From assembly GCF_001625215.2 (NCBI RefSeq), contig NC_030385.2, positions 44,107,598 through 44,171,597 of the forward strand: DNA of 64,000 nucleotides. Reading direction: 5' to 3'. The translations under genes and the position numbers were made by a program. A model generated the notes under the pieces. That model did no database searches and was not told the DNA's origin. It saw nothing but the letters and a program-made list of their open reading frames with translations. The number at the start of each line of letters is the position of its first letter. Position 1 is the first letter of the stretch. This document shows positions 1 through 64,000 of this stretch, in pieces. The DNA is from Daucus carota subsp. sativus. Taxonomy: Eukaryota; Streptophyta; Magnoliopsida; Apiales; Apiaceae.

Positions 1-862
1 AATTCCACTGCTTGATTCCCAGTCTGAGAATTTTTAATTTCCCCTGAATGTGGTTCTGGCTCTCCATTGATTCCCAACAATTACGAATGCATTCCTGTAA
101 GCTTTTATTTTCTAGCCAGAAATTAAAAAGTCTAAAAGGTTTTGGACCCCAGTTGTTTGTACCTCTATTTAGAAAAATAGCTGAATGATCAGAAGATTTC
201 CTCCCCAGATTTTCCAGTTTCCATGAGGCACAAGACAGCCACTCGAGTGAAACTAGAGCTCTATCTAATCGGCTGCATTTACCCTGGGGGCCAAACCATG
301 TAAACAGATTTTTAGTTAACGGGATTTCCTCTAAGCCGTTAGAGTCTATGAACCAATGAAAACTCTCCATGTCACGACGATTGTAGGAGCAATTGATTTT
401 GTCTTCCTCATGCAAAATGCAGTTAAAATCCCCTATAATACAATAATCCTTACAATTTAACTGATCTAGCCAGTCTGAGATTTGATTCCATACCTCCATT
501 CTGACCTCATATTGTTGAGGTCCATATATGTTAACCACTGCAAACATTAAGGCTTGGCTCTGGGAAGAAGATTTAAATAACGTCCCTAGCCAGAACCTAG
601 ATAGGTAGTGATCAGTGATCCTGAGCTTGCTACAATCCCAAATGGTTGCCAATCCTCCTGAGAGACCCATTGAAGGAGAGGATACCAGATCGAAGGAAGA
701 GTTGAGGTCAAGAAGACCTTTTAACTCTGCACTTCCATTTGTGAATTTAGTTTCCTGAAGCAAGATTAAATTGGGGTGGTGTTTACGGAAAAAAGCTCTA
801 AGATTTCTGCGGGCGACACTATTGTTAATTCCTCTGCAATTCCAACTTAACAACTTATCCAT
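1..862 (-). CDS. LINE ORF2, N-terminal endonuclease part (partial)
   Basis: An open frame of 287 codons starts at the ATG at 862-860 and leaves the window without a stop; I checked every codon. The translation shows the endonuclease/exonuclease/phosphatase motifs of LINE ORF2 in order: WNCRGI near residue 7, QETK near 36, NIYGP near 110, IGDFN near 140, SRLDRAL near 200 and SDHSAI near 225. In L1 elements this domain nicks the genomic target to prime reverse transcription. The reverse transcriptase should follow to the left of the window. The catalytic Glu, Asp, Asn and His positions all look intact. Not listed as a host gene. Confidence 0.85.
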   Translation of the reverse strand, partial: MDKLLSWNCRGINNSVARRNLRAFFRKHHPNLILLQETKFTNGSAELKGLLDLNSSFDLVSSPSMGLSGGLATIWDCSKLRITDHYLSRFWLGTLFKSSSQSQALMFAVVNIYGPQQYEVRMEVWNQISDWLDQLNCKDYCIIGDFNCILHEEDKINCSYNRRDMESFHWFIDSNGLEEIPLTKNLFTWFGPQGKCSRLDRALVSLEWLSCASWKLENLGRKSSDHSAIFLNRGTNNWGPKPFRLFNFWLENKSLQECIRNCWESMESQNHIQGKLKILRLGIKQWN

Positions 863-901
863 GAGTACAAGAATTCAAAGTACTAATTCAGACTTGAGAG
901 T

Positions 902-3109
902 TTAGTGGTCTGACTCTGCTATATGATTTCTAATTTTACTCAGAGTCAGTTCTCTGTCCTCGAGAGGAATAAGACCCAGCAATTCACCCGTTTCCAGGAC
1001 CTGTAGTGCCAAGTCCTTCCTAGTGCCCATTGCAGTTGAGTTTTCTTTATCTAAACTCTCTAACTCTTTCAATTTACTCTGACGAATGTTCTTTCTTTTT
1101 TCCTTTTTAGAAACACTAATCTTGTTCACTGGCAGATCTTCCTTTGCACTTGGGGGATTTCTCCGAACATTAGTCCCTTTTCGCTTGTTTGCAAAGTTGT
1201 ATACCCTTGCATATTTCCTTGGTCTTCCTCTTTTGCGACCAATACTAAGCTGAGTAACTTGATCTATGATCTTGGGCGGTACTACTGCCTCAGAGTCAAA
1301 CACTCCCAGATCATTACCTAATTCCTCCTCAGAATTGTCCAGTAGTTTGACTGAGGTTTGCTCTGAAGACTGAGAACTGGTACGGTCTCTTACACACCAT
1401 GCATTGTTAAGGATCTCAGGAAGTGAGGACTCTAGGCCTGTGATAATATCCATATCTCTGTCACTCACACACTCTTCCACATAGAAGCCTGGTATCACAT
1501 CCATAGGAGTTTCTAACACTTTATCCACCTCTTGGGACACTATGACCCCCACATTCATTGACAAATTGTCCCTGTCCTCTAAATCGCGCCTCACCGGATT
1601 AACACTAATTTCCTTAGCAACCTCCTCCAGGTGTTCCGGGTGGTTAATTTGAGAATTGGTCCCTGATTCTTCCAGCACAATATTATTTCCCATCAAAGCA
1701 TCATTTTCTGTCCCTATTATGTTCTGCTGATCATCCTCCATTATTCCAATATTTCCATTCTCTCTCATGGGCGTGCATATATCCTCTTCACTAGACTGAA
1801 CAAAGCACCTATCTTGGCCATTCTTACCTAAATAAGAGTCATAGCGGAGCCAATCTTGAGCTTCCAGTTGTAGGTTAGAGGACTCTTTGATACATACCCA
1901 GAATCCTTTGCCCTCAATTTGCACCTTTACGGTTTCTTTTATTTTATCTACTTTGCTCGTGGCAATGCAGATCCTCAGCTTTGTATACATACTATTTTTT
2001 AGTGGTTTTCGATTCTCAGAGAGCAAGTAACCCCAGTCTCCTACAATGTTACTCCATGTAGTTTTGTTCCAAGCCGATATCGACAAACCATCACACTCTA
2101 ACCAGGCTATTCTAGGTACAATTAGGTCCGCATGCGTAGCTTTGTGTACCGATGAGAAAAACTCATAGAGGAATTCAATATTTGTATTAGAGGCAAAAAC
2201 CTCTGCATCAAAAACTAAAAGAAAGACTTTGTGAGAAATTCCTCTTACCGATATAAAATTATATCCCTGAAGTACTATCCGCTCTTGGAGAGAATCTGCC
2301 CATTCGATTCCAGCTGTGACTCCTATCAGGCTCCTGCTGAGTGTTTCCTTGAAATCTTCATCAATTGTCCCATTTATGGTTCTGAACAGAGGCTGCTCCA
2401 CAATATAATCTTTTATACCGCTGGACTTTGTATTGGATTGGGATTTCCATTTTGACTTGTTTGCTCTTTCAGCAGCTGCTTCCTTCTTGTCACTATGGTT
2501 TGTGTCCTTCTTGTCCTCTGAAGAATCCATCTTATCCTTCCCTGACTTTCTATCAGAAATTTTAACCATCAGTTTCCAACGGCCCATCTGTTTCTGGTGG
2601 AAATTTCTAACTAGTGTTTCTGCTAGACCCAGATTATCAACTATTATGAACCCAATCCTGTTATTACGGATATCTCTTTTCCTAGGCAGGATAATATCCT
2701 TGATCAGCCTCTGTTTATTGAAGAACAACCAAATGTCTCTGACCGAAGCTTCAGGGGGGAGATTTACCACCATAACTGAAAACCACTTCCTGTTGTCAAC
2801 TCTTTCCTTGATAGTAGGTCTCTTTGCTTCCTTCTCATTTCTACTATCTTCAGATACAACTCTAGCATAAGATTTAGTTTCTGGAACATCCTTGTCTACT
2901 GCTATTATCTTCCTTTTCCCATTGATCGCATCTCTTGTGACCCTAAACCACTGGTTTCCATCGCTTGCAAACTTCTCTGTCTTTTTGAAATTTGAAAATT
3001 TGAAACTTTCTCTCTCTTGCTTCTCTCTCATCTTTTGTACTATAGTTCTATAACTTTCTTCAACAATGTCGTTATAGTCTATGGTAATAGTAGTACTCCT
3101 ACTTTTCAT
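902..3109 (-). CDS. LINE ORF1, RRM-containing RNA-binding protein
   Basis: The frame encodes 735 residues and begins with ATG at 3109. Residues about 105-185 form an RNA recognition motif, with an RNP2-like VMVVNLP and an RNP1-like block around IGFIIVDN. Lysine-rich linkers follow. Near residues 623-632 there is an AT-hook-like KRGRPRK core, with a basic C-terminal region after it. No CCHC zinc knuckle is visible. RRM-type ORF1 proteins are known from the BNR branch of plant L1 elements; they bind the element RNA and form the ribonucleoprotein. The AT-hook is an inference from the motif alone. There is no internal stop. Confidence 0.85.
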   Translation of the reverse strand: MKSRSTTITIDYNDIVEESYRTIVQKMREKQERESFKFSNFKKTEKFASDGNQWFRVTRDAINGKRKIIAVDKDVPETKSYARVVSEDSRNEKEAKRPTIKERVDNRKWFSVMVVNLPPEASVRDIWLFFNKQRLIKDIILPRKRDIRNNRIGFIIVDNLGLAETLVRNFHQKQMGRWKLMVKISDRKSGKDKMDSSEDKKDTNHSDKKEAAAERANKSKWKSQSNTKSSGIKDYIVEQPLFRTINGTIDEDFKETLSRSLIGVTAGIEWADSLQERIVLQGYNFISVRGISHKVFLLVFDAEVFASNTNIEFLYEFFSSVHKATHADLIVPRIAWLECDGLSISAWNKTTWSNIVGDWGYLLSENRKPLKNSMYTKLRICIATSKVDKIKETVKVQIEGKGFWVCIKESSNLQLEAQDWLRYDSYLGKNGQDRCFVQSSEEDICTPMRENGNIGIMEDDQQNIIGTENDALMGNNIVLEESGTNSQINHPEHLEEVAKEISVNPVRRDLEDRDNLSMNVGVIVSQEVDKVLETPMDVIPGFYVEECVSDRDMDIITGLESSLPEILNNAWCVRDRTSSQSSEQTSVKLLDNSEEELGNDLGVFDSEAVVPPKIIDQVTQLSIGRKRGRPRKYARVYNFANKRKGTNVRRNPPSAKEDLPVNKISVSKKEKRKNIRQSKLKELESLDKENSTAMGTRKDLALQVLETGELLGLIPLEDRELTLSKIRNHIAESDH

Positions 3110-3258
3110 GACTTAACTGCTCGATAAACCTACCATCTTGACCACTTTTTTTCTTTAACAATTAAACCATCACACTTTCTTGGATCCCATGCATTTCAGT
3201 TTTTTTTATATCACAGGCCCAGGTCTTAGACTGGTTCGAGATGGGTCAACCAATTTGT

Positions 3259-3441
3259 TGTCATGGAAGTTAGTTGTTAGGAGTTAGTTGTTTTAGAGGG
3301 AAAAACAGTTATAAGTAGACCACTACTCTGTCATAGCAGCTTATCTGTTTTCATGAACCATTTCTCTACTGTAATTCTGTTTCTTCCTCTATTTCTCTGT
3401 ACTTCCATTACTCTGTGTTAATACTATCTCTTTTCATAACA
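3259..3441 (+). repeat. 5' LTR of the chromovirus
   Basis: This 183-bp terminal repeat matches 7974-8156 base for base. It begins TGTCATGG and ends ATAACA. A TATA-like element, TTATAAGTAG, lies about 50 bp in and is the probable core promoter. Confidence 0.95.
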
Positions 3442-3443
3442 AG

Positions 3444-3456
3444 TGGTATCAGAGCC
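3444..3456 (+). other. tRNA-iMet primer-binding site
   Basis: TGGTATCAGAGCC begins two bases after the 5' LTR. It is the standard plant retrotransposon site complementary to the 3' end of initiator methionine tRNA, which primes minus-strand synthesis. Confidence 0.93.
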
Positions 3457-3474
3457 TTCGATTCTCCGGCGAAA

Positions 3475-6400
3475 ATGGCGTCAAGCACTCGCTCCAGATC
3501 AACGGAAGATTCTTGGCGAGATATCGAAAATCGCATTCAAGAAGTCAATACGGCTTGCCATAAACACATTGAGAAGACAACTTCAGCCATGGAATCAAAG
3601 ATTATCAGCAAAATCGATCAATTAGTTTCGCTGGTTACAAACTGTGATGCTAAGATTGAGCTGTATAATTCGACCATGGAGGATCGCATACAAGCAAGAA
3701 TTGGGGGAGCCATCAAGAATCTCAATCTCGTTAAGACAGTGGGAAGAGATGGACAGATCTTAGTGGACAAATCGCCATTGTTGCGAACTCCTGGAAGTTC
3801 AGCTCAAGCCAAGGGAGACGGAGAAGGTAATAGTGTTGTGGATGGATCATTTAAGTGGCAGTTTCGTCAACCAAGAATGGAAATTCCAAGTTTCAATGGA
3901 GAAAATCCTAGGGACTGGATTCGTAAATGTAACAAATTCTTTTTACTACATCAAGTAAGTGATAAAGTTAGAATGGACATTATTGAGATGTTCTTGGAAG
4001 GGAAGGCTGATGTCTGGTTTCAGAGTATTAAACTGATTCAAGAAAACATTTCTTGGCCTGAGTTTTGTGAAGTTGTAGCAAAAAGATTTGGGAAAAAAGG
4101 GGGGTTGGATGAGCAGGAAGAATTTAATAAATTGGTGCAGAATGGTACTGTTCTTGAGTATGTGGAGAGGTTTGAAGAATTGAAGTCAGTAGTGCTGGGT
4201 AGAAATCCACATTTAGATGAGGTTTATTTCATTGCTAGTTTCATATCAGGATTAAAAGGGGAACTTAAACCAATGGTAAGACTTATGAAACCAAAGACCC
4301 TGTTGGATGCAATAGAAATAGCACAATACCAGGAACAAACTGTTGATATTTTGGTGAAGAAAGCTGATAACAAGAAGGGTGGTATGAATCTGAAATGGAA
4401 TGGAGGAGACAAGAAGAATGGGGAGTCAGAAGCTGTTACAAAAGAAAAGGGAACTAATGGGAAAGATTTGTTTAAGAAAATATCACCAGAAGAGTTCCAA
4501 TATAGAAGAAACAACCACCTGTGTTATAAATGTGGGGATAAATATTCTCAAGGGCATCAGTGCAAGAATCAACAATACACATTTATGTTGGTTGAGGAAG
4601 GAGAAAATGATTTGTTAAAAGAAGTATTAGAAGAGGAGGAAGAAGAGGGCACAATAGCAGAAGTTTCCTTGAATGCATTGTCTGAAAAGATTAATAGGAA
4701 GACTATTACCTTGGAAGGGGTAATCCAGAATACTCAAGTAAAGATGTTAACTGATACAGGCAGTACTCTGAGCTTTGTTGATAACAAGATTGTTAACAAG
4801 TTAAAATTAAACAAGGTAAAATGTGAGGGAATTTCTGTGCAATTAGCTGATGGGAGAAGAGTTGTCAGTGAGTTTTATGTGCCAAAAGTGAAATGGAGAA
4901 TACAGCAATATGAATTTGTTTTTGATCTGAGAATAATTGACATTGCTGGTTGGGATTTCATTCTAGGAGTAGACTGGTTGGAACAGTTTAGCCCTATTCT
5001 ATTTGACTTCAAAAAGCTTTATCTGAAATTGAATGCTGAGTCTGAGACAGGATCACAGATGTTATTAAATGGGAGAGTGGAAAAAGCTACACTGCAGTTG
5101 GTCAGAGGCAAAGAATTACAATTACTTAACAGGAATTTGGTTCAACAAAAGATGGCAGAAAAAGTATGTGCAGCAGAAGGAAAAACTGATATACCAGGTT
5201 CAATTTCTACCTTAATTGACAAGTATTCTAAAGTTTTTGAAGTGCCAGTAGGATTACCACCAGCTAGAAATATAGATCATGAAATTCCATTACAAGAAGG
5301 GTCTGTTCCATTCAAATTAAAACCATATAGATATCCACATTCTCAGAAAACTGAGATTGAAGATCAGGTGCAGCAAATGTTAAATAGTGGAATTATTAAA
5401 AACAGCAACAGTCCATTTGCATCTCCAGTTATATTGGTTAGAAAGAAGGATGATACATGGAGATTTTGTGTGGATTATAGACATCTTAATAAACTCACTA
5501 TTAAGGACAGATTTCCCATTCCTAATATAGATGAGTTGTTGGATGAATTACATGGAGCACAGCTGTTTACAAAATTAGATTTAAGGGCTGGATACCATCA
5601 GATATTAGTAAAACCAGCTGATACATATAAAACTGCTTTCCAAACTCACCATGGGCATTTTGAGTTTGTGGTGATGCCATTTGGATTGACAAATGCACCT
5701 GCAACTTTTCAATCACTGATGAATCAAGTTTTTAAGCCCTTTCTCAGGAAATTTGTACTAGTTTTTTTTGATGACATACTAGTTTACAGTCCTAGTTTGG
5801 AATTGCATGTTCAGCATCTGGAATTGGTTTTGAAATTGTTGGAAGATAATCAGTTATATGCAAAGCAGTCTAAATGTTCATTTGCCACTAGTTCTGTGGA
5901 ATATTTGGGTCACCTGATTTCTGGGAAGGGAGTTAGTATGGATCCAGGAAAAATCTCTAGCATTGTGAATTGGCCAATTCCTGATTCTGTTAAGACATTG
6001 AGGGGATTTTTAGGACTTTCTGGGTATTACAGAAGATTCATTAAACATTATGGTATGATCACAAGACCATTAACTGAGTTACTCAAGAAAGATGGATTCC
6101 AGTGGAATGAACAAGCAACTGCAGCTTTCAATACCTTGAAGACAGCCTTATGTGCAGCTCCTGTGTTGGCAATGCCCAATTTTTCAGAGGCTTTTATAGT
6201 GGAGACAGATGCCTGTGCTACTGGTATGGGGGCTGTATTAATGCAGCAAGGAAAGCCAATATCTTACTTGAGCAAATCATTTAACAAGAGAAACTTGGGA
6301 TTTTCTGTTTATGAAAAAGAATTATTGGCATTAGTGTTGGCTGTTACTAAGTGGAGACATTATTTGATGGGTCATCATTTCATAATTAGGACAGATCATC

Positions 6401-7944
6401 AGTCTCTAAAATTCTTGTTGGAGCAGCCTTTACACACCTCATTACAGTATAAATGGTTGTCAAAGCTACTAGGATTGGATTATGAAATCCAATATAAAAA
6501 AGGGGTAGAAAATACAGTGGCAGATGCACTATCCAGGGTTGAAATTGTGGACAACAGTGCTGAAGAAGTAGCAAACATCACAGCAATTTCTGAGTTGAAA
6601 CCTGTCTGGTTACAACAGTTTGTGCAAGGGATTTTGAAGAAAAAAGGGAAGATTTATTTGGGAGGGACTGGTGGAGTAAGGCAACAAGTTATGGAAGCTT
6701 TACATAACTCCTCTTTAGGGGGACATTCTGGTCAAAATGCCTGCATACAAAGGCTTAAAATTGTTTTTTACTGGCCAAGGATGAAGCATGATATGGTGGA
6801 CTGGATTAAGAATTGTGAGGTTTGTCAGAGATATAAGAGTGAACATTTGTCTTCTCCAGGATTGTTGCAGCCATTGGTGATTCCTTCAACACCTTGGAAA
6901 GATATATCCATGGATTTTGTGGAGAAATTACCAGAATCTCAGGGCTCTAATGTTGTACTGGTTGTTATTGACAGATTATCCAAATATGGGCATTTTATAG
7001 CCTTGAATCATCCTTTCAATGCTGAAGATGTGGCAAATGTGTTCTTAGACCAAGTTTTTAGGCTACATGGTTTGCCAGATACCATTGTGTGTGATAGAGA
7101 TAAAATTTTTACTAGCAAATTCTGGATGACAGTGTTTGATCAGTTGGGAGTAAAACTGCAGTTCACTTCAGCTTACCATCCTCAAAGTGATGGTCAAACA
7201 GAAAGATTAAATCAATGCTTGGAAGCATATCTAAGGTGTTTTGCTGGTGAGAGACCTAGTACTTGGAGGAAGTGGTTAGGAATGGCTGAGTATTGGTACA
7301 ATACTTCTTTTCATACCAGTATGGGAATGACTCCTCATGAGGCTATATATGGAGTAAAGCCAGTTCTTTTAAACATGGGCAAGCTGCAAGATCTATTACT
7401 ACCAGTGGCTCAGAATTTACTAGAGCAAAGGGAACAAATACTACAGCAGCTGAAAGACAATTTGGGAAAAGCACAGCAGAGAATGAAATATTATGCAGAC
7501 CAAAAGAGGACTGAAAGACACTTCCAAGAGGGAGAATGGGTATTTCTGAAATTACAACCATATAGACAGAAGTCAGTAGCTGTGAGAACTTGTTTCAAGC
7601 TAGCAGCAAGGTTTTATGGACCATTTCAGATAGAAAAGAAGATTGGTGAGGTGGCCTACAAACTCAGGTTACCAGACCATTGCAGGATACATCCTGTTTT
7701 TCATGTGTCTTTACTCAAGAAATATATAGGACAGACACCTGTAAGCTCAGGAACTTTGCCTGAGTATGATCAAGAGGATGTGATGATCTTGACACCTGAA
7801 AAGGTACTGCAGAGGAGACAAGTAAGTAAGGGAAACCAGACGGTGGTGCAATGGTTGATCAAATGGAAGGACTTGGATATGACTGAAGCATCATGGGAGG
7901 ATTGCAGAGTAATTACAAATCAATTTCCTCAATTCAAAGCTTGA
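3475..7944 (+). CDS. Chromovirus gag-pol polyprotein
   Basis: The frame encodes 1,489 residues. I use the ATG at 3475 because the frame upstream lies in the LTR and primer-binding site and has only a GTG. The domains in order are: retrotransposon gag core (about 120-300); an atypical zinc knuckle CYKCGDKYSQGHQC (about 349); aspartic protease with DTGS (about 427); reverse transcriptase with KLDLRAGYHQI, MPFGLTNAPATFQ and FFDDIL (about 764); RNase H with ETDACATGMGA (about 910); integrase zinc-binding HHCC (about 1075-1118) and DDE core ending YHPQSDGQTERLN (about 1240); and a C-terminal chromodomain (about 1450-1489). There is no frameshift or stop between gag and pol. The chromodomain is thought to steer integration to modified chromatin. 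The frame looks competent. Confidence 0.95.
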   Translation: MASSTRSRSTEDSWRDIENRIQEVNTACHKHIEKTTSAMESKIISKIDQLVSLVTNCDAKIELYNSTMEDRIQARIGGAIKNLNLVKTVGRDGQILVDKSPLLRTPGSSAQAKGDGEGNSVVDGSFKWQFRQPRMEIPSFNGENPRDWIRKCNKFFLLHQVSDKVRMDIIEMFLEGKADVWFQSIKLIQENISWPEFCEVVAKRFGKKGGLDEQEEFNKLVQNGTVLEYVERFEELKSVVLGRNPHLDEVYFIASFISGLKGELKPMVRLMKPKTLLDAIEIAQYQEQTVDILVKKADNKKGGMNLKWNGGDKKNGESEAVTKEKGTNGKDLFKKISPEEFQYRRNNHLCYKCGDKYSQGHQCKNQQYTFMLVEEGENDLLKEVLEEEEEEGTIAEVSLNALSEKINRKTITLEGVIQNTQVKMLTDTGSTLSFVDNKIVNKLKLNKVKCEGISVQLADGRRVVSEFYVPKVKWRIQQYEFVFDLRIIDIAGWDFILGVDWLEQFSPILFDFKKLYLKLNAESETGSQMLLNGRVEKATLQLVRGKELQLLNRNLVQQKMAEKVCAAEGKTDIPGSISTLIDKYSKVFEVPVGLPPARNIDHEIPLQEGSVPFKLKPYRYPHSQKTEIEDQVQQMLNSGIIKNSNSPFASPVILVRKKDDTWRFCVDYRHLNKLTIKDRFPIPNIDELLDELHGAQLFTKLDLRAGYHQILVKPADTYKTAFQTHHGHFEFVVMPFGLTNAPATFQSLMNQVFKPFLRKFVLVFFDDILVYSPSLELHVQHLELVLKLLEDNQLYAKQSKCSFATSSVEYLGHLISGKGVSMDPGKISSIVNWPIPDSVKTLRGFLGLSGYYRRFIKHYGMITRPLTELLKKDGFQWNEQATAAFNTLKTALCAAPVLAMPNFSEAFIVETDACATGMGAVLMQQGKPISYLSKSFNKRNLGFSVYEKELLALVLAVTKWRHYLMGHHFIIRTDHQSLKFLLEQPLHTSLQYKWLSKLLGLDYEIQYKKGVENTVADALSRVEIVDNSAEEVANITAISELKPVWLQQFVQGILKKKGKIYLGGTGGVRQQVMEALHNSSLGGHSGQNACIQRLKIVFYWPRMKHDMVDWIKNCEVCQRYKSEHLSSPGLLQPLVIPSTPWKDISMDFVEKLPESQGSNVVLVVIDRLSKYGHFIALNHPFNAEDVANVFLDQVFRLHGLPDTIVCDRDKIFTSKFWMTVFDQLGVKLQFTSAYHPQSDGQTERLNQCLEAYLRCFAGERPSTWRKWLGMAEYWYNTSFHTSMGMTPHEAIYGVKPVLLNMGKLQDLLLPVAQNLLEQREQILQQLKDNLGKAQQRMKYYADQKRTERHFQEGEWVFLKLQPYRQKSVAVRTCFKLAARFYGPFQIEKKIGEVAYKLRLPDHCRIHPVFHVSLLKKYIGQTPVSSGTLPEYDQEDVMILTPEKVLQRRQVSKGNQTVVQWLIKWKDLDMTEASWEDCRVITNQFPQFKA

Positions 7945-7960
7945 GGACAAGCTTTTTGTT

Positions 7961-7973
7961 AAGGGGAGGCATT
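7961..7973 (+). other. Polypurine tract
   Basis: AAGGGGAGGCATT lies directly before the 3' LTR, 16 bp after the gag-pol stop. It is the expected primer for plus-strand synthesis. Confidence 0.85.
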
Positions 7974-8156
7974 TGTCATGGAAGTTAGTTGTTAGGAGTT
8001 AGTTGTTTTAGAGGGAAAAACAGTTATAAGTAGACCACTACTCTGTCATAGCAGCTTATCTGTTTTCATGAACCATTTCTCTACTGTAATTCTGTTTCTT
8101 CCTCTATTTCTCTGTACTTCCATTACTCTGTGTTAATACTATCTCTTTTCATAACA
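7974..8156 (+). repeat. 3' LTR of the chromovirus
   Basis: This 183-bp repeat is identical by eye to the 5' LTR. It is followed by the second TTTGT target duplication at 8157-8161. Confidence 0.95.
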
Positions 8157-8757
8157 TTTGTTAACCTGTTTAAAACCCTCGTGAAGTAGTTTCTGGCGGC
8201 CCATTATAAATGTTTTCTATTTCAATTTATTGCGAATTGTAGCCCATCTGAACTGGGTCCTCGAATACTCGGTTTGTATATATATTCAACAGCCCGGATT
8301 TAGATTGATATATGATTATTGGTCCAGGTGAAAGTTTAAAGGGCCCAAGTCCAGATTGAATCGTGACGACTGTTATTGGTACAATTCTTTTTTACTTTTT
8401 TTTGTGCAAGTAAGCTAAACCGTGAAATATAACTATAAAATATTAAAGCATGATTTGTACTTATTCAAATCCGGGATTTTTAATCATTAAAAAGAAAAAC
8501 ACGATCTAAAGCGAACCCAAATAGACTTTCAATCATATTTGATAGAAAACAAATAAATCATAAAAACAAATAATGGATTGAAAGAATTTATACAAATTGT
8601 ATAATATTTATTTATAGTATCTTTTGATTATTTTTACTTGCAGATCGGAGATAATTTTAATATCCTATTCGACTTATTCAACAATAAAAATCAATTCGAA
8701 TAATTTCCAAATAGGATGTAAAAAATATTCACACAAAAGGACACGTTTTTATACATA

Positions 8758-10552
8758 AGAGCAACTCCAAGGCATTAGACCTTTTAGGTAAAAATGTTTA
8801 TGTGGCACATACATGGCATCTAAGTGGCACATTTTAGATAATAGGTAAAAATTCTACACTCCAACCATGACCCTTTAGCAAAAAAATATAGATAACTAAA
8901 ATTGGGGTTGTTACATTTGTAAAACATCTAAAGCTATTATGTATAATTTTAGATAATATAATTATACATAATACCATTGGAGTGAAACTAGAACCTCTTA
9001 GCTATAATTTTATATGATTATCTATATATTATATTATAGCTAACAAATTACCTACTTATATATAATAAGCGTAAAAGAGATAATTTGGTCGCATGGTCCT
9101 TTGGTCTAAAAGCTTATCATCCGTTGGATCGTATATTGAACAAATAGGCACCGTTAGATTAGAACAAAATTAATTTCTGTTTTATAAGGCAACTGATATC
9201 TACTTGCATTTTAATTCCTTTTCTGAATCCAAAACAAATTCTGTCTTTCAAGTGTTTTCGATTTTTTTTATTAAGTCGCATTATAATAATTCTAATATAA
9301 AATACATTTATATTAGAACACATATTTTTAACCCCTTTTCCTAATCCAAAACAAATTATGCCTTCTACTTGCATGCATGTTTATGATTTATTTTTTTAGT
9401 CAAAAACAAATTACAACCAAAATCTTCGAAACATAAAATTTGTCAAGATCTTCTATATAAACTACTTCATATCAGCCTCATCTTAACCCCATTCCTGCGT
9501 CTTCTTCTTCAAAGATTTTAACTTGGAAATCTCCCGATGTTTCTTTTGGCCTCAATCTTAACAAAGTTTGCAACGGTTCTTTCTTCCCCAAACTTCTCCA
9601 CCAAACTCACAAAGGTAATTAGCTTCTCTCTTTTTTTACCGTTATTTGATAAATTGCTATGTATTTGTTTTATTAATTTTTTCTGTTTGTCTAAATTATA
9701 TTGATTTATTCAATTTTTCGAAGATAACGACATGGATTTGCATGACGAATCAAATAATATGAATGAAAAACAGAGAATTGAACGTAACAAGGGTCGTAGA
9801 GAACGGTACATACTACGTCAAGAACAAAACAAGCAACAACATACAGGTAGAGCAGTAGAACAATCAATACACCAATTCTTAATGAAATTAGGTACTTACT
9901 CATCAGTCAGTAAATTACTCCAGATGATAGTGTATTGTGTAAATTTCATTTGAAAACCTATGGTCAGTGTATTCTTAATGCAAATGTGTTTTTGAGTTTT
10001 TAGTTGGCAAATTAACTTTCCAGTAGGAATATTACTGATCAAATATAAGTGAACTTAAAAAAATTTTTAAATTATGGAAAACTTATATTTTGGATTCAAT
10101 TCAACTAAAATTTAAGATAAATTCTAAACTATACGAACATCATATAAAAATTATATAATTTACAACAGTTCTGACTATGTTTATTGGGTTGTTTATATAT
10201 GGATTTATAGGCCTCCTTTAATTATAATATGTAAAAAATATATATTTTAACATTCTCATTAAAACATATATATTTGACCTAATTTAAAATTAATTATTTG
10301 AAGAATTTATTCGGCTGCTAAATAATTTTTTTTATTTAATCACGTTATTCTATCATAATTTTACTTTCAATAAAAATTAGTTAAATCTAAAATATAAATC
10401 TTTATTTGACTGAAAAATTTTAATTTATTCTTTATAAATTAAATTATTTCACACCATCTAAAATATATTCAAAAATTCATAACTAATTAAAAAGTACCCG
10501 AGTCTTGCACGGGCTATAAGCTAGTATAAATAAGACCTTTGGAGATGCTCTA
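8758..10552. mobile_element. Degenerate DNA transposon with short inverted termini
   Basis: The left end AGAGCAACTCCAA (8758) is an imperfect inverted match to TTGGAGATGCTCT, which ends near 10552. The interior is AT-rich and has repeated phrases such as attggagtg and tctaaa. No transposase is recognisable and no clear target duplication was found. A Helitron-like segment (about 9048-10524) seems to sit inside and accounts for much of the length. The superfamily is unresolved. Confidence 0.45.
9048..10524 (+). mobile_element. Helitron-like element, probably non-autonomous
   Basis: The 3' end has the Helitron pattern: a short imperfect hairpin, CCCGAGTCTTGCACGGG (10498-10514), then six bases (CTATAA) and GCTAG, ending CTAG at 10521-10524 before a T. 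The proposed 5' end near 9048 (TACTTATATATAATAAG) is less certain. A 73-codon frame at 9732-9953, rich in Arg, Lys and Gln, could be a relic of the basic N-terminal region of a Helitron protein, but I see no Rep or helicase motif. A CT-rich leader-like stretch precedes it at about 9470-9600. Confidence 0.4.
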
Positions 10553-10852
10553 ACAGCTGGCATTCTGGCAATATTATACGCGTCTTATTTGCACATTATT
10601 CACTTTTAACAATTATCTAGCTGTCATTATCAACAGTAACGTTGAATTTTGTCCATCAAAAATTTGTTTTTCATTAGATAATTAATAATTTCAACAAATA
10701 ATTTTCAGTTCGGTTTGTATAATAACAAGAAAGATTAGTGAAAATAAATATGATTACTCTATGCCCACTGTACGTTAGGGAATTGGTGTAGTAGGGTTTA
10801 GGCCTCTCCTTCGCTTCTTTTCCTCCATCTCCCTCAACTCGGCCGTCAGTCA

Positions 10853-10914
10853 TCTCTCTCTCTCTCTCTCCCTCCCTCCTCTCTCTCTCTCCCCCTCTCT
10901 CCCCCTCTCTCTTC
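10853..10914 (+). promoter_or_regulatory. Pyrimidine-rich 5' leader of the UBP23-like gene
   Basis: A (CT/CCT)n tract ends 30 bp before the start codon. Such tracts are common in plant core promoters and 5' UTRs. It is the likely transcription start region of the downstream gene. Confidence 0.5.
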
Positions 10915-10944
10915 GGTCTATGTATCTCTAGGTGTGTGTTTGTA

Positions 10945-13900
10945 ATGGCTGCTACTACCAAAGCTTCAAAGCAATCGAGCTTACCGGAGCTTTCAATATC
11001 CTCGCCGCTGTTCGAGAAGAGAATCGAGTTCCACATAGCTCGCAAGCCTTTCACTGGCTTCAGCAACAGCGGCGGAACGTTTCAATTGGAGACTCTCAAT
11101 CCGTCGACATCTAATTCATCGCAATTTAAGAGTAATTCGTTAGTTAAAAAGACTGATTCGGTAGAATTGAAAGATAATGGATTTGATCCGGAGCTTAGTT
11201 ATCAGATCTCTTTTAGGAGAATTGTAAGTTAGTTTCATATATTTATATGACTGTGAATGACTGTGTAATGTGTGGTCATGATTGTGATTGTGTTGGTTTT
11301 TACAGGGTGCTGGTTTGATGAATCTTGGAAACACTTGTTTTTTGAATTCGGTGTTACAGTGTTTGACGTATACGGAGCCTTTGGCTGCGTATTTGCAAAG
11401 TGGAAGGCATCAGTTGTCTTGTGAGTTTATTATGATTTAATTGCTTAAATGTAGTATGCCTAGTAGGCACATGTAAAATGCATTCAATAGAATCTTGTGT
11501 ATAAAGTGTACGGCATTTTGGTTTAGGTTTATGATTTAATTGTTTTGTGTGAGTAATTCCATTAGCATTAAAGTAGTTAAAGTTTAGTCAAATGATTAAC
11601 ATGTTCTGAAAAAACAAGACAGCTGAACTCTGAAGTGTTAGGTCTAGTTTTATGTATGTGCTTCTTTGAGTTATTCCTGCTCAACCGCGCAAGTCAATAT
11701 TCCGACCTAAGTAGTTAGGTTTTCTGGTAGGTAGTCGAATGCTCTACTTACTCAAAGATTGTTGTAGGATTTCTAGGAACATATGTTTATTACTATGTAG
11801 TCTTAGCACAAATGATATTATGGATAGTTTATCCTTTTTCCCCCTATGGCAGAATGCTATATAATTGGTCAAATCTGGGTGTTACGAACTATTGCATTGA
11901 ACAAATAACCCGGGGACCGGGGTCAGTAGTTACCGGGTTGTTATCGACTTATTGATTATACTTGGTTTGTGCTGGAAAGATATTGTGCACTTATATTTTT
12001 TGTAATCTGATAATTGAAGGTCGTACTGCTGGGTTTTGTGCTTTGTGTGCCATCCAAAAACATGTTAGCAGTGCTCGACAGTCGACTGGGAGAATATTAG
12101 CACCGAAGGAGATAGTCTCAAACTTGCGATGTATCCTTGATCTTTTAAGTTGATCAGTAGTTTAAAAGGTTCTACTTTTATAGCTGTGTAGAAGTTTCAC
12201 AAATAGAACTTGCATATTTTTTGTTCCATATTTGTGATTCAGTCCTTTTGCTGTTGAACTTTTCAATGTCATAGACTGGGATCCAACTTCTCCATTACAC
12301 GGAGAAAGTTTTGATTGTGAATATATGCTACGCTTATGTTTAAATAGCACATTGCAGATATGCAATCCAGGAATATTCCAGGTTTTGTATGTCATTATTC
12401 TCATGTCGTTAAGATATTTTATTCTCACACTCCTTGATATTTTAGATTCTCCTTAATTAAGTGATTAGGTATATCACGCAATTTTCGAAACTCCAGGCAG
12501 GAGGATGCTCACGAGTACATGGTGAATTTGTTGGAATCAATGCACAAATGCTGCTTACCTTCAGGAGTACCTAGTGAGTCACCGAGTGCTTACGACAAAA
12601 GTTCGGTCCACAAGATCTTTGGTGGTCGCCTCCGCAGTCAGGTACCCCTTGTCCATTATGTTTTCCTGCCTTCTTTCTTATGTGGGAGTCATAGAGTCTT
12701 CTTTCAAGGCATACTATGTATTGTTTGTTGATAATGATGATGTGAAACATAGAAAGTTAGATAGGTATCCCATTTGTCCTTATTCTGTGGAAAGCTATGT
12801 GGTCTTGATAATTTTGTATTTAAACCATTGTTATTTTATTATTTTTTTGCAGGTGAAATGTATGCAGTGTTCCTATACATCTGATAAGTTTGATCCATTC
12901 CTGGACTTGAGTCTTGAAATTGTCAAGGCAGATTCACTACAGAGGGCACTAACTCATTTCACTGCCAAAGAATTTTTAGACGGAGGGGAGAAGCATTACC
13001 AATGTCAACAATGCAAGCAGAAAGTTAAGGCTCTGAAGCAGCTTACAATTTACAAGGCACCTTATGTTCTCACAATCCACCTAAAGCGGTTTAGCTCACA
13101 TCTAGCTGGACAAAAGATTGACAAAAGGATCCATTTTGGAACTACTTTGGACTTGAAACCGTTTGTAACGGATCCATGTGTAAGTTTGTAGTTGTAGTTT
13201 AAAAAGAAACAAGAGATTCTTATATTCTTTACATGCAAGTTTAATTTACTAACTTTGAAAAATACGTAAAAGTATGAATTTGGTTCTCCTGATCTGTGCA
13301 TTCACCCATTTTGACCTTTTTTTTTATAAAAAATATCGTTTATTGCTACCACACTGGTTTAAGAGTTCTAGGAGTCATGTTAAATGAGTAGTTGATGAAT
13401 AGATGGTTTTATATTCTTGAGGAAGAATTAGATAGAATACTTACAACCACAAGTTTATAACCCTATACCATATATGACTTTATTGTGCCATCAGATTTAT
13501 CAAAAATAACCAGTTGTTTCGGATTATATAAACTGCATTTACCATAAGTGGGCTACATGAATCCCTTGATTTTCCAAATTCTGTTCTATACTGCCAGGAA
13601 CTTAAATCAAATGCAGTAAAACTAAAATTTATTGATTTCTAGCGGAGATTAGTTTCCAGATAATTAGAGAGATGATTTGCTAAGAAAGTTGTTATAGAAA
13701 GAGAAATAATTAACAGAAAACATAGAGAGAGGAGTGGTGGAAATGATTACTTATCTTTGAAATCAATATAATAGATACACAGACTGTTTAAGATAGATAT
13801 TGTATTATTGTGACATTAGTTTGCACTTAACCATTAAATAATGAATAAAAAGTATATATATGAAAGAGAAAATTGTGCTAAACTTTTTTATGTGTATATA

Positions 13901-16900
13901 TGTATATATATTTGCAATATTCTGATAAGATGAGATGTTATTACTTATACATAGGATTAGTGGAAATGTAGTGAATTTTATCATCTAGGTGTGAATAAAT
14001 GTAGGTCATTCTTTTTCCTTAGTCAGTAATTTGATATATTGATATCCCTTCACTTGTATAATTGTCTCATTTAGCTTACACAAAGGCTTGTACATGAATA
14101 TGCTTAATATGTTTATATAAATTCTGATTGTATAAAAATATACATTTAAAAAAAAAATTGTGAAACGTCTTCTGTGGGCATCTTTCTCTGGCCAGGAAGA
14201 AAGCAATGTAAATTTGTGAGTAACATCAAAGAAAAAACAAAGAATGCGAAGAAGAAAGGAAAAAAAGAAGAGAAACTATAGATGTTCTATGATGAAATTT
14301 GTAAGAATGGATAGGATGGAGGATTGAGCATTCATTCTCAAATTGGTGAGATTGAGAGTATTTATAAATAGGAATGGAGTGGGTGAAGGCAATAAAATTA
14401 TATGTGTATTTGTGTACAATAAAATAGGACAAACATCATTTTATTCCCACATAATTTCAATTCCTCCAAACAAACACAACATTATGTTTACGAAGTTGAA
14501 TGGGCAGAGAAAAAGTAACAATAAATTCCACAAAATTGTGTGTGTGTTTTGATTATTAATTTTAAAATGTACTGCTGTTGGTTGTTGAAAGTCTTCTGTG
14601 GCTGAGGCCCTTGGATACTGATTATTTTATGTTTCTAACTATCTTAGTGAAGATATTTGCTCCTAATCTTTCCTTGGAATAGTCTTAAATTATATTCTGT
14701 CTCTGCATGCTAATGCAATATTTTTATTGTTGTAAGTTGTATACATCTGATGTTGCTATATGGCAAGATAAATGCATATATTGGTGAATTCTGGTTCGAT
14801 GTAATTCATGTGTATTAAATATAACTGTTTTTCTTGCTGTTGATTTACATCGCAGGATGGAGATTTAAAATACACCTTATATGGTGTTTTGGTTCATGCC
14901 GGATGGAGCACTCACTCTGGTCACTATTATTGCTTTGTACGCACATCAAGTGGCATGTGGTACTCACTTGACGACAATCGGGTACTAGAAATGACCATAT
15001 TTTTTTAGGGTCATGCGGCTGTTTGTTTTTAGTTGTGACTGTGGCTATCTTGCTTAGTGCAATTGTCCTATAATATAACACTAGTAATGTGTTGAAAATT
15101 AATTTTGGATACATGTATTTATTGACAGGTTATTCAAGTTAGTGAAAAAATGGTGTTGGAGCAGAAAGCATACATGCTATTCTACTATCGAGAGAGAAGA
15201 AATTTCTCTTCAAACAAGTCTTTTGATGTTCAGAAACACAGTACGAATTCCTCAGAGAAAGTTAAGCTTTCTTGTGGTTTCAATCAAGAATTGAAAGAAA
15301 CCCTTAGTGGTCAAACCGAGAAGAAAGTGAGTGGTTCAATCTCCTCTGCTGCAATTGCACAAAGCAATTCATTAGTTGGGGCTGTACCAGGAAAACCTGT
15401 AATTAAAGATGCTGCAGTTGAGTGCATGACAGCAAAGAAGGATGCTCTGGTGGAACACCTTTCTAGTCAAGCTGGTGTAGAATGTTTGCTCCAAAAGGAT
15501 TCATCTGCTAACCCCACAATCACAGCAATTAATGAGAAAGCAGTTGAATGTGCTAACAATCTGATTAATGCTTCCAACTCTGACAATGTTCTGAAATCGG
15601 GTAACGGTGACGCTTTATGTGACTCGGGTGCAAGATTGCCAAAGGGTAGCGATTATAAAAACTCTGAAAAAGGACTTCATGATGCAGTGGCTATATCAAC
15701 AAACTCTGGCCTTCTTGATACATGTTCTAGAGTTGCTCCTGAAAAGGCCTTTTCTGGAGAGGTATATGAATTCCCTGTAGTCTTGAGGGTAGATTTATAT
15801 TTTTTTTTTTGCCTATGATCTGCATTGTACAGTTATGTTTTCTGTTTGAATGTATCGTCTCATTTAGTGCGATTTGTGACATTTTTTTGCAGAAATCTAG
15901 ATGTATACCAATAAATAAGAGCAACACTCTTACGACTGCAAGCGCAACAGCCTTGAATAATTTTCAGGTATCTATCTCTGCAAATGATTCAGCTTTCATT
16001 TGTAGTGCAGTAATGTTTGACTTTTATTCACTATAAGTTGGATAATATTGTTCAGGTTATTAAACAGGCAACAATACCAGAAATATCAACTCCGCCAATC
16101 AGGAAACATAAATCAATGCAAAAGGTCCATGAAGAAAAATCAAACCGAAGGCTTAAAAAGCTCCCAAGGTGTCCAACCATGAAAATGCAATTGAGCTCAA
16201 AGTTCATATGTGCACGGAAGAAGAAATTTAAAAGAAGTAGAAAGGGTAAATTGGTGAGCGCAGCTCTCATTCAGAAAGGTCCGGTGCATGTAGATAGTAT
16301 TCCTTTAGATCTTGAGCCATCTACTTCCTACCAAACAAAGCTATCTGGCGGTTTAGATCACTCTCAAAGAGGACGCAAGAATTTTGGTTCTAAGAAAAAA
16401 GAGAACAGTGGTGTGGTAAACAATATAGTCCCAAACATAAATAATGATTCTATGACTAACAATAAAGTAGAGATCGGAGGAAGAAGTGGCCAGAATGGTG
16501 CTATACTTGCTTGCAATAATCCCACAGAAAAGTTTCCAGTCAGAGCTTCAGCAGGGAATTTGTTGGATGCTAGAGGTCCTTGCTATCCAAAAGATAACAC
16601 TAAAGAGTCTATACAAAATGGGTTGATGAGTGTGCTTACCCGAGATTTAGAGGAGACAAAAGGTGATATTATTATTATTTTTTTTAATATTCTTACAGTT
16701 CTGTCAAAAATCTGTGCTACATTAAAAAACTTGTTACAGAAGCATGAGTAACTTTCTTTTTTGCCTTGTCCAGTTGCACGGTGGGACGAGATAGGTACAA
16801 CGGACTATACAGAGCGAAGTGATGTAGGGAATGGCAGTATCGGACATGTTGGAGACGAATGGTAAAGTCGAATTATAGAAACTTTTTTGATAATCAAATG

Positions 16901-17663
16901 GTTAAAAAGTCACTTTTATGTTGGTAATGTTAATATATTATCATGAGATAATCCATAAGGTTAGTGTCAGTAGTTAAGGTTATGAAGTTAAGTTTTATTC
17001 GGTGCCTGGAGCAATAAATTATTCTGCAGACTACAGTAGTGTGTGGTTACTATTCAATTGAAATTAGGCATGTTGACCTGGGTTAGTGTCTCCCTTGCTC
17101 CTCTCCCCTGCTGCTCCACCTCATACTTATTTTATTCCCTGTTAAAAGTTAAAACCTTTATATTTGCAAGTGGTAGTCTATTACTATGTGCGGAATTTTA
17201 CATTGCTGCTCCCTTCTATATATTACAGCCCTTGGCATAGTGTATTTAGTGTATAATGAATGTTACTATTACCATCTGGTTCTGTGATTGAAATGTTGTC
17301 TTGCCTATTTTTTCTCCTTTAGAAAACATGTACACACTTGAATAATTTGGTGATGGAAGATTTTTTTTTACGATAATATATTGATCAGAAGTCTCAACTA
17401 TGGTCACATTTCTCCTTGCTTGATTATTCTTTCATTATTATGCGGGCTACACTAATATTGTATGGATACTAATCTTTAATTGCAAAATATCAACACTCAC
17501 CAGGGACGAAGAATATGATAGAGGAAAAAGGAAAAAGGTGAAGAGTTTCGTGAATGACTTCGGTGGACCGAATCCTTTCCAGGAAATTGCGACTATGCGA
17601 ACAAAGTCGAAGAAAGCAAAGATGGATTATTCTAGTTCTGGAAATAAACCATTCCGGATATGA
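10945..17663 (+). CDS. UBP23: Ubiquitin carboxyl-terminal hydrolase, UBP23-like (11 exons)
   Basis: Exons: 10945-11223, 11306-11420, 12020-12130, 12469-12641, 12853-13179, 14856-14981, 15129-15761, 15893-15967, 16056-16662, 16774-16861, 17504-17663. They join in frame to 897 residues, close to the plant family (about 860). The enzyme is a cysteine protease that removes ubiquitin from proteins. The Cys box [13 protein letters not shown] gives the nucleophile Cys104. The His box THSGHYY gives His358, and WYSLDDNR supplies the acidic residue near 375. Two CxxC pairs (CMQC, CQQC) form the zinc-binding finger of the USP fold. Beyond residue 400 the tail is Lys/Ser-rich and probably disordered, ending in the block NPFQEIA and KPFRI that I recognise from UBP23-type proteins. 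Intron 3 is U12-type. Confidence 0.9.
12131..12468 (+). other. U12-type (GT-AG) intron 3 of the UBP23-like gene
   Basis: The donor reads GTATCCTTGA, matching the minor-spliceosome consensus RTATCCTTT over its first eight bases. A branch-site match CTCCTTAAT sits at 12449-12457, with the branch A at 12456, 12 nt before the AG. That spacing is typical for U12 introns. There is no polypyrimidine tract next to the acceptor. Exon phase is kept across it (phase 1). Confidence 0.8.
13180..14855 (+). other. Large intron 5 of the UBP23-like gene, with transposon-like DNA
   Basis: This 1.7-kb intron lies between the zinc-finger exon and the His-box exon. It has GTAAGT and CGCAG ends. About 14230-14570 is purine-rich on one side and resembles the body of a MITE (phrases such as ggaatggagtgggtg and caattcctccaaac), but I could not define termini. 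TATATA-rich stretches occur at 13850-13910. No coding signal was seen. Confidence 0.5.
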
Positions 17664-18600
17664 GGACAGAGAAGCAAAGATGGACTATTCTAGCTCAGCT
17701 TTAAAGTTTATATATATTGATGTTTCGAATGCAAATGCATGGCGAGCAGCTCTAGAATAATCTGATTTTTGGAAAGTTTTGGGTCCTTGGTCTTTTGATT
17801 TTTTTTTAATTTACCGGAATAAGCTGAAACCTAATGCTGTTTATTTATACTGCACTAATTAATGTATGGAAATGCTGGTGGGAGTAGGATTCTTTTTGAA
17901 ACATTTGCAAGACTTGTTTTACACCATGTTGATGTACGCCTTCTTTTTGTTTTTCTAAGCTCTTCTGTAATTCTACTAATATTTATCATTAATGCGATTC
18001 ATCATTTATATATATGCTGCTAATTTTATTTCTAAAGCTTGAGATATTTAAATTAGAAAAACATATATTAAGTCTTTTATACGATTATATATGAGTTAGA
18101 TTTGTTTTAATATATTATACTATAATAATGAACCATGGCCTGTTATCTGGGCTGAGGGCGTTAGGCTGTCAAAAAACATATTTAAAATTATAAATTTCAA
18201 GAGATAGTTTTAAAAATAAAATATAATATAAATTTCAAGAGATAGTTTTATTATACTTAAAAAATATATAGCTAAATAGAGTTGAGTTGGCTCGTTGCTA
18301 GGCTTGCCACAATATATTTAAAAATAATAATTTAAAAAATATATTTAAAGTATAATATTTAAAAATATTATATTAGAATATAATGTACACGTAAATAAAT
18401 TTTGAACTGACAAAGTCGACAAGTTGGACTAAAACTGATGATTTAAAACTTTTAATATTTTAAATTTAATAACACTATTGAATAGATTTATAATTTAAAT
18501 TAAAATCAATTTGGTTTAATTATGGAAAGTCAAAACATATAAAATGCGTGGGAGTCCACGGTTTTGAACAACTGAATACGAGAAAATATTCGATTACTAT
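17664..18600. other. Intergenic DNA downstream of the UBP23-like gene
   Basis: The first part is the 3' UTR. It starts with a 58-bp-spaced partial repeat of the last exon (see findings). From about 18030 the DNA is very AT-rich, with a short direct repeat (ataaatttcaagagatagt at about 18190 and 18229). No gene was seen. Confidence 0.6.
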
Positions 18601-18601
18601 T

Positions 18602-18845
18602 TACTCTCTCTATTTCAATTTATAGATTTATTTTGGAATACACACGCATATTAAGAAAAAAATTAGTTAAATATAATTTTATCTCATGTATCATTAATTA
18701 GTGCATTGATAAGTGAGAATATAGTTGAGTTTCAAAAAAATCACAATTAATATGTGAATAAATTTGTATTGAAAGAAAAGAAGGATAAGTATTTTGAGAT
18801 AATTTTTTTCTCCAAAATGGACTATAAATTGAGACGGAGGGAGTA
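18602..18845. mobile_element. Stowaway-like MITE
   Basis: This 244-bp element starts TACTCTCTCTATTTCAATTT and ends with the inverted match AAATTGAGACGGAGGGAGTA. TA at each end and the CTCCCTCCGT-type terminus are the signature of Tc1/mariner-derived Stowaway MITEs. It is non-coding. Confidence 0.85.
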
Positions 18846-18907
18846 ATTAATTAAGCGTTTATAAACAATCCTTTTGGGGGTCTTATTTTCGATAAACTCT
18901 GTTAATG

Positions 18908-19658
18908 AGCATGTTTGGCAATCATAAAAGCTGGCTTACGAGGGCTTTAAGCTGCTCCGCACCTGTTTAGGAACCCAATGTTAGAGTGGGCTTAAAGTCC
19001 AAAACAGCCCAAAAGCCAGAATTCCCTGTTAGCTACATCTCAGCTTTTCTCCGGACCGACTTTCTTCTCTTCTATCTTTTCTTGCTCTCATTTCCACTCT
19101 TTCGATTAACCCCATCCATCTTATCCCTCTTTTGGCGGCAGTTTACTACTTTACTGAAGCTGCAGTTCCTGCATTAAAATGTATTTTTTATTTTGATTTA
19201 TTTTTAAAAAATTAGTCAAAATCTACTTTAAATCAAAATTAACCAAACACTTTTACTCCTTGAAATATAAGTCTTTTGACTTTTTTACACGCATTTTTAA
19301 GTCGTTTGACCGCATGTTAAAAATCATTAATTTTGAAAATTTTCTTTTTTGAATAAAAATATAAACCTTACATTTTTATTTAAAAAAATAAAAAATATTG
19401 ATTTTTAGCATGCGGTCAAAGGACTAAGAAATGTGTGCAAAAAAGTCAGACGACCTGTATTTCAAAATGCAGGGAGTATTAACTTTAAGTCAAAAGCTGC
19501 TTTAATGTCAAGATTTACCAAACACTGCGATTAACTTTAAGTTCAAATACCCAAACACACACATGTAACTTAAAGTCAGAACTTTCACGTTTAACTTTAA
19601 GTCACATAAGCCAACTTTAAGCCATAAGTAACTTATTTTAAGTCCACCCAAACATGCT
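18908..19658. mobile_element. TIR element (hAT-like?) interrupted by a Stowaway MITE
   Basis: The ends AGCATGTTTGG (18908) and CCAAACATGCT (ending 19658) are inverted repeats. Internal phrases such as taccaaacac and aactttaagt recur in both orientations, as in long foldback MITEs. A separate Stowaway copy (19254-19479) splits it. No transposase frame or clear target duplication was seen, so the superfamily is a guess. Confidence 0.55.
19254..19479. mobile_element. Stowaway-like MITE nested in the TIR element
   Basis: It begins TACTCCTTGAAATATAAGTC and ends with the inverted GACCTGTATTTCAAAATGCA followed by GGGAGTA. The two halves fold back over much of their length around a GCATGCGGTCAAA-type core. 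Confidence 0.8.
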
Positions 19659-20689
19659 AAATATCTTGTAAGAAATGAGAAGTGTGGATGGTGAAAAGTG
19701 ATGAAACATTGTTTGACGAATATAAAAAACGTAAAAACATGCTGGCCAGAACATGCTCTCGCCATTATTTTCTATCATTACTTTCAAAATGCATCTACTG
19801 TAATACTATCATTCCAATTATCAAATTTTTCATGGTAATGATTCTGTCACTCACCTTGTTTCATGTTAGCTTTGTGAAAAAATTGCAATCCAGTTGGTTT
19901 GATCAACTATGCAAGATCCAGAGTGCATGCATGCCCTAAATAATAAGACTCGTACGGAATTATATAAAATTAAATTGCAATGCAAGAGATGATGAGATTA
20001 TGCTACCACTAAATTACGCGTCAATTGAACGTAAAGATTAGAAAATGTGGGCCTAAAATTTTGATTATGCGTCCAGTTATCCACGGCTAATGATCTGCTG
20101 TTGGCCCGTTTTCGACTATCATTGATACAGATAGCCTTTCAAATATTTTAATCATCAGTACAAGAATAATATTTCAGCATTCACATCTCAAAATTTTTAT
20201 ATTTACGACGACAAACATCCTCATGTAAGAATGATTATCGTAAGCGATGGAACAGATTATATTCCAAAAATACATGTAAGTTTGCAGAAGACTCTCCGAT
20301 TTTGTCCAAAAAATTTGATATATTGAATGTAATGTTAATTTTTAAATATAATTTCAACAGTTTTTTAAAACTAGATTTGTGATTGTATATATAACTGTGA
20401 ATAGTTGCAAATGCAAATTTGCAAAAATTTCAGAAAATGGTATTTTCAATTTTTTTAAAAAGATTACCGTATTTAAAATAAAGTAATCGTATACTTAGAT
20501 ATTTATGAAAAAATCCTTTAATATTTGATATAAATTTTCAATATAATACTGTACCTGGTTAGTTGGAGAATTTATTTACAGTACACTCTCAAATTTGGAG
20601 TAATTATATTTCCCGAATAAAATCATGCCAAATCGATAATTTTACTACCAGTGACTGAGATAATTGCTCAATTTTTACCGCTGTAATTG

Positions 20690-20953
20690 TACTTCCTCCG
20701 TTTCAAAATACATGTCCATTTTGGAAAAAAAAATTTGTTTCAAAATATTTGTCCACTTCAACTTTCAATGTAATTTATATTTTCTAAATCAACTCTCCTT
20801 CACATATTATTAATTTATATTTCCAAGATCAACCATACACCACACATTATGTCTAATTAATGACTTGATACACCTTTTTTTTTCTCAAAATCCACTATTT
20901 TTAAATTATGTGATTTTTTTAAAATGGACATGTAATTTGAAACGGAGGGAGTA
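20690..20953. mobile_element. Stowaway-like MITE upstream of the receptor kinase gene
   Basis: It begins TACTTCCTCCGTTTCAAAAT and ends with the inverted match TTTGAAACGGAGGGAGTA. The motif ACATGTCCATTTT near the left end is repeated inverted near the right end. It lies about 490 bp before the receptor kinase start codon, so it is within the promoter region. Confidence 0.88.
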
Positions 20954-21371
20954 CCATTTTACCTCTGTAGTGCAGCAAGAATTAATTAAGAAAGTGTTGA
21001 AGCAGAATCATTGAATTCAACTCAACAGCTCACTGAAATTCCACCAACCAAGAAAACACTTTCTTCAACTCATGTCATTTATGTCACCCTCAACTTCCCC
21101 TTCTTTTTTCTATTCCTGACATACCCCTCATCATCTCTCTCTCTCTCTCTCTCTGCAACTCCCAAGTACAAAACCCCAACATACAACATACAAGCTCACA
21201 TAAAAAAGACTTGAGCTTTATGCTTTCCACACTTTACACTTGAGTTGCTTTGTTCCACATTTTCATTCTTGTTTCTTTTCTTGGACTCTGCAAAACCAAA
21301 CGGCAACAGTCCTTTCCACACTTCTTTATTCTTAAAATCTTTTCACTTCACTTATAAAAGTTAGAATCAAT

Positions 21372-21398
21372 ATGAAGTTTGTTGTACTCAAAAACTAA
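21372..21398 (+). promoter_or_regulatory. Upstream ORF in the receptor kinase leader
   Basis: An ATG followed by seven sense codons and TAA lies 43 bp before the main start codon, in another frame. A (CT)n tract at about 21136-21153 lies farther upstream in the leader. If transcribed, the short frame could reduce initiation at the main ATG. This is an inference; the transcription start is unknown. Confidence 0.4.
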
Positions 21399-21441
21399 GC
21401 CTTTTGGGTTATTTTTCTTCATTTTCAGTGCTTCTTTTCAA

Positions 21442-24012
21442 ATGGGTAGTGTTTTTTTGTGCTTCATTTTGGCTGTAACATTGTTCTTTAGGCCATTGTC
21501 TTGTCAACAAGAACCCAATACAGATGGGTACTTTGTGTTTGATTTTTTCAACAAAATGGGTGTAAAAACATCTAAAGTTCACAACTTTTCAGCTTCTGTG
21601 TGTTCCTGGCAAGGTGTTGTTTGTGATGATAATCAAGAAAATGTGTACAAGTTAACAGCTTCTGGGTTGGGTTTATCTGGTTCTATTCCTGAAACTACTA
21701 TCGGTAAACTTAAAAATCTTGAATCTTTGGATCTAAGCAATAATAATATCACTGCTTTGCCTTCTGATTTTTGGAGCTTTGGTTCACTCAAGATTTTGAA
21801 TCTTTCATTTAATCAGATATCCGGGGTTCTCCCAAACAATGTAGGCAATTTTGCTGGTCTTGAAAGATTGGACCTTTCTTTCAACTATTTTTCTGGGAAT
21901 ATTCCTGAAGCTGTTGATTCTCTAGTCAATTTGCAGGTTCTTGATATTAGTGATAATGGGTTTGAGTCCAGCATTCCACAGGGAATTACAAAGTGTCATT
22001 CTTTGATTTCGATGGACTTCTCGAGAAATCGGCTGAATGGTACTCTTCCTGCTGGTTTTTCTGCTGCATTTCCTGTGCTAAAGGTCTTGAATTTGGCTGG
22101 GAATCAGATTCATGGTGAAGGTTCAGATTTGGCAGGGATGGCATCTATCACATTTGTCAACATTTCGAATAATCTTTTTCAGGGTTCTGCAGTTGATGTT
22201 TTTCAGGGGCCACTGGAGCTGATTGATTTGAGCAATAATCAATTGCAAGGTCATGTTTCTCAGGTAAATTTCAGTTCAAGCTTCAATTGGTCTAATTTGG
22301 TTTATCTTGACTTATCTATGAATCAGCTTAGTGGAGTGGTTTTTGATAACTTGAAACATGCACATAATCTCAAACATCTGAATCTTGCGCACAATAGATT
22401 TTCGAAACATATGTTTCTGCAAACCGATGTTCTTCCCAATATAGAGTATATGAACTTGTCCGAGACTAATCTGATTGGCCACATTCCAAGTCATATATTA
22501 CAGTCCAGTGGTTTGAGAACTCTTGATCTTTCCCAAAACCATCTTAGTGGCAAGATTCCAAATTTAAGTACTCAAAGTCTCCAAATGCTTGATGTTTCAT
22601 ACAACAATTTAAGTGGAGAGATTCCTTTATCTCTGCTGAAGAAACTTTCTTGGATGGAGGGATACAACTTTTCGTACAACAATTTTACCCTCTGTGCTTC
22701 TCAATTTTCTTCTGAAACCCTCCAATCAGCCTTCATTGGGTCAGTAAACAGTTGTCCGATTGCTGCAAATCCAAGTCTTTTTAAAAGGAAAGTTCCAAGC
22801 CATAAGGGGCTCAAGCTTGCTCTTGTATTAGCACTATCAATGATCTGTCTGTTAGCAGGGCTTCTGTTTATGGCTTTTGGCTGCAGAAGAAAAACCAGAA
22901 TGTGGACAGTGAAACAAAGTTCTTATAAAGAAGATCAAAATCTATCAGGCCCGTTTTCATTCCAGACCGATTCCACCACTTGGGTAGCTGATGTTAAGCA
23001 TGCAACATCGGTCCCAGTAGTGATATTTGAGAAGCCACTGTTAAATTATACCTTCGCAGACCTCTTGTCTGCAACTTCAAACTTTGATAGAGGTACATTG
23101 TTGGCTGATGGGAGGTTTGGACCTGTTTATAGAGGATTCTTACAGGGTGGGATTCATGTAGCTGTAAAAGTTTTAGTCCATGGATCCACAATGACAGACC
23201 ATGAAGCTGCAAGAGAGCTTGAGTATCTTGGTAGGATCAAACACCCTAATCTTGTTCCATTGACCGGATATTGCTTGGCCGGGGAACAAAGGATTGCTAT
23301 ATATGATTACATGGAGAATGGAAATTTGCAGAATTTTCTTTATGATCTTCCACTTGGGGTTCAAACAACAGATGATTGGAGTACAGACACTTGGGAAGAA
23401 GATGATAACAATGGCATTCAAAATATTGGACCTTCAGGGATGTTTACAACATGGAGGTTTAGGCACAAAATTGCAGTTGGGACTGCAAGAGCATTGGCAT
23501 TCCTCCACCATGGCTGCTCTCCTCCTATAATTCACAGAGACGTTAAAGCTAGTAGTGTTTATCTTGATTTGAACTTGGAACCCCGATTGTCTGATTTTGG
23601 GTTAGCAAAGATTTTCGGAAATGGTCTGGAGGACGAGATCACTCTTGGGTCACCAGGATATGTGCCACCAGAGTTTCTTAGGCCAGAAACTGGCTCTCCA
23701 AAAACAGCAACACCAAAATCTGATGTTTATAGTTTTGGGATTGTCCTCTTTGAGCTAATGACTGGGAAAAAGCCCGTTGAAGATGAATATCCAGATAAAG
23801 AAAAGAATTTGGTGAGTTGGGTTAGGGGATTAGTCAAGAAAAACCAAGGTTCAAGAGCCATCGATCCAAAAATCCGTGAAACAGGGTTAGAATATCAAAT
23901 GGAGGAGGCCTTAAAAATTGGATACTTATGCACAGCTGATATTCCCACTAAGCGACCAAGTATGCAGCAAGTTGTAGGACTTTTAAAGGATATCGAGCCT
24001 CTCACAAATTAA
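21442..24012 (+). CDS. LRR receptor-like protein kinase, single exon (856 aa)
   Basis: I start at the ATG at 21442 because it begins the signal peptide [20 protein letters not shown] and has a good context (aaATGg). The frame upstream has no ATG. Residues about 60-430 hold roughly a dozen leucine-rich repeats after a Cys-Trp-containing N-cap (CSWQGVVC). A membrane helix lies at about 457-480. The intracellular kinase has the ATP-binding Lys near 576 (VAVKV), HRDVKAS near 698 and DFG near 718, so the catalytic residues are present. The glycine loop reads ADGRFGPVY, with Ala in place of the first Gly. The overall sequence resembles Arabidopsis At5g58150 and At2g24230, receptor kinases of unsettled function. 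It should act at the plasma membrane as a receptor for an unknown ligand. Confidence 0.93.
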
Positions 24013-26437
24013 TGAAGTCATCACCCTCGGAGTTCTTTCAATTCTTATGGTACTCTGCTCTACATTTTTTAATATTAGGGTCCTTTCTATATATGGCTCT
24101 AAGAGTAGATTAGATTGTATAGTGATTTCTAGATCCTATTTTGGCATGACTAATTTTCACTTCTAGTATGATGTTTCTGGTAGTAGAAACTTTACCCTGG
24201 CCATGGTTTTGATCATTGTTATTCCCAGTTGTAAGCCAAAAGGCCAGAGAAATGGCACACTCTTGTTTGCGTGCATTCACCACGTCCAAAAAAAAGTCGA
24301 AAAGTTGCAGCAAGTAGTATTTTCAATTGATTTTCTTCAAACTAGTATTTCATGCTATATGTGTTCTTAGGCTGGAAATATATGTTTATATAAGACATAG
24401 ATGCATGTCTCATTCTAGTGCTGAAGATCTATTGGCATAATCTTTGTCTGATATATCAGCATTCTTTATGTGCAGACTTCAAAACATACTTGTAGTGGGG
24501 CACTAGTGTTTTTTGTTTCAGAAACATATACTTCTTGGAGATATTAGACAGTCTTCATACATACACAACCTTTATGTTACTACAATCATTTGATTCATGA
24601 ACTATATACTTGGTGGACCTTTTTTAGTTGTCCCCATGACATTCCTGGGACCGAAACTTGCATGCTGCCATCTTATCATACTTGCATGCTACGATCTTAT
24701 CATCATTATGGACCTCATATCTGCAGATGCAGTACATTCATGAACTCGGTGATTTCTAATGTTAATGTAAAGGATCTATTGCATTTTAGAAGCTACAGTA
24801 TAGGGGTTAAAGGTGGACTACATCAGTAGTTTGTGTAAGCCTGTAATTCGAGCAGGGCCGAGCAGGGCTGCTCGTGTGCAGGTCGAGCTCGAACTCGTTT
24901 AATAAGACCCGACTTGGTTCCGGTTCGCAGAGCTCATTTTATTAAACGAGTCAGCTCGACTCGACTCGCGAAATTAAACGATCCGAATTCTTGTAAAGGT
25001 TTAGGCTCGATTAAGTGTAAAATTAAACGAGCTGGCTTGACTCAACTCGTGAAATTAAACAAGTCAAGTTTGGGTAGAGGTTTTGACTCAATTAACTTCG
25101 GCTCGAAACTCGGCTTGCTCGTGGAAACTATAACTAAAGAGGTGTGAGTTTCACTACAGTGTTTGATGTTCTTCATGTGTTAAATCTTCTATTTCATGAT
25201 TAACATGCTAATGTCTTTATTACTGTGTGTCCAAAAACACAAACACACACAGTCCCCATGTTATCTTATGAATAGTATTATGGAACTTGTTAAGTTCATG
25301 TGACCATCCAACAAATAAAAGGTGGGAACCATTATAGTTGAGTTAAAAAATGGAATCATGGTTTCCCTGGGCAACATGGGTGGTTGCTCAATACAGGTGT
25401 GTTTATGCAGATTCTATATTTTTCTAATAGCCTCCTGCAAGAATAAAACATCTAAGAATTTGATATTAAATTTATCACATGTTGACTGAATCACTAATTG
25501 TGCACCCACCGCTTCATATAAAATGGAAGTATCGTTCACAGAATACCTATTTTTTAGGCTTAAAATTTCCACCTTTCCTCCATGAAAATGCGCGGAAAAT
25601 TTATTGTCAAAAATCGATTGTGAAGGAGCATCTCTCATAAATTAATTATCTTATTTGAATTTATTTACTTTATCAAAGTGGTCCTTAACTGAGAATTACA
25701 TATAATATATAACTGATTTTTTTTTTGTAAAATTTGTATTATTAAAAAGTAAATGTAATCTACTTAAAATGTTATTTTTTTTAAATTATAAAAGAATAAT
25801 TATTAATGTACAATCAAAGATCATCAAATTGATAGAAAAAAAAGATCATCAAATTGATAGAAAAAAAGTCAATTAAGACAATTAATTTAATTTGGGACAT
25901 GTGGAAGATCGCTATAAATGTTAGTGCATTAATCAAACAAAAATTAAGAAATTATCAAGTTTAATGTTTAAAACACCAATTAATTTCCTATATATTGAAC
26001 GCGATTGGATAGTCAAAATGATGGATTTATATTCTGTTGTCCTGGCTCACATTCAGTCAGTGCCAAGAAGTATAAAACAAATATGTCTTTGTAAGATATA
26101 TAAGTCTAAACCGTAAAAAAAGTCCTTATGTATTGTTTATCCAAGTTGTGTAACTTGCCCTGCTAAATTCATTTTCCAATATAGGTTCTTAACTTCTTAT
26201 AGCTCAACTTTGAGCCGTAAATATCACAAAGGCCAATTTAGAACTATTACACATTCTTTTTAACACCTCCCAGCACCTCCTTTGAGAAGAAGGCAAGATA
26301 GCAATATCTTATCACACACTACATACATCATTTGTACGATCTTTAACAGAGGCACGCAATTTAGAAAAGTATAATATGTGTACCTAAGCCTTGTGCTTTC
26401 TCCTATAATGTAAATACAGAAAGCTGAACGAATTTGA
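24013..26437. other. Intergenic DNA between the receptor kinase and purine permease genes
   Basis: This spacer holds the 3' UTR of the kinase gene, the 3' UTR of the minus-strand permease gene (about 26240-26437) and unique AT-rich DNA. A GAGCTCG-rich repeat lies at 24846-25120. A short tandem duplication (agatcatcaaattgatagaaaaaa, twice) lies near 25818-25865. No credible gene was seen. Confidence 0.6.
24846..25120. repeat. GAGCTCG/AAACGAG-rich dispersed repeat
   Basis: The stretch is built from variants of GAGCTCG, CTCGACTCG and AAATTAAACGAG. Internal phrases such as cgaaattaaacga occur two or three times at about 60-bp spacing. Sequences like this are common degraded repeats in plant genomes. 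The element of origin was not identified. Confidence 0.5.
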
Positions 26438-29149
26438 TCATGCAATTGTGTTGTTCTTATTGACAGGGCGGTTTCCGTAAATATAAGAAGCAAACCCCCA
26501 GAAGGTGATGATCAATGACAGGATTTTGAAACCACTCATTGGATCCTTTAATAATATCACAGCTGCAATGCTCGTAAGAGGTACTCTTACTGCATTCAGC
26601 ACGCCAGCCAACACTGTTGAAGACAAGAAAAGCACAGCAGTTGCGCCTAAAACCCCCAACTGGAATGTGATGATACTCCAAATGATAACCATGTAGTATG
26701 CAGTTTTTCCACCCTTGAAAGTTTTTGCCTCGGAACTCATACCATGAAAGTCATCATTTAAAAGAAGCCCGATTGTGGTAAACAGAAAACCGAAAAAAGA
26801 AACCATGACTTGTTGCTCTAAAACAACATGAAAAGATACTCTACCAAGTAATGACACGAAGACTCGTTCGGAAAGAGCAAATATGAGTCCGTGAAGAGCA
26901 GATGCCAGGACATCCCATACGTAACCCAGGATATACTGTTTTTTGCTGATGTTCCCGTATATGTCTGAATCTGAATCCAACGCAATGATGACCATAGCAG
27001 CAGTAATGACCACAAGAGCATTGATTATCGAAGCATTAATTTTATTTTTCACTATAAAATACCCGAAAAGTGCAGAAAATACTAGAGATGTTGATGCTAC
27101 AAGAGAAGCAGTTGATGCTGGCAGGTAAGCATAGGCATATGCATACATGAGATTATCAGCAGCACTTAAGAAACCCAAGCCAACATAAGAAATAGTGAGT
27201 TTTAAGGTCAGAGGAGTAGGAGAGGATCCAGAAAAGAGGTACATGGGAATTAGAAATGCCACGGGAATAGGCCACCCGGCTACTGCAACCCATGAACTAA
27301 TCCATTTGCTTGTGCCCCCATTTGAAAAGTAGAGACGAGAAAGGAGGCTAGAAGCAGGAAATGCCACAAGCATTCCCGCGCTGCCTAGAAGTAGAAGAAT
27401 CCAATAAGAAGTTGGCTTGCTTTTATATGCATCTCTGGCCAGGGTTTTGTAGGCAGCAATCTTATCCCACATTTTTTTAGGGGGATCTGTATCCATTGTT
27501 GACATGCCCTCCTCCATGTATGCCCCTGACATGAAAAATTGACCATCAAAGAATAGTCAAACCAATAATACCATATGCAGACTTTTGTCATGGTTTTACA
27601 GTTCTAATGCACAGTCCCAAACCAAAGAGAACACACCCTACATGTCTAAGAATAAACTTTGGAGAGGGTAAGATCTGCATAGTCCTTACCCAGTTACCCC
27701 TACTCCTAGGCGTAGAGAGGCTGCTATTCATAAACGCCCCGGATTAAAGAAAAATACGTAGTGAGGTAAAATGAACTGATTTGTGATCTATATATGCATG
27801 AGTAGACAGAAACGTAAAACAAAAAGTAATGCTTGGACAACTAACACTCTTAAGTGCTTTAAAGTAGATTCTTTAATGACAAACAGGGTCCCGACTATTT
27901 GACAAACAGTAGATTACAGTATGTGAATTCTTCATATGATTACTGAGTGAACCTTACCAGGAATACCAAATAAAAACAAGTAATGCATAATAGAACTTTT
28001 TAAAAGTTATTTACTTATAACCTTGAGAGTCAAGCTACATAGTCCACCTATGCCTGTTAACCAACTACTCATTAGCACTTTACAATACTTTCAGTAACCA
28101 TTGTTCTTATTTATGTAATTGTGCAAAAGCTAGTTCGAAGCATTACTTAACAGCAAGGATCCTGTGTGAAGAAAATGCAGGGAGCACAAGATGAAATGGA
28201 CTTGTTAAGATTATATCTGCCACAATATACTTAGGTGGCATTCATTATATGGTTGGAGGAAGTATGTTTAGCTTTGACGACAACAGCTTGAAGTAACATC
28301 GAGCAAAGTTCAGAGAATAGTTAAAGAATTGTGACTAATTCAACTTCAGAAAACTACTTTTTCATATCTTTTCGTTGAGTATCAAGTAATAATCATTACA
28401 CTAATTTCTTGCAATAGGATGTCACCAATCGCACCCAGAACATAAATTATTAACTATACTAACTTCTGAAAACTACTTATTTAATTCTTTTTATTGAGTA
28501 TCAAGTATCATTATGCTAATTTATTGCAATAAGATGACACCAAACTTACCCGGAGCATAAATTATTAGCTACATTGAACCGGTTCAGCACATTTGAACAA
28601 TAGTAAGGAAGAACCTGTCTTCAAATATAAGTAACTTATTCCCACTATTTCATTAAAGAATTTGCCGACACTTGAAGAGTCAAGGTTAATACTATTGAAT
28701 CAGTCACTGTTCAAGAATTCAAGACAGTCCTTAAACTAAATCAACCATCACTTGAATACATAAAGATAATCTCATTTCCCAACATAAAACACCCAATACA
28801 CACACATCACAAGCCATAATGACCAAAAAAAACAAAAAAACTCTCTTTATTCAAATTACACACACAGCAACAAATTCATCTCCAAGAAAAGCTATCTCCT
28901 GCCTCTAATAGTTCTTGAATCTATTTTCTACCCCATTTTTCACTCAGATCACACAGTAAAAACATCAACTTCCAAGAATTTCACAGCAGGGTGTGTGTGG
29001 GGAAAACCCGGTAGGGCAGATGACATAAAGATGAGATTTTTATCAAGAAATGAGAATTGAGTGATACCTGTTTGAAGCAAAGGCTGAGTCATGAAATGGG
29101 CAACTGGGTGATGCTTACACGAAGGTTTGTGTATGTTATTTTTCCCCAA
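26438..29149 (-). CDS. PUP: Purine permease family transporter (2 exons)
   Basis: Exon 2 is 26438-27525. A first coding exon at 29068-29149 joins it in frame across a 1.54-kb intron (GTATCA...TCAG), giving 389 residues. Starting instead at the Met in exon 2 (27516) would give a 360-residue protein. The product has about ten hydrophobic helices of the drug/metabolite-transporter fold. It shows the plant PUP signatures FPASSLLSRLYFS, AYAYLPASTASLV, STSLVFSALFGYF and FWGFASYIYG. The family moves purines, cytokinins and related alkaloids with protons across the plasma or vacuolar membrane; the substrate here cannot be read from sequence. It is nearest to the PUP11-like subgroup by memory only. 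Confidence 0.88.
27655..27765. mobile_element. SINE-like fragment in the permease intron
   Basis: The phrases gagggtaagatctgcat, gtagagaggctg and ccccggattaaagaaaaa, in that order, resemble the 3' part of the TS/Au-type tRNA-derived SINEs of asterids and other plants. The tRNA-like head is not visible. Only a fragment remains. Confidence 0.4.
28342..28573. repeat. Diverged tandem duplication in the permease intron (2 x about 119 bp)
   Basis: Two head-to-tail copies begin AACTTCAGAAAACTAC (28342) and AACTTCTGAAAACTAC (28461). Both contain TTGAGTATCAAGTA, a TTGCAATA(A/G)GATG core and CATAAATTATTA. Several substitutions and small gaps separate them. Confidence 0.8.
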
Positions 29150-30479
29150 GACGGCTGGTTGGGCACAAAGACATCCTCCTAATTTTCTTTACTTTATTTG
29201 TTACCTCGAACCCAACAAACTACCTTAAAAGCGTTGTAAAAAATGTACGTCATCAATTAACATCGAATATCCTCGTCCATTTTAATTTATTAAAGTCCTT
29301 TTATAAATTTTAAATTATGTTTAGATAATTTGTTAGTTATTAAAATAAGGATAAAATAATAAAGCTTACAAAAAAAGGATACTCCCTCCGTCTCTAAATA
29401 CTTTTCTTGTTTGTGTTTTTCACGTTTGCTAACAAACACTTTTGATCGTTAATATCTTTTATTTCGTATTAGCATTAAATATAAAAATTTCACCGTATTA
29501 AAGTACTCATGAATACGAATCTAACAAGACTACTCATGACTATGTTTAGCTTTATAAATTAGATGTAAATTAGTAATTTATCTCGTGTTATGAACAGTAC
29601 CGACATCACAAATAGGAAAAGAAAAAAGAAACGGAGGGAGTAACATAATAAGTTTAATAAAATATTTATTTAGTATTTAACCTAGTTTCTATTAAAACAA
29701 AATAAATACATTAAGGAAATATATTTTATTGACTTCTGATTTTGAATCAGTTTTATATATTTTCAATTTTCATATTTTATTTTAAAATTGAAAATGACTT
29801 AACACCCGAACATATAAACCCGGATAAACGTGTTCTCACTCTTTAAACGTAAGTACCATGTCTTTACCCTTTTATAAGTTTATTTAAGAAAAATTAAAAT
29901 TTTAAAATGAATATATTAGCCAAGTTTTTTCCCTAATATATATTCTATTAATTAATAATCAAAATGAAATAAAAAAAATTATATTTATATGAATATTAAT
30001 TAAATATTAGAAGTTATAGTTTAAGAATATATTAATGAAATATTTAAAAAATATATTATTTATAAAAAAGAACAAAAATTTTGAGATAAAAAGAATATTT
30101 TAAAGAGAACATAAACAATATTAAAAATCGGGCCTAATCTTCCACGGAGCTTCGAGTTGGATTTGTTTGACGTTTTGGGCTGGCCCATGTTTTGATGTCC
30201 GGGTGAGACCAGATCCCATTCCCATCAATTTTCAGACAACAGAGGAAACTTCTTTCTCTCTCTTACATTTTTTCTCTGTTTCAACTTGTAGCCAAAAATT
30301 CAAAACAAAATTACTAGAAACCTTGACTTACATATAATTATATGTGCTTTGTTACCTCAATCATATGTACTTCAGCTGCTGCTACAATAACTACTTTTGT
30401 TTTTGGATTATAGATTATTCTCATTCTTGATTCTCATGTAGCTTAAATTTATTACACACATATACATATTGAATAAAGG
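29150..30479. other. Divergent intergenic region between the permease and EEP-fold genes
   Basis: This is the shared upstream region of two genes transcribed away from each other. It holds a Stowaway MITE (29380-29642), then AT-rich DNA, and a pyrimidine-rich leader (ttctttctctctcttac, about 30250) before the EEP-fold gene. No other gene was seen. Confidence 0.6.
29380..29642. mobile_element. Stowaway-like MITE in the divergent promoter region
   Basis: It begins TACTCCCTCCGTCTCTAAAT and ends AAACGGAGGGAGTA. It is 263 bp with TA ends and an AT-rich core, and has no coding capacity. Confidence 0.88.
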
Positions 30480-33400
30480 ATGAATTTATCTCTTACTGTA
30501 ATGACCTTTAATCTGCTTGAAGATCAGCCAGAAGATAGTCAAAATTCATGGATGAAGAGGAGAGATTTGTGTATAAGTGTTATTACAAGCTATTCTCCAA
30601 TGATTATATGTACCCAACAAGGTTTAATCTTTCTTTACTTAATGTTTTTTATTTTGTATTTGCTTATCTGGGTCAGCTTTCATTTATGTTTTTTTATATA
30701 TGTATCATCTTTGAATATATATATATTTTTATGAGAATGGTGTCAGTATTTAGCAATTCTTGTTTTTTCGCTTCCATTCAAAATATATGTACTGTTTGTT
30801 GTTACTTGTTAGTGTGAATTGAAGCGACTGATTTGGAGCATTGTTTTCTTGATTTATAGGGGTGAAGTCACAGTTAGATTATCTTCAACAATGCCTGCCA
30901 GGTATATCTTTTCAGTACTTTTGAGTTGAAAACTTAAAATATGTATTTGGTATTTAGCGTCATTTGAAACTAACAAGAAATAAATTGAATGGACGTTGAA
31001 TCGTTTCTCTTATATATAGAAGCCTAAAATAACATTGAACTCCCTGTTTTGTTGTAGTAAGAGTTGAGAGATTCTGTCTGGGATAGAGGCGAGTGAATTG
31101 GTGCATAAGCTAATAATTTTGATATTCATTGAGTAAAAAATCGCTATAATGGTGATAATATTGAAAATATTTCCTAGAAACAGTGCTTAATCATAGGTTA
31201 GATACTGAGTGAGACTCTTTTACTGAACTAGAATCCCGAAGAGTTCCTCCTTTTCTAAGCTGAATTAGTTAGTAATCATAGATCTGCTTTATTTGCTCAT
31301 TAAGGGTATGATCAATTTGGAATTTCAAGGAAAGGAACTGAAGACACCTCAGATGAGCATTGCACCATATTTTATGACAAGGAAAAGGTAAAACCCTTCA
31401 CTCCTTCCAAAGGTGACTTAAAACAGAATTTTTATATATGGACTCTTACAAATTAGTTATTGTCTACCTTTGCTGTTTCTAAATGAAGGTAGAGCTCTTA
31501 GAAGGTGGAACTTTCTGGTTGTCAGAGTCACCATCAGTTCCTGGAAGCATGTCATGGGGATGTGAAGTTCCATGCATTGCAACTTGGACAATATCCTTTT
31601 GAACTCTAATATGCATGTCAAATTGTTTCTCACATGAAGTTTATAGTGAACAGAGAAAAATGTTTAATGTTTCTTTGACAACCGATGTACACGTTTCAGC
31701 TGAAAGGAGTTGAACCGCCAGGGTTTTCTTTTCAAGTTGTAAATACAAACATGGATGAGCTTAGTCCACGTGCTCGCAGGCGAAGTGCTTTGCTCACATG
31801 GCAGCATATCGCATCATTACCTCCTAGCTTACCTGTTGTATATTGTGGAGGATTCAACACACAAAAAGAATCTACTACAGGACGTTTTCTTCTAGGGAGA
31901 TCGAGGTATTTTGATATATTGAAATATATTGGAGTTCTTGTTCTAGTACATGGACATATATTTGAGATATAAACTTCATGAATACAGTGTGCATTATGCA
32001 GCAGTTTACATTAAACATAATTGCAATTGAGAATTATCTTTTGATCAATTAACTTTCAAAGTAATTTAACGGAACTATAAAAAAAAACTTTCAGAATAGA
32101 TTTATGCAAGATGTTTCATCCTGTAAGGCTGGTATACCATGCTCTGTTATGATTGTATAATGCATCTCAATGGTGAAGTAGTTAACTACTAGAGGTTTAT
32201 AAATACTTAAAAAAAAAAACTAATTCCTTTAAGTCTTTTAGAGTTCAAAAATGACTATGCTGGCAGGATTCCAGCTTTTTAGTAATCCTCATTCCCTCCC
32301 ATCCTATAAGTTTCTGCGCATCACCGAATAATTAAAACTTTTATCATTTCCTTGAGTCTGTTAGGGTCCAAAATGACTTGATAAGCATGGCAGGCCGCTG
32401 GCAGGATTGTTTAGCTTTTTGAGTCTGTTATTCGCTCAAAGTCGTTTGATATTTGTATCATACACTATAGCCTTTTAGGACTAACTCCTGTATACTTAAT
32501 AAATGCCGACCTTAATATAAACATCCTTTTTCCGCTTTCTTTATTGTTCACTCAGTGTGGTATTGAATACTTGTGCACTAGCATCAAATTATAGCTACCA
32601 TTTTTCAGAAAACAATCACCTACTTTAAGTGCCAGGTTATTTGTAAGACCTCTCTCCCTCATGCCTCTATTGGTGTTGTATCATATAATTGTGCACTATC
32701 ATCAAATTTTAGCTACCATTTTTATAAATCTATCAACTACTTTAAGTGCCAGGTTCTTTGTATGACCTCGCAGAAACCCTTCTTATTGGTAGCATCCTTT
32801 CTTTTTTCCTTTTATAATTAGATCTAAGTTACCATCTGTATAAGATGGTGGCCAGCATCCTTTCTTTTTACCTTTTAAAATTAGATTTAACTTACCATCC
32901 GTATGAGATGGTAGCCTTTCTACTTGTTACGAATTTTGTATTTCTTAGCCTGCAAATTTACAAGAAATTAATCAGTTGTTAGAAATTAGAACTTGACACT
33001 ATAATAATTATGAACAAATAGATCCATTGTGCAAAATTAAACTATTTAAAAGGATATGGTTTTGTTGAATGCGTGAGGAGCGTCACCATGCTGCCCTAAG
33101 GATTTTTGCCCCTTCCGTGCAAGGTTTGACGTAGCAATTCCCTAGCAGTACAACGCCCCCTCACAGTTCATATCTACTTTGCACGAATGAAAAGAGAAAG
33201 ACAGGTTGGATTCTCCGGTTATTGAAATCAATTCAACCCCAAATATATACTATATAATTGTATTTAAAACAAGTCCTTTTGTGTTTGAAATTATATATAC
33301 ACAGATCAGAGAGATCCGTCTTACTACTAGTGAAGAGGTGTATGTAAGAGAAAAGGAGGCTAATCCATGCTAAGACTACAAACTCATGATGTATATAGTA

Positions 33401-34337
33401 TAAAAGAAAGTTACTGCCAGGAGATCTATTTTGCCATAATAAAAACCAAAATAAATAGAACTGAAGCATCTTAGTGATAAGAAGGAAACCAACAATAAAA
33501 AGAATATACTACAGATAATAAAGCTTTTTAAAATTATATTTTTAATAAAGATATTAAAAGAAAATCTAACACTTATTTGAAACTTTTGACCAATAATCCT
33601 CTGAGATTTGCCAATAGGATTACATAAATCCACTCCAAGCTTATAAATAATGTTGGAATTGTCGTTAGTGCTTTGACAATGATGAACAGGGCATGACCAG
33701 TACTTTTAGGCACCCTTTATATTTCTCATACATAAGTAAACGTCATTACTGGTAGATACATAACGAGTTACATATCTCTTTCTACTCTTATATATAGGCC
33801 CGATTCTTGACATGGCTTGAAACCTGTCAATTATATATTCTGCTCATCCTAGCGAAATACAGCTTCTGTTACTGACGTTTTTAATTTCACTCTGCTCCTG
33901 TAGAGAGCATGGTGTTGTAGGTGATATGAAAGATGCATGGTCTAATGCTCGGGTAAGGAAGAATGTGTCTCTTATACGCACTTATCATGGATTTAAAGGT
34001 ACTCATTGAATTCTACTTCTAGTCTAGGTGTAGTTTTCATATGATGAAAAATGTGGCATTGATTTAAACCTTCTTTCTGTCAGGTGATAAGCAAGGAGCT
34101 CTTGAATTCCTCAAGTTGGTATTTAGAGCATTTTGCTTGTGTTGGGATCGCCAAACTCAGGACTTGCATGTGGACTGGATTCTATACCGAGGCAGAGCTC
34201 TCGTTCCAGTATCATCGGAAGTGGTTAGTGATAACATAGACGGGTTTTATCCTTCTTCTCACTATCCTGTGTATGCTGAATTCATGCTTCCTCGGAGCGT
34301 CAGATTACCTGAGGTTCCTGCTCAAAATGGAAACTGA
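30480..34337 (+). CDS. Endonuclease/exonuclease/phosphatase-fold protein, probable pseudoenzyme (7 exons)
   Basis: Exons: 30480-30621, 30860-30901, 31305-31387, 31489-31590, 31691-31905, 33904-33998, 34084-34337, giving 310 residues in frame. The fold follows bacterial and eukaryotic EEP proteins: MTFNLLEDQPED at the N terminus, FYDKEKVELLEGGTFWLSES in the middle, then a strand ending VNTNMDE, VVYCGGFNTQ, RTYHGFKGDKQGA, HVDWILYRG and YPSSHYPVYAEF. Family enzymes are metal-dependent phosphodiesterases. Here the catalytic positions differ: Gln for the metal Glu (CTQQG), Asn for His (NTNMD), Gly for Asp (GGFN) and Ser for Asp (SSH). I infer loss of hydrolase activity. Exons 4 and 5 flank an AT-AC intron. 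No signal peptide or membrane segment is visible. Confidence 0.87.
31591..31690 (+). other. U12-type AT-AC intron of the EEP-fold gene
   Basis: The 100-bp intron starts ATATCCTTTT, a perfect minor-spliceosome donor, and ends GATGTAC. The branch-site match TTCTTTGAC (31671-31679) puts the branch A at 31678, 12 nt from the AC. No GT-AG alternative keeps the frame. Splicing here restores ATWTTFQLKG, which matches the family pattern. Confidence 0.92.
31906..33903 (+). other. Large intron 5 of the EEP-fold gene with tandem repeats
   Basis: This 2.0-kb intron contains two diverged tandem duplications. One has period about 118 (from 32573 and 32691). The other has period 63 (from 32791 and 32854). 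A GC-richer island lies at about 33070-33240. I recognise no gene in it. Confidence 0.6.
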
Positions 34338-34379
34338 AGTGCCCTCAAGTTTTGGAACCTTATCCTCGTAGGCCGTAGT

Positions 34380-34446
34380 ATGCCCATTTTTTCCCCTTCC
34401 CCCGGGTGTTTTATGCCCATTTTTTCCCCTTCCCCCGGGTGTTTTT
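34380..34446 (+). repeat. Perfect tandem duplication in the 3' UTR (2 x 33 bp)
   Basis: The unit ATGCCCATTTTTTCC plus CCTTCCCCCGGGTGTTTT is present twice, head to tail, with no difference seen. It lies 43 bp after the stop codon of the EEP-fold gene. Confidence 0.9.
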
Positions 34447-35930
34447 TACTTTCATAATGAACCAGAGTGATAAAGGATTGATATAAGAGGAAAGAAGTGC
34501 TAACACTTTAGTCCTCGGTTTCTTTATTTTCTTATCTCATTGGCTTAATTTTAGTACACTTTTAAAGGTTTATTGGAAAGATGAACCCAATATTGTTTGG
34601 AAATTGGTAACTAAGTTCCACATCCTACCAATTAGAACTTTACTACATGCTATGCGGTGGTGATAAAAAATTTACACTTAGGTCTCAAATTCTAAATTTT
34701 AGTAAAGAATATTTGCGCATTCAATAAACAACAAAAAAAAACGACGTATCAAACATGCTATGAAGCGGTCTCTTGATCTTGATATTCATGTCCGATCAAA
34801 ATAAATTAAGATTTTAGATGAGTTGTTCAGTTCCGAGCTCAAGTTTGTACAAAAATAGCTTTCGAGCGGGATAAATGGTGGAATAATTTTTATAAGCCTA
34901 ACCTTTTGAATTTCAAGAAAAATACGGCCGTATGATTTTTGATTGTTTGAACCTCGGAGTTTGAGGGTAAGGTTGCAGAGAAAATCATTTGATATACTTT
35001 GTTTCAGCTTTGTTGTTACGATTTGTGTTGAGTTTGAATTACGCAAAACAGACATAGATATACTCATATACATATAATTAGTTGTTGCAGTGGTTGGATC
35101 ATGGATGTGGCAACTAACTTTACTTTAGTTCTAAATTGTACTGCGTACACACCGTGGGTACATTGTATAATTTTTTCCATATTTTATGCTTTTGTTGGAG
35201 AATCCAGATTTTGGTAAACTCGTACAGATCATTATAGAATCCACCGACAAACATAAATTACTGCATTTTAACAATTTCTTAATTAAAAATAAATTTTGAA
35301 TAATTAATTTTTTAAAATAAATATACTCTTATTATGTATGTTAATTAAATATTTTTATTGGACATATTAAATAAATGTTTAGCAAGTTCATTAATCTTAT
35401 AAATAAATAAGCCCGATAAATATGTTTAATAAAAATATTTAAAAATAGTTTAATTATAATTGAAAAGTCTTACTGAAATATATAATAATATAATAATTTT
35501 CAAAACCATTAAATAAATTGAAATATATTAAGAGCATAATTTAAGAAACCAGTAACTAAGTTAATTATTCAAAAAATTTAATACTTTAATTATATTATTA
35601 TGAAATATATTACATGTAGTTATATTAAAATATAATGTTCATCCAAAGTAGATAGTATTTTAATTATTTTTTTCTTCGTTGCATGTGTATTTTCCTAATC
35701 AAGTGATAATAAACTTTGCGTACGTGTGTAAAAATAATTGGTGATAAATTTCAATCGAAGACTTTGAGTTGCTATTTTCTGATTATAATAATATTACTAC
35801 TTGCTCTCAAAAAAATAAAAAATAATATTACTACTATATTTGTTTGACCAGAAACTTACAATCCAACGGCCAAGATGAATTGGTAAAGATAACAGTAGAC
35901 GCGTACATGTATAATTATTTCACCCAATCT
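34447..35930. other. AT-rich intergenic DNA
   Basis: No gene, transposon terminus or tandem array could be supported. The stretch 35260-35680 is mostly A/T. The last 100 bp lead into the promoter of the TM9 gene. Confidence 0.6.
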
Positions 35931-36101
35931 TATTTTCCAACTCTGTGATCCCCGATTTGGATCCACAGAGAGAGAGAGAGACTGGAGAGAGAGTTTTGTT
36001 TGTGTTTGTAGAGAGTAAACTGAAAATACATACATACAATATATATATACAGGAAGAACAGAGAAGACGGTGTAGATCTAGATCTCTACTAGGTGGCGAC
36101 A

Positions 36102-36222
36102 ATGGCGAAGGATCGACCTGCAACAGCATTTCATTCTCAATTATGGATGTTAATTTGGTGTCTTTTTATTGTTCAAGGCTACGCCTTTTACTTGCCTGGC
36201 GTTGCTCCTGAGGATTTTTACA

Positions 36223-36257
<35 letters not shown>

Positions 36258-39200
36258 CCCCTTCTCTCTCTCCCCTTCTCTCTCTCCCTCCTCTCTCTCT
36301 CTCTCTCCCCCCCCCCTCTCTCTCTGTTTTAACCTACATTATGTTTCTTTACTTGCAATTGATGGGAGTGTTTGTTTCTGTGTGATGCATATATAAATGT
36401 GTTTATGTTTTGTGCGGATCTTGAAATGTTACTAATCTATTGTTACTGTTCAGGGTTGTGCTTCTATAGTTTCTATGTCTAATTGTTGTCTATAGTTGGA
36501 TAAATATGATTAGACTAGTTACTACTGTCGGTGATTAGTCTTGCGACTTGCACTTATTGTGTACCTTTTTTATTTATTCTCTTTAAAGAAATGGGGATTT
36601 TTGTAGTTGGTCTAAAGCATGAAAATTTAACATTTTTTGCTAAATCCATCACTGCTATCTTTACTTGCATGAAAATAATTTATTTGCTTTCGTTGTACAT
36701 TATTTGTGGTGATTTATGGTTCATTGAAATGCGAATTTTGCTTTGGCGGTCATGTAATTAGTGCACCTTTATGCATTGAACTACCAAGCTGACTCGTTTT
36801 CGTTAATGGAGCTTAATATTGTGAAGGGTTGCTAGGGTATTTACTCCAACGAGCTTGAGTTGAGTGCATGACTTGTTCGGAGTGGCAAAGACTAATTTCT
36901 GCTTAATGTTTTATTATTCTATTTTTTCGCGCTTAAATGTCTTAGCATTCTGTGTTAATAGTTGGTATTGAAATTATATCACTTAGAATATTTATTGTAC
37001 AAATGCTTTTAACAAAAGAAGTTTCGTAAGTTTGACTGTGATTAAATATTTTCATTAATCTGGGATGAAATTATTCCCAACTCCAAATTGCTCACAAGCC
37101 TTTCAATGTGGCCAGAAGCAGACCTATATAAACATAACTTTCATAAAGTATTTAGTTATAGAAAATTCAGCGCATTTATCCCTGAATATAAGTGATATAA
37201 ATAGGTTATTCTGTATGTTCAGTTTGGTTATCACATACTTGATCGCTAAAAATAAATTATTACATTTGTGTCTTTGCCTTGCATTTAATATAAATCTCCA
37301 TTTCCATTATAATCGATTTCACAAATTTTGCTATGTCGCATTTATATATGAACTCCATACACTTGACAAAAGTCATATCTTTTTAATAACTCCAGTTAGT
37401 ATATCTTCGACACTCTTACTATTTCATTTCAGCTCTGCTCCTTTATAATTTATATTCCTCATGAGGAACAAACTGAAAAGCACAACAATAATACTGTAAA
37501 TATATTGTCATCCCCTATCAGGTGTTAGTATAATTTTTTGAATAGTGTTTAGTGGAGAACTTTCTATGGAGTTACCATGCATCTCTAATCCCACAAATGT
37601 CTCAAATAATACTGTACACACACACAGACATGCGCACACACACAGACACACACACACACACATATGGTATTTTAATTTAATAGCTTCATATAAGAGAATA
37701 TTAATGATTCAAGGTCACTTCTAAATTGTCAAAGGGACTTTTCAAACAGCCAAGTTGACTGTATCATGCATTAATGATTCTTCTGTATTATAAAATTTAT
37801 GGCATATTTTTTAAAACATATGAGAATGATGTGCATCAAAGAACAAATAAATTAATCATATGCTTGTTGTTGGAATATGAATATGCATTTTTTTGCTATG
37901 CGGTCTCGTTTGTATTTGACTTAAACTACCTTAAGTTGATGTACGTAATAAAAGCTGACATTTCTATTGGTTTTATTCTGCACAGGGTGACCCTTTAAAT
38001 GTGAAAGTGAACAAATTGACTTCTACCAAGACACAGCTTCCTTACTCCTACTACACTCTTCCCTTCTGTCGGCCTAAGACCATAGTAGACAGTGCAGAAA
38101 ATCTTGGAGAAGTTCTTCGCGGTGATCGTATTGAGAACTCTCCGTATCAGGTGAACTATACATGTGAAGATTCCATCTTTATTTAACTATGTGATATCTT
38201 TGGACTTTGGATACTGAGTTTATTACCGATACTATTGCAGTTTAAGATGCGAGAACCACAGATGTGCAATATTTTGTGTCGCATTACACTCACTGGAAAA
38301 ACAGCCAAGAAATTGAAGGAAAAGATTGATGATGAGTATCGGGTGAACATGTGAGTCACCTTTGGGAAAGTTCATATGGGGTTTACGTAGTATATAATTG
38401 CAAAGAGCTAACTTTGTCTTGGTACCAGCATGTTAACTTATTAAGTTTGTGCATATGACAGGATTTTGGATAATCTTCCCCTGGTTGTACCAGTACAAAG
38501 GCCGGACCGAGAAAGTTCCTTTGTGTATCAGCATGGTTTTCATGTTGGTTTCAAAGGGCAGTATGCTGGAGTAAGTATCAAGACATGGACTATGTGCTTT
38601 ATAACAAACTGTTGGACCTTAAACTAACACCTTTTTTTTTTTTTGTGCAGAGCAAGGATGAAAAGTATTTTATTAATAACCACTTGACATTTACAGTTAA
38701 GTATCACAAGGACATACAGACAGACACAGCAAGAATTGTAGGATTTGAAGTAAAACCTTTTAGGTGATATGTTGACCTTTTCTTTTTGGGATTTTTTTAT
38801 CCATTTCCTGATTAATAGAAGTTAATGACAACTGATAATCAACAACTTTTATGGTGGGTCTAGCGCTAAGCATGAATATGAAGGTCAATGGAGTGACAAG
38901 GCACGCTTGACAACTTGTGATCCCCATGCTAAACGCACAATTACCAGCTCTGAATCTCCTCAAGAAGTTGAAGATAAGAAAGAAATCATCTTCACATATG
39001 ATGTTGATTACGAGGTGAGGCCCAAAGATCTGTCTTCCATACACATTTAGATTTTGGATTCATAATATCTGTACTATAAATCTCTTTTCTCTTGTACCAT
39101 TCTGCAGGCCAGTGATGTCAAGTGGGCATCTAGATGGGATACTTATCTGATGATGGCTGATGATCAAATACACTGGTTTTCAATTGTCAATTCCTTGATG

Positions 39201-40265
39201 ATTGTTCTTTTCCTCTCGGGAATGGTGGCTATGATCATGTTAAGGACTCTCTATCGTGACATTTCCAAATACAACCAATTAGAAACCCAGGAAGAAGCTC
39301 AAGAAGAAACAGGATGGAAACTGGTTCATGGGGATGTTTTTAGGCCGCCAGTGAACTCTGATTTGCTTTGTGTTTATGTTGGGACTGGTGTTCAGTTTTT
39401 CGGAATGATACTTCTCACCATGGTATTTGCGGTACTTGGGTTCTTATCCCCTTCAAACCGAGGTGGGCTAATGACAGCTCTACTTATGTTATATGTCTTC
39501 ATGGGCCTTTTTGGTGGTTATGCTGCTGCCCGTCTCTACAAGATGTTCAAGGGGACAAATTGGAAAAAGATCACCCTCCAAACAGCTTTCATGTTTCCGG
39601 GAATTGCATTTATTATATTCTTTGTATTAAATGCTCTGATTTGGGGTCAAAAATCTTCAGGGGCTGTGCCATTTGGTACCATGTTTGCCTTGGTATTCTT
39701 GTGGTTCGGCATCTCAGTACCACTAGTTTTTGTGGGGAGTTATGTGGGTTTTAGGAAGCCTTCACCTGAGGATCCAGTTAAAACTAATAAGATTCCAAGG
39801 CAGATACCTGAGCAGGCATGGTACATGCACCCAGTCTTTTCTATCCTGATTGGGGGAATACTTCCCTTCGGAGCTGTATTTATTGAGCTCTTTTTCATCC
39901 TCACCTCTATTTGGTTGCAACAGTTCTATTACATATTTGGATTTCTCTTCCTTGTGTTCATCATCCTGATTGTCACCTGTGCCGAGATAACAATCGTGCT
40001 ATGCTACTTCCAGCTATGCAGTGAGGATTACCTCTGGTGGTGGAGGTCGTACCTGACTTCAGGTTCTTCAGCTCTATATCTCTTTCTCTATGCATCATTT
40101 TACTTCTTCACCAAGCTAGAGATCACAAAGCCAGTGTCTGGCATGTTATACTTCGGTTACATGCTGATTGCTTCATATGCTTTCTTCGTGGTCACTGGTA
40201 CCATTGGGTTTTACGCATGTCTTTGGTTCACAAGGCTCGTCTATTCATCAGTGAAGATTGATTAA
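36102..40265 (+). CDS. TMN: Transmembrane 9 superfamily (EMP70/nonaspanin) protein (7 exons)
   Basis: Exons: 36102-36224, 37986-38150, 38241-38350, 38462-38570, 38651-38763, 38864-39014, 39108-40265, giving 642 residues. The N terminus has a signal peptide (hydrophobic about 14-29). The mature luminal domain opens [13 protein letters not shown] and contains [13 protein letters not shown] and [17 protein letters not shown], hallmarks of the family. The last exon holds nine membrane helices, starting about residue 275. The C terminus ends SSVKID. A KXD/E tail is known to keep plant EMP proteins in the Golgi by binding COPI. The protein is likely a Golgi/endosome membrane protein with a role in membrane protein sorting; precise function unknown. 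Length matches the TMN7-like subgroup (about 640). Confidence 0.93.
36225..36325 (+). repeat. CT/C-rich microsatellite at the start of TM9 intron 1
   Basis: The (CT)n tract mixed with C runs begins at the splice donor itself (AAG then gtctctctct). The TM9 intron 1 runs 36225-37985. A (CA)n tract lies farther in, at about 37617-37665. Confidence 0.85.
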
Positions 40266-40718
40266 GTGATGAACATGGAGGTAAATGATTTTCCACATTG
40301 ATCTTTGAGAAATCACAGCTATACTCCTGATTGAGCATCACACATTGCAACATGAAGCTACCACCAATAGTTTTTAAATTGCCTCCTGGGGTTATTTAAT
40401 ATAGAAATATTTTGTAAACTTTTCAGCAGATGGCGGAAATATGAATTTTTCAATTATTTTTATTTTCTCTGTTTGATCTTTAGATTCCTACAAATATGTA
40501 TCAAGACAATTAAAATTGCCAAAAGATTTTTTTTATGAAGAAAGAACATATGACAATGGCGTCTAGCATACTTTTGTTGGATCTGCATATATACATGGTA
40601 GAAGTTCCTTGTTCATGTGAATTGTGAAATGGTAGAATGTTAGAGGGCGATCCCTTTTTTATGGAGCATTTACGAGATACCATGCTTGTATTCTGTTATC
40701 GTCTTCTCTTAAAGTTTG

Positions 40719-40788
40719 TAACCCCATTGCCATAGGGTTTTCTTTCAATTCACTAACCCCATTGCCATAGGGTTTTCTTTCAATTCAC
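40719..40788. repeat. Tandem duplication downstream of the TM9 gene (2 x 35 bp)
   Basis: The unit starting TAACCCCATTGCCATAGGG occurs twice, at 40719 and 40754, with no difference seen. It lies in or just beyond the 3' UTR. Confidence 0.9.
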
Positions 40789-40867
40789 TAAAATGTGGGT
40801 GCTGATAGCATAATTACATAGTATACTGTATATAATGCACGCCTTCATGACGGGAAAAAAAAGAAGC

Positions 40868-41144
40868 TACTCCCTCTGTCCCATTTTAACTGCTTTTTTT
40901 AGAGAGATGCACACAAACCAATTTTTACATTTATTGAGGTGTTTATTTGAATACTTTTACATAGCTACCCCTCATAAAATCAAACTAAACTACAATTTGT
41001 ATTGCATAGAAAATATAAGCTGTATTAATGAGGGGCAAAATTGAAATTCACCTACCAAATAGTGTATGAAAACAAGAAAAAGTCACTTATTTTGGGACAA
41101 CAATCAAATTCTAAAAAGGCAGTTAAAATGAGACGGAGGGAGTA
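40868..41144. mobile_element. Stowaway-like MITE between the TM9 and CNGC genes
   Basis: It begins TACTCCCTCTGTCCCATTTT and ends with the inverted match AAAATGAGACGGAGGGAGTA. It is 277 bp. The flanking DNA (actgtatata plus atgca, about 40825 and 41146) is partly repeated on the two sides. Confidence 0.88.
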
Positions 41145-41239
41145 CTGTATATAGCATAATTTCATAGTATACTGTATATAATGCATTATACTTGTGTTCA
41201 AAATCAATGTTTCAGTTCCTCTGACCCGGTGTTCTCTTT

Positions 41240-41582
41240 TGCTACTTGCTCCATCTCAAATTAGATAATAGACTTTGGGGTCGCATTTTAAAATATATTG
41301 ACCGTCTATTTAAGTAATTTATTTTTTTTCAAATTGTAAATTAGAATTTTATATTTAAACTTTTATTTAAAAAAGAAAAAAATTAAAAATAAATTACATA
41401 ATTATGCGATCAACACATGCTACATGTGAAAAACTAACGTACTTATCTAATTTATGATGAAAGAAGGATGCATTTTGCATGCTCGTCAAAAAGTTAACGA
41501 ACTCGTCTGAATGCTCATCTAAAAGTTAACGAAAATGCTCGTCTAAAAGTTAACGAACTCGTCTGATTTACGACAGAGAGTA
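41240..41582. mobile_element. Degenerate Stowaway-like MITE with internal repeats
   Basis: It starts TACTTGCTCCATCTCAAATT and ends TTTACGACAGAGAGTAG, a decayed version of the CTCCCTCCGT terminus. Near the right end the phrase ctcgtctaaaagttaacga is repeated about three times. Confidence is lower because of divergence. Confidence 0.5.
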
Positions 41583-42162
41583 GTTATCAATAATATCGGT
41601 AGTTTTTTCTTTGTCAGCATTTAGTAATCCTCAGCTCCATATAGTAGCCACTTTTTTCTTCTTTGCCTTCTCCATTTGATGAACTTTATTTGATTACTAT
41701 CTAGCAAACAAAAAAACTTTTTTTTTAAATTCTTCGTGTGTTTTCTGTTTTTGTCAGGTCGATGTTAACCATATAGGTAGTGGAAAAGCTCTTGCCTATT
41801 TATCATTCTTACCGCAACGATGTGTCAAATTCTTCAAAAAACAAATTATATAGGAGAATAATTCCATTTTGACTGTAAAATTTCAAACTAGAACAGCTAA
41901 TGGGGGAATAGGTAAGCACATCCATGCATACTTTTACAGATTTGAAACACCAAAACACCTGCAACGCTAAAACAGAAACTACAAACCTGCAAATTAGGAC
42001 AAATATATAACAAAGATTCATGAGCAATAGCATATAGTTTTACAGCTATAGATTCTTATATAACAAACTGAAACCTACACATAACACAATACCTAATTTA
42101 CATTTGAAATCATATTAACAAAACTAAAAGAATCTTTCGTCAACGTTAATCAAATTTACATA

Positions 42163-43150
42163 TTAATCTGCATCAGCAGAGAAATCAGGTTCCGGGGGCT
42201 TTTGTAGTTTCACCAGTTCTCTTGCACTCTTGAGATTCCTATTCCGGTGCACCCCACGAAGAGCGTTCGCTGCAAATCTAGAAGCTAAGAAGGTGGCACC
42301 AAGGCTATAAGAACCTCCACCAACATTCCTGCTGGCTCCAGCTAATGCTTCTGCTTCTTCTTCCTTCCGCCGAAGTTCAAGAATTTTTCTTTTGGAATAT
42401 CGGCGCCAGGCAGCTTGGATGAAGCAAGCAGCCCAGGTTCTCCACTGCTGTGAGTAGAAGCGGAAAGTGTGTTGAACCTGTCTGCTGTGAAGACGCCTGA
42501 ACTGACTGGCAACAAATTTTAACTCTTCGGCTGTTAGAGCAAAAGCTTCCACCTCTGTCAATGCCCTTACTGTACGAGTAGATGAGGGTAGGTTGACACC
42601 AGATTTTGGGTCAAGTGCCCATGTTAGAAGCTCTTCTCCGCAAAAGTCCCCTTCTTTCAGCAAACTCTCATTGAAAAACCCACTTCTTCCACCATCAGTG
42701 GTTACACTTTTAAGGCGCCCACGTATGATGAAGAGCATCTCATCAACTGGATCTCCTTCTCGAACTATGTAAGTATTTTCGGTATACAGACATGGTTTCA
42801 GCCGCTCACAAATTGCATCAAGTAACCTCTCATCCATCTTTTCAAATAGAGGAACCTAGAAAGGGGTTGACAAAGATTTTGATCACTAAGGGATGCCAGA
42901 AGTAACATGCTAATTAAATTGATGTACAAAAGTATACAAAAATTTCAGATTATTCCAATTTCAAGATTTAAGGTTCAGTTTCAAGTATTTATATGTAGAA
43001 GGTGAAAAGCATGTGGCTCTAAAGTTGGATATAATTGTATATATATTTCGTCAGCCTATTTGATTTGAAATGGGGATTAGGAAACCTGACAAGTTATTCC
43101 AAGATCTATGCCAAGTTTCAGAATAGAAGTATCATTAATATCTAATTATG

Positions 43151-43243
<93 letters not shown>

Positions 43244-43810
43244 TATTCCAATAGAAACCAAATTAGCCTAAAAACTAAAAACCAGTTTCTGGACAGTTTT
43301 TTATCACTATTTTTAACTATAGAAATCACTAATTTGTACATAACATATCACTAATTTATATATAGCATATCTCGCGGATATAAATATATATATACACATA
43401 TATGCAACGCATATGACCATCATCTTCCCCCAAATCTTAATAATGGACCTCTTACCACCATTACCAGACGTTTTCATGACTTGCCACCATCGTCTATCAT
43501 CACCAATAGTCACATACACTTTCCATCATAACTTACAAAACTAACGACTACTTACCATCATCATACAACTTCTCTTGCGGCTTTCTACCGTCAAGAACCT
43601 TCTTACGGATGAAATTGATCATCTATAATCGATTATCAATAGTTTAGATAAGTAGATTTTCTCAATTTTGATAATAAAAATCGCTATTTACATACTGTAT
43701 AAAAACAGTGATTAGTGCAGTATAAATTAGTGATACCCGTAGTTATAAATAGTGGTAGGGAAACTGGTTTCTAGTTTTTATTTTAAGAGTGGTTTCTATT
43801 TGATCATGAG

Positions 43811-43863
<53 letters not shown>

Positions 43864-46800
43864 TAGTCGATATGTGTGGAGAGATAGTCACAAAAGCACT
43901 CAATGGCATGAAAACTATGCATTAGGTTGAACATATATAAGAGAAAGTTTCAAGTTTTTCAAGAGATACCCTCTTCACTAAAGCTAGACAAAGATGCCGC
44001 TTTATGTCTCTTCTGAGATCCTTCGGAAGACCGTGAACTATATTCTCTTCATCAACTCCACGTGTTTCTAACCACTTGTATTGGTCATAGCGTCTAACAC
44101 GTTCCCGGAGATCTGGCGGAAGCAAACGGTGATGCATCCACTGCTCTGAGTCACGCCTTTTAACCCTCATCTCCTCCAGCCGAATTGTTAGCGACTGAAG
44201 GTATGTCTGTGATAATAACAAAACCAAAAAGACGTGATCACTAACAATGACACTCAGCTTCGCAAATCAGGCCTTACGTCCTGCTAAATAGAAGATAACA
44301 AGCTTCCAAGAGGAACAAAGATAATTTTACCAAGTATACAAACCCTAAACTTTGGACGTCCTTGAGTACCTTAACCATGCATAAGCATATCAACCAAAAC
44401 TTCTTTTATTTACTCAGGGTTCAAGACACATTGTCTCTTAATCAAACATAGAAAATTTAGTGTGTCTGCGTGTGTGTACATATTATTTGAGAGATTCAAT
44501 ATACAAAAAAATCTCCAACCTACTTCAATGTGATTTGTGCTAGCTGACTAGATCATTCACCTTAAAACGTTTCTAGATATATTATAGTTTAAGTTTCACA
44601 GAAGCATAAAAAAAAAAAGTTAGCCTCTAAAATCAACAAAATAAAAGAGTAAGCTCAAATTATAGGAAATCACATCATCAGATAATGCATGACTGCTCTA
44701 CTTATAATATAGCTAGAGTATAAATAAAAATCAGAAAAGTATTGAAAATGCAATACAGATTAAAATAAGTGAGCTCAGAAGCAGGGAACTTCGAAACTAA
44801 TTGGCGAAAATCCTGAGTAATAGCAAAAAAATAATAATATTCCAGCTACAAACACCCCCCCCCCCCAAAAAAAAAATGACATGTAGATTACGAAAATAAA
44901 TAAATCCTCGAGCTTTCAAGGAATTATGGAAACATGAGTATTTTCCTCATCCAAATTACATCCTCAGATAGGCTGAAGTAGCGCCACATATACCATGCCA
45001 TATGAAAAAGGGCTAGTGAGACATATTACTCTTTGCTTTTCTACTATAAACAAGAGGTGAACTAAACTTAATTTTTAATGTTAATCTAAAAAAGTAAATA
45101 AATGACCAACTTAAAAGGGGTAGTAATAGATGCAGTGAACATCCATGGGAAAAAGGTGTAAGTTATAAACCATGTACTGTTTAAGATATATAGGTTCAGC
45201 TTTTATTTCAATGCTATCAAATTAAGAAATGCTTCTCACAATAACACATTAATGTGTACAATATTATATCTTAATCGTTTAGAATTAGAACACTTACATT
45301 GGAATAAAAGTTAGATTAAGAAGATTTTCTTTGTATTTTCCATTCTTGTTAAAAAGCAAAAAAACAGAAAAAACTTTCTTGTCTTCTTGACTACTGCCAC
45401 AAGAGATCCTTAATATTCTTTACCTTCTGTGTTAAATTTAGGCACTACAAGCTATCTTATATTTTCATTTTTCATCTTGATTCTTTCTGTAGTTAAAACT
45501 TACAAAATCCAAGCATTTACTTTTATTCTTCCAGTCTTTAAAAAAAAAGTTTGTTTACAAAATTAAATCTTATAAAAATTGAGGATAAAAATTTAAATAC
45601 TTGTGTAATAAGTAGGAGCTATATAGGAAAGTTAGTTTGGAGTGAGCCTAGGGCCTATTAGGTGTCAGAGGCGGCCCTGCCAGCCAATAGCACCATATTA
45701 TAAGTACTAAATACGAGCAACTGGAACCCAACTTTCCCTTCATACAGACAGGTTTTCATCATTTGAGTAGATTGTCATTGTAGCATAGCTTAACTGGAAA
45801 ATCATACTAACTAAATAGACAATCTGTGGCGCACTTAAACTGAGAAAACTAAACAAGTTGCCTAATTTGGAAGGCCTTTGATGATTCAGCTCAAAAATTA
45901 CCTGCATGTTGCCAATCAACAGTGCAAAGAGAATTAGACCAAAAATGGCTAGTGCAATGGAAAATATGGATTCTCCTGGGAAAGTGCTTGTTTGAAGTCC
46001 CTGTCCAAGTGTACTGCAGAAATACAATGAAGCACTCGAGCATCAGTCTCGTATCAATCAAGTTTAATCTTATTTCTATGGAAAAAAATATTTGTCATAA
46101 TTACTCTCTAGGAAAGCTAAATCGTATAAAAAACTACGATATAGAAAAATTTGATGCACATTAATTGCACCAATGGATAGAAAATATATGCCGGCTGATG
46201 ATAATTAAATTTGAGAACATGTTCTACTTTAGGTAAGAAAGTGAGAAGATTTCCTGCATGTTGGTTTAAAAAAACCTAAAAGAGCAGACTTCTGGTCTAC
46301 GACTTTTATCTTGCATATACTAAAACTTTTTGGAGGTAGGTTAACAATTTCTTTTCGCTTAATAAATCTTAAAGTAGATATAGTTTCTATCGGTATCGAT
46401 CTGAGATACATTTCAAATATAATAGTTACAACTGAATAAAAGGTATACAGAAATTTGAAAGATTAGCATGCAACAATGAAGCATGCAAAACCTTGTGATA
46501 TTGCAACTGAGAGGTGTTCAATAACGTTCATGAAGACAAAATCAAGGAGCTAGTAGAAGTTTGCCTAGAGGTGCAATGCTAAACATAGTTAGGATTTTAA
46601 CATTTTTTGAAATTCAACTTCAGAATAATGACTGATCAGAATTTTACTTATTTAAGATAAAAAGAGGCATAGAATTTCCATCTTTGATTCAAACAAACTG
46701 AGATTTTATGCAGAGCACATGCTTAATCCATATTAACCAAGTATTATTATATTGGTCCATTTATGATAAATCTGAAGAGATTAGTAATATACATGAAATA

Positions 46801-46965
46801 TTTCCGATAATAGATTGTGATTGAAAGGGTGAGATAAAGAATATCAAAATATTAGACAGGCTTCACAGTACTTATCGAACACAACAGTGTCGACATGTAT
46901 GGCATTGCACGTTGAAAGTATATATATCTAACAAATAGTAAGTGGATACTTCACATGAAAAAAAA

Positions 46966-47002
<37 letters not shown>

Positions 47003-50000
47003 TTATTCAACGGTTTTAAGACCATTCCTAAGAATCCTATCACCGAACTTGAGAGTTGGCAACGATCGTAATAAGCAAAAAAAAGCTTAGAGTGATATTA
47101 TTCAACGCTTATAAATGTTCATAGATAATAAAAAGGAAACCACAGAATGTATCCAATATGGGATAATTAGCAAAATAATGAGAACAGATGTTAAAGGTTA
47201 CCTTAAATTTTGCAACCCCCACCACAAACAATAACAGTACTTGGAGATGAACTTCCTGGAATAAACGATACCAGATGATAAAGCCTGCTTGAATATCCCA
47301 AAATCAAATGGGTTTTTTTCACCATCCACTCCGCACTTTAAATCTAGAACAGAATCACTGACACTTTTCCAGCCATCATAACCACTCAAATTTTCATTGC
47401 CACAATACAGGAAATCTGTTATGCAGCCTTTACTACTTCTACAAGCTTTATCCCAGCATGTATTATAACGGTCTACCGATAACCAATACCAAAAAGCTCC
47501 AACGATCTGCACAGAACTCACCCAATTAATTTTAGAGAAAAAATGCTGCTGCATTTAATAAGCTGTAGCTACAGGAATCAAAATGTACACAAAAAACAAA
47601 TACATAATCAGAGAACATTAAGAAGGTTGTGGCAATCTAAGTAATTTTTATGAATTAATGAGAGCATGATTTGATGGAAAGAAATAATCATAAGTAGGAC
47701 ACATGGCCTACCAACTTGGAAGGTGCTTACATGACTGGCGAGCATGTACAATAGCAGATAGTACACAGCACCAGCCCATGCTGTTTCAGCAAACACACCC
47801 TCAGTCCTTTTAAGTTCTGAAGTTAACGGTATGAAACGCAGCAACCTAGGTATATACTGGAGCAAGACGATAACCAGTAAGGCTTGCTTTGTAGCCGATA
47901 CATCAGAACCATTTGAGTTCTGCAGAAATCTCCACACAACTATCTGCACATAATTAATATATGTTATGCATTTTCCTTTATTACAAGAAATATGTGAGAA
48001 GACATCAATATTGAATGAAAATTATTAATATAGTTTCTAGACTGAAACATAGTGCTATATATATGTGTATCAGCGTGTTTGTGTCTATAACAATTATAAA
48101 ATTTGTTGAAACCTTTGACCTGAGATACAAAGTTTTGACTGTCTTACATGACTTGTGGAAAAAGTTACAATCCTGAACACACTAGTTTAAAATTATCATG
48201 CTATATTTCCTTCTTTTTTTTTTCAAAGTTTGCAATATTCTACCTCCAATCTACAGAACTGGTATAATTTGTGTACTAGCATTTGATATGATTAAGTATT
48301 AAAAAATACTCAAAGGTCAGTTCATTCTTCAGAAATGACTAGGACAATCAAACATGTGAATGCAGTCATTAATTTATTCTCCCGCTAGTACATTCCTTCT
48401 CCTTTCTTTTTCTTATACTCATTTGGTTTCCCTCATCCCATTCATTCCAAGTGAAAACAACCTAAATTAATCTTGGCTGGACGATATTATGTGGTTTTAA
48501 TCTAGGGGACAAGCAGCTAATACAATAATATAAGAATAATAAGTTAAACAACCATTACAGTTTAATGTAGAACTCTAACAAGACAAAATTCATTAATATA
48601 ATCAACTTGAGATAGAATAAGTAGGGAAAACATATTAAACCTCTAACAATAGAAGAATCTAGAAGACAATACTCAAACCTGTGGTATGGGAAGCACTGCC
48701 AGAAAATCGATGATAAAATGGCTCAGCAAGTACCGCTTGGCTATTTTTGCAGAATCTATCACAAGTTCCCCTCGTCCGAAGACCCTAGATGATGGAGCTA
48801 TATAGGCTGTTCGGAACTGAAGGGCCATGTGAATAAGATAGAATACGTCAACAACAGTACGAAGTGTTGTAGCAACGATAGCTAGCTTCCTATCAATCCC
48901 CAAACATTTTGGCACTCTGCTATAAACTGGAAGATAGAAGAACAATGGATCTATAGAGACCGCTATGATACATGAAATGACAAAGAACTTATTCCATGAT
49001 AAAAGGAATTTATCTTGGGGGTCAAATATCTTCTTCTCTGAGACTTTAAGATCTTCCGGAAACACTGCTCGAGAAACACCGAATCCAAGAGAACGGCCAA
49101 TAGACATCAGTCCTTCGGATCCTTTCTGCATTCCTTGCTTATATGATTTAGATGGGTCATTAGTTGCATGGCTGGGACGACCCAAGCCCTCAATGCTAAA
49201 CCCACATTTATTCATTTCAATTGCAGCAGATGGTGATGATGATCGGGAATCCAATTCATCCAGCCTAAACAGACAAAAATATTAAGAAAAAGTATCTACT
49301 TGAAACAGGAACCGATCAGTTATCAAGAGTCTAACGTACTTCAGTGTAATCACAGAAGAGGATGATTCTCAAAACAAAGAAAAGAATCTTCAGAGGCCAG
49401 AGGATGACCACATTAGAAATTGTCGGTGATGAATATACAAACACATCAGAACAATGATTCATGATATCAACTTTCGATATTCTACTTAGGCGGATTCTAG
49501 TAGCTTAAGAAAGAGAATCGGTGCTGGTTTATTTCGCAACAAAGAATTCATGCAACACCTTAAGGCTAATTGAGCTTAATAGAGTTTGCATAAAACCAAA
49601 TTCAAGACATGAGTTGGAGATTGGAGGATAGATATTATTTTAAGCAAGGATAAGTAAATACATTTTCTTGAAGAATGCAATGACTAAAGATGTGTGTATT
49701 TACATATATACATAAAACCAACACGGGTTTCCTCAACTTTATATATACCGCATACCATTGTTTTTATCACGAACCAGTAAATGTTATCCATTTCAAGATA
49801 ACTAATTTCATGAGAATGTTTAATTATTTTTATATTTGTAAAAATGAAAGAATATATAGAATTTGTTCTTTGAATGACAAGTGAAAAGAATATAAACACA
49901 ATTCACAGCTAAACAGCACGTTGGTCAGACAAGTAGTATAAATTTCTGAAAGATACATTGATAGCAGATATGGTATTATAAGTTAACCCGACAAAAGATC

Positions 50001-50112
50001 AAGGCAAAATTCAAATGTTCAGACAAATGAAGTACAAACCAACTTACCTCACAAACCTCTCCCGCTGGCCACCAAGATAATCGGACTTGGACTTGGGCCC
50101 ACAATCGAACAT
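42163..50112 (-). CDS. CNGC: Cyclic nucleotide-gated ion channel, CNGC5/6 type (7 coding exons)
   Basis: Exons in gene order: 50112-50048, 49264-48679, 47943-47731, 47506-47202, 46013-45902, 44206-43970, 42855-42163. They join in frame to 736 residues; Arabidopsis CNGC6 has about 747. The cytosolic N terminus is followed by six helices. S1 starts near SWNKFFVISCIIAVS. The pore and filter region is CYCLWWGLQNLSTLGQG, spanning the exon 4/5 junction. A C-linker follows. The cyclic-nucleotide-binding domain in the last exon has the cassette GDFCGEELLTWAL (about 574-586) and an overlapping IQ calmodulin site, FIQAAWRRYSKRK (about 651). The C-terminal KLQKPPEPDF tail is shared by CNGC5/6/9. These are plasma-membrane calcium-permeable channels. 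The first exon is short, and an upstream non-coding exon is likely because a TATTAG acceptor-like signal sits before it. Confidence 0.93.
43155..43240. repeat. (TA)n(GA)n microsatellite, left side of the intronic MITE
   Basis: About 28 TA units run into about 15 GA units in the last intron of the CNGC gene. The junction with the MITE is at 43240/43241. Confidence 0.95.
43241..43812. mobile_element. MITE inserted within a TA microsatellite (Micron-like behaviour)
   Basis: The two ends are long imperfect inverted repeats: left AATAGAAACCA... AAACCAGTTTC (about 43248-43290), right the complement GAAACTGG...TGGTTTCTATTTGAT (about 43759-43804). The block is bounded by (TA)n(GA)n on the left and (TA)n (43813-43861) on the right. 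It has no coding capacity. Rice Micron elements are known to lie between TA microsatellites; this one behaves the same way, but I cannot say it is the same family. Confidence 0.75.
43813..43861. repeat. (TA)n microsatellite, right side of the intronic MITE
   Basis: About 24 TA units follow directly after the MITE. Confidence 0.95.
46967..47002. repeat. (GT)n(GA)n microsatellite in a CNGC intron
   Basis: A short compound dinucleotide tract in the intron between exons 4 and 5. A C14/A10 homopolymer pair lies in the next intron at about 44853-44876. Confidence 0.9.
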
Positions 50113-50457
50113 TTGTACAGTAGGAAGCTAATATACAAACTGCATCAGATACCAAGAGGCGAGATATTAAATAAACAAATCAACGGTCTCATATAATCAT
50201 GGAGTGAAAATCTAGTATTTATTTCTCTGACAAGACTTAAAATTCAATTATTAGCAATTTAGATACTACACAAAATGAGTCTGAAAACATACAACTTCTC
50301 AATAACACAGCATAAGAGACGCAACTTTTTTTTACCATAATCACATTTTCAGCCACTTTTCAATAATATTGCATAATACGATGAATTTTGTATCATAATT
50401 TATTTGCCGCTGCTGCTTCCTTATCTGAACTTAATTTCTACATTTTTTGTAGGCTTT

Positions 50458-50823
50458 ATGATCTTTGCCCCTTAATGTTTATGACTATGTACCCATCAAG
50501 CACTAAAGCTTAAACCCGTACCTTTACAGATGTGTATTACGATATATATCGGAGGGACAAAAAAGACAACAGACTTTGTGATTTCTCTCCAAAACAAAGA
50601 AAATGTGATCACAAAGGGACAAAAAAGCAATCGACTTTGTTTTGGAGGGAAATCATAAAGTTAATTGTCTTTTTTGTCCCTCTAACATATACCGATGTAC
50701 ACCTCTGTCGCTATAAAAGCATCAATATGTATACACCCTGTACCTTGGGGGCCAAAAACTACAGGTTTAAACATTGCGGCTTAATGGGTACAACATCATA
50801 AACTATAAGGGGCAAAAGGTCAT
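50458..50823. mobile_element. Foldback MITE upstream of the CNGC start codon
   Basis: The element is nearly one long palindrome of about 366 bp. The left end ATGATCTTTGCCCCTTAATG is matched inverted by the right end TATAAGGGGCAAAAGGTCAT. The inner arms also pair (GGAGGGACAAAAAAGACAA and its complement), with the centre near 50625. It lies 350-710 bp before the CNGC start codon, in the promoter or a 5' UTR intron. It is non-coding. Confidence 0.8.
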
Positions 50824-51310
50824 CAATCTTTTTTTATAAGACTTGCAGTTGATGGGAAGAGTATAATTTCCACTTTGTTCTTGATAATGCATACATAGCA
50901 ATCACGTCTGTTCCTACACTTACTTGTAATTAACCTAGTCCCGGAATTCCACAAATTTTCATTCAGCAATCATGGCTAGTAATAATTTTCAGTTATTTAT
51001 TAAGGCAACACTAAGATATTCACATGATGTATCAGATAAATTAGAAGAGGAAAAAAAAACGACACAGTGACAACAAAGCTTTCAGTTTCCTTCATCTTAA
51101 ACATGAGCTGTACTATTGCTTAAAAATATGCAATATCTATATAAGCCTGTAAAATTCATAAAATTCACTAATCTTAAGCATCAATCACACTAGAACACAT
51201 CAAAATTCCAAAATCAAGGCTGCGATTTACACAGACATGTACATATGTTATATGTAGAGCGTAGGTGTGTGTACATCCTTCATATCATATATAAAAAGAT
51301 ACATATAATT

Positions 51311-51484
51311 GAGAGAGAGAGAGAGAGGAGAGACTAACAGTTGTGTGTGTGTGAGAGAGAGAGAGGAAGAGAGGAGAGACTAACAGTTGTGTGTGTGTGT
51401 GTGTGAGAGAAAGAGAGAGAGAGAGAGATCGAGGGAAGGAGAGACTCACAGGAGAGAGAGAGGGGGGGAGGGGGGGAGACTCGC

Positions 51485-51550
<66 letters not shown>

Positions 51551-51552
51551 CA
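51311..51552. repeat. Compound GA/TG minisatellite at the presumed CNGC promoter
   Basis: Blocks of (GA)n and (TG)n alternate with a repeated joint GAGAGACT(A/C)(A/G)CAG, which occurs about five times (near 51330, 51375, 51441, 51476 and 51545). On the CNGC sense strand this is a long CT tract, as is usual for plant 5' leaders. The many long frames here are artefacts of the repeat. Confidence 0.85.
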
Positions 51553-52134
51553 CAGTTGTCAGGACAGATTTGAGAGTTCGAGACTGACAGCAGAAGCAGC
51601 GAATGTAAGACAGGCCCGAGTCAGATAAGCCTTGACTGTGTCCACTTGCGCTGTTTATAACTCGTGTTATTATATTTCCTACTATCAAATACATTTTTTA
51701 ATTGTTAAGTTAACTTGTTTTATGTTTAATTTATTTGTTTATCGGGATATTAGTCGGGAGGCAGAGTGTTTGACTCCACATAATTGCCGTCTTTGGGCAG
51801 CTTGGTACGCAATTAATTAACACTAAACAACCGTGACAGCGTGTGTCTTCCTATTTAATTGCTGTCTTAAATCATTTATTGTGAGATAGTGTCGAAGATT
51901 TTCTGACACCATGAATTTAATCGTAAACAATTAAATTACAAAACACATGCGATTTGCTAGCTGATTGTAAAATTATTTATATTTTTGTTACATATTTTAA
52001 TCGACTTTTTTCGTTGATCATGCAAAATTTGTTAAATCTATTTTGTTACGATTGACTCCTACTTTCTAATAATGATGGATCTCTACATATGTAAAAATTA
52101 TATTAATTAAAATGAGTTAAATATATAAAATTTA

Positions 52135-52933
52135 GAGCTTTTCTCGTAAATACCTAAGTCTAAAAGAATTTTTGCAAAAATACTATCATTTTTTTAAAAC
52201 AAATTGCAAAAATATTATCTTTCAAAAAAAATTGCAAAAATACGGTGGTTGCATATGCAACATTCTCTGCAACTGCTAGCAACCATATATGCAACAACAA
52301 ATTCAACTTTGAAAAAAAAATTCGAAAATAAATTTTAGTTGCATAATAAGTTGCAACTAGTTGCAAATGGCTAAAAATCAATGCTCCTGCGGGGCCGATA
52401 GCGACAACATAAAAACAACCACAAAATCAACCAATTAAGATGAAGAAGATGGGGATCTACTTCCTGTCTCTGGTTCAACCATAACAAATTGAGACGGGTG
52501 TGTGTGAATATTGAGTTTAGTGAATTCGTTGAAGGTCTCGGAGGTCAGGACTCATAATTGAAGGGCTGAACAACGTCAATGGCGTGGTTTACGAGGTAGA
52601 AGTTCGGGCGGCGTCGAGCGAAATGGGAAAAAAGGGGGGGGGACGAGAATGGAAGAGATGAGACGTCTGAGAGAAGGGAGAGAATGATGTTTACACGGTG
52701 GCGTGCGGCGGCGTGAGGTGTGGCCTGTAGTTTCAAGAGCGAGAGAGATCACGAGGAAAGTTTTGTAGATTAGAAGATGAAGACATCGAAACTCCCAGAA
52801 GCAAAGAACAAAGCGTGTACTTCTGCAAATGCTTTTATTAAAATTATAAAAAAATCGTACTTTTGCAATAATATGAGGCAGGTCGTAAGTCTGCAATAAA
52901 GATGATAAAAGGGGGCATTCTTGCCAAATTCCC
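52135..52933 (+). mobile_element. Mutator-like element, copy A
   Basis: This 799-bp element starts GAGCTTTTCTCGTAAATA and ends GGCAAATTCCC. The outer flank is TAAAATTTA (52126-52134) and the inner flank is AAAAATATG (52934-52942). A near-identical copy lies inverted at 53850-54644. The interior includes the motif GTGGTTGCATATGCAAC and a GC-rich segment (about 52560-52740) unlike the surroundings, perhaps captured host DNA. No transposase was seen. A 119-codon frame runs through the GC-rich part on the minus strand and is probably meaningless. Confidence 0.85.
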
Positions 52934-52942
52934 AAAAATATG

Positions 52943-53840
52943 TTCTGGTTATACTCTGATAAGTGATAAGTAGATTGATTTATTTAAATTACTTTTATTT
53001 AATATGTTCTAGGTACGATTAACATTTAGAATTACGGATTATGGTTGAGCAATACTACTCATTCTAAATATCTTTCAAAATAACATGGCACATAGATTAC
53101 TGGTTTTACTTAGGAATTTTTACTTAGATAATTATATATATGCAGAGTCTCATTATTATTAGTACTAGCCTTTAACCAGTGCGAAGTACGGGCGAGTATA
53201 GAATTCGTGATTTATTAATTATAATTTAAATTTTAATATCATCTTATTAGTATTTTAGTATTAATGAATTAGATTTTAACCAGATTATATTTACCAACTG
53301 ATTACATTTTTTTGGACGACTACGAATTATACCAATATCTGTTTATTATAATATAGTATATAAATAATATATAAATTATATTTAAAAGAATAATGGTGGA
53401 GTTTTTTTATCTTGTATTACATCACAAGTGTTTGTAATTTGAATGGTATAAAACTCTTTAATATTGTAAGAGTAAGAGAAGTTTGCATGTGACCAACTTT
53501 TAGTTATAAATGAGATGACCAAACCAAAATTTTGTACGACTCTTATTATATTATAGTATAAATTATTAGTATGAGTTAAACAAATTATACATAATCAATT
53601 AAGAATTGAAAAAAATTAAAAGTAATTTTTGAAATATTTAATACTTTCCCTCTGATTTTACTACCATAAACCGGTCCAATTATATGTATGATCGTAATGT
53701 TTTGCTCTAAAATATTAAAAAAACTCATTTTGCGAAAAAATAATTCAGAAAACTTACTAATAGTGTTTACCCAATTTTAAAGTATGATAGAAATCAACTC
53801 AACAATCACCAATGAATTAAAATATGATTCATCCGTACAT
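52943..53840. other. Spacer between the two Mutator-like copies, inferred to be inverted
   Basis: This is about 900 bp of AT-rich DNA without genes. It contains a Helitron-like 3' terminus on the minus strand at 53165-53195: CTAG preceded, in that orientation, by an imperfect hairpin CCGTACTTCGCACTGG. The flanking 9-mers at both inner ends show that this block is inverted relative to the ancestral order (see findings). Confidence 0.7.
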
Positions 53841-53849
53841 TAAATTTTA

Positions 53850-54644
53850 GGGAATTTGGCAAGAATGCCCCCTTTTATCATCTTTATTGCAGACTTACGA
53901 CCTGCCTCATATTATTGCAAAAGTACGATTTTTTTATAATTTTAATAAAAGCATTTGCAGAAGTACACGCTTTGTTCTTTGCTTCTGGGAGTTTCGCTGT
54001 CTTCATCTTCTAATCTACAAAACTTTCCTCGTGATCTCTCTCACTCTTGAAACTACAGGCCACACCTCACGCCGCCGCACGCCACCGTGTAAACATCATT
54101 CTCTCCCTTCTCTCAGACGTCTCATCTCTTCCATTCTCCCCCCCCCCTTTTTCCCATTTCGCTCGACGCCGCCCGAACTTCTACCTCATAAACCACGCCA
54201 TTGACGTTGTTCAGCCCTTCAATTATGAGTCCTGACCTCCGAGACCTTCAACGAATTCACTAAACTCAATATTCACACTCACCCGTCTCAATTTGTTATG
54301 GTTGAACTAGAGACAGGAGGTAGATCCCCATCTTCTTCATCTTAATTGGTTGATTTTGTGGTTGTTTTTATGTTGTCGCTATCGGCCCCGCAGGAGCATT
54401 GATTTTTAGCCATTTGCAACTAGTTGCAACTTATTATGCAACTAAAATTTATTTTCGATTTTTTTTTCAAAGTTGAATTTGTTGTTGCATATATGGTTGC
54501 TAGCAGTTGCAGAGAATGTTGCATATGCAACCACCGTATTTTTGCAATTTTTTTTGAAAGATAATATTTTTTCAATTTGTTTTAAAAAAATGATAGTATT
54601 TTTGCAAAAATTCTTTTAGACTTAGTTATTTACGAGAAAAGCCC
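53850..54644 (-). mobile_element. Mutator-like element, copy B (inverted)
   Basis: On the minus strand it starts GGGCTTTTCTCGTAAATA and ends GGCAAATTCCC, 795 bp, with only scattered differences from copy A (for example one C/T change in a CCAGAGACAGG phrase). The flanks on the plus strand are TAAATTTTA (53841-53849) and CATATTTTT (54645-54653). The reverse complement of the first equals the outer flank of copy A, and that of the second equals the inner flank of copy A. Confidence 0.85.
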
Positions 54645-54653
54645 CATATTTTT

Positions 54654-56085
54654 TCAGGTTTTAACAAAGAAAGTGTTTTTATTGTGTTCCCAAACAGTTT
54701 AAAGCAGAATAAAAATTAAGTAGATACATACAAATCTTCGACAAATATCTTCATTCATCTACGAAACAAATTTTTTGTGAAAACACAAAAAACATCTCTG
54801 ACCTTAATAATTTTACATGACAGCTACAATAAATCAGATGCTATTATGGCACTACAGACTCTATCACCCACCATACAGGATACATCCTTGAGAAAGATCC
54901 ATTACTGATTTAGATGATTACTGGTGATTTAGAGATATACAGGTAATAAAAAGCAGCAGGTCTTCTGTATCATGCTAAGCAAGAATAATGAAACAAGAAA
55001 CTAAGTCTCAGTTTCGCCAGAGCATTAAGGGTCAAGTTGATCTCAAACGACTAATGTTAAAAGCCGCAGGGCAAGAATTTCCTTCTAGTTAGTTGAGGTA
55101 TATAATTGTAACACCACATCTGCAGCACGAAAAGAAGAGAGAGGATAAGGATAAAAGACACAGTCACATTGTTATGCCACATAACTTGGGTAAATCTCTC
55201 AATGAGGTGCCATATTAGCACTGGAATTTGATGAGCAAAAACAGCACACTGAAGTAGATGAATGGATAATATAGCATATACAAGTGTAATATTCGTACAA
55301 CCAAAGGACATCTCAATTCATAAGCTCAGACTAGAACAATCATTGATGTACATATCCAATACGTGTTAGTCTAATATGCGGCAACGATTTCTTTCCATGT
55401 CTTGTCCTCTGAAATTTCGATAATCTTTAGTATTTCTGTATGTATTTTGCACCTACCAAAGAGCATATAGAAATGCTTTCCCCTTCTCAGAGAGTGTGTC
55501 AGTAGAAAACTAGAAATGTAAAATATCAAGTTGGAATTATTGGTTTGTGTAAAAGAAAATATGAACTGCCAGTCTAATCTAGTCCGTAAAAAATATTTAA
55601 TTTATCTTGTATTCTATTTTAAGATAATGGGGCATTGAGTTTTAAGAAAGATGCGGTTGGATGTGCTGCATATTCTTTATAAGAAGAAACTTGCTGCACA
55701 GGACTCCCCACATCAGCAGGGTTTCCCACTGCACGGTGTCTTTCCCTTACTTTTCCATGTAAAGACTATTAGGTTCCAAATCTGTGACCCAACTGATAGC
55801 AAGTAGAATAGCAGATAAGGGCAAAAAGGAAAATAAGACCAAATGTATAAAATATTGTACTTCAAGAAGAATATTATATCATATTGATATATAAATCACT
55901 ATATAAAAATATCTAACTTTATCTTTGTTTTAGACATATTAACTTTATGTTAGCTAATGATAAACCACACCTATGCACAGCAGAAATGGACACAAGGCAG
56001 AAATGATACCTTTCATCTAACTTCAAAGCTCTCGACCTACAGCAACTAATCATTTTGGACAAAAAGAAGGTTTTAAATGTAACCC
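54654..56085. other. Intergenic DNA and 3' UTR of the acyltransferase gene
   Basis: No recognisable gene was seen. A hydrophobic 84-codon minus-strand frame at 55057-55311 has no family resemblance I can see. The stretch 55900-56085 is probably 3' UTR of the acyltransferase. Confidence 0.5.
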
Positions 56086-59000
56086 TCATCCGTCATTGAC
56101 CAGTGTTTCTGCAATTATATTTCTAGCCTCGTTGCATAATGCTTCTGTATTATTTCCGTATATGGGTTTCTGAATAACAACTTTGATCGACCCAGGATAT
56201 AACCTACTCTCCATTCCCACGGGCATTATCTTTCCCGTTCCAATAAGAGTGATTGGAACCACCGCGACTCCACATTTTGAAGCAATACTGAATGCACCTT
56301 TCTAGAAATTGTATATAAGAATAATATGCTTCAGATAAACAATCATCTCTGAAAATATATTATATGAAATGATAACATATTATATGATACTGGTGTACTA
56401 TTTGTCCAAGTTACTCACCTTAAAAGGCCCCAATTTTCCATCTTTACTCCGAGTACCCTCTGGAAAGTAGAAAACAGATCCCCCTTTCTTTACAAGATCC
56501 ATGCATCGTTTGAGCGTTTGCTAAATTCATCAAGTGAAAGAACATAAATTGTGTCTTTTAAGAAATTATGACATATCAAGTAAGCAATATTTGCAAAACA
56601 GAATATAAGATTGTAGTCAATTCTACGCAACTAATTAATATCTTGCATCAGAGGAAATAATTATATCAGATGAGAAAGCAAAATTACCAATTGGCTTCTG
56701 CTGTCCATGCGCTTTAAAGGAATAGCACCTAATAGAAACATGGCCCATCCAATAATAGGAAAAAGGAAAATTGATGTTTTGCTAATGAACTTAAAGCTTC
56801 TACCAAGAGTGAGAAGAGTATATATGTCCAGAAAACTCTGATGGTTGGACACATACACAGCAGGAGTATCAGATGAGGGTAAATTATCTAATCCCTCAAC
56901 TTCAACCTTTATAAATGGGGCAACAGCCAAAATGGCCCACATTCTGGCAATCTGGTGATGGGCTTTCCTCCTATACCGATCAAACAAGAGCACAAAGGGA
57001 TGTGCTACCAACATCAGCATAAACAGAATAATGGCAACAGAAGCAGTTACAGCATAGAAGCAGATTCCTTTAACTTTAGAGACCAACTGAAGCTCTGCAC
57101 TTTCAAGTAAGAAGAAAAAAAATATATGTTAGAACAATTAGCTAGGAGACCCAATTAAAAGTTTATGAAATCCCCAGAAGAGGAACCTGGTAATTGATGA
57201 GCAGCATCAGGATACCCAGTTCCAGCAATTTCTGATCTGGCAACGATATACCTTGGCACTCTATTCTGATTATGATCATGTGACCAATTATGCTTTACAG
57301 TTGAATAGAAGGTGCACCAAGATGCAGAAGAATAGTTTCCTTTACTGCGAAAATAACCAACTGGAAGACTGTCTGCTGAGAAGAAACATACATAAATAAG
57401 GAAAGAAAACAGTTATTAGATTGAGTTAACACAATTCCACCAAGGAAAACCGTAGGTATCAAATATATGTGCAAACTGTAGACGAAGTTAGTCCATGAGA
57501 TTCTCGCTTTATGTAGTTTTTCGCAAGTAAAAAGATGTCACAAATATTAAGCGAAAGGATTGAGTGGGAGATCACATTATTTAGTATGGACCATTGTCAG
57601 TGATGAGTGGGTGAATTTCACAAAACATTCCAAATAACTAAAGAATTAACTATTCGTTAAATAACACCCTGCATAATTAAACCGTTGAGGTGGACCTGAC
57701 CTTAGTGAAAATTCAGACGTAATTTGTAAAACTAACAGAGCAATTGATATACAATTGGTTCCAACTCAAAGATGTTCCCGACAAACAAAAATACGTAATA
57801 ACCAAATCAACTTAAGTTATATGTTACTCAAACTCGACAAAATATGTCCAACATGGATATGTATGTGTCCAAGTATAAAAACTTATAATTTTGGCATTCA
57901 TATAAAGGAAAAAATATTGGCAGTCATATATAAACCAAAAAACATGGCATAATTCAAAATAACAGACACATATATAAATTGACAGTATAAACAAAAACCT
58001 TTTTTTTTGGCTTTCTGCAGCGTGCCCAAATTTTCCAAGTAATATGCAAAATAAACACATACTTATCCAGGTTGCAGAAAGGGAAATGACAACATTGCAC
58101 TGGGGGTGATAATTTATGGAAACAGCAGTATTAAACAGACCAAAATAACTGTACACTAAAAGAGTATTACCCACATGTTTTTGACAGGCTCCCTTTTGCC
58201 TGAGCAATATTCTTGAGAGTTCCTGTACCAGCAGAGAACTGCAAAACAAATGAAACTAGACTGTTGAAATTTACACAATAATTGTCTCAAGCAAATTCTA
58301 TAATCTCTGAGCAAAATACAATAATAATAATAATAGTGAAGATGCAATAAAGAATTAGTTGCTACCGATATTTAGACCACCGGTAACAATTGAACATGTA
58401 TAGTTCATTGGTCCACTTGACTCCAATAAAAAGAAGATAATAACAGACTAACAGGGTTAAGAACTTTAAAGCTCCACTTATCTTGACCATCCTCGCCGTA
58501 AAAAAGGTGAAGGACTGTGACATATGTTTGTCTATAAATATAAAACTGGACTTCATTGTGTCATCGATCTGGATTAAAAATGGCTGCAGTAATTGCTAAG
58601 ATATCGTATCTAATAATAAGGGCTCGTTAGGGCATTATAGCTGACACTCTGTCAATGTTTTCAACTGGGCACTATTCATAACTATTACCACAAGCTAATT
58701 AAAATGTCAACTTAAGATTACCGGATAAAAATCATTGTGCAATTATAAAAGCAGAAAGCATAATAAATTCAATCCGCGTCCCGACAAGAGGGGAAATGCT
58801 GATTCGGGCAATAGCCTAGTACAGCCAAGTTACCATGCTTGAATGGTCCACTCTATAATTCTCAAAGCATCTAACATATCGAGCACACTTCTTTTCAAAA
58901 TAAATTTTGACCGATAGCTGTAGTGCGCGTACAATTGTGGCGTCAGCTGGAGGGTCCATTTCAATGCAACCGATCAATCCAAGTACTTTCAGCTCATAAT

Positions 59001-59594
59001 ATAAAAAACTCAAGTAAAAAGAAGCTGGAAAAAATCCAACACTTTGTTGCTATTGTCCGCAATCAACAGCAGAAGTTACACATTCCTCAAGAATATTAAT
59101 CCTAGTCATCATTGTCACTTAGAAGTGTAATCAATATTACCATCTACCATTCTCATAAAGAGCTACAATCTTGACCACAATAGCCGTAGTAAAATATAAA
59201 CAGATGAAACCCATATAATCATCCACACCAAAAACACAAAATTCATTCAATTGTAAGCAAATTACAACCAACCAACTAAAAGAGGTAGAATCTTGAAATT
59301 AATAAACAACTACGTAGATAATTATCATTTAATCTAATACAAAAACAAGATACAAAATTAATAGAATTACCGGCTTAAAAAGCGATGAAGTTGATGGAAA
59401 ACACCTTGCTCCACTCTTGCCTGACCAACAACACAATACCAATTATAAAATAACTCGAATTCACAGAGGGAGGGAGAGAGAGAGAGAGAGGGAGTGGGAG
59501 TGAGTGAGAGAGAGAGAGAGATTATACGAGGTGCAGAGGGAGTGGAGGGGTCGAACACAAAACGACTGAACTGGGGTTGATATGATAGCTCCAT
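56086..59594 (-). CDS. LPAT1: Plastid 1-acyl-sn-glycerol-3-phosphate acyltransferase (6 exons)
   Basis: Exons in gene order: 59594-59371, 58238-58171, 57375-57187, 57094-56688, 56520-56419, 56301-56086, giving 401 residues. The enzyme transfers an acyl group to lysophosphatidic acid to make phosphatidic acid. The acyltransferase motifs are NHQSFLD (NHX4D), the block SKTSIFLFPIIGWAMFLLGAIPLKRMDSRSQ, FPEGTRSKDGK and VVPITLIGTG. Membrane helices lie at GICFYAVTASVAIILFMLML and in the middle. Resemblance is to the chloroplast LPAT1/ATS2 type, consistent with a Ser-rich N terminus. Exon 1 is the weak point: it joins in phase, but its frame runs through a GA microsatellite, coding a Leu-Ser run. 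An in-frame ATG at 59612 adds six residues. Exon 3 has a CAGCAG tandem acceptor. Confidence 0.85.
59464..59521. repeat. (GA)n microsatellite within acyltransferase exon 1
   Basis: Two GA tracts flank GGGAGTGGGAGTGAGTG. In the acyltransferase frame they code alternating Ser and Leu in the putative transit peptide. Another CT tract, outside the gene, lies at about 59706-59721. Confidence 0.85.
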
Positions 59595-60074
59595 GGAGTA
59601 TTTGTATTTCATATATCATATACAGTGTGTGTATCCAATTCTTTTATCTCCCCCTTGGGCACACACAAACGCACACACTAGCGGTGTTTTTATCTGTATC
59701 TATAATCTCTCTCTCTCTCTCGAAATTTTTCTACTTCGGATAATCTCTCTCCTCTCTCTCGCTCGGTGTCCTTTGAGATGAATGAAGAGAAACAAGTACC
59801 AAAATCTGAGAGGTTTATGCCTATTTTACTACTGTTTTTTATTCATTACATTTCTTTTATTTTTTTATACATAGATGATAGATAGTTTATACTAATTAAT
59901 ATAATTTTCGTTTTTAACGCCAAAGAAATGTATATCGATTTGAACGAAAAAATAATGAGTTAAAACAATGTAATATCCGTTGACTTAAGAGTAAACATTC
60001 CAAAGTCGCCCCTCTGAATATTAGAATATAAACGATAAAAAATTATTCGGAATCGAAAATTCAAATAAATTTTT

Positions 60075-60293
60075 GGGGAATTATCTTGTATATTGTTTTT
60101 TCAATCTTATTTTCAAAAATACTACCTTATCCAATCTTATTTTCAAATCTCTAAAATATTTTCAAAAATACTACCTTTTTGAAAATATTGTCCAAAAATA
60201 CGGTGGTTGCATATGCAACCATATATGCAACTACAAATCCTGATTTCCAGTTTCAGTTTTCAAATGTCATTTTCGACCTCATCTTTGAAGTCG

Positions 60294-60335
<42 letters not shown>

Positions 60336-60869
60336 GGATTCCAAATATGAGGTCGAAATTGACATTTGAAAACTGGAACTCGAAATCAGGAATTCAGTTG
60401 CATATATAGTTGCATATGGTTGTATTCACTTGCATATAGTTGCATTCAGTTGATTCTATTGCAATCTAATGGCCCCGCCAGGGGCACCCATACTTCAGTT
60501 GGAACTTACAGTTTTCAGTTGCATTTAGTTGCATATGAGGTTGCATTTAGTTGCATATGAGGTTGCATTCAGTTGATTCTATTGCAATCTAATGGCCCCG
60601 CCAGGGGCACCCATACTTCAGTTGGAACTTACAGTTTTCAGTTGCATTTAGTTGCATATGAGGTTGCATATGAGGTTGCGTGCAACCTCATATGCAACCT
60701 CATATGCAACGGAAAACTGTAAGTTGCAACTGATGTATGGGTGCCCCTGCGGGGCCATTAGATTACAATAGAATCAACTGAATACAACCTCATATGCAAC
60801 CATATATGCAACTGAATCCCTGATTTCAAGTTCCAGTTTCCAAATGTCATTTTCGACCTCATCGTTGGA

Positions 60870-60955
<86 letters not shown>

Positions 60956-61153
60956 ATTCCAACGATGAGGTCGAAAATGACATTTGAAATCTGAAACTTG
61001 AAATCAGGATTTGTAGTTGCATATATGGTTGCATATGCAACCACAGTATTTTTGAAAATATTTTAGTGAAGGTAGTATTTTTGAAAATAAGATTGAATAA
61101 GGTAGTATTTTTAGAAATAAGATTGAAATCATGGTTATGAATAAAAAAAGCCC
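60075..61153. mobile_element. Palindromic Mutator-like element with perfect 9-bp target duplication
   Basis: The element starts GGG and ends CCC, and is flanked on both sides by TAAATTTTT (60066-60074 and 61154-61162). The whole 1,079 bp is a long inverted repeat centred near 60680 (GGTTGC gt GCAACC). Each arm contains a smaller palindrome whose centre is a TA microsatellite (about 60295-60337 and 60875-60954). The left arm alone carries a 123-bp tandem duplication (from 60448 and 60571). It shares GTGGTTGCATATGCAAC and TGCGGGGCC motifs with the 52-54.6 kb copies, so the families are related. No transposase was seen. Confidence 0.9.
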
Positions 61154-61162
61154 TAAATTTTT

Positions 61163-61960
61163 CGTCTGTTAGAAGCAAATTAAATTAAGGGCTTTATTCA
61201 ACTTTTAATGTGTAACTTGTAAGACATAAAATATGTTCCAGTTCGTAAATATTTATTTAGCCAAAATTATATAAAAATAATAAGTCTGATTTGGTGCGGG
61301 ATGTCATAAACTTGCAAGGTTTACCCAAACAACACTGCTAATAGTAATACCCAGTCGTTTGCCAAACAAACTTTAAATTCATTTCGCCTTTCTTTGCAAT
61401 TTAGGAGTAAATTTGCCTCTTAAAACAGTTACTCCCTCTTTTTTTACATTACTTTTTGTACATTACTTTTTGACATACTTTTCCACACTCATCTAAAATA
61501 TAGTTTTATAATATATTTTAATTTTTTTTGCTATGTATAAAAGTTTGATATTTAAACTTTTATTAAAAAAAGAAAATTTTGAAAAAAAATTATGAAACTA
61601 TACTTTATAAGAGCCTCAAAATGCGTGCAAACAGTGAACGTGCAATTTCGCTTTTGCGGATACAACCAATCTCATACTGGCAATTTTATTTTAGCACATG
61701 AGCCAACCTCGTACGGGCTTGACACGTATTTTAATTTTTTATAAAATATAAGTTTATAAATTATTTAAACTAGAATAAAATATTTATATTAAAACAATTA
61801 TAAAACTATATTTTATATGCACCTTAAAATATATGTCAAATAATATTTTTTAAAAAATGAGACAGACCAAAACAATACAAATAACAAGCTACTACAATGT
61901 AGAAAAACTGGAGATCAAACTGAATAATTTCTGCTGCTTTCAAGTGCTGATCAAACACCT
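61163..61960. other. AT-rich intergenic DNA
   Basis: A Stowaway-type start (TTACTCCCTCTTTTTTTACA, about 61430) is present without a clear partner end. From about 61860 the DNA is probably 3' UTR of the small minus-strand gene. Nothing else was recognised. Confidence 0.5.
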
Positions 61961-61963
61961 CAT

Positions 61964-62203
61964 TTAGTTGCGAGAACGTTTCTTTTCTATGATGGCAGCC
62001 TCCAAGGCCGTAGTCTCCGACTTCCTCCTAAGGGGTCCGAAAGGACACAAGGTCAAATACCCGATGTAAACAAAGGCGACGCCACCAAGAACTATCTTCA
62101 GCGGACGGATGGGAGGTTTGCTGCGCTGGTGGAGAACCCCATCTGTTTGCTTCCCTGAATTCGGAAGCTTTTGACCTGCCTGATCATTCTGCGATCCCAC
62201 CAT
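61964..62203 (-). CDS. Small single-pass membrane protein, unknown function (79 aa)
   Basis: The frame starts at ATG 62203 and codes 79 residues. A polar N terminus (about 1-34) is followed by one membrane helix, IVLGGVAFVYIGYLTLCPF (about 37-55). A short basic tail, GPLRRKSETTALEAAIIEKKRSRN, ends the protein. Codon use and the helix-plus-basic-tail layout suggest a real gene. I do not recognise the family. It lies 330 bp downstream of the APO4-like gene, on the same strand. An upstream exon is possible but not needed. Confidence 0.6.
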   Translation of the reverse strand: MVGSQNDQAGQKLPNSGKQTDGVLHQRSKPPIRPLKIVLGGVAFVYIGYLTLCPFGPLRRKSETTALEAAIIEKKRSRN

Positions 62204-62533
62204 TCTCTTCTCTAATATGATAAAATCTTTTGCTGTACTTCAAAAATTCATGTGCATGATGATAGAAAACTTGGAAGAGGCGGTCATAAAATATAGGAAT
62301 TGAGATGGAGAGCAAAAGATTTGCAAAGAGAATATTTATAGTGGTAAGCAAATGGCTAGCATGAGCCATTAAGCTCCAACAATAAATTTCCTACTTTCTA
62401 GGAGAACCATGTATTATAAATCATGAACTTATGTTTAGATTTCCACTGAGAAATATAATGTGCAACTTCAATAGGTTACACGCTATTCTTACACTATGTA
62501 ACAGATGATTGTGAAGGGTAAAAAGAGAAACAG

Positions 62534-63952
62534 TTACACTACCATTTCAGCTTCTTTTACAGTCGATGGAATCCCCACGTTTAACCTCATTGTTGGTTGG
62601 TAGCGTTCAGGTGCAGCAGCACCGCCCTGCACACATATTTCAACCACTGCTGGAGCCTGACCATAAAAGCTCCTGAGCTCCCTTTGTAATTCGGGTTTAC
62701 TGAGATCAGGAACGTGCCAAACATATCTTGGGGGTATAAAATCATCAAGGACTGCAGACTGCCAGCCATGTTGTCCATTCCGTTGCTGGTGCTTATGTGC
62801 CCCACAATTTTGTGCCTTATGTCCACTGCCGCCAACATGTACCTCAGGACAATAGCCACAAACCCTCACAGGGTACATTTTCATCAACCTGTTCGCTCCT
62901 ACTCTCATTTTTTCCCATGCTTCAAGTGTTTCCTCGGCAAGCAAGACTATTTCATCTGCATTTGATGGGACTACTAATCTGTTATCATTTTCCTCAGTTA
63001 ATATACTTTCCATTGGAACATATGGATCAGGGTCTGGCAGTTCACTTTCATCAGCATCAACAAACTCACTTTTGCTAATGCGAATGATTGGCTTTCTTCT
63101 TCTTTTCGTTGGAAACTCAGGCAAATCAACACCCGCTTGAATACAGAGCTCAACAACTGCTGGAACTCGAGGGACTGAAAACCTGTCTTCATGAGGTATA
63201 CGCCTACCTAGACGGTCAAAGAGGTGGTAAGCATCAATTGGAACTAGTATGTCCTCAACCACTGCCTTTGTCCACTCATGATGTCCCCTACGAAGTGAAG
63301 CATTTGGGCCTCTACATGATTTGAACGGATGTCCAACAGGTCCCACATGGATTTCGTTGCACCACCTAAAAATGTAAGTGCGTCAATACGAAAACATGGT
63401 TGCTGAAAGAGATCAAGAGATCAACTGCCAATAAAAGACAATGTATCATAACCATCTGAAACATACATGTTTAAATGTTATAACGATTCACTTTCCGCAA
63501 TTTCAGATGAGTGAAAATTTGGTACTAACAATAAGCAACAACCAAAATGACAGGCTCTTTTTTATATATATTTTGCTAATTAAAATGTCACAAACTTACC
63601 TGCAGGCAAGAACAGGCACAACCTTCAGGAGCTTCTTCAGATTGTTAATGAGTGTTATTCTTGCATTGTAAACACTGTATGCAACAGGAATCAATCTTTT
63701 GACCAGCAACCCATTCTTTGGTGGAGGGACTAGTGCTTTAGGCTTGCCTCTCCTGTCCTTCATCCTCTGTCTAGCATTTCTCCGCAATTCCACTATGGGT
63801 ATAGGAAAGGGCTTCTTCTCTTTCTTAGAATAGTAACGAGGAAAATCAGCATTCTGAGGAGGACCTTCACATCTGATGACAGACTGTCTATGGAATAATT
63901 TCTGGGGCTGGGTTTTAACTGCTGTTTGAAGTCTTAAATTGTTGCCACCGTA
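62534..63952 (-). CDS. APO4: APO4-like organelle RNA-binding protein (5' end outside the window)
   Basis: Exons in gene order: 63952-63600, 63365-62534. They join in phase (AG|G) and give 394 residues before the stop. The first visible exon starts after a TTTTGCAG acceptor, so a preceding exon with the organelle targeting peptide lies beyond the right edge. The protein has the two APO motifs: CRWCNEIHVGPVGHPFKSC at the exon junction, and CGYCPEVHVGGSGHKAQNC followed by HKHQQRNGQHGWQ. These Cys/His motifs bind iron or zinc and RNA. Between them is PVPRVPAVVELCIQ-type sequence, repeated near the end (APAVVEICVQGG). APO4 acts in mitochondrial intron splicing, while APO1 and APO2 act in plastids; the PRYYSKKEKKPFP N-terminal region points to APO4. 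Confidence 0.9.
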
Positions 63953-64000
63953 CTGCAAAAGGCACATATCTCAATATGGCAAAAATTGTATAATTTGTAA

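Follow-up and report, generated by a model that had tools for sequence, protein, structure and literature searches.

Exchanged 9-bp target site duplications indicate an inverted spacer between two Mutator-like element copies in the carrot genome

The DNA considered here, referred to as the window, is a stretch of 64,000 nucleotides from the genome of carrot, Daucus carota subsp. sativus. A pair of short transposable element copies, A and B, is found in it between open reading frames with ion-channel and cyclic-nucleotide-binding domains and a frame with an acyltransferase domain, which we would name CNGC and LPAT, respectively. The copies, their 9-bp flanks, the spacer that separates them and a related element, C, are listed in Table 1. 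The interior of element C is an imperfect palindrome with TA-rich inner hairpins. A Ty3-type LTR retrotransposon is present at positions 3258-8163; it has one long open frame (stop-to-stop 1535 aa), and its end repeats of 191 bp are 98.4% identical.

Table 1. Elements, flanks and spacer at the A/B locus, with the related element C (positions are those of the window)
Feature	Position	Strand	Description
Copy A	52135..52933	+	799-bp non-autonomous Mutator-like element; left end GAGCTTTTCTCG, right end GCCAAATTCCC
Copy B	53850..54644	-	795 bp; inverted sister of A, 98.5% identical
Left flank of A	52126..52134	+	TAAAATTTA (= X); partner is the inner flank of B
Right flank of A	52934..52942	+	AAAAATATG (= reverse complement of Y); partner is the outer flank of B
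Inner flank of B	53841..53849	+	TAAATTTTA (= reverse complement of X); plus-strand flank
Outer flank of B	54645..54653	+	CATATTTTT (= Y); plus-strand flank
Spacer	52943..53840	.	about 0.9 kb; inverted relative to the insertion scars
High-copy repeat within the spacer	53153..53541	.	about 390 bp; near-full copies listed are 87-95% identical
Element C	60075..61153	-	related, 1079 bp; exact own duplication TAAATTTTT at 60066-60074 and 61154-61162

Copies A and B lie in opposite orientation 0.9 kb apart and are 98.5% identical over 797 alignment columns. The alignment breaks down beyond the element limits, and the coordinates and limits given to both copies in the first-pass annotation are confirmed base for base. 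A begins with GAG; GGG begins 36 of the 44 left ends of the family that are described below, that of B included. The left flank of A matches the reverse complement of the inner flank of B at 9 of 9 positions, and the inner (right) flank of A matches that of the outer flank of B, again at 9 of 9. When the flanks are paired within a single copy, 6 of 9 positions agree (by eye), i.e., each copy's own pairing has 3 mismatches, and no 9-mer with one mismatch or less to its own left flank is present at the right end of either A or B. The recomputed flanks thus bear out two earlier statements, namely that the 9-mers are exchanged between the copies and that neither copy has a matching pair of its own. 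The X and Y 9-mers are themselves alike at 6 of 9 positions (by eye), a resemblance that is usual for A/T-rich sites. With reverse complements marked by primes, the observed order is X-element-Y'-spacer'-X'-element'-Y.

The flanks of the other family members provide the rule by which this order is read. Forty-four left ends were considered, comprising the places found by a search of the carrot's own genome with A, two further places, and element C; L042, the match of which starts past base 10, is outside this set. An end was scored as having its own duplication when its flank 9-mer recurred at a C-rich end 400-2000 bp downstream. The own 9-bp duplication is exact at 23 of the 44 ends, has one mismatch at 10 and is absent from 11, and control 9-mers taken further upstream gave an own-duplication match in 1 of 879 cases. 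For A, B, and L003, which are among the ten with one mismatch, the match is not at an element end. Three of the 23 exact cases (L022, L035, and L041) have one common flank and look like one insertion carried along inside a larger repeat. Element C is one of the exact cases and serves as an internal control. A 9-bp target site duplication is the rule in the family of A and B in the carrot genome, and the target sites of the family are almost pure A/T.

The exchange signature was defined as the reverse complement of the left-end flank placed directly before a GG-rich end at the same locus. It is present at 3 of the 44 left ends, which are those of A and B and, in L040, a spurious GAGAGA site; the control, which covers one side alone, gave 5 of 879. 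Since A and B carry crosswise-matching 9-mers and the family follows the 9-bp rule, the 0.9-kb spacer is inverted relative to the insertion scars. This conclusion stands, and the spacer inversion put forward in the first-pass annotation is thereby supported.

Neighbouring inverted copies were looked for elsewhere in the genome with the left-end pattern (428 sites, 100 of them listed) and a related pattern (244 sites, 100 of them listed). Among the sites listed, the inverted neighbour pairs less than 20 kb apart that were examined (by eye) are A/B, L034 and C8:18840695/18854707. The left ends of the C8 pair face each other 14 kb apart, the two elements show 69% identity across 453 columns, and both have retained exact duplications of their own, as expected without inversion. 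Two ends each are present at L034 and L023; one L034 element has its own duplication, which is absent from the other L034 end and from both L023 ends, and no exchange was found in either locus. A fourth inverted pair among the sites listed, on C2, has its ends 1.1 kb apart with the left ends outermost and looks like the two ends of one symmetric element.

The assignment of the A/B family as Mutator-like rests on the 9-bp duplication. The element ends are short and asymmetric; as judged by eye, what they have in common is limited to GGG and a loosely similar pattern (left GGGCTTTTCTC, reversed right GGGAATTTGGC). No transposase of the family was recognised by eye among the long reading frames of the fetched family loci. 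A search of the carrot genome for MULE transposases (PF10551) gave 813 candidates, of which 150 places were listed. Among the ends listed (by eye), the family left end nearest to a transposase is C5:27229938, which is 7.4 kb off and points away, and C4:46255976 has a transposase about 12 kb away on its inner side. An inverted transposase pair on C1 turned out to belong to a single palindromic element. The stretch from L056:2940 to L057:2497 (G000:C1:5617940-5627497) is a 9.56-kb near-perfect palindrome with arms of 4779 bp and 27 differences (ungapped), and it is one MULE with giant inverted repeats, two opposite transposase copies and a single 9-bp duplication, AACTAACAA. Separately, eight family copies (L011, L022, L024, L033, L035, L038, L039, and L041) have nearly the same 15-bp flank, TGTGCATTAAAAGTT; all are on G000:C9, seven at 24.1-25.6 Mb and one at 17.7 Mb, and they seem to be one insertion multiplied as a passenger of a larger repeat.

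The spacer itself is partly repetitive. A genome search with it gave 1374 first-look candidates, the best 40 of which were scored, and some of the listed copies of its 390-bp repeat adjoin each other in the same orientation. No full paralogue was found in the genome for the part at 53542-53849 (all 6 candidates scored, with matches to about 40-100 bp of it at five other places) or for the part at 52934-53152 (1 of 1 candidate, which is the locus itself). Because these unique parts have no full paralogue, they provide no paralogous empty site.

The relationship of A and B to the rest of the family bears on how the pair arose. In a whole-genome search with A (best 40 of 1126 candidates scored), B matched at 98%, L003 at 87% and the next full-length copy at 72%, and many other matches covered the left 300 bp only, at 89% or less. 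A search with the right-hand 299 bp, in which all 27 of 27 candidates were scored, gave B at 99% and L003 at 91%; all other matches longer than 100 bp were at 84% or less, with one 94-bp stretch at 91% and one 48-bp stretch at 85%. In a three-way alignment of 786 columns, A and B differ at 10 positions, A and L003 at 72, and B and L003 at 75. At rates of 1.3e-8 and 7e-9 per site per year, the A/B divergence of 1.28% corresponds to about 0.5 and 0.9 million years, respectively. By these alignments, A and B are a private sister pair. The only two copies of a lineage lying 0.9 kb apart in 441 Mb are not expected of independent insertions; one of the two probably arose locally from the other, unless gene conversion between neighbours homogenised both. 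The earlier claim of two independent insertions is not supported by this relationship, in which the nearest copy to A is B and vice versa (about 1.3% divergence) and the next copy is about 9% away.

One way to the observed order, to which we give an even chance, is a crossover between the two inverted copies that flipped the spacer. In this sequence of events, a non-autonomous Mutator-like element would have sat between the channel and acyltransferase genes of carrot with a 9-bp duplication of X, and a sister copy would then have arrived 0.9 kb off in the opposite orientation with a duplication of Y. A crossover between the two inverted, near-identical copies would flip the spacer and leave each copy with one scar of the other, so that A and B would afterwards be reciprocal chimeras. 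The inferred parts of this account are the completeness of both scars before the flip, homologous crossover as the cause of the flip, and the origin of the second copy, either by local transposition or through homogenisation of older neighbours by gene conversion. Two inverted copies that share 98.5% identity along about 795 bp, with 0.9 kb between them, are, in our judgement, a good substrate for such a crossover. What speaks against the crossover is that it needs a local duplication as well as a flip, whereas a one-step transposition predicts the private sisterhood of the copies directly.

It has been stated for Galileo inversions that a crossover leaves chimeric copies and a hybrid insertion leaves identical ones (Delprat 2009, PMC2775673). 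With L003 as an outgroup, 11 changes between A and B could be polarised, the 3-bp gap at 508-510 being taken as one change and position 367, at which all three sequences differ, being left out. Along the element, the derived changes fall first on A (one), then on B (seven), and then on A (three), and a crossover near position 500 would place 10 of the 11 on one parental copy. The clustering, measured against this one near relative, has P 0.033 in a runs test and P 0.067 for the best split. If the two copies mutate at equal rates, a 10:1 split is improbable in its own right (P 0.012), and the phase is uninformative where there are two copies with equal rates. For the change at position 499 and the three on the right-hand side, polarisation depends on L003 alone. 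Wider relatives, some of which are counted twice, back the B-side changes at positions 19, 73, 327, 338 and 458 and are mixed at 499, 508, 606 and 652. The order of derived changes may therefore be taken as a weak hint of chimeric copies.

Alternatively, the pair may have been made in one step by aberrant transposition, a serious possibility that we nevertheless place below an even chance. After replication, a "hybrid element" composed of the left end from one sister chromatid and the right end from its counterpart would be cut out and would insert 0.9 kb away, at Y, which would produce two opposite copies, an inverted spacer and exchanged duplications in one event, with the copies identical at birth. 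Replicative intramolecular (Shapiro-type) transposition gives the same order. The order derived symbolically for the one-step event equals the observed one, as does the order derived for a crossover, and the private sister pair with its next relative about 9% away is what the one-step event requires. For Galileo, too, the copies flanking an inversion made by hybrid insertion are expected to be identical (PMC2775673), and spacer inversions at a head-to-head pair of the MULE VANDAL21 in Arabidopsis met1 were read as alternative transposition (PMC12312487). These points are countered by the clustered derived changes with their hint of chimerism (P 0.03-0.07), by the absence, in the literature searched, of any described case of hybrid-element insertion starting from one MULE site, and by the rarity of the exchange signature, which in the set of 44 ends marks A and B and otherwise a single spurious site. 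If the one-step event did take place, a MULE made a heritable inversion in which element duplication, spacer inversion and duplication exchange were one event, and the locus would show directly, at the sequence level, that a non-standard reaction is one way for MULEs to increase in copy number. The first-pass annotation ascribed the inversion to recombination between two earlier insertions; the inversion holds, but that route does not follow from it, since one transposition event, of the hybrid-element or the replicative kind, leads to an identical order.

Two further kinds of transposition do not account for the flanks. Composite transposition of A, spacer and B as a unit is rejected because the outer flanks, TAAAATTTA and CATATTTTT, do not match. 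A reversed-ends transposition of two existing elements would, by reasoning, put one new duplication on both inner ends; each inner flank matches the other copy's outer flank, and this reaction is therefore rejected as well.

An error of assembly is very improbable. Inverted repeats of 98.5% identity can mislead short-read assembly, and a spacer misoriented between two 0.8-kb inverted repeats, in a plant that has two ordinary insertions, would look the same as a real inversion. However, the contigs analysed match the carrot DH1 v3 assembly, which was built from PacBio, Nanopore and Hi-C data of a doubled haploid (PMC10581907), the 2.5 kb of the locus are well inside long reads, and the window is without any N. 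The idea of two damaged copies whose decayed flanks match crosswise by accident can be practically dismissed: the sites are strongly A/T-rich and X resembles Y, so that a position model built from 19 exact duplications of relatives gives P about 0.001 for a single 9/9 match, but even with this A/T-rich model both matches together have P about 1e-6, in keeping with the earlier view that two such matches are very unlikely to be fortuitous, and the control for one side gave the low count reported above.

Exchanged duplications are a readable proof of inversion without a second genome, and mismatched flanks of a MULE need not mean decay. The A/B locus is small and PCR-sized, and typing of carrot accessions could tell a crossover from a one-step transposition.

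In the literature searched, the scope of which leaves out most subscription journals, no report of a MULE pair with exchanged duplications was found, and no priority is claimed. The closest parallels are found in other systems. The Citrus CitMule copies resemble A and B in having two different ("dissimilar") 9-bp flanks after rearrangement; they are tied to a 2-Mb deletion and not to a copy pair with crosswise matching flanks (PMC4334395). The inversion of the Arabidopsis chromosome 4 knob, which involves VANDAL5, was likewise attributed to a MULE (Fransz 2016, as cited in PMC12312487), but it is paracentric, concerns a heterochromatin knob, and had another mechanism proposed for it (as cited in PMC12312487). 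The VANDAL21 pair of Arabidopsis met1 is, like A and B, a close inverted MULE pair, and its spacer was seen inverted, deleted or circularised (PMC12312487). These events were somatic and occurred in hypomethylated mutants, and the reads were too short to resolve all rearrangements together with the duplications (PMC12312487), whereas A and B are part of a reference genome, their left ends lie outermost, and both duplications can be read. The argument from exchanged duplications was used for the Galileo inversions of Drosophila, among them inversion 2z3 of Drosophila buzzatii, which was made by Galileo, an element of the P superfamily (PMC2775673). Inversion 2z3 is chromosomal, with 7-bp duplications and clearly chimeric copies (53 variable sites), and chromosomes that lack the inversion were seen to carry single target sites (PMC2775673); the carrot inversion spans 0.9 kb, has 9-bp duplications and copies that may be chimeric, and was studied in one haplotype. 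The type of rearrangement is already known from Galileo in Drosophila, and here it is found in a plant Mutator-like family.
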